A DNA stretch of 44,356 nt. Source: Cellulosimicrobium composti (GTDB taxonomy: Bacteria > Actinomycetota > Actinomycetes > Actinomycetales > Cellulomonadaceae). Where the stretch lies: contig NZ_WMKA01000011.1 of the NCBI RefSeq assembly GCF_009711085.1, positions 61,048-105,403 on the forward strand. The letters are read 5' to 3'. Below are positions 1 through 44,356 of this stretch, one piece after another. The notes under the pieces were generated by a model, which was not told the origin of the DNA, ran no database searches, and was given only the letters and a program-made list of their open reading frames with translations. The position numbers were made by a program, and so were the translations under genes. Each line of letters opens with the position of its first letter. Positions within the stretch are counted from its first letter, which is position 1.

Positions 1-343
1 GGCCGCGTGGTCCGCGTCCGCCGTCTACACCGGCGGGGCGACCGTGTCCCACCAGGGCAAGGAGTACCGCGCGAAGTGGGGGACGCAGGGCGACGTCCCG
101 ACGGCCGGCGGCCCGGGGGAGCTCACCGGGGCGGGCAGCGGCGACCCGACGGACCCGAGCGACACGACCGACCCGACGGACCCGGGTGAGTGCACCGCCG
201 CCGCGTGGTCCCCGACGGCCGTCTACACCGGCGGCGCGACGGTCTCCTACCAGGGCCAGACGTTCCGCGCGAAGTGGTGGACGCAGAACAACGTCCCGGG
301 CGCGGAGCAGTACGGCCCCTGGGAGTCGCTGGGCGCCTGCTGA
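1..343 (+). CDS. C-terminal part of a secreted chitin-binding (CBM5/12) protein, 5' end outside window
   Basis: The reading frame is open from position 2 and ends at TGA 341-343. It encodes two CBM5/12 chitin-binding modules, one in the first 30 codons and one at the very C-terminus. Both have the typical Trp/Tyr pattern (AxW...Y..G..V...G..Y.AKW.TQ...P). They are joined by a Gly/Ser and Asp-Pro-Thr linker. The last module is almost identical to the N-terminal module of the next gene. In this family such tandem modules sit behind a GH18 or GH19 chitinase or an AA10 monooxygenase; the catalytic part is outside the window, so the enzyme type cannot be given. The gene ends just before a strong terminator hairpin. 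Confidence 0.85.
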   Translation, partial: AAWSASAVYTGGATVSHQGKEYRAKWGTQGDVPTAGGPGELTGAGSGDPTDPSDTTDPTDPGECTAAAWSPTAVYTGGATVSYQGQTFRAKWWTQNNVPGAEQYGPWESLGAC

Positions 344-357
344 CGCCCACCCCCGAC

Positions 358-386
358 GGCGCCGGTCGCCCCGCGCGACCGGCGCC
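358..386 (+). terminator. Intrinsic terminator after the CBM gene
   Basis: A perfect 12-bp inverted repeat (GGCGCCGGTCGC, 358-369, with GCGACCGGCGCC, 375-386) encloses a 5-nt loop, 14 nt after the stop codon. There is no T-run, as is common in actinobacteria. The rest of the gap up to 598 shows only the ribosome-binding site of the next gene and no clear promoter. Confidence 0.65.
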
Positions 387-598
387 GCCGAGCGAGGCTC
401 GCCCCCGACGAGACGACGCGGTCCGCGTGCACCCGCCCCGTGCCCGCTCCTCCCGCGTCGCGGCGCACCGCCCGCGCCCGTCGCCGCGGCGGGCCTTGCT
501 CCGCCGTGCTCGCCCGTGGTCGCACCGGGCGGGCACCCTCCGACGCGACGCCGCCCGGCGTCGTCCGCAGCACCATCCCCAGCAGAACGAGGTACCCC

Positions 599-3346
599 AT
601 GCGGTTGTCCCTGACACCCCGGACGCGATCCCCGCGCGTCTCCGGAGCCCGACCCCAGGTCGTCGCGGCCGTGACGACGCTCGCCCTGCTCGCGACCGGC
701 CTCGCCGGCGCGGCCGCCGCGCAGGCGGCGCCCCCCGTCGCCGCCGCAGCGACGACGGCGTGCGCGGACCCCTGGTCCCCGACGCCCGCGTACACGGGCG
801 GCGCGACCGTCTCCTACGACGGGCAGAACTACCGGGCCAAGTGGTGGACGCAGAACAACGTCCCTGGCACGGAGCAGTACGGGCCCTGGGAGTCGCTCGG
901 CGCGTGCGGCGACGGGCCGACCGACCCGACGGACCCGACGGATCCGACGGACCCGACGGACCCCACGGACCCGACCGACCCGACGGATCCGACCGACCCG
1001 ACGGACCCGACGGATCCGACGGACCCGACGGATCCGACCGACCCGACGGACCCGACCGACCCGACCGACCCGACCGACCCCACGGACCCGACCGACCCGA
1101 CGGACCCGACGGACCCGACGGACCCCACGGCGAACCCGGACGAGAAGTGCCGGCCTGACGGCATGGTCCCGACCCCGGGCGTGCACACGCCGTACTGCGA
1201 CGTCTACGACGAGAACGGTCGCGAGAAGCTCCCGAACGGCCTCGACCGCCGCGTGATCGGCTACTTCACGAGCTGGCGGACCGGGGCGAACGACCAGCCC
1301 CGCTACCTCGCGAGCGACATCCCGTGGGACAAGATCTCGCACATCAACTACGCGTTCGCGCACGTCGACGGGAACGACCGCGTCTCCGTCAACGCGAGCG
1401 CGCCGGGCAACGCCGCGACGGACATGACGTGGCCGGGGGTGCCGGGCGCGGAGATGGACCCGACGCTCGACTACACGGGCCACTTCAACCTGCTCGCGAA
1501 GTACAAGAAGGCCAACCCCGGGGTGAAGGTCCTCCCGGCGGTGGGCGGCTGGGCCGAGACGGGCGGCTACTTCGACGCGAACGGCGACCGCGTCGCCTCG
1601 GGCGGCTTCTACACGATGACGGAGTCGCAGGCCCGGATCGACACCTTCGCCGACTCCGTCGTGGACTTCGTGCGCGAGTACGGGTTCGACGGCATCGACA
1701 TCGACTACGAGTACCCGACGTCGAACAACCAGGCCGGCAACCCCGACGACTTCCACATCTCCGACGCCCGTCGCGGCCAGCTCTTCGAGGGCTACGTGAA
1801 CCTCATGCGGACGCTGCGCGAGAAGCTCGACGTCGCGGGCGCCGAGGACGGCGAGTACTACATGCTCACCACGGCGACGCCGTCCTCCGGGTGGCTGCTG
1901 CGCGGCATGGAGGTCTACCAGGTCACGCAGTACACCGACTACGTCAACATGATGACGTACGACCTGCACGGCGCCTGGAACGAGTACGTGGGCGGCAACG
2001 GCGCGCTGTTCGACGACGGCAAGGACCCCGAGCTCGCGGCGGGCGGCGTCTACGGCGCGTACAAGGGCATCGGGTACCTCAACGGCGACTGGGCGGCGCA
2101 CTACTTCCGCGGCGCGATGCAGGCCGGCCGCATCAACCTGGGCGTGCCGTTCTACACGCGGGGCTTCCAGAACGTCCAGGGCGGCACGTACGGCATGGGC
2201 GGGACCGCGAAGGCTCCCGCCGGCTTCCCGTGCCCGCCCGGGACGAACAACAAGTGCGGGTACGGCGCCGACGGGATCGACAACCTCTGGTACGACTCCG
2301 ACCCCCAGGGCAACGCGATCCCTGCGGGCGTGAACCCGATCTGGCACGTGCTCAACCTCGAGCAGGGCGTGACGGGCGACTACGTCTCGGCCTACGGCGT
2401 GACGGACACGCTGCAGGGCACGTACGAGCGGCACTTCGACCCGGTGACGAAGAACGAGTGGTGGTGGAACGCGCAGACGCGGACGCTGCTCTCGGGCGAC
2501 TCGACCGAGGCGATCGCCGCCAAGGCCGACTACGTCGCGGACACGGGCCTCGGCGGCCTGATGATCTGGGAGCTCGCGGGCGACTTCGGCTACGACCCGG
2601 CGAAGGGCCAGTACGAGATCGGCAGCACGCTCGTCGACCTCATGCACGAGACGCTCTCGACGACGACGCCCTACGGCGCGACGAAGGCGAACGCCGACCG
2701 CCCGATGCCGACGCAGGCGCTCGACCTCGACATCGCGTACACCGAGTTCGCGCTGGGCGACAACAACTACCCGATCGCCCCCAAGGTGGTCTTCACCAAC
2801 AACGGCGCGCGGGACATCCCGGCCGGCGCGACGATCTCGTTCCAGTACGGCACGACCGACCCGGGCGAGATGAGCGACTGGAGCGGCTTCGGCACCACCG
2901 TGATCGCGAAGGGCCACACGGGCGACAACGTCGGGGGCCTCGACGGCGACTTCCACACCGTGCGGTTCACGGTCCCGACGGGCGGCATCCCCGCGGGCGG
3001 CTCGATCACGAACCAGCTCAAGTGGTCGATGCCGGTCGCGCAGTTCTCCAACGTGATCGTCACGGTCGACGGCGTGGACTACGCCACGACGTACGACCAC
3101 CCGCGCGGGGCGACCGTCGTCGACCTGCCCGGGACGGGCGGCACGGGCGGCACCGGCGGCTCGGGCGGCACCGGAGGCACCGGTGGCGGCGAGTGCACGG
3201 CTCCCGCGTGGGCCGCGGGCGCGGTCTACACGGGCGGCGCCGTCGTGAGCCACGACGGCCACGTGTGGACGGCCCGGTACTGGACGCAGGGCGACACCCC
3301 CGGTGCGTCCGCGTGGGGCCCGTGGGCCGACGGCGGCGCGTGCTGA
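599..3346 (+). CDS. Secreted multi-modular GH18 chitinase (CBM5/12-GH18-ChiC-CBM5/12)
   Basis: This is an extracellular endo-acting type chitinase hydrolysing beta-1,4-GlcNAc polymers, 915 residues. I chose ATG 599 because GAACGAGG lies 6 nt upstream and a Sec signal peptide follows at once (Arg-rich start, hydrophobic run at about 21-41, cleavage near AQA-A 43). Modules in order: CBM5/12 at 54-103, a (Asp-Pro-Thr)23 linker at 109-177, the GH18 barrel at about 214-690 with the full DGIDIDYE motif at 364-371 (Glu371 is the acid catalyst), a ChiC-type domain at about 697-845, a Gly/Thr linker, and a second CBM5/12 at 866-915. Retaining hydrolysis by substrate-assisted catalysis follows from the family. 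It lies directly after another chitin-binding gene, so this is a chitin-degradation locus. Confidence 0.95.
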   Translation: MRLSLTPRTRSPRVSGARPQVVAAVTTLALLATGLAGAAAAQAAPPVAAAATTACADPWSPTPAYTGGATVSYDGQNYRAKWWTQNNVPGTEQYGPWESLGACGDGPTDPTDPTDPTDPTDPTDPTDPTDPTDPTDPTDPTDPTDPTDPTDPTDPTDPTDPTDPTDPTDPTDPTDPTANPDEKCRPDGMVPTPGVHTPYCDVYDENGREKLPNGLDRRVIGYFTSWRTGANDQPRYLASDIPWDKISHINYAFAHVDGNDRVSVNASAPGNAATDMTWPGVPGAEMDPTLDYTGHFNLLAKYKKANPGVKVLPAVGGWAETGGYFDANGDRVASGGFYTMTESQARIDTFADSVVDFVREYGFDGIDIDYEYPTSNNQAGNPDDFHISDARRGQLFEGYVNLMRTLREKLDVAGAEDGEYYMLTTATPSSGWLLRGMEVYQVTQYTDYVNMMTYDLHGAWNEYVGGNGALFDDGKDPELAAGGVYGAYKGIGYLNGDWAAHYFRGAMQAGRINLGVPFYTRGFQNVQGGTYGMGGTAKAPAGFPCPPGTNNKCGYGADGIDNLWYDSDPQGNAIPAGVNPIWHVLNLEQGVTGDYVSAYGVTDTLQGTYERHFDPVTKNEWWWNAQTRTLLSGDSTEAIAAKADYVADTGLGGLMIWELAGDFGYDPAKGQYEIGSTLVDLMHETLSTTTPYGATKANADRPMPTQALDLDIAYTEFALGDNNYPIAPKVVFTNNGARDIPAGATISFQYGTTDPGEMSDWSGFGTTVIAKGHTGDNVGGLDGDFHTVRFTVPTGGIPAGGSITNQLKWSMPVAQFSNVIVTVDGVDYATTYDHPRGATVVDLPGTGGTGGTGGSGGTGGTGGGECTAPAWAAGAVYTGGAVVSHDGHVWTARYWTQGDTPGASAWGPWADGGAC
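923..1129 (+). repeat. 23 tandem 9-bp repeats encoding Asp-Pro-Thr
   Basis: A run of 23 nonanucleotides of the form GAYCCNACN encodes a (DPT)23 linker inside the chitinase. Codon third positions vary between copies (GAC/GAT, CCG/CCC, ACG/ACC), so the repeat is old enough to have diverged or is kept by selection on the protein. Such an array can change length by slippage. Confidence 0.95.
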
Positions 3347-3384
3347 CGCGCGGCCGGCGCCCCTGACCCCTCGGTCACCGAGGC

Positions 3385-3420
3385 GGCCCGCGGGTACGGG
3401 GAACCCCGTACCCGCGGGCC
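3385..3420 (+). terminator. Strong intrinsic terminator after the chitinase
   Basis: A perfect 17-bp inverted repeat (3385-3401 and 3404-3420) with an AA centre lies 38 nt after the chitinase stop codon. The hairpin is almost pure GC, with only weak T content after it. Confidence 0.85.
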
Positions 3421-3465
3421 GTCATCGTGTGGTTCTCCCGCATCTCGACCAGCCCTCGCGCTCGC

Positions 3466-3471
3466 TAGCGT
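3466..3471 (+). promoter_or_regulatory. Possible -10 element for the lipoprotein gene
   Basis: TAGCGT at 3466-3471 matches the -10 form seen at other starts here (for example 26037 and 33800). The only -35-like match, TCGACC at 3445, has a short 15-nt spacer. A start near 3478 would give a leader of about 68 nt. Confidence 0.3.
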
Positions 3472-3545
3472 GAAGGGGCCGACGAGGACCTCCGCAGCCC
3501 TCCCCAGTGGGTTGCGGGGGACCTCCGACCGTGAAAGGCGGTCTC

Positions 3546-4166
3546 GTGCACGCACGACTCCGAACCCCCTGCTCCCGCACCCCCCGGCCCGCCGCGCTCG
3601 TCGCGGCCGCGCTGTGCGCCGGCCTCCTCGCCGGGTGCACGAGCACCCCCGAGGGCGGCTCCGGCCCGGCCACCGCCGACGACCACGGCTCGCACGCCGG
3701 GCACGCCGACGACGGCAAGGTCCCTGTGGGGCCGCTCCAGCTCCCCGCTGCCGAGTACTGGTCCGTGCTCCAGCCCGCCGACGGCGTCACGCAGGTGCGA
3801 GCCGGCGGGTGCCCCGAGGACGTGGCGTGCCCGAGCTTCGAGATCCTCGCCGGGGCCGCGCTCGACGGCGTCGACCCGGCCGCGGCGCACCTTCCCGACG
3901 GCGCCACGTGCCCGGGCGCGGACGCGCTCGCGGCCCGCGCGGTGGGGGAGCCCGTCGAGTCGGACGTCGAGGTCGCCGGCGTCCCGGCGACGCTCGCGCG
4001 CTGGACCCTCTCGTGCGTCGACCCGGACGGCGCCGAGGTGCGCACCGTCGAGCAGCTCCAGTGGCACGTGCCGGACGCCCCGGGTGGCGCCGTCCTCGTC
4101 GTGGACCGCTGGGCCTTCGAGGGCCTCGGGTCGCGCCTCGCCGCGGGCGCCTGGGCGTCGGCCTGA
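3546..4166 (+). CDS. Secreted lipoprotein of unknown function
   Basis: A 206-residue protein. I chose GTG 3546 because GAAAGGCGG lies just upstream and the protein then begins with a normal lipoprotein signal: basic residues, a hydrophobic stretch at about 16-28 and the lipobox LLAGC with Cys31. After the lipidated Cys comes a flexible stretch with a His/Asp-rich segment (DDHGSHAGHADDG), which could bind metal but is not a known motif. The mature part has four further Cys residues, which could pair in disulfides. I do not recognise the family. It stands alone between two terminators and converges on the wall-anchored protein gene. Confidence 0.8.
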   Translation: MHARLRTPCSRTPRPAALVAAALCAGLLAGCTSTPEGGSGPATADDHGSHAGHADDGKVPVGPLQLPAAEYWSVLQPADGVTQVRAGGCPEDVACPSFEILAGAALDGVDPAAAHLPDGATCPGADALAARAVGEPVESDVEVAGVPATLARWTLSCVDPDGAEVRTVEQLQWHVPDAPGGAVLVVDRWAFEGLGSRLAAGAWASA

Positions 4167-4183
4167 CCGACCCCGCACGCAGC

Positions 4184-4221
4184 ACGAAGGCCTCGCACCC
4201 TCCGGGGTGCGAGGCCTTCGT
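4184..4221. terminator. Bidirectional terminator between convergent genes
   Basis: A 17-bp perfect stem (4184-4200 with 4205-4221) with loop TCCG lies between the stop codons of the lipoprotein gene (+) and the wall-anchored protein gene (-). It can serve both strands. Confidence 0.85.
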
Positions 4222-4249
4222 CGTGCGCCCGGTGCCACCGGGCGGGAGG

Positions 4250-5284
4250 TCAGCTCTTGCGCGTGCGCCGCGTCAGCAGCACGATCGCCGCGCCGACGAC
4301 CGCGAGGCCGGCGGCGATCGCCGCGTACAGCCCGACCGTCGCGCCCGTCGACGCGAGCGACGGGTTCTGGCTCCCTGCGACGGGGTTGTCGACCGGCGTC
4401 GTGCCGGGGAAGCAGTTGCTCGTGTCCTGCGGGTACGTCACCGGCACGGTGACCTCCGGGTTCACGGCGAACGTGACGTCCACCGTCCCCGTGGCCCAGC
4501 CGTGGGTCGCGGTGTTGATCCACATGTTGTTGACGAGCTCCCAGCCCTCGTCGGCCGGCAGGTCGACGAACCGCTCGGGGTAGGCCCCCGGCCACAGCAC
4601 GCGCCCGGACAGCGGGAGGTCGGTCATGACCTCGTCCTCGCCGTCAGGGTTGTGCCACGTGAGCGTGGCGGTCGTGTTGGGCGTGCCGGTCACGGAGACG
4701 CCGTAGTCGAGGTAGGACACGCCCTCGACGCAGACGGGCGTGAGCACGTCGACCTTGATGGTCGGCTCGCCGCCCGGCGGGTTCGTCGCGCAGTCCGGGG
4801 ACGACGGCGGGTAGGCCACGACGGTCTCGGCCGACGGGTTCACCTCGAACACCACGGTCACGCCCTCGCGGACCCAGTCGAACTCGTCGCCGACGACCCA
4901 CTCGCCGTCTACGAGGCTCCAGCCGGGCCAGTCGACCGGGTTGCCCTGGTCGTCGACCTCGGCGCCGGGCCACAGGACGCGGCCCGCGAGCGGGAGGCCG
5001 GACTGGACGACGTCGTCGCCGTCGGGGTTGACCCACGTGATCGAGAGGGGGTTCTCCTCGTCGTTCTCGTAGCCCTCCGGGAGCTCGAAGACGTAGTCCA
5101 GGTAGGGGACGTCGCCGTCGCACACCGGCGAGGCGACGGTGATCTCCGGGACGTAGGTCTCGGTCTCGTCGTCGGCGCTGGCGGAGGTGGCGACGACGGG
5201 GACGGTCAGGAGCGCGGCCGCGGCCGTGAGCGCTCCGACGAGCACCGCCCGTCCCGTGGTGCGATGACCCTTCGACGTACGCAT
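4250..5284 (-). CDS. Cell-wall-anchored (LAxTG) surface protein with two copies of an unassigned domain
   Basis: A 344-residue exported protein. It has a signal peptide (cleavage near SASA-D, about 37) and ends in a sorting signal: LASTG, a hydrophobic helix and the basic tail RRTRKS. LAxTG is the form recognised by class E sortases in actinobacteria, so it is probably linked to peptidoglycan. Between these lie two homologous modules of about 110 residues. Both share P.VC...V.YLDY, W.NPDG.D.V, LPL.GRVLWPGA, GW.LV...W and V.F.VNP...YP....C, with a Cys near each end that probably forms a disulfide. I do not recognise the module; it looks like a beta-sandwich adhesin or stalk domain. The 230-bp gap upstream is less GC-rich and probably holds the promoter, which I cannot place firmly. 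Confidence 0.88.
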   Translation of the reverse strand: MRTSKGHRTTGRAVLVGALTAAAALLTVPVVATSASADDETETYVPEITVASPVCDGDVPYLDYVFELPEGYENDEENPLSITWVNPDGDDVVQSGLPLAGRVLWPGAEVDDQGNPVDWPGWSLVDGEWVVGDEFDWVREGVTVVFEVNPSAETVVAYPPSSPDCATNPPGGEPTIKVDVLTPVCVEGVSYLDYGVSVTGTPNTTATLTWHNPDGEDEVMTDLPLSGRVLWPGAYPERFVDLPADEGWELVNNMWINTATHGWATGTVDVTFAVNPEVTVPVTYPQDTSNCFPGTTPVDNPVAGSQNPSLASTGATVGLYAAIAAGLAVVGAAIVLLTRRTRKS

Positions 5285-5514
5285 GGCTTGTTCACCCGTC
5301 TCGGTTCTGGAGTGTGGAGTTCCGATCAGGAGGGAGACCGGAGTGCGGTCCGTGATGCACCGGGCGCAGGACGGGCCGGTGGCACGGGCCGAGCGACTGC
5401 CGCCAGAGTAGCGAGGATCAGGGCCGAGTTGGACGGTCGTCCGGGTGAATTGCGCGCCACCGCGCCATCGTTATCGGGATGTGATATCGCGGTGCTCGAA
5501 TACCGGTGCCCCGG

Positions 5515-7353
5515 TCATCCGCACGCGGCCACCGGGACCACCTCGAGACCCGGCGCGGAGACCGTCGGGGTGGTCCACAGGTCGATCGTCCCGGCCGCCC
5601 CCGGCACCGCGGGCGCGGGCGACGTGGACGTCACGGTGAAGGCGACCTCGGTGGTCTGCCCGGGCCCGAGCGTGACGGGGAGCGACGCGGCGCGACGGCC
5701 GAAGACGTCCGCGACGAGCGCCCCCGTCGGCGCACCGCCGACGCGGACCGTGCCGACCTCACCGCCGCGCGGCGGGTACAGCACCACGACCGTCCGCACG
5801 TCCCCCGGCTCGACGCCGGAGATCCCGCCGCCCGTGACGTACCACGGCAGGCTCGACGCGGCGTCGGCGGGCGCGGTCGAGGTGAGCGTCGCGCGGAACG
5901 AGTCGACGCGGCCGCCGTCGGTGCACACCGAGCCCGTGAGGCGGACGTCGGTGTCGAGGTAGTAGCTCATCTTGCCGCCGGTCGCGTCGTTGAGGAACAC
6001 GCCGACCGACGACGCCGCGCGCTCGCCCGTGTCGAGGTCGCCCGCGAGCACTGTGCCCGCCAGGCGCTCCTGCTCCTGCTCGTGCGCGGACCACACGAGC
6101 ACCCGGTGCTCCGAGGCGGCGCGCACGAGCGCGTCGCGCGCGACCGTCGGGTCGGCGCCGCCCGCGAGGAAGGTGCCGAGGACGCGCGCGGCGACCGCGG
6201 CGAAGAACGCGTCGGTCTCCGGGCCGGCCTCGAGCTGCGCGTAGGAGTCCGACAGCAGGACCTGGACCACGTTGCCCGCGTCGAGGGTCACGCTCCCGGA
6301 GCCGGCGGGGACGTCGAGCGGTCCGGTGGCCTCGAGGAGGTACGAGAGCGCGACGGGGTCGGTCGCGACCACGCCGTCGAGCGCCTCACCCTGCACGTCC
6401 TCCCACATCGCCGCGGTGAGACGCGCCGTCGTCGGGAAGTCCGGGGTGAGCGGGGTGTCCTGCACGTACCGGGCGACGCGGTCGCTGAAGAGCGCCTCGA
6501 CCCCGGGATCGAGGGGGAGCACGTCCTCGGCGAACGGCGGCACGTCCCCCGTCGAGGCCTGCCGCTCCAGCGTGACGCGGCCGCCGTCCGTCGTGACCAC
6601 GGCGAGCGCGCCGGGGATGCCGCCGCCCGCGCGGAGCTCGGCGCTGTTGAGGGCGACCACGAGGTACCGACGCGGGCCCTCGGCGCCGAGCATGGCCGGG
6701 CCGAGCGCCGTGATGCGGTCCGCCGTGCGCACCACGGGCCGCAGGTCGTCCGTGCGTGCGACGAGCGTCGCGTACGGCTCGGCGATCTCCGCGTGCAGGG
6801 CGTCCGGGTCGACGGCGGCCAGGCGGTCGTCGATGTCGTCGAACGCGTCCGCGGCGCGCGCCATCGACGGCGCCGCCTCGACGAGCGGGCCGAGGTCCAC
6901 GCCCTCGGACGTCACCGTGAGGCTGTCGCCCTCCACCGCGCCGAGCGCCTGCGTGAGCGACGGCAGGACGACGGCCGCGAGGTCGTCCACGGTCGCGGCC
7001 GCCGCGGAGAACGCCCGCACGTCCTGCCCGTAGACGGGCAGGTGCGCGGCGAGCGACCACAGCGGGCCGTCCGTGCTCGCCCGCGCCTGCGCGGTGAGGG
7101 GCTGGACCCGGGCGAGGGCGGCGTCCGCCGCCTCGGTGTCGCCCGCGCGCAGCGCGTCCTCCGCCGCGGGCACCTCGTCGAGCGCGCGCGTGAGGGCGTC
7201 GCGGGCGGCGAGCGCGTCCCGCGCGAGCAGCGCGACGCCGACGACGACGAGCACCGCGAGCCCGATCAGCCCCCAGCCCAGCCACGACGCCCAGTGCCGA
7301 CGCCGACGACGGCCCGTGTGGCGCGGCGGCAGGTCCGTCCTCTCCGTCGTCAT
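5515..7353 (-). CDS. DUF4012 domain membrane protein
   Basis: A 612-residue protein. A basic N-terminus is followed by one transmembrane helix (about residues 23-45), and the rest is predicted to be outside the cell. The DUF4012 signature is clear in the middle (RYLVVALNSAELRAGGGIPG, then a Val/Thr-rich strand region). Family members occur widely in actinobacteria, often near surface-polysaccharide genes; their biochemical role is not known. Here the neighbours are a wall-anchored protein and an ECF sigma factor rather than glycosyltransferases. ATG 7353 is preferred because a -10 box lies exactly 6 nt before it (leaderless transcript) and it directly precedes the membrane anchor. A GTG two codons upstream is the alternative. 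Confidence 0.85.
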   Translation of the reverse strand: MTTERTDLPPRHTGRRRRRHWASWLGWGLIGLAVLVVVGVALLARDALAARDALTRALDEVPAAEDALRAGDTEAADAALARVQPLTAQARASTDGPLWSLAAHLPVYGQDVRAFSAAAATVDDLAAVVLPSLTQALGAVEGDSLTVTSEGVDLGPLVEAAPSMARAADAFDDIDDRLAAVDPDALHAEIAEPYATLVARTDDLRPVVRTADRITALGPAMLGAEGPRRYLVVALNSAELRAGGGIPGALAVVTTDGGRVTLERQASTGDVPPFAEDVLPLDPGVEALFSDRVARYVQDTPLTPDFPTTARLTAAMWEDVQGEALDGVVATDPVALSYLLEATGPLDVPAGSGSVTLDAGNVVQVLLSDSYAQLEAGPETDAFFAAVAARVLGTFLAGGADPTVARDALVRAASEHRVLVWSAHEQEQERLAGTVLAGDLDTGERAASSVGVFLNDATGGKMSYYLDTDVRLTGSVCTDGGRVDSFRATLTSTAPADAASSLPWYVTGGGISGVEPGDVRTVVVLYPPRGGEVGTVRVGGAPTGALVADVFGRRAASLPVTLGPGQTTEVAFTVTSTSPAPAVPGAAGTIDLWTTPTVSAPGLEVVPVAACG

Positions 7354-7359
7354 GCCCAC

Positions 7360-7365
7360 AGCGTA
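7360..7365 (-). promoter_or_regulatory. -10 element giving a leaderless DUF4012 mRNA
   Basis: On the minus strand TACGCT is followed by six bases and then the ATG at 7353, which places the expected transcription start on the start codon. A -35-like CTGATC lies 18 nt upstream. There is no Shine-Dalgarno sequence. Confidence 0.5.
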
Positions 7366-7491
7366 GGTGTCCGCAGGTGGCAGGATCAGTGCCGTCGCGG
7401 GTGACTTTCGGCCGCCGGACCCACCGTGCAAGGAATCCGGTCCCCGCGACACAGAGCGGTTGACAGCCCGCCCCGCCGACGAGGAGCCGCC

Positions 7492-8043
7492 GTGACGACC
7501 GACGAGGGCACCGACGCCGCCGTCCACGACGAGGCCTGGTTCGCCGCGCTCTTCGCCGCGCACGCGACGCCCGTGCACCGCTACTTCCGCCGCCGCCTGC
7601 CGAGCGCGGCCGGCGCCGTCGGACCCGACGCCGAGGACCTCACCGCCGAGGTCCTCGCGACCGCGTGGCGCCGCCGCGACGACGTGCCCGACGGCGCCGA
7701 GCTCCCGTGGCTCTACCGCACCGCCGGGTTCGTGCTCGCCAACCACCGGCGCAAGGCCCGCGCCGTGCCCGTCGCCGAGCTGCCCGAGCAGCCGGACGAC
7801 GGCGCCGACGTCGAGCACGTCGTCGTGCAGGACGACGAGGTGCGGCGCGCGCTCGCCGGGCTGTCGGACCGCGACCGGCGGATCCTGCTCCTGCACGCGT
7901 GGGAGGGACTCGGGGGAGACGACCTCGCCGCCGTGCTCGGCACGTCGCGCGGCGGCGCGGACGCCGCGCTGTCCCGCGCGCGGTCGCGCCTGCGCGCCGC
8001 GTGGGCCGAGCAGGCCTCGGTCGCGCAAGAGCAGGGCGCCTGA
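7492..8043 (+). CDS. ECF-type RNA polymerase sigma factor
   Basis: A 183-residue sigma-70 family protein. Region 2 lies at about 15-80 (FAAHATPVHRYFRRRL, DAEDLTAEVLATAWRR, LPWLYRTAGFVLANHRR). Region 4 lies at about 115-170 (L..LSDRDRRILLLHAWEGL..DDLAAVLGTSRGGADAALSRARSRL), including the helix-turn-helix that reads the -35 element. GTG 7492 is preferred because GAGGAG lies 5 nt before it, while upstream in-frame codons lack a binding site. Such factors direct transcription of stress or envelope genes and are normally held by a partner. The gene 68 bp downstream, coding for a membrane protein with a cytoplasmic N-terminus, is the obvious candidate. Confidence 0.9.
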   Translation: MTTDEGTDAAVHDEAWFAALFAAHATPVHRYFRRRLPSAAGAVGPDAEDLTAEVLATAWRRRDDVPDGAELPWLYRTAGFVLANHRRKARAVPVAELPEQPDDGADVEHVVVQDDEVRRALAGLSDRDRRILLLHAWEGLGGDDLAAVLGTSRGGADAALSRARSRLRAAWAEQASVAQEQGA

Positions 8044-8111
8044 GCACACAACAGGGGTAGACCCGACCGGCCGCGCCCGCGGCGCGGCCCCTGCGGTACC
8101 TGGAGGGCGAG

Positions 8112-9536
8112 ATGACCACCCACACCCCCGAGCAGCCCGACGACGCGGCCCTCGAGCGGCTGCGCGCCGCCGACCCCGCGGCGGGCCTCGACCCGGACAC
8201 CGAGGCCCTGGAGGCCGCTGTCCGCACGCGCGTCCCCGAGGCGTTCGCCGGCGCGACGGCGACCCCCGGCGCACCGGCGTCCCCGCCCGCCGACACCGGC
8301 GTACCCTCTGGTGCACCGGTCGACGAGCTCGCCGAGCGCCGCGCGCGCCGCCGTCGCCGCGCGCCGCTCCAGGTCGCCGCCGCCGTCGCGGGCGTGCTCG
8401 TCGTCGGTGCCGGCGGGTACGCGCTCGGCGCCGGCGCCGTCGGAGCCTCGCCCGCGGGGGACACGTCGGAGCTCACGGCGCGCGCGCCCATCCAGCTCGG
8501 CACCGCGGACGCGCCCGCCGCGGCGGACGGTGCCGGGGCGGAGAGCTTCGCGGGTGACGCACGGTCGGCGGCCGACGTCGCCTACCCCGGGTACTGGGGC
8601 GGCCGTACCGTGTTCCACCAGGACGGGCTCCCCACCGAGGGTGCGAGCGCGTCGGCCTGGGCCTACGACGCGGCCGGCGTGTTCGCGCCCGAGACGCTGC
8701 TCCGCGTCGCGGACGCCCTCGGCGTCGACGGCGAGGTGCGCGAGGACTACGGGTCGCTCTCCGCCGGGTCGGCCGACTGGACCGGGCCCACGGTCTCGCT
8801 CCAGCCCGACGGCCTCGCGAGCGTCAGCTTCAACGACCCGACCAAGGACCCGTGGGGCTGCGTCGTCGTGTCGCCCGCGCCGGCGGACGGCGACGGCGGG
8901 GGCGAGAGCGTCGAGCCCGGCGTGTGCGAGGAGGCCGACCACGGCGCCCCGCCGAGCGGCGCGGACGCCGTCGAGCAGCTCCGCGACGTGCTCGCCACGC
9001 TCGGCCTCGACCCCGCCGGGTACGAGGTCGTCGCCGACGAGCAGGCCCCCGACGTCGAGGCTCCGCGCGCCACCACCGTCACCGCGCACGAGGTCGTCGA
9101 CGGGCAGCGCACCGGCACGCAGTGGAGCGCGACCTTCTCCGGCGCCGGCCTCGCCTCGCTCTACGGGGCCCTCGCCCCGCGCGTCGAGATCGGCACCTAC
9201 GACGTCGTGAGCCCCGCCGAGGCCGTCGAGCGGCTCGGCGACCCGCGGTTCGGCGGCGGGGGCATGATCGCGTGGGCGCGCGAGAGCACGCTCGAGCAGA
9301 TGGCCGTCGAGCCCGAGGAGCCCACCGTGCCGCCCACGCTCGGCGAGGGCGCACGCTTCGCGTGGCCCGTCACCGACGTGACGATCACCGACGCGCGGCT
9401 CGGCCTCGCCGTCCAGTACCAGCCCGACGGCGCGGCGGTGCTGCTGCCCGCGTACGAGCTGTCGGACGCTGAGGGCAACGCGTGGTCCGTCGTCGCGGTC
9501 GTCGACGAGCAGCTCGACTTCGCGCCTGCCGGCTGA
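8112..9536 (+). CDS. Membrane-anchored protein encoded with the ECF sigma factor, possible anti-sigma factor
   Basis: 474 residues, with GGAGGG 4 nt before ATG 8112. The N-terminal 80 residues are charged and probably cytoplasmic (ALERLRAADPAAGLDPDTEALEAAVRTRV). The basic run ERRARRRRR then precedes one transmembrane helix at about 85-108. The remaining 360 residues would lie outside. The position behind a sigma gene and the topology fit a regulatory partner, but I see no zinc-binding HxxxCxxC motif. The opening LRAADPA resembles the short N-terminal tails of other sigma-linked actinobacterial membrane proteins. The external part has no domain I recognise, though it contains two Cys in the middle that could be bridged. 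The anti-sigma role is inference. Confidence 0.75.
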   Translation: MTTHTPEQPDDAALERLRAADPAAGLDPDTEALEAAVRTRVPEAFAGATATPGAPASPPADTGVPSGAPVDELAERRARRRRRAPLQVAAAVAGVLVVGAGGYALGAGAVGASPAGDTSELTARAPIQLGTADAPAAADGAGAESFAGDARSAADVAYPGYWGGRTVFHQDGLPTEGASASAWAYDAAGVFAPETLLRVADALGVDGEVREDYGSLSAGSADWTGPTVSLQPDGLASVSFNDPTKDPWGCVVVSPAPADGDGGGESVEPGVCEEADHGAPPSGADAVEQLRDVLATLGLDPAGYEVVADEQAPDVEAPRATTVTAHEVVDGQRTGTQWSATFSGAGLASLYGALAPRVEIGTYDVVSPAEAVERLGDPRFGGGGMIAWARESTLEQMAVEPEEPTVPPTLGEGARFAWPVTDVTITDARLGLAVQYQPDGAAVLLPAYELSDAEGNAWSVVAVVDEQLDFAPAG

Positions 9537-9680
9537 GCGTCACGCGGTTCGTCGGCCGTCGTCGGGGAACGAGCGGTCGCCTTCCGGCAGCGGTCCGGGA
9601 CGACGACGCCGGGTCTTCCATCCGCCCGCTCGTCCCTCGCGGGCTCCCGCCAGACCCACCACGACCCGGCGTCGTCGTCC

Positions 9681-9960
9681 CTCCCCGCCGCCTCGTCGTC
9701 GCGTCGCCTGTGTCGGGGCGTGGGTGTCGGCGTCCTCGTGGTCGTCGTGCCTCCCCGCCGCCTCGTCGTCGCGTCGCCTGTGTCGGGGCGTGGGTGTCGG
9801 CGTCCTCGTGGTCGTCGTGCCTCCCCGCCGCCTCGTCGTCGCGTCGCCTGTGTCGGGGCGTGGGTGTCGGCGTCCTCGTGGTCGTCGTGCCTCCCCGCCG
9901 CCTCGTCGTCGCGTCGCCTGTGTCGGGGCGTGGGTGTCGGCGTCCCCGTGGTCGTCCGTG
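9681..9960. repeat. Four tandem copies of a 70-bp repeat
   Basis: Copies start at 9681, 9751, 9821 and 9891 with CTCCCCGCCGCCTCGTCGTC. The first three appear identical or nearly so apart from the segment at their edges. The fourth has a T-to-C change in its GTCCTCG part and diverges at its end (GTCGTCCGTG). Since 70 is not a multiple of three, a reading frame would shift at each copy, which argues against coding. No spacers separate the copies, so this is a minisatellite and not a CRISPR array. Confidence 0.95.
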
Positions 9961-10051
9961 CCTGCACGCCGCGTGTCGTGGGGCCGCCTCGGCAGTAGCG
10001 CGAGCCACGTTCGGGCGCGGACGTAGGCTGATCCGGGCGTGCGCTGGTCTT

Positions 10052-10064
10052 TTGCAGTCTGCAA
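10052..10064. promoter_or_regulatory. Candidate operator TTGCAG-T-CTGCAA
   Basis: A perfect 6-bp inverted repeat around one T lies 35 bp upstream of the -35 box of the ebo operon promoter, in a less GC-rich stretch. The position suits an activator or repressor site. The regulator is not identifiable in the window. Confidence 0.45.
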
Positions 10065-10098
10065 GTGTCGTGGGTCGCGAAAGTAGGCGTGCTTTTGA

Positions 10099-10127
10099 TT
10101 GACCCTCGACAAAAGTGTGACTAGGGT
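10099..10127 (+). promoter_or_regulatory. Promoter of the ebo-type operon
   Basis: TTGACC at 10099-10104 and TAGGGT at 10122-10127 are separated by exactly 17 nt, close to the vegetative sigma consensus. Transcription should begin near 10134 and give a leader of about 130 nt before ATG 10263. Confidence 0.7.
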
Positions 10128-10262
10128 CGCAGCAGACCGGGCGCCACCGGGTCGGAGAGCGTTCACATGCCCTCTCCCGGGTGCGCGGTCCGGCGGTGGC
10201 AGGGAGGCCATCGTCGTCGTATCGGCGGCGCCCCGGCGTCCGCCGTCGGAACGGGAGCAACG

Positions 10263-11501
10263 ATGCACCACTTCGCCTCTGACGGCTCGTCAGACCGTCC
10301 GGCCCCCGACGCGCGCACGGGGCTCTGGCTCGTCGGCGCCCGCGGCTCGGTCGCGACCACCGCGACGCTCGGGCTCGCCGCCATCGCCGACGGGCGTGCG
10401 GCGCCGACGGGGTGCGTCACGGTGTCCGAGCCGTTCGCGTCCGCACCGCTCCCGGCGTTCGGCGACCTCGTCGTGGGGGGCCACGACATCTCCGACGTCT
10501 CGATGGTCAAGCGCGCCGAGCTGCTCGTCGAGGCCGGGATGATCGCGCCGCGCCTGCTCACCACCGCGCACGCCGCGCTCGAGCGCGCGGACGCCGAGGT
10601 GCGCCCGGGCTACACCGCGCACCCGGCCGAGGGGTCGCCGCGCGAGTCGCAGCAGGCGGCCGCGGAGCGGCTCGCGCAGGACATCGTGGACTTCCGCGAG
10701 CGCCACGGTCTCGCGCGCGTCGTCGTCGTGGACCTCGTCTCGACGGAGCCGCTGCCCGAGCCCGCGCCGGAGCTCTCCGACCTCGGCCTCCTGCGGGCGG
10801 CGCTCGCGGACCCGGACCGCGCCGTGCTCCCGCCGAGCTCCGTGACGGCGTACGCCGCGCTCCTCGCGGGCGCCCCGTTCGCCGAGTTCACGCCGTCCGC
10901 GAGCATGCACGTGCCGGCGCTCCTCGAGCTCGCCGCGGAGCGCGGCGTGCCCGTCGCGGGCCAGGACGGCAAGACGGGCCAGACGTGGCTGCGCACGATC
11001 CTGGCTCCCGCGTTCGCGGCCCGCGGCCTGCGCGTGCTGTCGTGGGCGGGCGCGAACCTGCTCGGCGGCGGCGACGGCGCGACCCTCGCCGACCCGGAGG
11101 CCGTGCAGAGCAAGCTCGCGTCGAAGTCGCGCGGGCTGCAGGACCTCACGGGCAGCGACGTCACGCCCCTGCACATCGACAACGTGCCGGACCTCGGCGA
11201 CATCAAGGTCGCGTGGGACCACGTGCACGTCGAGGGCTTCCTCGGCTCGCGCCTCACGCTCCAGACGACGTGGTCGGCCTACGACTCGATGCTCGCCGCC
11301 CCGCTCGTGCTCGACCTCGCCCGCCTCCTCGCGCTCGCCGACGCCGCAGGCTGCGCGGGCCCGGTCGCGGAGCTCGGGTTCTTCTTCAAGGACCCGTGGG
11401 GGAGCGACGTGCACGACTTCGCCGCGCAGACCGTCGCGCTCGCCGACTGGGTCCGCGAGGCGAGCGCCCGCGTCGCGTCCGCCGCGACCGAGCGGCCATG
11501 A
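10263..11501 (+). CDS. Inositol-3-phosphate-synthase family protein of the ebo-type operon
   Basis: 412 residues. ATG 10263 follows GGGAG by 5 nt; an ATG at 10167 would add 32 residues unlike the family. The protein has the NAD-binding glycine motif near the N-terminus (GARGSVATT, 25-33). It also has the synthase-family motifs GQDGKTGQT, a GANLLGGGDG segment matching the usual N-N-D-G region, SKSRGL, and a long conserved stretch from HIDNVPDLGD to SAYDSMLAAPLV. The family isomerises glucose 6-phosphate to a cyclitol phosphate by an NAD-dependent oxidation, aldol closure and reduction. It is first in a seven-gene operon and overlaps the next gene by ATGA. The exact product is unknown; a specialised cyclitol phosphate for this pathway is inference. 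Confidence 0.88.
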   Translation: MHHFASDGSSDRPAPDARTGLWLVGARGSVATTATLGLAAIADGRAAPTGCVTVSEPFASAPLPAFGDLVVGGHDISDVSMVKRAELLVEAGMIAPRLLTTAHAALERADAEVRPGYTAHPAEGSPRESQQAAAERLAQDIVDFRERHGLARVVVVDLVSTEPLPEPAPELSDLGLLRAALADPDRAVLPPSSVTAYAALLAGAPFAEFTPSASMHVPALLELAAERGVPVAGQDGKTGQTWLRTILAPAFAARGLRVLSWAGANLLGGGDGATLADPEAVQSKLASKSRGLQDLTGSDVTPLHIDNVPDLGDIKVAWDHVHVEGFLGSRLTLQTTWSAYDSMLAAPLVLDLARLLALADAAGCAGPVAELGFFFKDPWGSDVHDFAAQTVALADWVREASARVASAATERP

Positions 11502-12418
11502 CGGGCACGCTCCGCGACCACCTGGACCTCGTCCGCGCTCCCGCGGTCCTCTCGGTGGTCGGTGACACCCTTGCGGGCGCCGCCGCCGCCGGTCACCGGG
11601 TCACGCCGCGCCGTGCGCTGCTGCCGTTGGCGTCGGCGTGCCTCTACGCGGGCGGCATGGCGCTCAACGACTACGCGGACCGGGACCTCGACGCGGTGGA
11701 GCGGCCCGAGCGGCCGATCCCGTCGGGGCGCGTCACCGAGCAGCGCGCGCTCCAGGTCGCGGTCGGGCTCACGGCCGCCGGGGTGGGGCTCGCCGCGGCG
11801 GGCGGGGGCGCGCGCGCCCTCGCGGTGGCCGTGCCGCTCGCCGCGAGCGTGTGGACGTACGACACGGTCGCCAAGGAGCACGCGGCCGGTCCCGTCGTCA
11901 TGGCGGCGTGCCGCGGGCTCGACGTGCTCATGGGAGCCGGCGTCGGCCGGCTGCGGGCCGCGCTGCCCGCGGCGGCGGGGCTCGCGGTGCACACCGCGGG
12001 CGTGACGCTCGTGTCGCGCGGCGAGGTGCACGGCACGACGTCGTCGCTCGCCACGGGCGTCGCCGCCGCGACCGCGGTGGGTGGCGCCGTCGTCGGCGCG
12101 GGAGCGCTGCGCCGCGGGCGCGCGAGCGCCGGAGGCGGCCCGGGCGTCGCGACGGCGGTGGCGGGCCTCGCCGCCGCGGCGGCGTACGTCGCGACGGCCC
12201 TGCCCCGGCAGGTCGACGCCGCGATCACGCCGTCCGCGGGCAACGCGTTCGCGGCCACGAAGGCCGGGATCCGGGCGATGGTCCCGCTGCAGGCGGCGTG
12301 GGCCGCGCGCGGCGGCAGCCTGGTGTCGGTCGCGGCGCTCGCGGGTGTCGAGGTCGCGGGGCGGCTGCTGCGCCGTGCCGGCCGCCGTCCGGGGCGGGCC
12401 GAGATGAGCGAGACGTGA
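11498..12418 (+). CDS. eboC: UbiA-like prenyltransferase EboC (SCO3242-like)
   Basis: A 306-residue integral membrane protein of the UbiA superfamily, with about eight hydrophobic helices rich in Ala, Gly and Val. The prenyl-diphosphate/Mg-binding motif NDYADRDLD lies at residues 57-65 and is followed by the typical ERPERPIPSG. The second Asp-rich motif of classical UbiA enzymes is reduced (YDTVAKE). The family transfers a polyprenyl group to an acceptor in the membrane. In the ebo system the acceptor is not established. In this context a cyclitol or sugar made by the flanking enzymes is a reasonable guess. The start overlaps the preceding stop by four bases and the end overlaps the next gene, so the genes are translationally coupled. 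Confidence 0.88.
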   Translation: MTGTLRDHLDLVRAPAVLSVVGDTLAGAAAAGHRVTPRRALLPLASACLYAGGMALNDYADRDLDAVERPERPIPSGRVTEQRALQVAVGLTAAGVGLAAAGGGARALAVAVPLAASVWTYDTVAKEHAAGPVVMAACRGLDVLMGAGVGRLRAALPAAAGLAVHTAGVTLVSRGEVHGTTSSLATGVAAATAVGGAVVGAGALRRGRASAGGGPGVATAVAGLAAAAAYVATALPRQVDAAITPSAGNAFAATKAGIRAMVPLQAAWAARGGSLVSVAALAGVEVAGRLLRRAGRRPGRAEMSET

Positions 12419-13311
12419 GCGCGGGGGCCGGCGGCGCGATGCCGTTCACGCTCGGGTACGGCACCAACGGCTTCACGGACCACCCGCTCGACGTCGCGCT
12501 CGACGTGCTCGACCACGAGGGCTACGGCGCGGTCGCGCTCACGCTCGGCTTCCCCCACCTCGACCCGTTCGTCGAGGGGTGGGGCGAGCACGTGGACGCG
12601 CTGCGCGCACGCCTCGGGACGCTGCACGGCGGCGCCGGGATGCGGGTCGTCGTCGAGACGGGCACCCGGTTCCTCCTCGACCCGTACCGCAAGCACCGTC
12701 CGACCCTCGTGGACGCGGAGGCGGACGCGCGGATGCGGTTCCTGCGGCGCGCGATCGAGATCGCCGCGGCGCTCGACGCGGAGTGCGTCTCGTTCTTCTC
12801 GGGCGTGCTGCCCGAGGGCACGTCGCCCGAAGAGGGCTGGGCGCTCCTGCGCGACCGCCTGCCCGAGCTCGTCGAGGAGGCCCGCGCGCTCGGCGTCCGG
12901 ATCTCGCTGGAGCCCGAGCCGGGGATGCTCGTCGAGACGGTCGGCGACGCGCTGCGCCTGCGCGACGAGCTCGGCGGTCCTGCCGAGCTCGGGATCACGG
13001 TCGACGTGGGGCACTGCCTCGTCGTCGAGCCGGACGGCGTGGTCGGCGCGCTGCGCGCCGCGGCGCCGTACCTCGCGAACGTGCAGCTCGACGACATGCC
13101 GCGCACGCATCACGAGCACCGCCCGTTCGGCGAGGGCGGGATCGACCTGCCGCTCGTGCTCGCGACGCTCGCCGACGTCGGGTACACGGGCGTCGCGGCC
13201 GTCGAGCTGCCCCGCCACTCCTACGACGCCCCGGGGCTCGCGCACCGCAGCATGACAGCGCTGCAGCGCGCCTGGGACGACCGCCCCCACCACCCCCAGG
13301 AGGTGCCATGA
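12415..13311 (+). CDS. TIM-barrel sugar-phosphate isomerase/epimerase-like protein
   Basis: 298 residues from GTG 12415, which overlaps the eboC stop as GTGA; ATG 12439 would give 290. This is a xylose-isomerase-like (AP endonuclease 2 family) TIM barrel. The expected metal ligands are spread along the chain: Glu in SLEPEPG, Asp/His in TVDVGHC, Asp in QLDDM followed by a His-rich loop (RTHHEH), and Glu near the end (VELPRHS). Such enzymes isomerise, epimerise or dehydrate sugars and inositols (compare IolE and IolI). Beside an inositol-phosphate-synthase homologue, a cyclitol or keto-sugar substrate is plausible. It belongs to the same broad fold as EboE, two genes further on, but is shorter and clearly distinct. 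Confidence 0.82.
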   Translation: MSAGAGGAMPFTLGYGTNGFTDHPLDVALDVLDHEGYGAVALTLGFPHLDPFVEGWGEHVDALRARLGTLHGGAGMRVVVETGTRFLLDPYRKHRPTLVDAEADARMRFLRRAIEIAAALDAECVSFFSGVLPEGTSPEEGWALLRDRLPELVEEARALGVRISLEPEPGMLVETVGDALRLRDELGGPAELGITVDVGHCLVVEPDGVVGALRAAAPYLANVQLDDMPRTHHEHRPFGEGGIDLPLVLATLADVGYTGVAAVELPRHSYDAPGLAHRSMTALQRAWDDRPHHPQEVP

Positions 13312-14003
13312 CCGAGACCACCCGCCCCGACGCCCGCCCGGCGGACGGGGCCACGAGCGACGGCGAGCGCTGGCTCGCCGAGGCGCGTGCCGCCGTCGGG
13401 CAGGACCCGGCGTCCGTGTCGCGCGCGTTCGCGCTCGCCGGCCGCAAGGTCGGGCGCGCGCCGCTGCGCCCGGACGTCGACCCTGCCGGGATCGTCCACG
13501 GGACGGTCGACGACGCGGCGCGGGCCGCACTCGTCGTCGCGCTCGCCGACGCCCTGGGCGCCGACGGCGACGCGGCGCTCGGCGCGCGTCTCGCGGACCT
13601 CTACCAGCACGGCGACACCGCCGAGCGGCGCGGCGTGCTGCGCGGCCTCGACGCGCTCGCCGAGCGCGGCTCGCTCGCGGGCGAGGGGGCGACGTCCGTC
13701 GTGGCGGTCGGGCGCGACCTCGCGGCCGACGCGCTGCGCACCAACGACCAGAGCCTCGTCGCGGCGGCCGTCGGGCCGTTCGCGGCCGCGCACCTCGACC
13801 AGCACGCGTGGCGTCACGCGGTGCTCAAGCTCGTGTTCATGGGCGTGAGCCTCGACGCCGTCGCCGGGCTCGACGACCGCGCGGACGACGAGCTCGCGCG
13901 CATGGCGCGCGACTTCGCCGCGGAGCGCCGCGCCGCGGGCCGCGTCGTGCCCGACGACGTCGCCCGCCTCGCCCCTGACGTCACCACCGGGAGGACCGCC
14001 TGA
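13308..14003 (+). CDS. eboA: EboA domain protein
   Basis: A 231-residue soluble, alpha-helical protein. A perfect AGGAGG at 13298-13303 precedes ATG 13308, which overlaps the previous stop (ATGA). The diagnostic part is at about 145-190: DALRTNDQSLVAAAVGPFAA, then HLDQHAWRHAVLKLVFMGVSL. This matches the EboA pattern of an R.N-type helix followed by W...VLK.LF.G..L. EboA has no known enzymatic activity and defines the ebo cluster across cyanobacteria, proteobacteria, Bacteroidetes and actinobacteria. In those systems it is thought to act with the neighbouring proteins in making or moving a metabolite. The strong ribosome-binding site suggests it is made in good amount. Confidence 0.88.
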   Translation: MTETTRPDARPADGATSDGERWLAEARAAVGQDPASVSRAFALAGRKVGRAPLRPDVDPAGIVHGTVDDAARAALVVALADALGADGDAALGARLADLYQHGDTAERRGVLRGLDALAERGSLAGEGATSVVAVGRDLAADALRTNDQSLVAAAVGPFAAAHLDQHAWRHAVLKLVFMGVSLDAVAGLDDRADDELARMARDFAAERRAAGRVVPDDVARLAPDVTTGRTA

Positions 14004-14881
14004 TGCGCATCTTCGACCCCCACATCCACATGACCAGTCGGACCACGGACGACTACGAGGCGCTGTACGCCGCGGGCGTGCGCGCGCTCGTCGAGCCGGC
14101 GTTCTGGCTCGGCCAGCCGCGCACGAACGTGGGGTCGTTCCTCGACTACTTCGACTCCCTGCTGGGCTGGGAGCGGTTCCGGGCGGCGCAGTTCGGCATC
14201 CGGCACCACGCGACGATCGCGCTCAACCCGAAGGAGGCGAACGACGCGCGCTGCCGCGAGGTGCTCGACGAGATCCCGCGCTACCTGCTCAAGGACGGCG
14301 TCGTCGCGGTCGGCGAGGTCGGGTACGACTCGATGACGCCCGAGGAGGACGAGGTGTTCGCGCGCCAGCTCCAGATGGCGCGCGACGTGGACCTCCCGGT
14401 GCTCGTGCACACCCCGCACCGCGACAAGCTCGCCGGGACGCGCCGCACGCTCGACGTCGTGCGCGAGTCCGGGGTGCCGTCCGAGCACGTGCTCGTCGAC
14501 CACCTCAACGAGACGAACGTGACGCTCGTGCTCGACGCCGGGGCGTGGGCCGGGTTCTCCATCTACCCGGACACGAAGATGGACGAGGACCGCATGGTCG
14601 CGATCCTCCAGGAGCACGGCACGGACCGGATGATCGTCAACTCCGCGGCGGACTGGGGCCGCTCCGACCCGCTCAAGACCCTCAAGACGGGGCGCGCGAT
14701 GCTCGCGGCCGGGTTCACCGACGACGACGTGGACAAGGTGCTGTGGCGCAACCCCGTCGAGTTCTACGGCCAGTCCGGCAACCTCGTGCTCGACCCGGTG
14801 CCGGGGTTCGTCGAGGGCGACCTGCCGACGCCGGGGGTCGAGTTCGAGGGCTCCTCCGTGCTGCGCGGCGTGCGCGCGTAG
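14003..14881 (+). CDS. eboB: EboB-type TatD-like metal-dependent hydrolase
   Basis: 292 residues; ATG shares its A with the eboA stop (TGATG), and GGGAGGA lies 7 nt upstream. The amidohydrolase-like TIM barrel of the TatD family is shown by the first metal pair DPHIHM (His7, His9), Glu in VGEVGYD, His in VLVHTPHR, His in LVDHLNE and the final Asp in NSAADWG. All the expected metal ligands are therefore present and the enzyme should be active. TatD proteins hydrolyse phosphodiester or ester bonds; the EboB substrate is unknown. Its place between eboA and eboE matches the ebo cluster of other bacteria. Confidence 0.88.
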   Translation: MRIFDPHIHMTSRTTDDYEALYAAGVRALVEPAFWLGQPRTNVGSFLDYFDSLLGWERFRAAQFGIRHHATIALNPKEANDARCREVLDEIPRYLLKDGVVAVGEVGYDSMTPEEDEVFARQLQMARDVDLPVLVHTPHRDKLAGTRRTLDVVRESGVPSEHVLVDHLNETNVTLVLDAGAWAGFSIYPDTKMDEDRMVAILQEHGTDRMIVNSAADWGRSDPLKTLKTGRAMLAAGFTDDDVDKVLWRNPVEFYGQSGNLVLDPVPGFVEGDLPTPGVEFEGSSVLRGVRA

Positions 14882-14898
14882 GCGGGCGGGCTCCCATC

Positions 14899-16083
14899 GT
14901 GCTGCTCTCGTACTGCACCAACGTCCACCCGGCCGAGGACCTCGACGGGGTCGTCGACCAGCTCGTCACGTACGCGGGCCCCGTCCGCGAGGCGGCGGGA
15001 CTCGACGTCCTCGGCGTGGGGCTGTGGATGCCCGCGACGCTCGCGCACCGGCTCGCCGGGTCGCCCGCGGACCGGGCGTGGCTGCGCGCCGTGCTCGACG
15101 AGCGGGGCCTGCAGGTCCACACGCTCAACGCGTTCCCCTACGGCGGGTTCCACGCGGACGTCGTCAAGCTCGACGTGTACACGCCCACGTGGGCGCAGCC
15201 CGAGCGGCTCGCGTACACGCTCGAGTGCGCCGAGGTCCTGGCCGACCTCCTGCCCGACGGCGTCGCGGGCTCGATCTCGACCCTCCCGCTCGCGTGGCGC
15301 GAGCCGTGGTCGCCCGCGGAGGACGAGGCCGCGACGCGCGCGTTCGCCGCGCTCGGCGCGGGGCTGCGGGACCTGCGCGAGCGCACGGGGAAGGTCGTGC
15401 GGGTCGCGGTCGAGCCGGAGCCCGGCTGCGTGCTCGACACGGTCGACGACGTCGTGGGCTGGCTCGCGGCGCGCACCGGGCCGGACGTGCCGGACGAGCG
15501 GCGGATCGACCCCGAGCACGTGGGCGTGTGCCTCGACACGTGCCACCTCGCCGTGTCCTTCGCGGACCGCCGCGCGGGGACGGCCGCGACGGTGCGCCGC
15601 ATCACCGACGCGGGCCTGCGCGTCGTCAAGGTCCAGGCGTCGGCGGCGCTGCACGTCGAGGACCCGCTCGACCCGGCCGCGCGCGCCGCCGTCGGCGCGT
15701 TCGCCGAGAAGCGCTACATCCACCAGGTGCGCGAGCTCACGGCGTCGGGCGACCCGCTGCCCGCGGACGACCTGCCGGACGCGCTCGGCGGCGCGCTGCC
15801 CGCGGCGGGGCCGTGGCGCGTGCACTTCCACGTGCCGCTGCACCACGAGCCCGCCGCGCCGCTCGCGGCGACGACCGACGTGCTGCGCGACGCGGTCGAC
15901 GCCGTCCTCGCGGCACCGCACGGCGACGAGGCGCACCTCGACGTCGAGACGTACACGTGGGCCGTGCTGCCCGAGGGTGCCGCGACCGACTCGCTCGTCG
16001 CCGGCATCGCGGCGGAGCTGCGCTGGGCGACGACCCACCTGCCCACCGGGCACGAGAGCCAGACCACCAGGAGGACCGCATGA
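14899..16083 (+). CDS. eboE: EboE, metabolite-traffic TIM-barrel protein
   Basis: 394 residues from GTG 14899 (MLLSYCTNVHPAEDL), the only start that gives the typical EboE N-terminus. It lies 17 nt after the eboB stop, which makes this the only junction in the operon without overlap. It is a xylose-isomerase-like barrel with LNAFPYGGFH, an EPEPGC loop, CLDTCHLAVSF, and conserved later segments (VKVQASAALH, HFHVPLHHEP, LDVETYTW). Family proteins are named from work in Nostoc punctiforme, where the ebo genes were linked to moving a scytonemin precursor to the periplasm. No scytonemin genes are seen here, so the cargo or substrate must differ. Confidence 0.9.
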   Translation: MLLSYCTNVHPAEDLDGVVDQLVTYAGPVREAAGLDVLGVGLWMPATLAHRLAGSPADRAWLRAVLDERGLQVHTLNAFPYGGFHADVVKLDVYTPTWAQPERLAYTLECAEVLADLLPDGVAGSISTLPLAWREPWSPAEDEAATRAFAALGAGLRDLRERTGKVVRVAVEPEPGCVLDTVDDVVGWLAARTGPDVPDERRIDPEHVGVCLDTCHLAVSFADRRAGTAATVRRITDAGLRVVKVQASAALHVEDPLDPAARAAVGAFAEKRYIHQVRELTASGDPLPADDLPDALGGALPAAGPWRVHFHVPLHHEPAAPLAATTDVLRDAVDAVLAAPHGDEAHLDVETYTWAVLPEGAATDSLVAGIAAELRWATTHLPTGHESQTTRRTA

Positions 16084-17498
16084 AGCCCGTGCTGCTGCTC
16101 GACGTCGTCGGGCTCACGTCGACCGCGCTCGCGCACATGCCGCGCCTGCGCCAGCTCGCCGCGAGCGGCTGGCAGGCCGAGCTCGCGACGGTGCTGCCCG
16201 CCGTGACGTGCAGCGTCCAGTCGACGATGCTCACGGGGCTCAGCCCCGCCGAGCACGGGATCGTCGGCAACGGGTGGTACTTCCGCGAGCTCGGCGACGT
16301 CTACCTGTGGCGTCAGCACAACCGGCTCGTCGAGGGCGAGAAGCTGTGGGAGACCGCGCGCCGCGCGCGGCGCGAGTACTCGTCGGCGAACGTCTGCTGG
16401 TGGTACGCGATGGGCATGACGACGGACGTCACGGTCACGCCGCGCCCGATCTACCACGCGGACGGGCGCAAGTCGCCGGACGCGTACGTGCGCCCGCCGG
16501 CGCTCCACGACGACCTCGTCGGCCGGTTCGGCGAGTTCCCGCTGTTCACGTACTGGGGCCCGACGGCGGACATCAGCTCGTCGCGCTGGATCGTCGACGC
16601 GACGCGCCACGTGCTGCGCACGCACGCGCCCGACCTGACGATGGCGTACGTCCCGCACCTCGACTACGACCTGCAGCGGTTCGGCCCGAACGCGCCGCAG
16701 GCGGACGCGGCCGCGGCCGAGCTCGACGCGACCCTCGCGCCGCTGCTCGACGACGCGGCGAACCAGGGCGTGACCGTCCTCGTGGTCTCGGAGTACGGCA
16801 TCGCGGACGTCGACCGGCCCGTGCACCTCAACCGCATCCTGCGCCGCGAGGGCCTGCTCGAGGTCTACGTGCAGGACGGCAAGGAGCAGCTCGACCCGTG
16901 GACGTCGCGCGCGTTCGCCGTGGCGGACCACCAGGTCGCGCACGTCTACCTGGGGGACCAGCAGGACCCGGCGCTGCAGCGGCGCGTCGCGGACCTCCTG
17001 CGCGGCGTCCCGGGCGTGGACGAGGTGCTCGACCGCGAGGCGCAGGCCCGCTACGGGCTCGACCACGAGCGGTCGGGCGACCTCGTCGTCGTGGCGGAGC
17101 CGGGGGCGTGGTTCACGTACTACTTCTGGCTCGACGACGACCGCGCGCCCGAGTACGCGCGCGGCGTCGACATCCACCGCAAGCCGGGCTACGACCCCGC
17201 CGAGCTGTTCTTCGACCCGGCGGACCGGCTCGCCAAGGCGAAGGCCGGCCTCAACCTCGTGAAGAAGAAGGTGGGCCTGCGGTACGCGATGAGCACGGTG
17301 CCGCTCGACGCGTCGTACGTGAAGGGGTCGCACGGGCGGCTGCCCGACTCCGCGGCCGACACCCCGCTCGTGCTGTGCTCCGACGCGGAGGTGCCCGCGT
17401 CGGTCGCGGGCGTCGTGGAGAGCGGCGCGGGTCAGGTCCCGGCGGCGGCGGTCAAGGGCCTCGTGCTGGAGCTGCAGGGGCTCGGCGCCCGGGTCTGA
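16080..17498 (+). CDS. eboF: EboF-type nucleotide pyrophosphatase/phosphodiesterase family protein
   Basis: 472 residues. AGGAGG lies 5 nt before ATG 16080, which overlaps the eboE stop. It has the alkaline-phosphatase fold of the NPP family: Asp8 in LLLDVVG, the nucleophile Thr43 in PAVTCSVQSTM, TGLSPAEHGIVGNGW, PHLDYDLQRFG, and GSHG near the C-terminus. The family motif SDHG is SEYG here, replacing a metal-binding Asp-His pair. No signal peptide is visible, so it acts in the cytoplasm. It should cleave a phosphodiester or phosphoanhydride, or bind such a ligand if the change abolishes one metal site. It is the last gene of the operon and is followed by a strong hairpin. Confidence 0.85.
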   Translation: MKPVLLLDVVGLTSTALAHMPRLRQLAASGWQAELATVLPAVTCSVQSTMLTGLSPAEHGIVGNGWYFRELGDVYLWRQHNRLVEGEKLWETARRARREYSSANVCWWYAMGMTTDVTVTPRPIYHADGRKSPDAYVRPPALHDDLVGRFGEFPLFTYWGPTADISSSRWIVDATRHVLRTHAPDLTMAYVPHLDYDLQRFGPNAPQADAAAAELDATLAPLLDDAANQGVTVLVVSEYGIADVDRPVHLNRILRREGLLEVYVQDGKEQLDPWTSRAFAVADHQVAHVYLGDQQDPALQRRVADLLRGVPGVDEVLDREAQARYGLDHERSGDLVVVAEPGAWFTYYFWLDDDRAPEYARGVDIHRKPGYDPAELFFDPADRLAKAKAGLNLVKKKVGLRYAMSTVPLDASYVKGSHGRLPDSAADTPLVLCSDAEVPASVAGVVESGAGQVPAAAVKGLVLELQGLGARV

Positions 17499-17504
17499 CG
17501 GCGG

Positions 17505-17532
17505 GCGCGCGGGCCGGTCGCGGCCCGCGCGC
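17505..17532. terminator. Terminator between the ebo-type operon and the convergent hydrolase gene
   Basis: A perfect 12-bp GC stem (17505-17516 with 17521-17532) with loop GTCG starts 7 nt after the eboF stop and reaches the stop codon of the minus-strand hydrolase. Confidence 0.75.
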
Positions 17533-18761
17533 TACGGCGCGAGGCGCTCGTCGAGCCAGTCGAACATCCGCTGCTCGACGAGGGCCCGCGCGAGCGGCTC
17601 GCAGTGCCCGCTCGCGCCCTCGGCGTCGCTGAACGTCACGAGCGTCGCGCCCGGCACGAGGCCGGCGAGGCGCTCGGACTGGCCGGGCCAGAACTGCTCG
17701 TCCTCGGGGCTCGTGACGAGCAGCGGGGTCGTGACCCGGCCCGCGACGTCCGCGACGTCGTAGCGGCGCACCTCGCGCAGCGTCGCGGCGTACCCGCCGA
17801 CGTCGCCGTAAGGGCGCGCGCGGAACCGCCACGTGCGCGCCGCGTCCTTCGACAGGCGCAGGCCGAGCTCCATGTCGCGGTCGAACGCGTGGTCGTCGCC
17901 CGCGTCGAGGTGCGCGAGCAGGCTCTTCGGCAGCTCGCGCTCCCACGAGGCGGCGACGTCGACGACGCCCGGGTCGACGACGGCCGCCGCGGGCCGGTGC
18001 TCGAACGCGAGCGCGCGCGTGACCCAGTACCCGGCCTGGCTGATCCCGTACACCGCGACGCGGTCGGGGTCGACGTCGGGGCGCGCCACGACGGCGTCGA
18101 GCACCGGTGTGAGGACGGCCTCGAAGTCCGGGCGGAACGGGACCCCCTGCTCGAAGAGCATCGACTGCTGACCGGGCCCGTCGAACGCGAGCGCGTGGTA
18201 GCCGCGTCGCAGCGCGCCCGCGACGCACGCCGGCCACAGCGACGTGAGCGACCCGTCCGACCCGTTGACGGCGACGACCACGGGCCGCCGTGCCCCGCCG
18301 TCGCCCGGGGCGCGGAAGAAGTACCCCGGGAGCGTGGTGCCCTCGTAGGGGAGCGCGACGCGCTCGACGTCGAGGTCCACGAGGTCGACCCAGCGGTCCC
18401 AGGCCGCGCGGTGCTTGCGGAACGTCGGCACGAGCACGGCGTCGTCGTCGAGCCCGGCGACGGCGTTCACGGCGACCGCGAGGTACGCCGACGCGCGCAG
18501 GTACGCCGACGCGGCGCTCACGCGGTGCCCGCGCGCCGCGCACGCCTCCCCGGTGGCGGCGACACGGTCGCCGAGGGCGTCCCACGCGCGGAACCACGTG
18601 CGGTGGTCGGTGCCGACGTCGGCCACGGCCGCCAGGACCTCGCCGACATCCGCCGCGCCGCTCGCGGCGCCGCCGAGGACGGTGCGGATCTCGAAGTCGT
18701 GGTCGGCGTCCTTCGAGAAGCGCCCGGTGAGGACGCTCCGGTGCCTGCGGTGTCCGGGCAT
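17532..18761 (-). CDS. Alpha/beta hydrolase (FrsA / dihydroxypseudooxynicotine-hydrolase-like)
   Basis: A 409-residue cytoplasmic protein without a signal peptide; AGGGGG lies upstream of ATG 18761. The first 150 residues are helical (an N-terminal cap typical of FrsA-like enzymes), followed by the hydrolase core. Visible elements are the oxyanion region VNGSDGS, the nucleophile elbow YGISQAGY with Ser241, the acid loop TSPEDEQFWPGQ and the late His in GHCEPLA. Related enzymes are C-C bond hydrolases or carboxylesterases acting on small molecules. The substrate cannot be told from sequence. It is transcribed alone, convergent to the ebo-type operon, so a link to that pathway is only positional. 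Confidence 0.82.
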   Translation of the reverse strand: MPGHRRHRSVLTGRFSKDADHDFEIRTVLGGAASGAADVGEVLAAVADVGTDHRTWFRAWDALGDRVAATGEACAARGHRVSAASAYLRASAYLAVAVNAVAGLDDDAVLVPTFRKHRAAWDRWVDLVDLDVERVALPYEGTTLPGYFFRAPGDGGARRPVVVAVNGSDGSLTSLWPACVAGALRRGYHALAFDGPGQQSMLFEQGVPFRPDFEAVLTPVLDAVVARPDVDPDRVAVYGISQAGYWVTRALAFEHRPAAAVVDPGVVDVAASWERELPKSLLAHLDAGDDHAFDRDMELGLRLSKDAARTWRFRARPYGDVGGYAATLREVRRYDVADVAGRVTTPLLVTSPEDEQFWPGQSERLAGLVPGATLVTFSDAEGASGHCEPLARALVEQRMFDWLDERLAP

Positions 18762-18857
18762 GCGGGCCCCCTGCCTTCGCGCGCGGGTCGGGACGAGACC
18801 AGCCCAGGCTAGGAGCCTCTCGCGCGGAGCGCGCGGCGAGCGCCGGTGCCGGGACGC

Positions 18858-18895
18858 ACGACGGCGCCCGGTCCGTGCGGACCGGGCGCCGTCGT
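18858..18895 (-). terminator. Terminator downstream of the subtilase gene
   Basis: A perfect 18-bp stem (18858-18875 with 18878-18895) lies 21 nt beyond the stop codon of the minus-strand subtilase gene. Confidence 0.85.
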
Positions 18896-18915
18896 GGCCG
18901 TTGCTCAGACGGCCG

Positions 18916-21900
18916 TCACGAGCAGCTCAGCGCCTCGTAGTCGGCGTCGTAGGTCGTCGTGACCTCCTCGCCGTCGATCTCGGCGGTGAGAGTGGCGGTC
19001 ACCGAGCCCGCGTCGAACGACGCGGCGCGCGACGAGAAGGACTGGTAGGCGTTCTTGCCGTCCTTGACGTTCGGGAACGTCTTGTCGCCGTACGGCGTGG
19101 TGACCACGACGTCGGCCTTGGCGCCGGACTCGTTGAGCACGCGCACCGCGACGTGGGCCTTGTTGCCGAGGCAGCGCGCCTCGGCCGTGACCGTCGCGGT
19201 GACGACGGCGCCGGACGACGTGACGTCCACGGTCTGCCAGCGCTTCGTCGGCGTCGCGTTGTGCAGGTGCAGCAGCAGGAGCTTCCCGCTGCCCGCCTCC
19301 GCCGCGGCCTCGGACCGGTGGACGGTCAGCGGGGCGTCGTCCGCGCCGACGTACAGCAGCTGGCCGCCGCCCTCGAACCAGTAGTCCGGGTCGTACGGGT
19401 CGGCCGTGAAGGTCTCGCTCGCGTCCACGAGCTGGTCGGCCGACTGCGAGTACGGCGAGTACGTGAGGACCTGGAACGTCGGGACGTCGCCCTCCTCGAT
19501 GCCGAGCGAGCCGATGCCCACCGGGATGACGACGACGTTGTTGTCGAACACCGAGGTGTCCACGTCGCCCCACACGGAGTTGATCGGCTGGAGGTCGACG
19601 TTGTCGCCCGCCTCGTACTCGGTGCCGTCGGGCGCCGTCCAGTCCTTGAGGGTGAACGTCGCCGCGAGGGTCAGGTCCGTCTCGCTGCTGTACTTGAGGG
19701 CCGCGACCTCGAAGTCGGCCGAGCCGTCGGAGTCGACGTCGACCTCGACCGCCGGGATCGAGACCGAGCCGAGGCTCGCCCACTCCCCGTCCATCGCGAC
19801 GCCGATGCCGATGACGCCGTCGGCGGGGTCGCCCCCGGCCGCGGCCTCCTGCGGCGCGGTGGACGCGAACCCGACCGCGCGCACGTCGGCCGCCGCGATC
19901 GCCGTGGGCGACGCGCCGACCGCGGCGTCCGCCTCGAGGCGCGGGCTCGTCGTCTTGAGCTCGAACGGCGCGACGATCGACGTCCACCCGCCCGAGTCCA
20001 CGCCGCGGCCCTCGAGGTCGAGCTCGGCCGTGGCCGACGCCCCGGCGAACTCGACGGGAGCGGCCGTCAGGTCGCTCACGAGCTTCGGCGACGCCTGGAC
20101 CGGCACGCGCAGCGCGGTGCCGCCGTCGGTCGGGGTGAGCACGACGCGCCCGCTGACGGAGGACACGAAGTCGCGCGGGACGCCGAGGCCCGAGTCGTCC
20201 GAGGACGTCGGGTCGAGGTCCTTGGCGAGCGTCGCGGGGTCCGCCGTGAGCGTCACCGTGACGACCTGCCGCTGGCCCGCCGGGACGGTCACCGTCGCCG
20301 GCGTGACGGTGACGGTCGCGCCGCCCGCCGTGCTGGACTGCGCGAAGCTCGTCGCGAACGTGCGCGACGTGTCGCCCGTGTTCTGCACCGTGACGGTCTT
20401 GCGCACCGTCACCGTGTCCGCGCCGACCGGCACGACGCCGAACGCGACGGACACCTGGTCGGAGTCCTGCGACGCGTACGCGAGGGTCGTGTTCGCCGCC
20501 GCGTCGACGGCGTCCACGCGGCCGGAGCCCACGCGCTCGGGGCCGTAGGCGGTCCCGGTGCCCGACGGCCCGGTGAACACGTCGTGCGTCGCGGTGTTCA
20601 TGACGGACGCCTTGACCTCGGCCGGCGCCCAGCCCGGGTGGGCCTCCTTGACGAGCGCCGCGATGCCCGCGACGTGCGGCGTCGCCATCGACGTGCCCGA
20701 CTTGATGCTCGCGCCGTCGAGGTGACCGGACGCGACGGACGCGATGCCCGTGCCGGGGGCAGCGACGTCGGGCTTGGCGACGCCGAGCGAGCCGTGCACG
20801 CCGCGCGACGACCCGCTGTTGAGCGTGTCGCCGATCTCCGGGATCGACACGAACGACGACAGCGCGAGCGACGGCCCGATGGTCATCGTCACCTCGCCCG
20901 CCTCGATCGCCGGGTACAGCGTGTCGTGGCTCGCGCCCGTGAGCTGCGCGCCGGGGATCCCGGCGTTGCCCGCGATGCCCGCGACGAACGACGGCAGCTC
21001 GGAGGACAGCAGCACGCCGACCGCGCCCGCGGCCTGCGCGTTGTTGAACCGCGCGGCGCTGCCGCACGCGCGCGTCGCGTCGTTGTCGTCCCAGTACAGG
21101 TAGGCGATCTTGCCCTGGACGGCCGCCGCCTGCGCCGCCGTGAACGCCTGGCAGCCGGAGAAGTCGTCCGCGACGAACGCGACCGGGGCGGTCACGTCCG
21201 AGCCGCCCGCGTAGTCGACCGAGTTCTGCGCCGGGTAGGTGCCCGCGAGCTCGTCGGGCGCCTCGACGCGCACGGCGTCGAACGTCTGCGTGTCGCCGAC
21301 CGAGTTCGCGACCGTCAGCGCGGAGCGCGCGTTGCCGGGCGAGCCGCCGACGTCGGTCACGTCGCCCGCGTTGCCCGACGCGATGACGGACAGCGTGCCG
21401 AGGCGCGAGAGCTGGTCGATGAAGAGGTTCTCCGGGTCGTCGGCCGGGGAGCCGTCCGAGCCGAGGGAGAGGTTGACGATGTCGAGACGGTCGGACAGGT
21501 CGCCGTCGCCGTTCGGGTCCGCCGCCCACTCGAGCGCGTCCACGACGACGCCGGTAGATCCGCCGAGGTCGCCGAACACCTTGAGCGCGTACAGGCCCGC
21601 CTCGGGCGCGGAGCCCGGGCCGACCTGCCAGTCGGAGATGTCCGTCAGCGTCGAGTAGTCGCCGTCGAACGTCTCGCCGTCCGCGGTGACGCCGTACGCC
21701 GCCGTCGTGCCGGCGACGTGCGAGCCGTGGCCCGAGCCGACCGAGTCGAGCGAGTCGATCGGGTTCTCGTCCGGCGTGGGCACGAGCGTCGTCCCGGGGA
21801 CGGTGCCGCTCGCGTCGTAGTCGTACCCGGCGAAGTCGTACCCGCCGAGGAACTTCAGCTCGTCGTACGTGCCCTCGGGCACCGGGCCGGTGCCGCGCTC

Positions 21901-22542
21901 GCCGTACGCCTCGTCGAACGCCTCCTGCGTGCCGGGGCCGCCGAACGCCTTGTGCGTGTAGTCGATGCCGGTGTCGATGATCCCGATGCGCACGCCCTCG
22001 CCGGTGAGGCCCGTGCTCTGCCACGTCTCGAGCGCCCGCGTGAAGACGTCGGTGCCCTTGTTCGCGGGCTTCTTGGGGATGATCCGGTAGACCGTGCGGA
22101 CCGCGTCGTCGCGCGCGAGGTCGCGCACGCGGTCGGCGTCGCCCGTGACGACGACGCCCGCGACGAGCGTGCTCGTCACGGACACCTGCTGGGGGTCGCG
22201 CGCGCCCGCGCTCCGGGCGGTCGCCTGCTGCGGGACGACGTCGTCCGCGAGCTGCGCGACCTCCTGGGCGTTGGCCTCGACCGCGTCGGGGCTCGCGCCC
22301 TCGGCCGCCAGGTCGACGGCGGACGGCGCGTCGAGCTCGACGAACGCCGTGACGGTGCCTCGCGCCGTCGCGAGGGAGGGGGCGACCTTGTCGGTGGGCG
22401 AGAGGGTGGAGCCGGACCGCGCGCCGAGGGCGTTGCCGGGGTCGGGCGGCGGGTCCGCGGCGGCGGGAGCCGCGGCGGCCGCGACGACCGCGAGGCTCGC
22501 GGCGGCGGCGGTCAATGACACGGGTAGAGAACGGTGCTTCAT
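18916..22542 (-). CDS. Secreted subtilisin-like serine protease (S8) with PA insert
   Basis: 1208 residues from ATG 22542 (GTG 22548 is an alternative; GGGGAG precedes both). It has a signal peptide (cleavage near AAA-D, about 30), then an I9-like propeptide to about 175. The catalytic domain has all three residues: Asp190 in IIDTGID, His272 in GHGSHVAGT and Ser618 in SGTSMATPHVAG. The long His-to-Ser distance is due to a protease-associated (PA) insert at roughly 400-530. About 590 residues follow the Ser: Fn3-like beta domains and a C-terminal region of unknown type. It resembles large extracellular subtilases of Streptomyces and relatives. It is divergent from the crystallin-like gene, so shared control is possible. 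Confidence 0.93.
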   Translation of the reverse strand: MKHRSLPVSLTAAAASLAVVAAAAAPAAADPPPDPGNALGARSGSTLSPTDKVAPSLATARGTVTAFVELDAPSAVDLAAEGASPDAVEANAQEVAQLADDVVPQQATARSAGARDPQQVSVTSTLVAGVVVTGDADRVRDLARDDAVRTVYRIIPKKPANKGTDVFTRALETWQSTGLTGEGVRIGIIDTGIDYTHKAFGGPGTQEAFDEAYGERGTGPVPEGTYDELKFLGGYDFAGYDYDASGTVPGTTLVPTPDENPIDSLDSVGSGHGSHVAGTTAAYGVTADGETFDGDYSTLTDISDWQVGPGSAPEAGLYALKVFGDLGGSTGVVVDALEWAADPNGDGDLSDRLDIVNLSLGSDGSPADDPENLFIDQLSRLGTLSVIASGNAGDVTDVGGSPGNARSALTVANSVGDTQTFDAVRVEAPDELAGTYPAQNSVDYAGGSDVTAPVAFVADDFSGCQAFTAAQAAAVQGKIAYLYWDDNDATRACGSAARFNNAQAAGAVGVLLSSELPSFVAGIAGNAGIPGAQLTGASHDTLYPAIEAGEVTMTIGPSLALSSFVSIPEIGDTLNSGSSRGVHGSLGVAKPDVAAPGTGIASVASGHLDGASIKSGTSMATPHVAGIAALVKEAHPGWAPAEVKASVMNTATHDVFTGPSGTGTAYGPERVGSGRVDAVDAAANTTLAYASQDSDQVSVAFGVVPVGADTVTVRKTVTVQNTGDTSRTFATSFAQSSTAGGATVTVTPATVTVPAGQRQVVTVTLTADPATLAKDLDPTSSDDSGLGVPRDFVSSVSGRVVLTPTDGGTALRVPVQASPKLVSDLTAAPVEFAGASATAELDLEGRGVDSGGWTSIVAPFELKTTSPRLEADAAVGASPTAIAAADVRAVGFASTAPQEAAAGGDPADGVIGIGVAMDGEWASLGSVSIPAVEVDVDSDGSADFEVAALKYSSETDLTLAATFTLKDWTAPDGTEYEAGDNVDLQPINSVWGDVDTSVFDNNVVVIPVGIGSLGIEEGDVPTFQVLTYSPYSQSADQLVDASETFTADPYDPDYWFEGGGQLLYVGADDAPLTVHRSEAAAEAGSGKLLLLHLHNATPTKRWQTVDVTSSGAVVTATVTAEARCLGNKAHVAVRVLNESGAKADVVVTTPYGDKTFPNVKDGKNAYQSFSSRAASFDAGSVTATLTAEIDGEEVTTTYDADYEALSCS

Positions 22543-22687
22543 CGACACTCATCTCCCCGGCAGAGCCGGTTCGGCGAAGGGTTCGTGGATGGGTCCTTCC
22601 GAGCGGCCCGGCCCTGGTGGGTCCGGGACCACCCGAGCACGGTAACCAACGACCGGCCGCCGTGCCCAGCCGCGGGCCGATCGTGCG

Positions 22688-22716
22688 GGGACAACCCGCG
22701 GCCCGCGCTCTAGGAT
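22688..22716 (+). promoter_or_regulatory. Promoter for the crystallin-like gene
   Basis: GGGACA (22688-22693) and TAGGAT (22711-22716) are spaced by 17 nt. The expected start near 22723 gives a leader of about 90 nt that contains the hairpin at 22749-22785. Confidence 0.5.
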
Positions 22717-22748
22717 GCGGGCGGGGTCGCAGGACGCGGCCGTCCTGC

Positions 22749-22785
22749 GGGAGTCCCCTTCCCGCGTCAGGCCACGGGGACTCCC
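22749..22785 (+). promoter_or_regulatory. Hairpin in the 5' leader of the crystallin-like gene
   Basis: GGGAGTCCCC (22749-22758) and GGGGACTCCC (22776-22785) are perfect complements across a 17-nt loop. They lie 19 nt before the AAGGAG ribosome-binding site. The hairpin could stabilise the mRNA or affect its translation; there is no sign of a known riboswitch. Confidence 0.4.
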
Positions 22786-22813
22786 CGGGGCGTGGCCACG
22801 CCGAAGGAGAGCC

Positions 22814-23530
22814 ATGACCAGAACCTCGCTCCGCGTCCTGTCCGCCGCGCTCGTGAGCGGCCTCCTCCTCACCGCGGTCGGCTCCGGCTCCGCCCTCGCG
22901 TCCGTGCCGGACCTGCGGGCCGTCACGGGGGTGCGGGACGTCGTCGCCCCCGCGGGCGACGTGAGCGTCTCGACCGGCGAGAGCTGCGCCGTCGAGGCCC
23001 AGCCGCTCCTGCCCGGGCAGGACCCGGACACCCTGCCTCCCGCGCCCGAGACGTGCTTCGCCTCGCTCGCCGAGGCGCTCGAGTTCGTCTCGGGCTCCGA
23101 CGTCGCGGCGTCGCGTCTCGCCGAAGCCACCCGGGCCGACGTCGAGGGGCTCGTCACCGAGCTCAACGCGGCCGCGGCGGCGCCGCGCACCGCGGGTGCC
23201 GAGCGGGTCGCGGCGGCCGCGGCGAGCTCGCTCGTGCTCGGGGTGCTGTGGCGCGACGCGAGCTACAAGGGCGCGTCCAAGGTGCTCTACGGTTCGGGCA
23301 CCAACGGGTGCTACACGGGCTCGACGTACGGGTTCCCCAACCTGGCGAACCTCCTCATGAACAACGTCGTGTCGTCGGCCACGACGTACGCCGGGTGCTG
23401 GGTGACGCTCTACGACTCCTACAGCTACGGCGGGACGAAGAAGAACTGCACGCCGCACTGCGCGACGCTCGGCTCGTTCGACAACAAGGCGTCCTCCGTC
23501 GTCTACCGCCCGGCGGGCACGCTCGGCTGA
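22814..23530 (+). CDS. Secreted protein with a C-terminal beta/gamma-crystallin-like domain
   Basis: A 238-residue exported protein; AAGGAG lies 4 nt before ATG 22814. Signal peptide to about residue 29 (ALA-S). Residues about 30-140 are helical and low in recognisable motifs. Residues about 145-234 look like a beta/gamma-crystallin or peptidase-inhibitor I36 (SMPI-like) fold: LWRDASYKGASKVLYGSG, Cys-rich middle, VTLYDSYSYGGTKKNC and the closing F.NKASSVVY, with four Cys for two disulfides. Small actinobacterial crystallin-fold proteins include metalloprotease inhibitors. Because the gene is divergent from a secreted protease gene, an inhibitory or protective role is conceivable but unproven. 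Confidence 0.75.
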   Translation: MTRTSLRVLSAALVSGLLLTAVGSGSALASVPDLRAVTGVRDVVAPAGDVSVSTGESCAVEAQPLLPGQDPDTLPPAPETCFASLAEALEFVSGSDVAASRLAEATRADVEGLVTELNAAAAAPRTAGAERVAAAAASSLVLGVLWRDASYKGASKVLYGSGTNGCYTGSTYGFPNLANLLMNNVVSSATTYAGCWVTLYDSYSYGGTKKNCTPHCATLGSFDNKASSVVYRPAGTLG

Positions 23531-23643
23531 CGGCGTCGCGTGACGCAGGCCTCACGCATCCCGCCCCGGCGGGGCCTGGTGCGGCGGGATACGGTCGACC
23601 CACCGGGTCGTTCCCGGACCCACGACGTCGAAGGAGATCTCGC

Positions 23644-24087
23644 ATGCCCACCCGTATCGCACGCACCGCCTGGAACGGCGGCCTCCAGGACGGCCAGGGC
23701 CAGGTCGAGCTCACGAGCTCGAAGGTCGGGACGTACGACGTGTCCTTCCCGCGCCGCGCCGCCGACGACGCGGGCGGCGTCACGAGCCCCGAGGAGCTCA
23801 TCGCGGCCGCGCACTCGTCGTGCTACGCGATGCAGTTCTCGGCGCTGCTCGGCGAGGCGGGCGCGACGCCCGTCTCCCTCGAGGTCACGGCGGAGGTCAC
23901 GCTCGCGCCGGACCCGGCCGGCGGCTTCCAGATCCCGCAGATCGCGCTGACCGTCCGGGGCGAGGTCGAGGGCATCGACGAGGCGGGCTTCCGGGAGGCG
24001 GCGGAGCAGGCCAAGGCCACGTGCCCCGTCTCGAAGGCGCTCGCGAGCGTCCCGACGATCACGCTGGACGCCACGCTCGAGAGCTGA
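23644..24087 (+). CDS. OsmC family peroxiredoxin
   Basis: 147 residues; AAGGAG lies 7 nt before ATG 23644. The protein has the OsmC fold (SSKVGTYDVSF, TSPEELIAAAHSSCYAMQ) and both redox cysteines, Cys60 in HSSCYAM and Cys127 in KATCPVSKAL. These reduce organic hydroperoxides, with re-reduction by dihydrolipoyl or thiol systems. It acts in the cytoplasm in the response to peroxides. It is a single gene with its own short upstream region and converges on the epimerase-like gene across palindromic element A. Confidence 0.93.
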   Translation: MPTRIARTAWNGGLQDGQGQVELTSSKVGTYDVSFPRRAADDAGGVTSPEELIAAAHSSCYAMQFSALLGEAGATPVSLEVTAEVTLAPDPAGGFQIPQIALTVRGEVEGIDEAGFREAAEQAKATCPVSKALASVPTITLDATLES

Positions 24088-24096
24088 CCGTCCGCG

Positions 24097-24152
24097 CGAG
24101 CATGTGGTCCTGGAGCGTCCCGGTGGTGGGACGAGCCAGGACCACATGCTCG
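24097..24152. repeat. Palindromic element A (also likely bidirectional terminator)
   Basis: A 17-bp perfect outer stem (CGAGCATGTGGTCCTGG, 24097-24113, with 24136-24152) encloses an AG/AG internal loop, an inner 6-bp stem (CGTCCC/GGGACG) and loop GGTGGT. It sits between convergent genes. Its end sequence resembles elements B (28980) and C (36564), with shared core CGASCAYGNGGT. Confidence 0.8.
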
Positions 24153-24157
24153 ACGGG

Positions 24158-25201
24158 TCAGCGGGGCACCAGCGGCGGCGACGACGTCCCCGCGCCCGCG
24201 CGGATGCCGTCGACGAGCTCGGCGAGCGTGTCCTTCGCCCCGTGGACGGGGTGCCACCGCAGCAGCTCCGCGGCGAACGTCGTGTCGAGCACGGGCACCC
24301 GCATCGCCATGTCGAGCCAGCCCTCGCCCACGGGCACGAGGCGGGCCCGCCACGCGGCGGCCACGGCCGTGCGCGCGGTCCCGTAGGGGACGGTGCGCAG
24401 CGAGCCGTCCGCGACGACGTCCGCGACGTCCTGCGGCGTGAGCACCGTGGGGTGGGCCACGTTGAACGGCCCGGGGTGCCGGCCCACGACGATCCGCGCG
24501 TACGCCTCCGCGACGTCCTCCGCGTGCACGACCTGCAGTCGCAGGCCCTCGGGGAGCAGGACGGCGGGCAGCGGCGAGCGCCGCAGCACGCGGCCGCCGA
24601 TCGGGCCGAGGAAGTAGCGCGTGATCTCGGACGCGGCGTCGCGCTGGAACACGAGCGCGGAGCGCACGCGCGAGACGACGATCCCACCCGTGCGCTCGAC
24701 CCCGTCGAGGAGCGCCTCGACGGCCGCCTTGTCCTCGGAGTACGACGAGCCCGGGATGCCCTCCGTGGGCCAGGTCTCGACCACCGGGGTGTCCCGCGCC
24801 TCGCCCGCGTACGGGGCGGGGGAGTAGGCGCCGACCGAGGACGCGACCACGAGGTGCGCGACGCCCGCGCGCCGGGCGGCCTCGACCACCTGCCGCGTGC
24901 CCTCGACGTTGACGCGGCGCAGGCGCTTGCGGTCGTGGCTCGGCTGGATCGCCCACGCGAGGTGCACGACGGCGTCCGCTCCGGCGAACGCGGCGTCGAG
25001 CCGGGCGTCCGCGTCGGAGGCGGCGACGTCCGCGTACCGCCACGTCACCGCGTCGTGGGGGAAGCGCACGGTGCTCGACCCGTCGGCGCGCGGCACTCGG
25101 CGCGCGACCGCCACGAGGGATGTCACGACGGGTCCCGTCGCGAGCCGGCGCAGCACCGCCGTGCCCACGTTCCCGCTCGCCCCGACGACCACCACGCGCA
25201 T
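24158..25201 (-). CDS. NAD-dependent epimerase/dehydratase family protein (extended SDR)
   Basis: A 347-residue Rossmann-fold protein; GGGAGG lies 6 nt before ATG 25201. The N-terminal dinucleotide-binding motif is VVVGASGNVGTAV. The catalytic region SSVGAYSP and YSEDK (Y-x-x-x-K) is in the expected place at about 140-165. NAD-linked reduction or epimerisation of a nucleotide sugar or small carbonyl compound is the usual activity, but this subgroup is not assigned. It is followed 41 bp upstream by the TetR gene end on the same strand, so the two may be co-transcribed from the TetR promoter. Confidence 0.85.
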   Translation of the reverse strand: MRVVVVGASGNVGTAVLRRLATGPVVTSLVAVARRVPRADGSSTVRFPHDAVTWRYADVAASDADARLDAAFAGADAVVHLAWAIQPSHDRKRLRRVNVEGTRQVVEAARRAGVAHLVVASSVGAYSPAPYAGEARDTPVVETWPTEGIPGSSYSEDKAAVEALLDGVERTGGIVVSRVRSALVFQRDAASEITRYFLGPIGGRVLRRSPLPAVLLPEGLRLQVVHAEDVAEAYARIVVGRHPGPFNVAHPTVLTPQDVADVVADGSLRTVPYGTARTAVAAAWRARLVPVGEGWLDMAMRVPVLDTTFAAELLRWHPVHGAKDTLAELVDGIRAGAGTSSPPLVPR

Positions 25202-25242
25202 GCGCTGCCTCCCGATCTCGTCCGCGGCCCGTCCTGCTGACG

Positions 25243-25992
25243 CTAGCCCGACGTGCCCGAGTTCGCCCGGGCGGTGGCGAGGACGGCGGAGCGCGCGGGC
25301 TCGGGGAGCTCCGGCACGAGCACGACGGCGCTCGCGAGGACGAGCCGCTCGACCTCCGCGCGCGACAGCTCGCTCCCGGCGAGCCACGCGGCGGTGACGT
25401 TCTCGACGAGCGCGACCCACCCCGCCGCGATGAGGCGCAGGCGCGGAGCGGCGGGCAGGGCGTCGTCGGTCGCGCTCACCGTCGAGGTCAGCCGCAGGAC
25501 GAGGTGGTCGCGGGCGCGTGCGAGGGCGGCCTGGGTGGCTTCGTCGTCGGCGAGCGCGCCGCGCCACAGGTCCTGCCACACGAGCCGCCGCGCCTCGACG
25601 GCGTCGAGGAACGCGGTGACGGCGAGCGCCGGGCGCTCGGGCCGGGGCCGGTCGTCGGGAGCGACGGCGGCCGCCTCGAGCTGGGCGACGGCCTCGAGCG
25701 CGACGGCGCGACGCAGCCCGGCGGTGGAGCCGAAGTAGTGGAAGACGAGCGCCTTGGACGCCCCGGCGCGCGCGGCGACCCCCGCGGGCGTGAGGGCGTC
25801 GAGGCCGTGCTCGTCGGCGTGCCGTGCGGCGGCGTCGAGGAGCTCGCGGCGGCGGTCGGCGGGCTCGCGCCGGCGCCGGGAGCCCGGGCGCGGGGCGGCG
25901 TCGGGGCCGTCGTCGCGCTGCGCGGGGTCGCCGTCGTGCTGCACGAGGCCGTCGTGGCGCGGCGCGCGGGCGGGGGAGGGCGTGCGGGGCAT
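25243..25992 (-). CDS. TetR/AcrR family repressor
   Basis: 249 residues. An unusually long basic N-terminal extension (about 45 residues) precedes the helix-turn-helix domain (RRELLDAAARHADEHGLDALTPAGVAARAGASKALVFHYFGSTAGLRRAV). An all-helical ligand-binding domain follows. The gene is divergent from the ATPase-YhgE pair, and two copies of a GTTGAC-N5-GTCAAC palindrome lie between them. It very likely represses itself and that pair and is released by a small, probably lipophilic, ligand. The -10 box is placed so that the mRNA starts at the ATG (leaderless). Confidence 0.9.
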   Translation of the reverse strand: MPRTPSPARAPRHDGLVQHDGDPAQRDDGPDAAPRPGSRRRREPADRRRELLDAAARHADEHGLDALTPAGVAARAGASKALVFHYFGSTAGLRRAVALEAVAQLEAAAVAPDDRPRPERPALAVTAFLDAVEARRLVWQDLWRGALADDEATQAALARARDHLVLRLTSTVSATDDALPAAPRLRLIAAGWVALVENVTAAWLAGSELSRAEVERLVLASAVVLVPELPEPARSAVLATARANSGTSG

Positions 25993-25998
25993 GGCACC

Positions 25999-26027
25999 GT
26001 TCTACGCCGTTGTTGACCGCGAGTCAA
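25999..26027 (-). promoter_or_regulatory. tetR promoter (leaderless)
   Basis: Minus-strand TTGACT (26027-26022), 17-nt spacer and TAGAAC (26004-25999), then six bases and the ATG at 25992. The -35 box is inside operator 1. Confidence 0.7.
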
Positions 26028-26030
26028 CAA
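26010..26030. promoter_or_regulatory. TetR operator 1
   Basis: TTGTTGAC-N5-GTCAACAA, a perfect 8-bp palindrome with spacer CGCGA. It overlaps the -35 boxes of both divergent promoters. Confidence 0.75.
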
Positions 26031-26042
26031 GAGGCGTAGCGT
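26013..26042 (+). promoter_or_regulatory. Promoter of the ATPase-YhgE operon
   Basis: TTGACC (26013-26018), 18-nt spacer, TAGCGT (26037-26042). Operator 1 covers the -35 box and operator 2 covers the start site. Confidence 0.65.
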
Positions 26043-26043
26043 T

Positions 26044-26060
26044 GTTGACCGTGAGTCAAC
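26044..26060. promoter_or_regulatory. TetR operator 2
   Basis: GTTGAC-N5-GTCAAC with spacer CGTGA. Its centre lies 32 bp (three helical turns) from the centre of operator 1, on the same face of the helix. Confidence 0.75.
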
Positions 26061-26100
26061 GGCGTTCTCGGGAGGCCGGGGCGCGGATGGAGAGAGCCGG

Positions 26101-26862
26101 ATGCAGATCACGCTGAGCGACGTGCGCGTCGACGGGCGGCGCGAGCCCATGCTCGAGCCCGTCGACCTCGCCTGGTCCACGGGCGAGTGCGTGCTCGTGG
26201 CCGGGGAGCCCGGGCACGGCCACACCGCGCTGGCCCTCGTCGCGACCGGCCGGCTCGACCCGTCGGCCGGGGAGGTCCGGATCGTGCCCGCCCACGCGCC
26301 GTCGCGCCGCGGCGGGCAGCCCGCGCGGGGGACCGCCGCGTCCCTGCGCGCCGTGACCGCCGTCGTCGACGTCCCCGGCGTGAGCGAGCCCGACGACGCG
26401 CTCACCGTCGCGGACGTCGTCGCCGAGGGCCTCGCGCTCGCGGGCCGCCGCTCGCTGCGCCGTGACGTGACGCGCTGGCTCGCCGAGCACTCGCTCACCG
26501 CGGACCGGGGCCGACGGCTCGACCAGGTGCCCGGCGTCGTGCGGACCGCGCTCCTCGCGGCGCTCGCGGCCGAGGACCCGGACGTCCGGTTCCTCGTGCT
26601 CACGCTGCCCGACCGCCACGGCGGGGAGCCGTCGGGCTGGTGGGAGGTCGCGCAGAGCCTCGCGGGCGCCGGGTACGGCGTCCTCGTGCAGTGCACGCGC
26701 GCGTCGGCGCGCGACCTCGGCGCCGACCTGCCCCCGGCGCGCGGCGGGTCGCTGCACGAGCCGCCCGTCGTCGCGCTGCGGGCGCGACCCGCCCCGCCGC
26801 CCGCGCCGCCCGTCGCGGCGGCACCTGTGCGCACCGATGACGACCCTCAGGAGGACCGATGA
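26101..26862 (+). CDS. Degenerate ABC-type ATPase partner of YhgE
   Basis: 253 residues, resembling the start of an ABC ATPase (DVRVDGRREPMLEPVDLAWSTGECVLVAGEPGHGHTALALVATGRL.P..GEV). The Walker A Lys is replaced by His (GEPGHGHTAL), no LSGGQ signature is visible, and the Walker B segment is FLVLTLPD without the catalytic Asp-Glu. ATP hydrolysis is therefore doubtful. The C-terminus is a Pro/Ala-rich tail. ATG 26101 has GGAGAG upstream and the end overlaps the yhgE-like gene by ATGA, so the pair is coupled. It is probably a regulatory or structural subunit for the membrane protein. Confidence 0.75.
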   Translation: MQITLSDVRVDGRREPMLEPVDLAWSTGECVLVAGEPGHGHTALALVATGRLDPSAGEVRIVPAHAPSRRGGQPARGTAASLRAVTAVVDVPGVSEPDDALTVADVVAEGLALAGRRSLRRDVTRWLAEHSLTADRGRRLDQVPGVVRTALLAALAAEDPDVRFLVLTLPDRHGGEPSGWWEVAQSLAGAGYGVLVQCTRASARDLGADLPPARGGSLHEPPVVALRARPAPPPAPPVAAAPVRTDDDPQEDR

Positions 26863-28961
26863 CCGCGATCCGCCTCGGGCTGTCCGAGCTGCGCCGCCTC
26901 GCGGCCGGCACGCTGCCGCGCCTCGCGATCCTCGCGATGGCGCTCATCCCCACGCTCTACGCGGGCCTGTACCTGTTCGCGAACCACGACCCGTACGACA
27001 AGCTCGACCAGGTCCCCGCCGCGCTCGTCGTGCTCGACGAGGGCACGACGACCACCGACGCCCGGACGGGCGCGACGACGCGGCGCGACTTCGGGCGCGA
27101 CGTGGCCGACCAGCTCCTCGACGACGGCGGCTTCGGCTGGGTCGAGACGAGCCAGGTCGACGCGGAGTACGGCGTGCGGTCGGGGCGGTACGACGCCGCG
27201 CTCGTCATCGGCCCCACGTTCTCCGCGGACCTCGCGTCGGCGGGGGAGTTCGAGCCGCAGCAGGCGAGCCTCACGCTCGTCACCAACGACGCGAACAACT
27301 ACCTCGCGCGCACCATCGCCGACCAGATCGTCGGGAAGGTGCGCGACTCGATCGCGGAGCAGGTGGGCACCGAGGCCGCGGACACGTTCCTGCGGGGCTT
27401 CGCGTCCATCCACACCAACCTCGCCGACGCCGTGGACGGCGCGGGCCGGCTCCTCGACGGGGCGACGCAGCTGCGCGACGGCCTCGTCACCGCCGACGAC
27501 GGTGCCCGCACCCTCGCCGACGGCGCGGGGCAGGCCGCCGACGGCGCCGCGCAGCTCGACGCGAGCACCGGCACGCTCGCGGACGCCGTCGGGCGGCTCG
27601 ACGACGGCGCCACGTCCCTGGCGTCGGGGCTCGGCACGCTCCGCGGCGCGACGTCGTCGCTGCCCGCGCAGACGCAGCAGCTCGCCGACGGCGCGGCCCA
27701 GGTCGCGGACGGGAACGCTCAGGTCGCGCGGTACGGGGACCAGGCCGCCGCCGCCGCGGCCGACGTGCTGCCCGCGCTCGACGGGGCCCGCGACGACGTC
27801 GACGCGCGCCTCGACCGGCTCGTCGCCGACGGCGTCCTCGACCAGGCCACCGCCGACGAGGTGCGCGCCCAGGTCGCCCCCGTGCTCGACGAGCGGCGCG
27901 CGCAGGTCCAGGGCGCCGTCGACCAGGTGACCGCGGCGTCGGGGGAGCTCGACCGGCTCGCCGACGGCGCGCGCCAGGTGTCCGACGGCGCGGCGCGTCT
28001 CGCCGCCGCCACGCCGCAGCTCGCCGCCGGGATCGCGACGGCGGCCGACGGCGCGGACCGTCTCGCGGACGGCACCGGTCAGCTCGCCGCGGCGACCCCG
28101 CAGCTCGTGGACGGCGTCTCCCGGCTCGCCGACGGCACGCGCCAGGTGTCCGACGGCGCGACCTCGCTCGCGGACGGCACGGCGCAGCTCCGTGACGGGT
28201 CGGGCGAGCTCGCCGACGGCGCCGCGCAGCTCCACGACGGGCTCGCCGAGGGCCTCGGCCAGGTGCCGGACCTCGACGAGCAGACCCGGCAGGACACGGC
28301 CGAGACGATCGGCAACCCGGTGTCCGTGACGAACGAGGCGCTGTCCTCCGCCGGCACGTACGGCGGCGGGCTCGCGCCGTTCTTCCTCTCGCTCGCGACG
28401 TGGATCGGGGCGTACGTGCTGTTCCTCCTCGTGCGGCCGCTGTCGACGCGTGCCCTGGCCGCGGGCCGGTCGGGCCTCGCGACCGCCCTCGGCGGGTGGC
28501 TCACCCCGGCCGCGATCGGCGTGCTCCAGGTCGCCGCGATGTTCACGGTGACGAAGTTCGCGCTCGACATCGACCCCGTGCACGGCGTCGGCACGGCGCT
28601 GTTCCTCGTGCTCGTGTCCGCGACGTTCGTCGCGATCCTCCAGGCGCTCAACGTGTGGCTCGGCGCCGCGGGGCAGTTCCTCGGCCTCGTGCTCATGCTC
28701 GTGCAGCTCGTCACCGCGGGCGGCACGTTCCCCTGGCAGACGATCCCGCAGCCGCTGCGCTCGATGCACCAGTTCCTGCCCATGACGTACGCCGTGGAGG
28801 GCCTGCGCCAGCTCCTGTACGGCGGGAACATGGCGACGGTCGCGCGCGACGCGACGGTCCTCGTCGTCGTGCTCGCCGGTGCGCTGGGCCTCACGGCGCT
28901 CGCGGCCCGCCGTCGGCGCGTCTGGACGATCACGACGCTCCAACCGGAGCTCGTCCTGTGA
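26859..28961 (+). CDS. YhgE/Pip family membrane protein
   Basis: 700 residues. One N-terminal membrane helix (about 17-40) leads into an external domain (YDKLDQVPAALVVLDEG). A long central region of about 330 residues follows, made of repeated LADGA.QLxDG-type units forming extended coiled coils. Five or six C-terminal helices (about 505-690) resemble ABC-2 permeases. This is the phage-infection-protein (Pip/YhgE) architecture; family members are implicated in phage receptor function in Lactococcus and in type VII secretion-linked or export roles elsewhere. Expression here is under the divergent TetR. Function as an exporter or cell-surface tether is inference. Confidence 0.9.
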   Translation: MTAIRLGLSELRRLAAGTLPRLAILAMALIPTLYAGLYLFANHDPYDKLDQVPAALVVLDEGTTTTDARTGATTRRDFGRDVADQLLDDGGFGWVETSQVDAEYGVRSGRYDAALVIGPTFSADLASAGEFEPQQASLTLVTNDANNYLARTIADQIVGKVRDSIAEQVGTEAADTFLRGFASIHTNLADAVDGAGRLLDGATQLRDGLVTADDGARTLADGAGQAADGAAQLDASTGTLADAVGRLDDGATSLASGLGTLRGATSSLPAQTQQLADGAAQVADGNAQVARYGDQAAAAAADVLPALDGARDDVDARLDRLVADGVLDQATADEVRAQVAPVLDERRAQVQGAVDQVTAASGELDRLADGARQVSDGAARLAAATPQLAAGIATAADGADRLADGTGQLAAATPQLVDGVSRLADGTRQVSDGATSLADGTAQLRDGSGELADGAAQLHDGLAEGLGQVPDLDEQTRQDTAETIGNPVSVTNEALSSAGTYGGGLAPFFLSLATWIGAYVLFLLVRPLSTRALAAGRSGLATALGGWLTPAAIGVLQVAAMFTVTKFALDIDPVHGVGTALFLVLVSATFVAILQALNVWLGAAGQFLGLVLMLVQLVTAGGTFPWQTIPQPLRSMHQFLPMTYAVEGLRQLLYGGNMATVARDATVLVVVLAGALGLTALAARRRRVWTITTLQPELVL

Positions 28962-28979
28962 CCTGACCCCCCGACGTGA

Positions 28980-29045
28980 CCCGCCGACCATGCGGTCGTG
29001 CCTCGTCCTGGGCATCTGAGAGGCCACAACCGCATGGTCGGCGGG
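28980..29045. repeat. Palindromic element B
   Basis: A 17-bp perfect stem (28980-28996 with 29029-29045) with a 32-nt loop that itself contains GCCTC/GAGGC. The segment CGACCATGCGGTCGTG (28985-29000) matches element A (CGAGCATGTGGTCCTG) at 13 of 16 positions. It lies after the YhgE gene and may also end its transcript. Confidence 0.8.
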
Positions 29046-29087
29046 CGGCAACGGCGGACGGACCCGAGGGTCCGGGCGCGAGGGTGC

Positions 29088-29093
29088 GACAAT
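29088..29093 (+). promoter_or_regulatory. -10 element for a leaderless FAD/Fe-S oxidoreductase mRNA
   Basis: GACAAT with an upstream TGC (extended -10 form) ends six bases before GTG 29100. No convincing -35 box. Confidence 0.4.
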
Positions 29094-29099
29094 CGCGAC

Positions 29100-32000
29100 G
29101 TGTCCGCTGAGATCGACGCCACCACGACCCCCGCCCCGCACCGCGACGGGAACGGCTCGCGGCGGTCCGGCTCCCGCGCGACGACGTCGCCGGAGGCGGA
29201 GCGCGAGGCCGCCCTCCGCGAGGCCGAGCGTGCCGCCGACGTCGCGCGCACGGCCCTCGCCGAGGCGCTGCGGACGGTCGTGCGCGGCACGGTCGACACC
29301 GCGACCCGGCGCCGTGCCGAGTACTCGACGGACGCGTCGAACTACCGCGTCGTCCCGGAGGCCGTGGTGTACCCGCGGGACGCGGACGACGTCGTCGCCG
29401 CGCTCGACGTGCTGCGCGAGCTCGAGGTGCCGGTCACCGCGCGCGGCGCGGGCACGTCGGTCGCCGGGAACTCGATCGGCCCGGGAGTCGTGCTCGACTT
29501 CACGCAGCACCTGAACCGCGTGCTCGACGTCGACCCCGAGGCGCGCACGGCGCGCATCGAGCCGGGCGTCGTCATGTCCGCGCTGCAGCAGGAGGCAGCG
29601 CCGCACGGGCTGCGGTTCGGCCCGGACCCGTCGACGCAGAACCGCGCGACGCTCGGCGGCATGATCGGCAACAACGCGTGCGGCCCGCACGCCGTCGCCT
29701 ACGGGCGCACGGTCGACAACGTGATCGAGCTCGACGTCGTCGACGGGCTCGGGCGCCGTTTCACCGCCGGCAAGGGCGACCCGACGTTCGCGGCCGTCCC
29801 CGGGCTCGCCGACCTCGTCCGCGACAACCTCGCGCTCATCCGCACGGAGTTCGGGCGGTTCGGGCGCCAGGTGTCGGGGTACTCGCTGGAGCACCTGCTG
29901 CCCGAGAACGGGTCGGACCTCGCGAAGGCGCTCGTCGGCACCGAGGGCACGCTCGTGACGGTCCTCGGGGCCACGGTCCGCCTCGTCCCGGTCCCGTCCA
30001 AGCCGACGCTCGTCGTGCTCGGCTACCCGGACATGCCGTCCGCGGCCGACGACGTCCCGACCTTCCTGGACCTCGACCCCCTCGCGGTCGAGGGCCTCGA
30101 CGCGCGGCTCGTCGACGTCGTGCGCCGCGCCAAGGGCGACGCGTCCGTCCCGCCGCTGCCGCCGGGCGCGGGCTGGCTCATGGTCGAGGTCGGGGGCGCG
30201 ACCCCCGAGGAGGCGATGGCGAACGCGGAGGCGATCGTCGCGGCGTCGGGCAGCGAGGCCACGATGATCCTGCCCGCGGGGCCGGAGGCCACCAAGATGT
30301 GGCAGATCCGGGCCGACGGCGCAGGGCTCGCCGGGCGCACGCCCGCCGGGGAGCAGGCGTGGCCGGGCTGGGAGGACTCCGCCGTCCCGCCGGAGCGGCT
30401 CGGCGACTACCTGCGCGACCTCGACGCGCTCATGGCGCGCTACGGCGTCGACGGCCTGCCGTACGGGCACTTCGGCGACGGGTGCGTGCACCTGCGCATC
30501 GACATCCCGCTGGAGGCGTCCGGCTCGGTGCTGCGCACGTTCATGCTCGAGGCGGCGGAGCTCGTCGCGAAGCACGGCGGGTCGCTGTCCGGCGAGCACG
30601 GCGACGGGCGCGCGCGCTCGGAGCTGCTCCCGGTCATGTACAGCCCCGAGGCGATCGCGCTCATGGAGCGGTTCAAGGCGCTGTTCGACCCGCAGGACGT
30701 CATGAACCCCGGCGTCGTGGTGCGGCCCCGCGCGATCGACGACGACCTGCGCCGCCCGCACGCGCACCCGCTGCTCTCGAAGGTCGGGGCGCCCGGCACG
30801 CCCGGCACGAGCACCGCCGCGCCCGCGAAGGTCACGAAGATCTCGCGCCGCGCGGGCTACCAGGGCTTCTCGTTCGCGCACGACCACGGCGACATGACCC
30901 AGGCGGTGCACCGCTGCGTCGGCGTCGGCAAGTGCCGCGCGGACACGAGCGCCGCGGGCGGGTTCATGTGCCCGTCGTACCGGGCGACGAAGGACGAGAA
31001 GGACGTCACGCGCGCCCGTGCCCGCGTGCTCCAGGAGGCGGTGAACGGCACGCTCGTCGGCGGGCTCGCGGCGCCCGAGGTGCACGAGTCGCTCGACCTG
31101 TGCCTGTCCTGCAAGGCGTGCTCGAGCGACTGCCCCGCGGGCGTCGACATGGCGCAGTACAAGTCCGAGGTGCTGTACCGGACCTACCGCGGCAGGCTGC
31201 GCCCGGTCGACCACTACTCGCTCGGGTGGCTCCCGATCTGGGCCCGCCTCGCGACGGGCATGCCGCGCCTGGCGAACAAGCTCCTCGGGTTCCGGCCGGT
31301 CGCGAAGGCCGTCCTGTGGGCGGGCGGCATGGACACGCGCCGCTCGATGACGACGTTCGCCGAGGTGCCGTTCCGCACCTGGTGGAGGCGCGGCGGCGCG
31401 ACCCAGGGCGTGCCGGGCCTGCGCATCGGGCAGCAGCCCGGCCGTCCGGTGCGCGACGAGCGGCCGAAGGTCGTCCTGTGGACCGACTCGTTCAGCGACA
31501 ACATGTCGCCCGGGGTGCCCCAGGCGGCCGTGAAGGTGCTCACCGCGGCCGGGTACGACGTCGTCGTGCCCGAGCAGGAGGCGTGCTGCGGTCTCACGTG
31601 GATCAGCACGGGCCAGCTCGACGGCGCGCGCAAGCGCCTGGAGAACCTGCTGTCCGTCCTCGGCCCGTACGCCGTGAACGGCATCCCGATCCTCGGGCTC
31701 GAGCCGTCGTGCACGGCCGTGCTGCGCTCCGACCTCGTGGACCTGTTCCCCGACGACCCGCGCGCCCGCGCCGTCTCCGCCGCGACGCGCACGCTCGCCG
31801 AGCTCCTCACGTCCGTGGACACCGCGCCCGGCCGCGAGTCCGGGTGGCGCGTGCCCGACCTCTCGGACGTGACCGCCGTCGTGCAGCCGCACTGCCACCA
31901 GCACTCGGTCATGGGCTTCGCCGCCGACGAGCGGCTGCTGCGCGACGCGGGCGCGACGATCAAGGTCCTCGCCGGCTGCTGCGGCCTCGCGGGCAACTTC

Positions 32001-32186
32001 GGCATGCAGAAGGGCCACTACGAGACGTCGGTCGCCGTCGCGGAGAACGCGCTGCTGCCCGCGCTGCGCGACGCCGCCCCCGGCGACGTGTACCTCGCGG
32101 ACGGGTTCTCGTGCCGCACCCAGGCCGACGACCTCGCGGGCGTGCAGGGCAAGGCGCTCGCGGAGCTGCTCGCCGAGCGGCTCTGA
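29100..32186 (+). CDS. FAD-binding and Fe-S-binding oxidoreductase (D-lactate/glycolate dehydrogenase-like)
   Basis: 1028 residues from GTG 29100. It is a fusion of three parts. The first is a FAD_binding_4 domain (ARGAGTSVAGNSIG) and FAD-linked oxidase C domain of the GlcD/Dld type, residues about 60-550. The second is a 4Fe-4S region (CVGVGKC from residue 606, then MCPSY; CLSCKACSSDCP at 668-679). The third is a cysteine-rich CCG region with CCGL at 829-832 and CCGLAGN at 960-966. Such fused enzymes oxidise D-2-hydroxyacids and pass electrons to the quinone pool at the membrane. The usual three-subunit GlcD-GlcF arrangement is joined in one chain. The exact substrate is not determined. Confidence 0.9.
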   Translation: MSAEIDATTTPAPHRDGNGSRRSGSRATTSPEAEREAALREAERAADVARTALAEALRTVVRGTVDTATRRRAEYSTDASNYRVVPEAVVYPRDADDVVAALDVLRELEVPVTARGAGTSVAGNSIGPGVVLDFTQHLNRVLDVDPEARTARIEPGVVMSALQQEAAPHGLRFGPDPSTQNRATLGGMIGNNACGPHAVAYGRTVDNVIELDVVDGLGRRFTAGKGDPTFAAVPGLADLVRDNLALIRTEFGRFGRQVSGYSLEHLLPENGSDLAKALVGTEGTLVTVLGATVRLVPVPSKPTLVVLGYPDMPSAADDVPTFLDLDPLAVEGLDARLVDVVRRAKGDASVPPLPPGAGWLMVEVGGATPEEAMANAEAIVAASGSEATMILPAGPEATKMWQIRADGAGLAGRTPAGEQAWPGWEDSAVPPERLGDYLRDLDALMARYGVDGLPYGHFGDGCVHLRIDIPLEASGSVLRTFMLEAAELVAKHGGSLSGEHGDGRARSELLPVMYSPEAIALMERFKALFDPQDVMNPGVVVRPRAIDDDLRRPHAHPLLSKVGAPGTPGTSTAAPAKVTKISRRAGYQGFSFAHDHGDMTQAVHRCVGVGKCRADTSAAGGFMCPSYRATKDEKDVTRARARVLQEAVNGTLVGGLAAPEVHESLDLCLSCKACSSDCPAGVDMAQYKSEVLYRTYRGRLRPVDHYSLGWLPIWARLATGMPRLANKLLGFRPVAKAVLWAGGMDTRRSMTTFAEVPFRTWWRRGGATQGVPGLRIGQQPGRPVRDERPKVVLWTDSFSDNMSPGVPQAAVKVLTAAGYDVVVPEQEACCGLTWISTGQLDGARKRLENLLSVLGPYAVNGIPILGLEPSCTAVLRSDLVDLFPDDPRARAVSAATRTLAELLTSVDTAPGRESGWRVPDLSDVTAVVQPHCHQHSVMGFAADERLLRDAGATIKVLAGCCGLAGNFGMQKGHYETSVAVAENALLPALRDAAPGDVYLADGFSCRTQADDLAGVQGKALAELLAERL

Positions 32187-32196
32187 CGCCGACGAC

Positions 32197-33765
32197 CTAC
32201 CCGCGGGCGGCGCGCACCGCGTCGGCCAGGCGGGCGACGGCCTCGTCGACGCGGGCGTCGGCGAGGTTGCCGTAGCCGAGCACGAGGGTCGTCGAGCGTG
32301 CGGCGGGCCGCACCTGGTAGCGGCGCAGGTCCGCGACGGTGACGTCGCGCCGCGCGGCCTCGCGGACCACGTGCGCGGCGTCGGGCGCCGGGTCGTCCGG
32401 CGTGCCGGGCAGGGCGAGCAGCGCGTGCATCCCCGCCGCGATGCCGGTGACGGCGGCGCCGGGCAGCTCGCGCGCGAGGGCCGCGAGGACGGCGTCGCGA
32501 CGGCGGCGGTAGCGCCCCCGCGCGGCGCGCAGGTGCCGGTCGTACCCGCCCGAGGAGACGAGGCGCGCGAAGGCGAGCTGGTCGACCGTGGACGGGCCCG
32601 CCGTCGTGCCGCCCGCGCGCGCGACGGCCTCGCGCCAGCGCGCGGGCACGACCGTCCACCCGACGCCGAACGCCGGGCTCATGGTCTTGCTCACCGACCC
32701 GAGCAGCAGCACGCGGTCCGGGTCGAGCTGTTGCAGCGCGGCGACGGGGCGGCGGTCGTACCGGAACTCGGCGTCGTAGTCGTCCTCGACGACGAGGCCG
32801 TCGACGGCGCGTGCCCACGCGACGACCGCCTCGCGCCGCTCGGGCGCGAGGGCCGCGCCCGTGGGGAACTGGTGCGCCGGGGTGAGCAGCGCGGCCCGCG
32901 CCCCGGTCCGTGCGGAGGCGGCGACGAGCGCGTCGACGTCGGCGCCGGCGTCGTCGACGGGCACGGGCACGGGCGTGAGCCCGGCGCGCGCCGCGACGTC
33001 GCGCAGCACGGACCAGCCGGGGTCCTCGACGAGCAGGTGCGTGTGGCCGGCCGCGACGAGCGCCGCGGCGACGTGCGCCATGCCGTCGGTCGCGCCGCGC
33101 GTCAGCACGACGGCGTCGTCCCGCCCGGCGACGACGCGCGCCCGGCGCAGGTGGCCCGCCACGACGGACCGCGCGTGCGGGTGCCCGGCGGCGGGCTGCG
33201 GCCCGAGGTCGTCGTTCGTCGCCGTCCCGGTCGCGGTGCTCAGCACGTCGCGGGCCGCGCGGAGCCACGCGTCGCGCGGGACGTGGCGCAGGTCGGGCAC
33301 GCCCGGGGCGAGGTCGAACCGGGCGCGCGCGGCGGGGGCGCTGACGGTGCCGGGTCGTGCGGCGTCCGTGACGACGCGCGCGGGCCCGCCGTCCGCTGCG
33401 CGTTCCCCGCGGCTCCCGGCGTCCCCGCCACGGCCCGCGCCCGCCCTCGCGGGGTTCCTCGGTCGGGCCGCCGCGGAGACGCGCGTGGCGGACCCGGTGC
33501 GCGCCTCGAGGAAGCCCTCCGCGACGAGCTGGCCGTACGCCTCCGTGACGACCCACCGCGAGACCCCGAGCGTGTCCGCGAGCTGCCTGCTCGGGGGTAG
33601 CGCGGCACCGACGGGCACGCGCCCGGCACGTACCGCGTCGCGCACGGCGCGCTCGAGCCGCTCGACGCGCGAGCCCGGCCCCGTGCCGAGGTCGAGCAGC
33701 GCCTCCCACGCGAGCTCCGCCGTCGGGCCGTCGGCGCGCGAGGAATTGGTCTGGTGCATGGCCAT
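32197..33765 (-). CDS. MocR/PdxR-like GntR regulator with aminotransferase domain
   Basis: 522 residues. The N-terminal GntR winged helix lies at about 28-95 (LPPSRQLADTLGVSRWVVTEAYGQLVAEGFLEAR). A linker and a class I/II aminotransferase fold follow, with the PLP-binding lysine Lys360 in GSVSKTMSP and the upstream DDYDAEFRYDRRP. MocR proteins sense PLP or an amine-PLP adduct (for example PdxR for vitamin B6, GabR for GABA). The gene is divergent from the aldo-keto reductase; two direct CGGACCG repeats lie between them, as expected for this family, which binds direct repeats. ATG 33765 is used; an in-frame ATG two codons later is possible. Confidence 0.9.
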   Translation of the reverse strand: MAMHQTNSSRADGPTAELAWEALLDLGTGPGSRVERLERAVRDAVRAGRVPVGAALPPSRQLADTLGVSRWVVTEAYGQLVAEGFLEARTGSATRVSAAARPRNPARAGAGRGGDAGSRGERAADGGPARVVTDAARPGTVSAPAARARFDLAPGVPDLRHVPRDAWLRAARDVLSTATGTATNDDLGPQPAAGHPHARSVVAGHLRRARVVAGRDDAVVLTRGATDGMAHVAAALVAAGHTHLLVEDPGWSVLRDVAARAGLTPVPVPVDDAGADVDALVAASARTGARAALLTPAHQFPTGAALAPERREAVVAWARAVDGLVVEDDYDAEFRYDRRPVAALQQLDPDRVLLLGSVSKTMSPAFGVGWTVVPARWREAVARAGGTTAGPSTVDQLAFARLVSSGGYDRHLRAARGRYRRRRDAVLAALARELPGAAVTGIAAGMHALLALPGTPDDPAPDAAHVVREAARRDVTVADLRRYQVRPAARSTTLVLGYGNLADARVDEAVARLADAVRAARG

Positions 33766-33770
33766 GCCAT

Positions 33771-33790
33771 CGGACCGTACACCCGGACCG
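33771..33790. promoter_or_regulatory. Candidate MocR binding site, direct repeat
   Basis: CGGACCG occurs at 33771-33777 and 33784-33790, 13 bp apart, in the divergent gap. TAGCGT at 33800 is a plausible -10 of the reductase gene, so the site would overlap its -35 region. Confidence 0.45.
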
Positions 33791-33863
33791 ATCGCTCCCT
33801 AGCGTGGAACGCGTCCACGACCGCCGCGGTCCGCCACGGACCGCCAGCACCCAGGAGACCACC

Positions 33864-34847
33864 ATGCGGTACCGCACCATCGGCGACGGGCGCACCTCGT
33901 TCGACGTGTCGACCCTCTGCCTCGGCACCATGAACATGGGCACGCTCGTCGACGAGGAGACGTCGTTCGCGATCCTCGACCGCTACCGCGAGGCGGGCGG
34001 CACGTTCCTCGACACGGCGAACAACTACAGCGCCTGGGCCGGGGGCCACGGCCGCGACAGCGAGGACCTGCTCGGCCGCTGGCTCGCGAGCCGGGGCGCG
34101 CGCGACGACGTCCGCCTCGCGACCAAGCTCGGCGCCGCCAAGGAGGACCCGGCGCTCCCGCTGTCGAACACGCCGCCGACGAACTTCCAGGGCCTCGGGG
34201 CGGACGTCGTCGGGTACGAGGCGCACGAGAGCTTGCGCCACCTCGGCGTCGACCACCTCGACGTGCTCTACGGGCACGTGGACGACCTCGACACGCCGAT
34301 CGCCGAGACCGTCGGCGCGTTCGGCAAGCTCCAGGCGGAGGGCGTCGTCGGGATCACCGGCATCTCGAACGTCGCGCTGTGGCGCCTCGTCGAGGCGCGC
34401 GAGGAGGCCCAGCGCCAGGGCGTCGCGCCCTACGGGCTCGTCCAGCAGAACTACACCTACGCGTACCCGACGCCCGAGCCGGGCCGGCACAACTGGGCGT
34501 CGTACGAGCTGCTCGACTACGCGGCGTCCACGGGCGTCGACGGGCGGCCCCCGCTCGCCGTCACCGCGTACTCGCCGATCCTCCAGGGCGCGTACGTGCG
34601 CCGCGACAAGCCGCTGTGGGACGGGTTCGACCACCCCACCACGCGCGAGCGCGTCCGGCTCCTGCACGACGTCGCGGGAGAGCTCGGCGCCACGCCGAAC
34701 CAGGTCGTGCTCGCGTGGCTCCTCGGCGGGGAGCACCCGGTGATCCCGATCATCGGGCCGAGCACGGTCGAGCAGCTCGACGAGCTCCTCGGCGCGGCCG
34801 ACCTCGACCTCGACCCGGAGCTGCGCGCGCGCCTCGACGCGGCCTGA
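33864..34847 (+). CDS. Aldo/keto reductase
   Basis: 327 residues; AGGAGA lies 5 nt before ATG 33864. This is the AKR barrel with the catalytic set Asp50 (FLDTANNY), Tyr55, Lys in LATKLG and His in LYGHVDD. The C-terminal NADPH-binding part has IIGPSTVEQLDELL. It reduces carbonyls using NADPH. Divergence from a MocR regulator suggests that the substrate or effector is related to pyridoxal or an amine, so a pyridoxal-reductase-like role is possible. That role is only an inference, since most AKRs are broad-specificity enzymes. Confidence 0.9.
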   Translation: MRYRTIGDGRTSFDVSTLCLGTMNMGTLVDEETSFAILDRYREAGGTFLDTANNYSAWAGGHGRDSEDLLGRWLASRGARDDVRLATKLGAAKEDPALPLSNTPPTNFQGLGADVVGYEAHESLRHLGVDHLDVLYGHVDDLDTPIAETVGAFGKLQAEGVVGITGISNVALWRLVEAREEAQRQGVAPYGLVQQNYTYAYPTPEPGRHNWASYELLDYAASTGVDGRPPLAVTAYSPILQGAYVRRDKPLWDGFDHPTTRERVRLLHDVAGELGATPNQVVLAWLLGGEHPVIPIIGPSTVEQLDELLGAADLDLDPELRARLDAA

Positions 34848-34968
34848 GCCCGCGGCCCGCGGCCCTCGCGCGTCGGGCGCCCGGTCCGACGCCACGGCGC
34901 CGGGCCGGGCCGACCGCGTGGCCGGGTAGGGTGCGGGGACCTGCTGCCCGACGTGCCGAGGGGGCCCT

Positions 34969-35586
34969 GTGGAGTTCCAGGACGTCGTCCGACGCCGGCG
35001 CATGGTGCGCCGGTTCACCGACGAGGCGGTCGCGCCGGAGGCGGTCGACCGCCTCGTGCGCAACGCGGTCCGCGCGCCGAGCGCGGGGTTCGCGCAGGGG
35101 TGGTCGTTCCTCGTGCTCACCGAGCCCGACGACGTCGCGCGCTTCTGGGCCGCGACCTCGCCCGAGCAGCCCGAGCGCAGCATGAGCGCGTGGCTCGCCG
35201 GGATGCGCACCGCGCCCGTGCTCGTCGTGGTCCTCACGTCGAAGGACGTCTACCTCGACCGGTACGCGGAGGACGACAAGGGCTGGGCGGACCGGGACGA
35301 GAGCCGCTGGGCCGTGCCGTACTGGCACGTCGACGCGGGGATGGCGGCCCTCCTCATGCTCCAGACCGCCGTCGACGAAGGGCTCGGCGCGTGCTTCTTC
35401 GGTGTCGCGCCGGGCGAGGTCGCGCGGCTGCGCGCGGCGTTCGGCGTCCCCGACGCGTACGCGCCGACCGGGGTCGTCGCCGTCGGGCACCCTGCCGACC
35501 GCGCGACCACGGGCTCGCCGCGCCGTCGTGCGCGCAAGCCGCTCGACGACGTCGTGCACCGCGGCCGCTGGGCCGACCGCTCGTGA
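34969..35586 (+). CDS. Nitroreductase family protein
   Basis: 205 residues from GTG 34969 (GAGGGGG upstream). FMN-binding nitroreductase fold: RRRRMVRRFTDEAVAPEAVDRLVRNAVRAPSAGFAQGW, then DAGMAALLMLQTAVDEGLGACFFG and the final FMN/dimer segment around RRRARKPLDDVV. TAGGGT at 34927 may be its -10 box. It lies near cofC and cofD. The C-terminal domain of FbiB, which reduces dehydro-F420, also belongs to this fold, so an F420 link is possible but the strand and distance (cofC is convergent) do not demand it. It overlaps the next gene by GTGA. Confidence 0.82.
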   Translation: MEFQDVVRRRRMVRRFTDEAVAPEAVDRLVRNAVRAPSAGFAQGWSFLVLTEPDDVARFWAATSPEQPERSMSAWLAGMRTAPVLVVVLTSKDVYLDRYAEDDKGWADRDESRWAVPYWHVDAGMAALLMLQTAVDEGLGACFFGVAPGEVARLRAAFGVPDAYAPTGVVAVGHPADRATTGSPRRRARKPLDDVVHRGRWADRS

Positions 35587-36317
35587 GCGCCCGCGCCGCG
35601 CTGCCGACGGCCGTCCTTCTCGTCGTGCTCGCGACCGCCGCCTGCACCGCAGGCCCGGCGCCCGAGCCGACCGGCGACGCGACGACGACGAGCACGGCGG
35701 ACGTCGTTCCTCCCGCGCGAGGAACGGACGGCACGCCCGACGCGTCCGGTGACGAGACCTCGCCGGGCGCGACGCCGGGTGCGTCGGACCGCACGACACC
35801 TGCTGCGCCGGACGGCCCTCCCTCTCCCGAGGTCCGCAGCCTCGCCGATCTTCCGACCGCCGCCCCGCTCGTCCCGCGCCCGGGGTGGCAGGTGGTCGCC
35901 GGGACGGGAGCGTGCGTGCAGTCGTGGCGCGGCGCCGTCGGCACCGACGCGCCGACGACCCCACGAGAGGCGTCCGTCGGCCTGCTCGAGCAGGTCGCGG
36001 CCGAGGACGGCGCCGACCCGGTCGGCGTGCCGGGCGACGTCCTGCTCCCGCTCGGAGGGGACGGCGTCCGCCTCCACGGGGTGAACGGCGTCGTGCAGAG
36101 CTGGACCGTGGCCACCGCGCGCGGTGACGTCCACGTCCGTGGTGCGGCCCGGGTCGTGCGCGCGCCGACGTTCGGCGGCGAGGACTCGACGCAGTCGGTC
36201 GTGATCGTCCTCGACTGCGTGGGTTCGCTCGACGAGGCCGCATGGAAGGGCCTCCTGGAGGGCGTGCGCGTCGGTCTCGTCGCGCCCGTCGAGGAGCCCG
36301 GCGTCTGGCCCTCGTAG
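35583..36317 (+). CDS. Lipoprotein of unknown function
   Basis: 244 residues from GTG 35583, which overlaps the nitroreductase stop (GTGA), so the two are translated together. Lipobox LATAAC gives lipidated Cys21. Residues 22-80 are Thr/Pro/Asp-rich and probably disordered; the remaining folded domain of about 160 residues has two Cys (ACVQSW and LDCVGS) that may be bridged. I do not recognise the family. It converges on cofC with a gap of 35 bp and no strong hairpin. Confidence 0.75.
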   Translation: MSARAALPTAVLLVVLATAACTAGPAPEPTGDATTTSTADVVPPARGTDGTPDASGDETSPGATPGASDRTTPAAPDGPPSPEVRSLADLPTAAPLVPRPGWQVVAGTGACVQSWRGAVGTDAPTTPREASVGLLEQVAAEDGADPVGVPGDVLLPLGGDGVRLHGVNGVVQSWTVATARGDVHVRGAARVVRAPTFGGEDSTQSVVIVLDCVGSLDEAAWKGLLEGVRVGLVAPVEEPGVWPS

Positions 36318-36352
36318 CCGGCGGTCCTGCGCGCGTCGGCGAGGCACGTCCG

Positions 36353-37210
36353 TCAGGCGTCGTGGTCGCGCAGGGCCGGGACGTGCAGCCCGACGGCGGC
36401 GCGCACGTCCGCGGGCAGCTCGCCCCAGTCGTCCACGGTGTCGAGGTCGACCGCCGTGCCCGGGCGCTGCACGACGACGGCCCGCAGGCCGAGCCGCTCG
36501 GCCTCCGCGACGTGGGCCGCCCGGCTGTCCGGCCCGAACCGGAACCGGAACCTCGCCTCCCGCCGAGCACGGGGTTCCTGTCGTTCTGAGCCGCTTTCCG
36601 ACAGCAACCCCGTGCTCGACGGCGCGGAAGCCGGGGGGTCGAGAGCGAGCAGGTTCGTGCCGGAGCCCAGGCGGTCCGTCGCGACGACGACGGGGGCGTC
36701 CTCGGCGAGGAGCGCCCCGACGTCGGCGGTCGTCAGCGCGGGCAGGTCGGCGTGCGCCACGAGCAGCCGCACGGGCCCGTCCTGCGTCGCGATCTCCCGC
36801 CCGACGTCGACCGCCGCGTCCAGCCCGGGGCGGTCCGCGGGCTGCAGCACGATCCGCAGCCGGTCCGCGTCGTCGGTGAGCAGGGGGAGCCCGTCGTCAC
36901 CCGCCCCGGCGCCGGCGTCCACCACGACGTCCCGCAGCGCGCGCCACGTGAACCGCGGGTCCGACGTCACGACGACCACACGCTCCACGCCCGGGCTCGC
37001 GAGCAGCGTCCCCACCACGTGCCGCGCGAGCACCGCGACGAGGCGGCTGCGCGACGCGGGGTCGAGCGCGTGCGCGAGCCGCGACTTGCCCGACGACCCG
37101 TCGCGCAGCGGCACGACGGCGACCACGCGCCCCGGGCGCGCCGACCCGCCCGGGCGAGGGCCGTCGTCGGGCACGGGGCCGGTCTGCGGTGCAGGTCCGG
37201 CGTCAGCCAC
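36353..37210 (-). CDS. cofC: 2-phospho-L-lactate (or PEP) guanylyltransferase CofC/FbiD with an in-frame insertion
   Basis: 285 residues from GTG 37210, overlapping the cofD stop by 8 nt. The nucleotidyltransferase core is clear: [38 protein letters not shown] and [11 protein letters not shown]. The product activates 2-phospholactate or PEP with GTP for F420 assembly. Residues about 190-220, between LLALDPP and the family motif [16 protein letters not shown], are extra compared with typical members (about 210-230 residues). Most of this segment is encoded by palindromic element C. The N-terminal 25 residues are also an added Pro/Gly-rich tail. The insertion is in frame and lies in a loop next to the substrate region, so activity may be kept. 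Confidence 0.88.
36564..36618. repeat. Palindromic element C inside cofC
   Basis: A 13-bp perfect stem (CGAGCACGGGGTT, 36564-36576, with 36606-36618) encloses a C/C mismatch and an inner 6-bp stem (CTGTCG 36578-36583 with CGACAG 36599-36604). The loop is 15 nt. The stem shares the core CGAGCAYGNGGT with element A. The length of 55 nt is close to A (56 nt). Confidence 0.85.
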
Positions 37211-38156
37211 GCGACGCCCCGCCCGCCCGCAGCACCTCGCGCGCGAGGCGCTCGCGGCCCGGCGCGCCGCCCATGACGGTGTCCGTCACGACGACGTCCA
37301 TCCCCAGCGCCCGCACGGGGTCGGCGAGGTGCGCGTCGTGGTCGTCGATCACCATGACGTCGACGAGCCCGACGTACAGGCGCGCGACCCCGAGCGCCGA
37401 GACCTCGTGGCCGAGCGTCGTGAGGATCTGCGCCGCGGGGCCCTTGAGCGCGCGGCCGCCCACGATGGGGCTCACCGCGACGCGCCGCGCGGTCGTCCCG
37501 GCGAGCGCCTCGCGCACGCCCGCGACGCCGAGCACCGGCTCGACGGAGAGGAACGGGTTCGACGGCGCGACCACCACGACGTCGGCGTCCGTCACCGCGT
37601 CGAGCACGCCGGGCGCCGGGCGCGCGGCGTCGATGCCGTCGTAGACGAGGCCCAGCACGTCGTCCGCGTGCCGCCGCCCCACGAAGTACTCCTGGAACCC
37701 GAGGCGCCCCGCGGGCGTGTCGACGAGCGTCGCGACGCGGTCGTCCGTCACGGGCAGCACGCGCGCCCGGACGCCGAGCGCGGACGTGAGCTGCGCCGTC
37801 ACGTCCGCCAGGGACGCCCCCGCGCGCAGCCGGGCCGTGCGCACGACGTGCGTCGCGAGGTCGCGGTCGCCGAGCGTGAACCACGTGTCCTCGCCGAGCC
37901 GGCCCATCGCGTCGAGTGCCGCGTACGTCTCGCCGACGACGCCCCAGCCGCGCTCCTCGTCCGCGAGCCCGGCGAGCGTGTACGTCACGGTGTCGAGGTC
38001 GGGCGAGATCCACAGGCCGTGCAGCTCGACGTCGTCCGCCACGTTGACGACGACCGTGAGGTCGGCCCCCGCGAGGTCCAGGCCGTGCGCGAGGCGGGCC
38101 CCGCCGACGCCTCCCGCGAGCACGGTCACGCGGTCGCTGCGGTGTTCTGCTGTCAC
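37203..38156 (-). CDS. cofD: 2-phospho-L-lactate transferase CofD/FbiA
   Basis: 317 residues from GTG 38156. The N-terminal Rossmann motif [17 protein letters not shown] and the family segments [69 protein letters not shown] and VTDTVMG are all present. It transfers the phospholactyl (or phosphoenolpyruvyl) group from the CofC product to the deazaflavin Fo to give (dehydro-)F420-0. The gene is directly followed by cofC. The glutamyl ligase (fbiB/cofE) and the Fo synthase (fbiC) are not in the window. A -10 box 7 nt before the GTG indicates a leaderless mRNA. Confidence 0.93.
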
Positions 38157-38163
38157 GGCCACG

Positions 38164-38169
38164 AGCCTA
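38164..38169 (-). promoter_or_regulatory. -10 element of the cofD-cofC operon
   Basis: Minus-strand TAGGCT, then 7 nt, then GTG 38156; no Shine-Dalgarno sequence, so the transcript is probably leaderless. Confidence 0.5.
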
Positions 38170-38249
38170 CGTCGGGGCCGCCCGGTCCCCGCGAGGTCGG
38201 GGCGGCGCTCGCGGCCCGGTCCGGGCTGCGGTCGTGCCACGATGGCCTC

Positions 38250-38570
38250 ATGGCCGTCTTCGCCTTCTCCGTCGCCCCGCTCGGTGCCGGCGAGTCCGTC
38301 GCGGACTCCGTCGCCGAGGCCGTCCGCATCGTCCGCGAGTCGGGTCTGCCCAACCGCACGACGGCGATGTTCACCGAGATCGAGGGCGACTGGGACGTCG
38401 TCATGCCCGTCATCCAGCGCGCCACCGAGGCCGTGGGGGCGGGCGGCCACCGCGTCTCGCTCGTCATCAAGGCGGACATCCGTCCGGGCCGCTCGGGCGA
38501 GCTCACGGGCAAGGTCGAGCGCGTCGAGGAGCGGCTCGCGGCCGAGTCCGAGGAGACCGGGCACGCCTGA
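38250..38570 (+). CDS. MTH1187 family thiamine-binding-like protein
   Basis: A 106-residue small protein with the ferredoxin-like fold of the MTH1187/YkoF-type family ([58 protein letters not shown], then [14 protein letters not shown]). It binds thiamine or a related small ligand in related proteins and often forms tetramers. The ATG at 38250 is preceded by a -10-like CACGAT ending six bases upstream, so the mRNA may be leaderless. It is divergent from cofD; a link to F420 is not indicated. Confidence 0.85.
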
Positions 38571-38731
38571 CCTGCGGCGTCGCCGGGGGCCGTCGGCACT
38601 GCCCGACGCGTGCTCTCCCGCGGGGCGTGAGAGGACGGTTCGACCGGGTTCGAGGGACTTGACCGGCGACGTAGGCTATGGCGCATACGCCCCCGCCCCG
38701 GTCGCGTTCCGCTGCTGCAGGAGATCCCCCG

Positions 38732-40192
38732 ATGCCCCTCTTCGAGGTGGACGCCGAGCGTCCCGTACTGGTCCAGCCGCCCCAGCCGGCAGGAGCCTTC
38801 GGGACCGACGCGCAGCGCGTCGTGGACGGCAACCTCGAGGGGCTGCTGGGCGAGCAGATCTTCCCCGTCGCGCAGGGCACGTCCGACGACGAGCCGCACC
38901 TCCTCGCGCTCGACGCCGCGGGTCTCCCCGTGGTCATCGAGGTCACGGCCGAGCTCACCGAGGAGGCCCTGACCGCGGCGCTCAACCACGCGGGCCGCGC
39001 CGGGCGCCTCACGCGCGCCGAGCTCGCCGCGCGCTACACGGGCGGCGCCTCGCGCTTCCAGCAGGACGTCGCCGCGTTCTACGACAACGTGCCCCTCACG
39101 CGCTCGCAGGCCACGGCCCGCGCGACGGGCGCCCGCCTCATCGTCATCTGCTCGAGCGCCGCGCCCGGCATCCAGGACGCGCTCGACTTCCTGCGTCAGC
39201 CCGGCTCGCCGGTCGCGGTCCTGCGCCTCGGCGTCGTGCACGGCGCCGACGGCCGTCGCTTCGTCGACGTGTCGCCGCTCGCGATGACGCGGGACAACCC
39301 GGCGCCGCCCGCGGCGCCCGAGCCCCCGCGCGGCCGTGCCGTCGCCCCCGGCTCCGACTTCGCGGACGGCGTCGCCGTGGGCCGTGCCCTGACCGGCAAG
39401 TTTCCCGTGGTGACGCGGCAGGCCGCGAGGTCCCGGGCGGAGCGCCGCCGGGCCGCCGCCGAGCTCGAGCCGCGCACCACGTACGGCATCGCCCCGACGC
39501 CCGCCGACGAGACCGGCCCGCTCGCCGCGCTCGGCGAGCCCGCCGCGCCGGTCGAGACGCCGCGGACGGAGCCCCCGGTGCTCGACTTCGTGCCGCTCGA
39601 CGACCCGCTGACGTCCCGGTCCGTGCCCGAGGCGGCCCCGACGGGCTGGGCGGACCGCCGCCCCGTCGAGGCGGGCGACGAGCCGCCCGCGCCGCGCACG
39701 TCGATCCTCACGCGCGAGTCGATCCGCACCCGGGAGTCGATCCGGACGCGCGAGTCGTACCTCACGCACGAGTACGGCGAGCAGCGCAGCCCGTCGCGCG
39801 AGCGCCCGTACGACCCGCTGTCGTACCACCCGCCGGCGGACCTCGCGCCCGAGCCCGCGCCCGCGGGCCGCGACGTCGTCCCCGTGCCGCCCCCGCCGCC
39901 CGCGGACGTGCCGCTCGGCCCCGACGACGACCCGGACCTCGTGGCGCTCGCGCGGACCCTCGGCACGCCTCGCCAGCTCGTGTGGTCGCGCCCGCGCCGC
40001 GGCCAGCGCTTCGAGGCGGTCCTCCAGCCCGACGGCTTCATCGAGCTGTCCGACGGCGCCCGCTACCGCCACCCCGACCTCGCGGCCGTGGCGGTGTCCG
40101 GGACGCACACCGCCGACGGCTGGAGCGTGTGGCGCCTCGGCGCCGACGACGGCCCGACCCTGACCGACGCGTTCCGCGAGCACCACGCCTGA
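38732..40192 (+). CDS. Protein with nuclease-like N-terminal core and C-terminal RAMA modified-DNA reader domain
   Basis: 486 residues; AGGAGA lies 7 nt before ATG 38732. Residues about 25-130 resemble a NucS/DUF91-type PD-(D/E)xK core: NLEGLLGEQ (Glu36), LALDAAGLPVVIEV (Asp61, Glu70), then helices. The Lys expected two residues after Glu70 is Thr. A disordered Pro/Ala/Glu-rich linker follows, with the short repeat TRESIRTRESIRTRES near 330. The C-terminal 85 residues match the RAMA domain (QRFEAVLQPDGFIELSDGARYRHPDLAAVAVSG, then DGWSVWRL). RAMA domains are predicted to read modified DNA in restriction-like systems. The gene stands alone, and its partners, if any, are not nearby. Confidence 0.82.
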   Translation: MPLFEVDAERPVLVQPPQPAGAFGTDAQRVVDGNLEGLLGEQIFPVAQGTSDDEPHLLALDAAGLPVVIEVTAELTEEALTAALNHAGRAGRLTRAELAARYTGGASRFQQDVAAFYDNVPLTRSQATARATGARLIVICSSAAPGIQDALDFLRQPGSPVAVLRLGVVHGADGRRFVDVSPLAMTRDNPAPPAAPEPPRGRAVAPGSDFADGVAVGRALTGKFPVVTRQAARSRAERRRAAAELEPRTTYGIAPTPADETGPLAALGEPAAPVETPRTEPPVLDFVPLDDPLTSRSVPEAAPTGWADRRPVEAGDEPPAPRTSILTRESIRTRESIRTRESYLTHEYGEQRSPSRERPYDPLSYHPPADLAPEPAPAGRDVVPVPPPPPADVPLGPDDDPDLVALARTLGTPRQLVWSRPRRGQRFEAVLQPDGFIELSDGARYRHPDLAAVAVSGTHTADGWSVWRLGADDGPTLTDAFREHHA

Positions 40193-40268
40193 CCCGGCGA
40201 CGGAGCCCGGCGACGGGCCCGGCGAAGCCGCCCGTCCGACGCCGCACGACGACGCCCGGGGGCGAGGC

Positions 40269-40905
40269 ATGATCGGGTTCCTGCACACGGCGGACGTCCA
40301 CGTCGCGTCGTTCGGTGCGCTCGTCGACGAGGTCGCGCCGGGGGAGGGGCACGTGCACCGGATGGACGCGCCGCTCCTGGACGACGCCCGCGCGGGCGCG
40401 CCGGTCGCGGGTCGGGTGCGCGCTCACGTGGAGGCGCTCGCCGCGGCGGGTGCGTCGGTCGTGGTGTGCACGTGCTCCACGCTCGGACCGGTCTCGGAGC
40501 AGGTCGGTGTGCCCGGCGTGCCGGTGGTCCGCGTGGACAGGCCGCTCGCCGAGGCGGCGGTGCGCGACGGCGGCCACGTCACGGTCGTCGTGGCGCTCGG
40601 CTCGACGCTCGGCCCGACGACGGAGCTTCGGCGAGGTCGCCCGGCGCGAGCGCGCGACCGTCGAGCTCGACCCCGTGATCTGCGCGGACGCGTGGTCCGC
40701 GTTCGAGGCGGGCGACCTGGATGCGTACCACCGGGGAGTCGCGGACGCGGTGCGGGACGCCGTCTCGCGTCGGGGCGCGGACGTCGTCGTGCTCGCCCAC
40801 GCCAGCATGGCGCCGGCGGCAGGCCTCCTCGCCGACCTCCCCCTCCCCGTCCTGACGAGCCCGGGCAGCGCCGTGGCCCGGGCCGTCGAGCTGGCCCGGG
40901 CCTGA
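40269..40905 (+). pseudogene. Asp/Glu racemase-like gene disrupted by a frameshift
   Basis: The first frame (ATG 40269) encodes IGFLHTADVHVASFGALVDE and the Cys motif VVVCTCSTLGP up to ALGSTLGPTTEL near 40628. There the homologous sequence continues in the next frame (FGEVARRERATVELDP, DAWSAFEAGDLDAYHRGVADAV, VVVLAHASMAPAAGLL) to TGA 40903-40905. The break is at about 40625-40635 (GAGCTTCGGC). One base too many, or a sequencing error, would explain it. The family has a second active-site Cys in a segment like LACTGM; here LAHASM has none, so even the intact protein may not be a true racemase. The gene has no obvious Shine-Dalgarno sequence. Confidence 0.75.
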
Positions 40906-40918
40906 CGCGCGTCGTCGG

Positions 40919-41767
40919 TCAGTCCGTCGAGCGCACCATGGTGCGGATCCCGACGGCGAGCCCGACGACGGCCGTCGCGACGGCCGCCACCCAGCCCCAC
41001 CCGACGGTCGCGGCGGCGAGGTCGCCCGCGAACAGCGCGCGCTCGGCGTCCACGACGTAGCGCAGCGGGTTGACGTCCGACGCGACCTGCATCCACCGCG
41101 GGCCGGTCTCCAGCGGCAGGAGCATGCCGGACAGGATCATGAGCGGGAAGATCAGCGTCTGCTGCACGACCCAGAACATCCAGTCCTGCTTGCGCACGGC
41201 GAGCGCGAGCGCGTAGCTGAGCGACCCGATGCCGACGCCGAAGACGGCGAGCAGCGCGAGCCCGACGACGGCGCCCGCGGGGTGCAGCGCGAACCCGAAC
41301 GGCAGCATGACGAGGACGACGACGACCGACTGCGCGACGATCGGCACCATCTCCTTGAGCGCGCGGCCCACGAGGAGCGACGACCGCGACAGCGGCGCGA
41401 CGAGCATGCGCTCGTGCGCGCCCGTCTGGAGCTCGAACAGGAGGTTCGCGCCCGTCGTGGACGTCCCGAAGAGCGTCGTCATGACGAGGATCGACGGGAC
41501 GAACCACTGCCAGACGTTCCCGCCGAGCACGTCCTGACCGGTCGTCGTGCCGCCGAGCGACCCGACGAGCAGGGGCCCGAACAGGGCGAGGAACACGACG
41601 GGCTGCACGAGCCCGAACAGCACGGAGAACGGGTCCCGCACGACGGGCCGCAGCTCTCGCACGAGGACGATGCCCGTGTCGCGCGCCAGCGCACCGGGGC
41701 GGCGCCGGGGCGCGACGGCCGGGGACGTGCGGGGACGGACGGGGGTGGCGGTGTCGACGGCGCTCAT
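40919..41767 (-). CDS. ABC-2 type permease of a drug exporter
   Basis: A 282-residue integral membrane protein with six hydrophobic helices and the ABC-2 signature (LPLETGPRWMQVASDVNPLRYVVDAER). Its N-terminal cytoplasmic part carries ELRPVVRDPFSVLFGLVQP. The start ATG 41767 overlaps the stop of the ATPase gene (ATGA), giving equal synthesis. Related to DrrB-like permeases exporting lipophilic drugs or self-made compounds. The divergent WYL regulator and the palindrome between them suggest controlled expression. Confidence 0.9.
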   Translation of the reverse strand: MSAVDTATPVRPRTSPAVAPRRRPGALARDTGIVLVRELRPVVRDPFSVLFGLVQPVVFLALFGPLLVGSLGGTTTGQDVLGGNVWQWFVPSILVMTTLFGTSTTGANLLFELQTGAHERMLVAPLSRSSLLVGRALKEMVPIVAQSVVVVLVMLPFGFALHPAGAVVGLALLAVFGVGIGSLSYALALAVRKQDWMFWVVQQTLIFPLMILSGMLLPLETGPRWMQVASDVNPLRYVVDAERALFAGDLAAATVGWGWVAAVATAVVGLAVGIRTMVRSTD

Positions 41768-42849
41768 GCTGCGGTCCTCTCGGGGGTCGGGGCGGGGGCG
41801 GTGCTGTCGGCGGCGTCCGCGTCGGGGGCGCCGGCCTCGCGCAGGCTGCGGCCGGTGAGCGCGAGGAACACGTCGTCGAGGGTCGGCCGGTGCACCTGCG
41901 CGGTCTCGACGGGGACGCCGGCGGCGTCGGCGGCGCGCAGGAGGCGGGGGAGGTAGGCGTCGCCGCGCTCGGCCCGCACGTCGAGCGTGACCGCGCCCGC
42001 GCCGTGCCCGACGCCGCCCGCCACGGGAGTCCGGGTCACCTCGCGGAACCCCTCGACGCGGCGGGCGACGTCCGCGAGGTGGGACGCGGCGTCGTGCCCG
42101 GCGCCCGGGGCGACGGTCATCACGACGCGGTCGCCCGCGAGGTCGGCCTTGAGGTTCTCCGCGGTGTCGTCCGCGATGACCTGCCCGTGGTCGACGACGA
42201 CGACGCGCTCGGCCATCGTGTCCGCCTCGTCGAGGTAGTGGGTCGTGAGGACGATCGTCATCGGCTCGCCCGTCGCGGCGACCGCGTCCGCGCGCATGCG
42301 CAGGACGTGGTCCCACAGGTTCGCGCGGTTGTGCGGGTCCAGGCCCGTCGACGGCTCGTCGAGGAACAGGAGCGACGGCGCGTGGACGAGCCCCATCGCG
42401 ACGTCGAGCCGCCGGCGCTGCCCGCCCGAGAGGTCGGACACCTTGCGCGTGCGCTGCGCGTCGAGCTGGAGCGACTCGAGCAGCTCGTCCGCCCGGCGCC
42501 GTGCGGTGCGACGGTCGAGCCCGTAGATGCGGCCCTGGCTCGTGAGCTCGTCGACGACGTGCTGGGCGTGGCCCGCGCCGTTGCCCTGCCCGACGTAGCC
42601 GATGCGGTGCCGGACGGCGTCGGGCTCCGCGACGACGTCGTGCCCGGCGACGGTCGCTGTGCCGGACGTGGGGCGGATCAGCGTGGTGAGCATCCGGAGC
42701 GTGGTCGTCTTGCCGGCGCCGTTGGGGCCGAGGACGGCGACGAGCTCGCCCGGCGCCACGTCGAGGTCGATGCCGCGCACGGCGTGCACCGTGCGGCTCT
42801 CGTCGCGCCCGACGGCGAAGTCCTTGGTCAGTGCTCTGGTCCGGATCAC
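41764..42849 (-). CDS. ABC transporter ATP-binding protein, daunorubicin-resistance (DrrA) type
   Basis: 361 residues from GTG 42849 (AGGAGG 5 nt upstream). Complete ATPase motifs: Walker A GPNGAGKTT, signature LSGGQRRRLD, Walker B LLFLDEPSTGLDP, and H-loop TTHYLDEAD. The C-terminal 100 residues form the DrrA-type extension that couples to the permease. It powers export through the following permease. Transcribed from the gap shared with the WYL regulator. Confidence 0.93.
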   Translation of the reverse strand: MIRTRALTKDFAVGRDESRTVHAVRGIDLDVAPGELVAVLGPNGAGKTTTLRMLTTLIRPTSGTATVAGHDVVAEPDAVRHRIGYVGQGNGAGHAQHVVDELTSQGRIYGLDRRTARRRADELLESLQLDAQRTRKVSDLSGGQRRRLDVAMGLVHAPSLLFLDEPSTGLDPHNRANLWDHVLRMRADAVAATGEPMTIVLTTHYLDEADTMAERVVVVDHGQVIADDTAENLKADLAGDRVVMTVAPGAGHDAASHLADVARRVEGFREVTRTPVAGGVGHGAGAVTLDVRAERGDAYLPRLLRAADAAGVPVETAQVHRPTLDDVFLALTGRSLREAGAPDADAADSTAPAPTPERTAA

Positions 42850-42896
42850 GGGTCCTCCTCGGTGTGGTTCGTGCCTCGAGGACGACGCTGCCAGCA

Positions 42897-42921
42897 GTAG
42901 AGGTCAGGTCCTGTCCTCTAC
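42897..42921. promoter_or_regulatory. 25-bp palindromic operator between the ABC exporter and the WYL regulator
   Basis: The halves GTAGAGGTCAGG and CCTGTCCTCTAC pair at 11 of 12 positions around a central T. It lies 20 bp upstream of the WYL gene start and 48 bp upstream of the ABC gene start. This is a strong candidate binding site of the encoded WYL-family protein. Confidence 0.7.
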
Positions 42922-42940
42922 CGCGTGCGACCCTGAGGAC

Positions 42941-43939
42941 ATGCTCGAGACCTCCGGACGGCTGCTTCGGCTCCTCTCCCTCCTCCAGGCGCGCCGCGAC
43001 TGGCCCGGGGCGGCGCTCGCCGAGCGCCTCGACGTGAGCCCGCGCACCGTGCGGCGCGACGTGGACCGTCTGCGCGAGCTCGGCTACCCGGTCCGCGCGA
43101 CGAAGGGCCCCGACGGCGGCTACCGCCTCGACGCGGGCGCGGACGTCCCGCCCCTGCTCTTCGACGACGAGCAGGCGGTCGCCGTCACGATCGCGCTGCG
43201 CACCGCGACGCTGCCCGGCGTCGAGGAGGCGGCGGCGCGGGCCCTCGCGACGATCCGGCAGGTCATGCCGGCGCGGCTGCGCACGCGCGTCGACGCGCTG
43301 GAGGTGACGGCCGTCCCCGGGCGGCGGGAGCAGTCCCTGCCCGCGGTGCGACCCGAGGTGCTCGTCGAGGTCGGGACGGCCGTGAACGAGCGCCGCGTGC
43401 TCCGGTTCGACTACGAGGGTGGCCCCGGGGAGGTCCTGCGCGCCCCCGCGGGGCAGGAGTTCCGCGCGCCGCGGCGCGTCGAGCCGCACCACCTCGTCAC
43501 CTGGGGAGGCCGGTGGTACCTCGTCGCGTGGGACCTCGACCGGGAGGACTGGCGCACGTTCCGCGCGGACCGCATGACGCCGCGCACGGGGGTCGGCGCG
43601 CGGTTCGAGCGGCGCGACCTGCCGGCTCCGGACGTCGCGACCTTCGTCGCCGAGCGCTTCGCGCGGCCCGACCTCCCCGCGCGGGGGACCGTCGAGCTCG
43701 AGCGCGACGCGTCCGAGGTCGCGGCGTGGGTCGGTGCGGGCGCGCTCGTCGAGGCCGCGGGGGAGGGGCGCAGCCGCCTCACGGCGAGCTCGTGGTCATG
43801 GGGCGGGCTCGCGGCGTGGTTCGGCATCTTCGACGCGCCGTTCACCGTCGTCGGGCCGGACGAGCTCCGGGCGGCGGTCGCGCAGCTCGCGGCGCGCGCC
43901 GGTGCGGCGGCGGCAGGGCGCACCGCGAGGACCACGTGA
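42941..43939 (+). CDS. YafY/WYL family transcriptional regulator
   Basis: 332 residues from ATG 42941. HTH_11-type winged helix at residues 1-60 (RLLRLLSLLQARRDWPGAALAERLDVSPRTVRRDVDRLRELGYPV, GPDGGYRL), then a WYL domain at about 140-205 (VNERRVLRFDYEG, HHLVTWGGRWYLVAWDLDREDWRTFRADRM) and a WCX-type C-terminal part. WYL domains bind nucleic acid or small ligands. It is likely to control the divergent ABC exporter through the palindrome at 42897. Confidence 0.9.
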   Translation: MLETSGRLLRLLSLLQARRDWPGAALAERLDVSPRTVRRDVDRLRELGYPVRATKGPDGGYRLDAGADVPPLLFDDEQAVAVTIALRTATLPGVEEAAARALATIRQVMPARLRTRVDALEVTAVPGRREQSLPAVRPEVLVEVGTAVNERRVLRFDYEGGPGEVLRAPAGQEFRAPRRVEPHHLVTWGGRWYLVAWDLDREDWRTFRADRMTPRTGVGARFERRDLPAPDVATFVAERFARPDLPARGTVELERDASEVAAWVGAGALVEAAGEGRSRLTASSWSWGGLAAWFGIFDAPFTVVGPDELRAAVAQLAARAGAAAAGRTARTT

Positions 43940-44356
43940 GACGCACGGCAGCCACGCGGGGTGCGTGCGTCCCCGCCGGGGGCGGGGCGGCGCGCCGGGG
44001 AGTGGCCCGGGTCACGGCGCAGCGGGTTGACCTCTCGGCGCCCGACCCCGTAATGTTCTCGAGGTCGCCCGGCAGGGAGGAACAGACACCACGGCGCAGC
44101 TCCTCGGAGCAGACGCGAAGTGGCTGGTCCCCCGGGCGGAACTCCCACCAGTTTCTCGGAGCACAGTGCTGCGCCGCGAAGAGAGTGGGGGCCTCTGGAT
44201 CAGGTACATTTCTGAACGGATCTCCGGTTTTGACCGGTCCGGGAAGAACGGCCGGGTCTGGTAGGATTCAGAACGAAGGAAACGCCCCGCGCAAGGGCCT
44301 CGGGAACGAGGTCGGAGGCGGTGTGTGTCGGTTGTTTGAGAACTCAACAGTGTGCT
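43940..44356 (+). promoter_or_regulatory. Non-coding region: rRNA operon promoter and leader
   Basis: No gene is visible. P1 is TTGACC (44027-44032), 18-nt spacer and TAATGT (44051-44056). An extended -10 (TGG TAGGAT, 44259-44267) may be a second promoter P2, without a good -35. The last bases (from about 44331) carry the conserved actinobacterial sequence GTTTGAGAACTCAACAG that precedes 16S rRNA and overlaps the boxA antitermination region. The 16S gene itself lies beyond the window. Confidence 0.85.

Follow-up and report, generated by a model that had tools for sequence, protein, structure and literature searches.

The classical ebo operon, eboABCDEF, was described by Yurchenko et al. 2016 (PMC5133447), and the available part of that paper already proposes a cyclitol-isoprenoid for EboD-type operons and cites the BE-40644 pathway, in which a cyclitol is formed and subsequently farnesylated. 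A Nostoc ebo cluster is treated in PMC6282210, the available text of which cites the EDB cluster of Pseudomonas fluorescens. In the accessible portion of PMC9235831, a flavobacterial EboC is reported to farnesylate quinolines in vitro, and an ebo region of Saccharomonospora is drawn. Within the calcium-dependent antibiotic (CDA) region of Streptomyces coelicolor, SCO3243 is given as a myo-inositol phosphate synthase in PMC3610822, where SCO3242 and SCO3243 are entered, as far as the available text goes, as CDA-cluster genes only. A search for published accounts of an ebo operon with an inositol-phosphate-synthase homologue (INO1) returned none among the matches listed, subscription papers, preprints and supplements lying outside its scope. 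The operon reported here belongs to a known kind but represents a variant for which no prior description was found in the literature searched.

The window, a stretch of 44,356 nucleotides from Cellulosimicrobium composti, contains one tight co-directional operon on the + strand (10263-17498) in the order INO1-EboC-ISO-EboA-EboB-EboE-EboF (Table 1), where ISO denotes a putative sugar isomerase. The seven-gene layout with six tight junctions claimed in the preliminary description was borne out when ORF starts and ends were re-read: in gene order, the junctions are overlaps of 4, 4, 4 and 1 nt, a 17-nt gap and an overlap of 4 nt, the second 4-nt overlap (EboC/isomerase) holding only with the isomerase GTG start at 12415 and not with the optional ATG at 12439. 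INO1 also has an in-frame upstream ATG at 10167; in the form that starts at 10263, homology sets in near residue 21. Of 16 further actinobacterial loci compared, 14 show the same gene order, which argues against a chance arrangement.

Table 1. Genes of the C. composti operon, with coordinates in the window and supporting profile matches
Gene product	Coordinates	Strand	Profile match
INO1-family cyclase, archaeal-type myo-inositol-phosphate synthase homologue, EboD stand-in	10263..11501	+	PF07994 177 bits, PF01658 102 bits
EboC-type UbiA prenyltransferase (predicted), SCO3242 family	11498..12418	+	NF045897 322.8 bits (cut-off 260)
ISO, xylose-isomerase-like TIM barrel, second half of INO1 module	12415..13311	+	PF01261 126 bits
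EboA, all-helical protein	13308..14003	+	NF035938 151.5 bits (cut-off 50)
EboB, TatD-like metallo-hydrolase	14003..14881	+	TatD PF01026 53 bits
EboE	14899..16083 (GTG start)	+	NF035939 424.8 bits (cut-off 250)
EboF, PF01663 phosphodiesterase-fold protein, changed metal site	16080..17498	+	PF01663 215 bits

With an EboE above its family cut-off, an EboA, a clustered EboC-type prenyltransferase and homologues of EboB and EboF, the locus is an ebo operon. It shares with the classical eboABCDEF the clustered, co-directional genes for these five components and the logic of a cyclitol synthase combined with a UbiA prenyltransferase. It is not of the classical type, which is defined by the sugar phosphate cyclase EboD: the C. 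composti operon lacks EboD, carries INO1 and an isomerase, has an EboC of the SCO3242 family and follows a different gene order.

INO1 matches the myo-inositol-phosphate synthase (MIPS) of Archaeoglobus fulgidus (1u1i) over its full length (E 7e-59), and residues K274, K278, K306, K367, N255, D225, D261 and D332, whose Lys, Asn and Asp side chains we take to have the catalytic roles of MIPS, are kept in 28 of 28 aligned rows. Its PF07994 and PF01658 domains and these residues place the predicted protein in the myo-inositol-phosphate synthase family. It resembles the A. fulgidus enzyme in this homology and in the catalytic residues examined, but has other genomic partners, and the INO1 proteins of actinobacterial ebo loci form a well-supported clade of their own (98/99). 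An ordinary mycothiol enzyme was ruled out (TIGR03450, 27.7 bits against a cut-off of 638), and a second, canonical INO1 is encoded on contig 118 of the same genome, so that a further plain INO1 would be redundant unless dedicated to the operon. Relatives of INO1 in the PDB include 6k96, a five-membered-cyclitol-phosphate synthase.

The preliminary description had proposed that INO1 takes the place of EboD, and the genome surveys support this. No EboD was found in the C. composti genome, where a single PF01761 (DHQ_synthase) match, an AroB-like gene, scored 157 bits on an EboD profile that gives 514-642 bits for 66 of 68 EboD loci, 16 of which had trained it. Nor was an EboD found in 346 actinobacterial genomes, the best score among the matches listed being 207 bits with at most five candidates per genome scored. 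EboE exceeded its cut-off in 15 of these 346 genomes, and the same 15 hold an ebo-type INO1 scoring no less than 528 bits (8 of the 15 genes were rows of the INO1 profile, 7 were not); under the same limit of five candidates per genome, none of the remaining 331 does, the next score among the matches listed being 359 bits. The co-occurrence has a Fisher p of 1.5e-26, a value that ignores kinship, related genomes in the surveys not being independent of one another.

Across 96 ebo loci with at least two core genes, a count that leaves out L040 (on the same contig as L151), L045, L129-L134 and L188, 67 carry EboD, 21 carry INO1, 8 carry neither and none carries both. Four of the 21 INO1 loci were obtained through an INO1 search. 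Eighty loci were the top 80 among the matches, at least 584 in number, to a single Gemmatirosa EboE, so this set is not a random sample. In the eight loci with neither gene, no cyclase lies nearby, and some of them end at contig ends. Among 26 genomes with other-kind EboE loci, INO1 exceeded 450 bits in only a Terrabacter, which has a complete INO1-type operon of its own, and one Gemmatimonadetes MAG. The isomerase, earlier regarded as an extra gene, proved to be part of the swap: every one of the 21 INO1-type loci has ISO, and thus two genes replace EboD. One genome has a second ebo locus (L023) with EboC and ISO and without INO1. A Ketogulonicigenium isomerase, an annotation-based seed of the ISO profile, lies far from the rest on an end branch of about 10, so that the EboD-with-ISO entry it creates in the 96-locus count holds no true ISO.

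INO1-type loci also occur in Gemmatimonadota, with other gene orders, and on haloarchaeal plasmids, again with other gene orders and without EboA or a canonical EboE, haloarchaea having been sampled through plasmid records only. An apparent locus with both cyclases in the Gemmatimonadetes MAG G346 was rejected: one contig ends with ISO-INO1-EboC and another begins with EboC followed by EboD-EboE-EboF, and the DNA of the two EboC fragments does not match over the roughly 50 residues that they have in common, which indicates a mixed bin or two separate loci. INO1 is also paired beside YcaO-like genes with an ISO from the same family; among the matches listed by a literature search on YcaO with INO1, none described an INO1-type ebo operon. 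A Streptomyces INO1-type locus lies near genes for large adenylation-domain proteins. In summary, the comparison shows that INO1 and ISO replace EboD beside shared ebo partners in Actinobacteria, Gemmatimonadota and haloarchaeal plasmids (the last without EboA and canonical EboE), and that the swap is systematic.

The C. composti EboC scored 149.7 bits against the classical EboC model NF035940, under its cut-off of 250; the SCO3242-type actinobacterial EboC-like enzymes are a separate named NCBI family (NF045897, SCO3242_trans), and EboC thus belongs to the same prenyltransferase family as SCO3242 of the CDA region. In a tree, it is placed among the EboC sequences of other ebo loci. Residues N57, D58, D61, D65, Y121, K126 and R139 are invariant in 42 aligned rows, and the AlphaFold model (pLDDT 86) has as its nearest structures the archaeal lipid-ether synthases 6m31 and 7bpu (DGGGP synthases), which appear to share its fold and UbiA Asp motifs, although identity is only 16-17 percent. 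The Asp-rich motif, the Tyr/Lys/Arg residues and the modelled multi-helix membrane fold assign EboC to the UbiA superfamily. In the tree, the EboC of a Gemmatirosa INO1-type locus has as its sister a Gemmatimonadetes EboC of the EboD type (SH-aLRT 100), which suggests that one EboC lineage pairs with either cyclase; the EboD-type sister is a partial sequence from a MAG that also holds an INO1-type contig and may therefore be a mixed bin. Type-specific EboC residues were considered as possible markers of an acceptor site, an idea that was set aside: among the discriminating columns, 302-305 lie in the C-terminal tail, and the others are 16, 60 and 165.

In ISO, residues E166, E168, D197, H200, H235 and E264 are conserved (17 rows), and locus L035 has an ISO-EboA fusion. 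EboA scored 62.9 bits against the narrower EboA family NF035937, under the cut-off of 320; its structure model has a pLDDT of 90, and a fold search against the PDB returned weak helical-repeat matches but none at E <= 0.001. The nearest solved relative of EboB is 3guw (AF_1765; E 5e-29). Both EboB and EboF have conserved residues common to INO1-type and EboD-type loci, those of EboB being H7, H9, E105, H136, H167 and D217. In EboF, T43 and D195 are kept in all rows and match the site of PhnA (1ei6), and Q199, E238 and Y239 stand at its H, D and H positions, with frequencies of 89%, 100% and 100% in 18 INO1-type rows and 100%, 98% and 100% in 59 EboD-type rows. The two-zinc site of PhnA/NPP uses the ligands D,T,D,H,D,H,H, and EboF does not have the full set. 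A phosphodiesterase role for EboF is accordingly doubtful, three metal ligands of this site being replaced across the family.

The reading that we find, on balance, probable from these sequences is that the operon is an INO1-type ebo variant whose INO1 and ISO make a cyclitol that EboC prenylates in the membrane, giving a cyclitol-prenyl lipid. INO1 would take glucose 6-phosphate, or an aldose phosphate close to it, through inositol-phosphate-synthase chemistry (oxidation with NAD, intramolecular aldol closure and reduction), and ISO would either make the substrate of INO1 or reshape the resulting cyclitol. EboC would then use a prenyl diphosphate to attach a prenyl chain to one of the hydroxyls of the cyclitol, or of its phosphate, a step modelled on archaeal DGGGP synthase, whose prenyl acceptor is a phosphorylated polyol. 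The prenylated cyclitol would be modified or released by EboB, EboE and EboF, with EboA as a helical partner, and the lipid could be the product, a carrier or a membrane component. For the classical type, the corresponding cyclitol would be a C7 compound made by EboD and put to the same use. The MIPS product retains its phosphate and lacks a ketone, in contrast to the products of the EboD superfamily, so the two operon types would offer EboC different acceptors. The loss of phosphate by EboD-superfamily products is stated in the available part of PMC5133447. The BE-40644 pathway likewise combines a cyclitol synthase with a UbiA-family prenyltransferase; it differs in using a C7 cyclitol synthase (EEVS), and the likeness is drawn at the level of pathway description. 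A point against a cyclitol acceptor is the flavobacterial EboC result with quinolines, which fits an aromatic one. The canonical second INO1 of the strain, the difference in acceptors between the two types, the eight loci lacking both cyclases and the INO1-less locus L023 likewise count against the cyclitol-prenyl reading.

Another reading, which we regard as unlikely, retains the cyclitol and changes its identity: ISO would turn a ketose phosphate, such as sedoheptulose 7-phosphate, into an unusual aldose phosphate whose ring INO1 closes, so that the two operon types would arrive at similar products, either C7 or rare C6 compounds. The constant presence of ISO would be explained, given that glucose 6-phosphate needs no isomerase, and the pairing of the two genes beside YcaO-like genes and the different product of the INO1 relative 6k96 point the same way; the MIPS catalytic residues examined, however, are unchanged and fit plain glucose 6-phosphate chemistry. 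It also seems improbable that the main task of the ebo genes is membrane transport of a separate metabolite, with the INO1 operon as a general export helper for cargo made elsewhere and any cyclitol-prenyl lipid as only a carrier. Export is suggested by the link of ebo genes to periplasmic transport of a scytonemin precursor in Nostoc punctiforme (available text of PMC6282210), by the NCBI name of EboE ('metabolite traffic' protein) and by the adenylation-domain protein genes near the Streptomyces locus, but none of the seven genes encodes a transporter, and a transporter has no need of several enzyme-like proteins in which catalytic-looking residues are conserved. This explanation overlaps with the cyclitol-prenyl lipid reading, since the lipid could itself be the carrier. 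Finally, that INO1 is a passenger adding inositol supply unrelated to the ebo pathway is very improbable and largely refuted by the genome survey: INO1 homologues are common in actinobacteria (the profile matched at some level in 193 of 346 genomes), so a spare copy could land anywhere, but its exact co-occurrence with EboE, its recurrence in three groups with differing gene orders and its well-supported clade speak against it.

Returning to the cyclitol-prenyl lipid, a wider and more tentative proposal, which we hold possible and by no means probable, is that INO1 and ISO are a portable two-gene module, swapped for EboD in archaea as well as bacteria and employed beside YcaO genes too, that in ebo operons feeds a membrane prenyltransferase to give undescribed cyclitol-prenyl ether lipid carriers in two domains of life. 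INO1 and EboD belong to unrelated families that have in common the closure of a ring from a sugar phosphate; their occurrence beside the same prenyltransferase is comparative evidence for a cyclitol on the ebo pathway. The cyclase swap thereby narrows the candidate products of a widespread, poorly understood pathway. The INO1-type operon makes the question of the ebo product testable in an easier system, since the chemistry of INO1 is well established and a culturable actinobacterium could be fed labelled glucose or inositol.

Sequence reading of the window bore out the seven-gene layout and the junctions claimed in the preliminary description, with all genes running in the same direction and an EboC/ISO overlap that depends on ISO starting at GTG 12415. 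Family searches assigned the genes to an INO1-family cyclase, a SCO3242-family (EboC-like) UbiA prenyltransferase, a xylose-isomerase-like barrel (ISO), an EboA-domain protein, a TatD-like EboB, EboE and a PF01663-fold EboF. Upstream of the operon, an open frame ends at position 9536 and is followed by a 726-bp stretch, which contains a 70-bp tandem repeat in 4.4 nearly identical copies. The frame downstream lies on the opposite strand and gave only a sub-threshold Pfam match.

An EboD gene, encoding the sugar phosphate cyclase usual in ebo operons, was sought elsewhere in the same genome (4.3 Mb, 150 contigs, 99.99% complete), since a co-regulated copy there would have spoken against replacement by INO1. 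The single PF01761 match scored 157 bits on the EboD profile and is probably AroB; with a profile trained on 16 of the 68 EboD loci scored, 66 reached 514–642 bits and the two low ones 247.5 and 301 bits. The genome carries two INO1 genes, one in the ebo operon and the other on contig 118. A mycothiol-type assignment of the ebo INO1 was ruled out (27.7 bits vs a cut-off of 638 on TIGR03450).

The replacement of EboD by INO1 is real and systematic. EboE was matched in 16 of 346 actinobacterial genomes and passed the cut-off in 15; exactly those 15 scored at least 528 bits on the ebo-type INO1 profile (12 rows, 8 of them drawn from these genomes), and the rest of the 346 scored at most 359. In the sixteenth genome, G279, EboE is broken into pieces and ebo-type INO1 is missing. 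With up to five candidates scored per genome in both profile surveys, no EboD was found in the 346 genomes (maximum 207 bits). Pooling 108 loci, we found at least two of EboB, EboC, EboE and EboF in 96, of which 67 carried EboD, 21 INO1, 8 neither and none both, in agreement with the mutual exclusion that the preliminary description had proposed to check. Four of the 21 INO1 loci (L046, L127, L128 and L144) were retrieved by searching with INO1, a bias that inflates the INO1 count but cannot hide an EboD. Among the remaining 12 loci, 10 had neither cyclase, one had EboD and one INO1. The 80 named loci from the EboE alignment search, the best 80 of at least 584 matches and only two of them actinobacterial, included 64 with EboD and none with INO1. 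Seven of 26 genomes behind such loci matched the INO1 profile at any level, and two reached 450 bits: a Gemmatimonadetes metagenome-assembled genome (MAG) and a Terrabacter genome, which has the same INO1-type operon at L144. The EboE locus that pointed to the latter, L087, shows no other ebo gene in its flanks. EboE-like genes also stood alone in the fetched flanks, some of them short, at L070, L078, L083, L086, L091, L111, L116 and L124, and are perhaps a paralogue with another role.

Comparison of 9–20 kb stretches around 16 other actinobacterial loci revealed the order INO1-EboC-ISO-EboA-EboB-EboE-EboF in 14. The exceptions are a broken locus (L037) and the second locus of one genome (L023), where EboC and ISO are present and INO1 is absent; a frame judged by eye to be FAD-oxidoreductase-like lies upstream of this EboC. 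The INO1-type operon also occurs on a Streptomyces plasmid (L046), where genes encoding a phosphopantetheinyl transferase and large adenylation-domain proteins lie close by.

ISO is part of the swap. All 21 INO1-type loci contain it, against 1 of 67 EboD-type loci; it thus goes with INO1 instead of being the extra isomerase first described. Ketogulonicigenium was rejected as an EboD-type locus with a true ISO: its isomerase, one of the sequences from which the ISO profile was built, is not close kin. At L035, EboA and ISO form one fused protein; Yurchenko et al. mention, as data not shown, a xylose-isomerase-like domain fused to actinobacterial EboA proteins (PMC5133447). INO1, an ISO-like gene, Gfo/Idh/MocA and YcaO-like genes are clustered in Roseomonas, together with a metallo-beta-lactamase-fold gene, and in Hymenobacter; on an unannotated Methylobacterium plasmid, INO1, Gfo and ISO were located together by profile only. 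The isomerases of these clusters share 41–49% identity with ebo ISO in the pairs listed, and a quick tree places them among the ebo proteins with moderate support (SH-aLRT 84).

Outside Actinobacteria, Gemmatirosa and a second Gemmatimonadota genome, with EboE in two pieces, share the arrangement EboG-EboB-EboF-EboC-INO1-ISO with a divergent EboE. EboE was matched in 3 of 200 sampled Gemmatimonadota genomes, two over the cut-off; the third is a MAG with one EboD-type and one INO1-type contig, which stem either from separate loci or from a mixed bin. Plasmids of Halobaculum, Halocatena and Natronococcus (the last by annotation only) encode INO1, EboF-like, EboB-like and UbiA proteins and two isomerase-like proteins. 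In the two clusters scanned, EboA had no match and no canonical EboE was found (isomerases at 36–42 bits on its profile); the UbiA protein fell below both cut-offs (EboC, 178 vs 250; SCO3242, 170 vs 260). A homologue from Halomarina is instead surrounded by glycosyltransferases.

Coordinates of the operon, neighbouring features and related clusters
Feature	Sequence	Positions	Remark
Seven-gene ebo operon	window	10263–17498	+ strand
Tandem repeat	window	9671–9979	
Second ebo locus without INO1, with the FAD-oxidoreductase-like frame	L023	12704–15348	
Streptomyces plasmid stretch	L046	1–20027	
Haloarchaeal INO1-type ebo-like cluster, plasmid	L127	1106–7656	
Haloarchaeal INO1-type ebo-like cluster, plasmid	L128	1238–7539	
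Haloarchaeal INO1-type ebo-like cluster, plasmid	L188	2936–9609	annotation only
INO1, ISO-like, Gfo/Idh/MocA cluster (Alphaproteobacteria and Hymenobacter set)	L129	5566–12827	
INO1, ISO-like, Gfo/Idh/MocA cluster (same set)	L130	5977–13152	YcaO-like annotated
INO1, ISO-like, Gfo/Idh/MocA cluster (same set)	L131	5842–12468	YcaO-like annotated

In the INO1 tree, the actinobacterial ebo proteins formed one clade (support 98/99, 16 of 28 rows), with Gemmatirosa and haloarchaeal INO1 outside it; deeper placement is unsure because canonical INO1, Arthrobacter and A. fulgidus have long branches. For EboC (75 rows, quick tree method), mapping the INO1 label required three changes, at least two by starred branches, gain not being told from loss in such counts. 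An EboD-type Gemmatimonadetes EboC, partial and from the MAG with both contig types, was sister to that of Gemmatirosa (SH-aLRT 100). The EboB tree likewise gave three changes, with a long-branch warning.

Among the matches covered in the open-access literature searched, none described an ebo operon of the INO1 type as a variant. Published work covers ebo in Nostoc and the link to Pseudomonas EDB (PMC6282210), SCO3242/SCO3243 as CDA-cluster genes (PMC3610822), in vitro farnesylation of quinoline acids by a flavobacterial EboC (PMC9235831) and a cyclitol-isoprenoid idea for EboD and EboC, proposed in 2016 (PMC5133447).

INO1 aligned over its full length with A. fulgidus myo-inositol-phosphate synthase (E 7e-59), and its structure matches included PDB chains altered at A. 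fulgidus positions 278, 367 and 255. Residues K274, K278, K306, K367, D225, N255, D261 and D332 (A. fulgidus numbering), which we take to be catalytic, are identical in 28 of 28 INO1 rows; INO1 is therefore predicted very likely to retain the ring-closing chemistry. EboC kept its Asp-motif residues invariant in 42 rows, and its model (pLDDT 86) was nearest to DGGGP synthase 6m31 (E 3e-7, TM 0.66/0.71), an archaeal lipid-ether enzyme that prenylates a phosphorylated polyol. ISO and EboE have conserved Glu, Asp and His side chains as possible metal ligands, and EboB retains the TatD-like His, Asp and Glu. EboF (16080–17498 in the window) keeps T43 and D195, with Q199, E238 and Y239 replacing the metal ligands H, D and H of PhnA (same Pfam family, 77 rows); Q199 occurs in 89% of 18 INO1-type and 100% of 59 EboD-type rows, and E238 and Y239 in 98–100%. 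Given these metal-site changes, EboF is unlikely to be a conventional two-zinc phosphodiesterase. The confident EboA model (pLDDT 90) is all-helical, with no confident match in a fold search and with E106, R144, K174, R191, E206 and R207 as invariant charged residues (32 rows). We infer the INO1 substrate, the role of ISO, the EboC acceptor and all later steps; on the best reading, a plausible mechanism, both operon types would yield a cyclitol that EboC would then prenylate.
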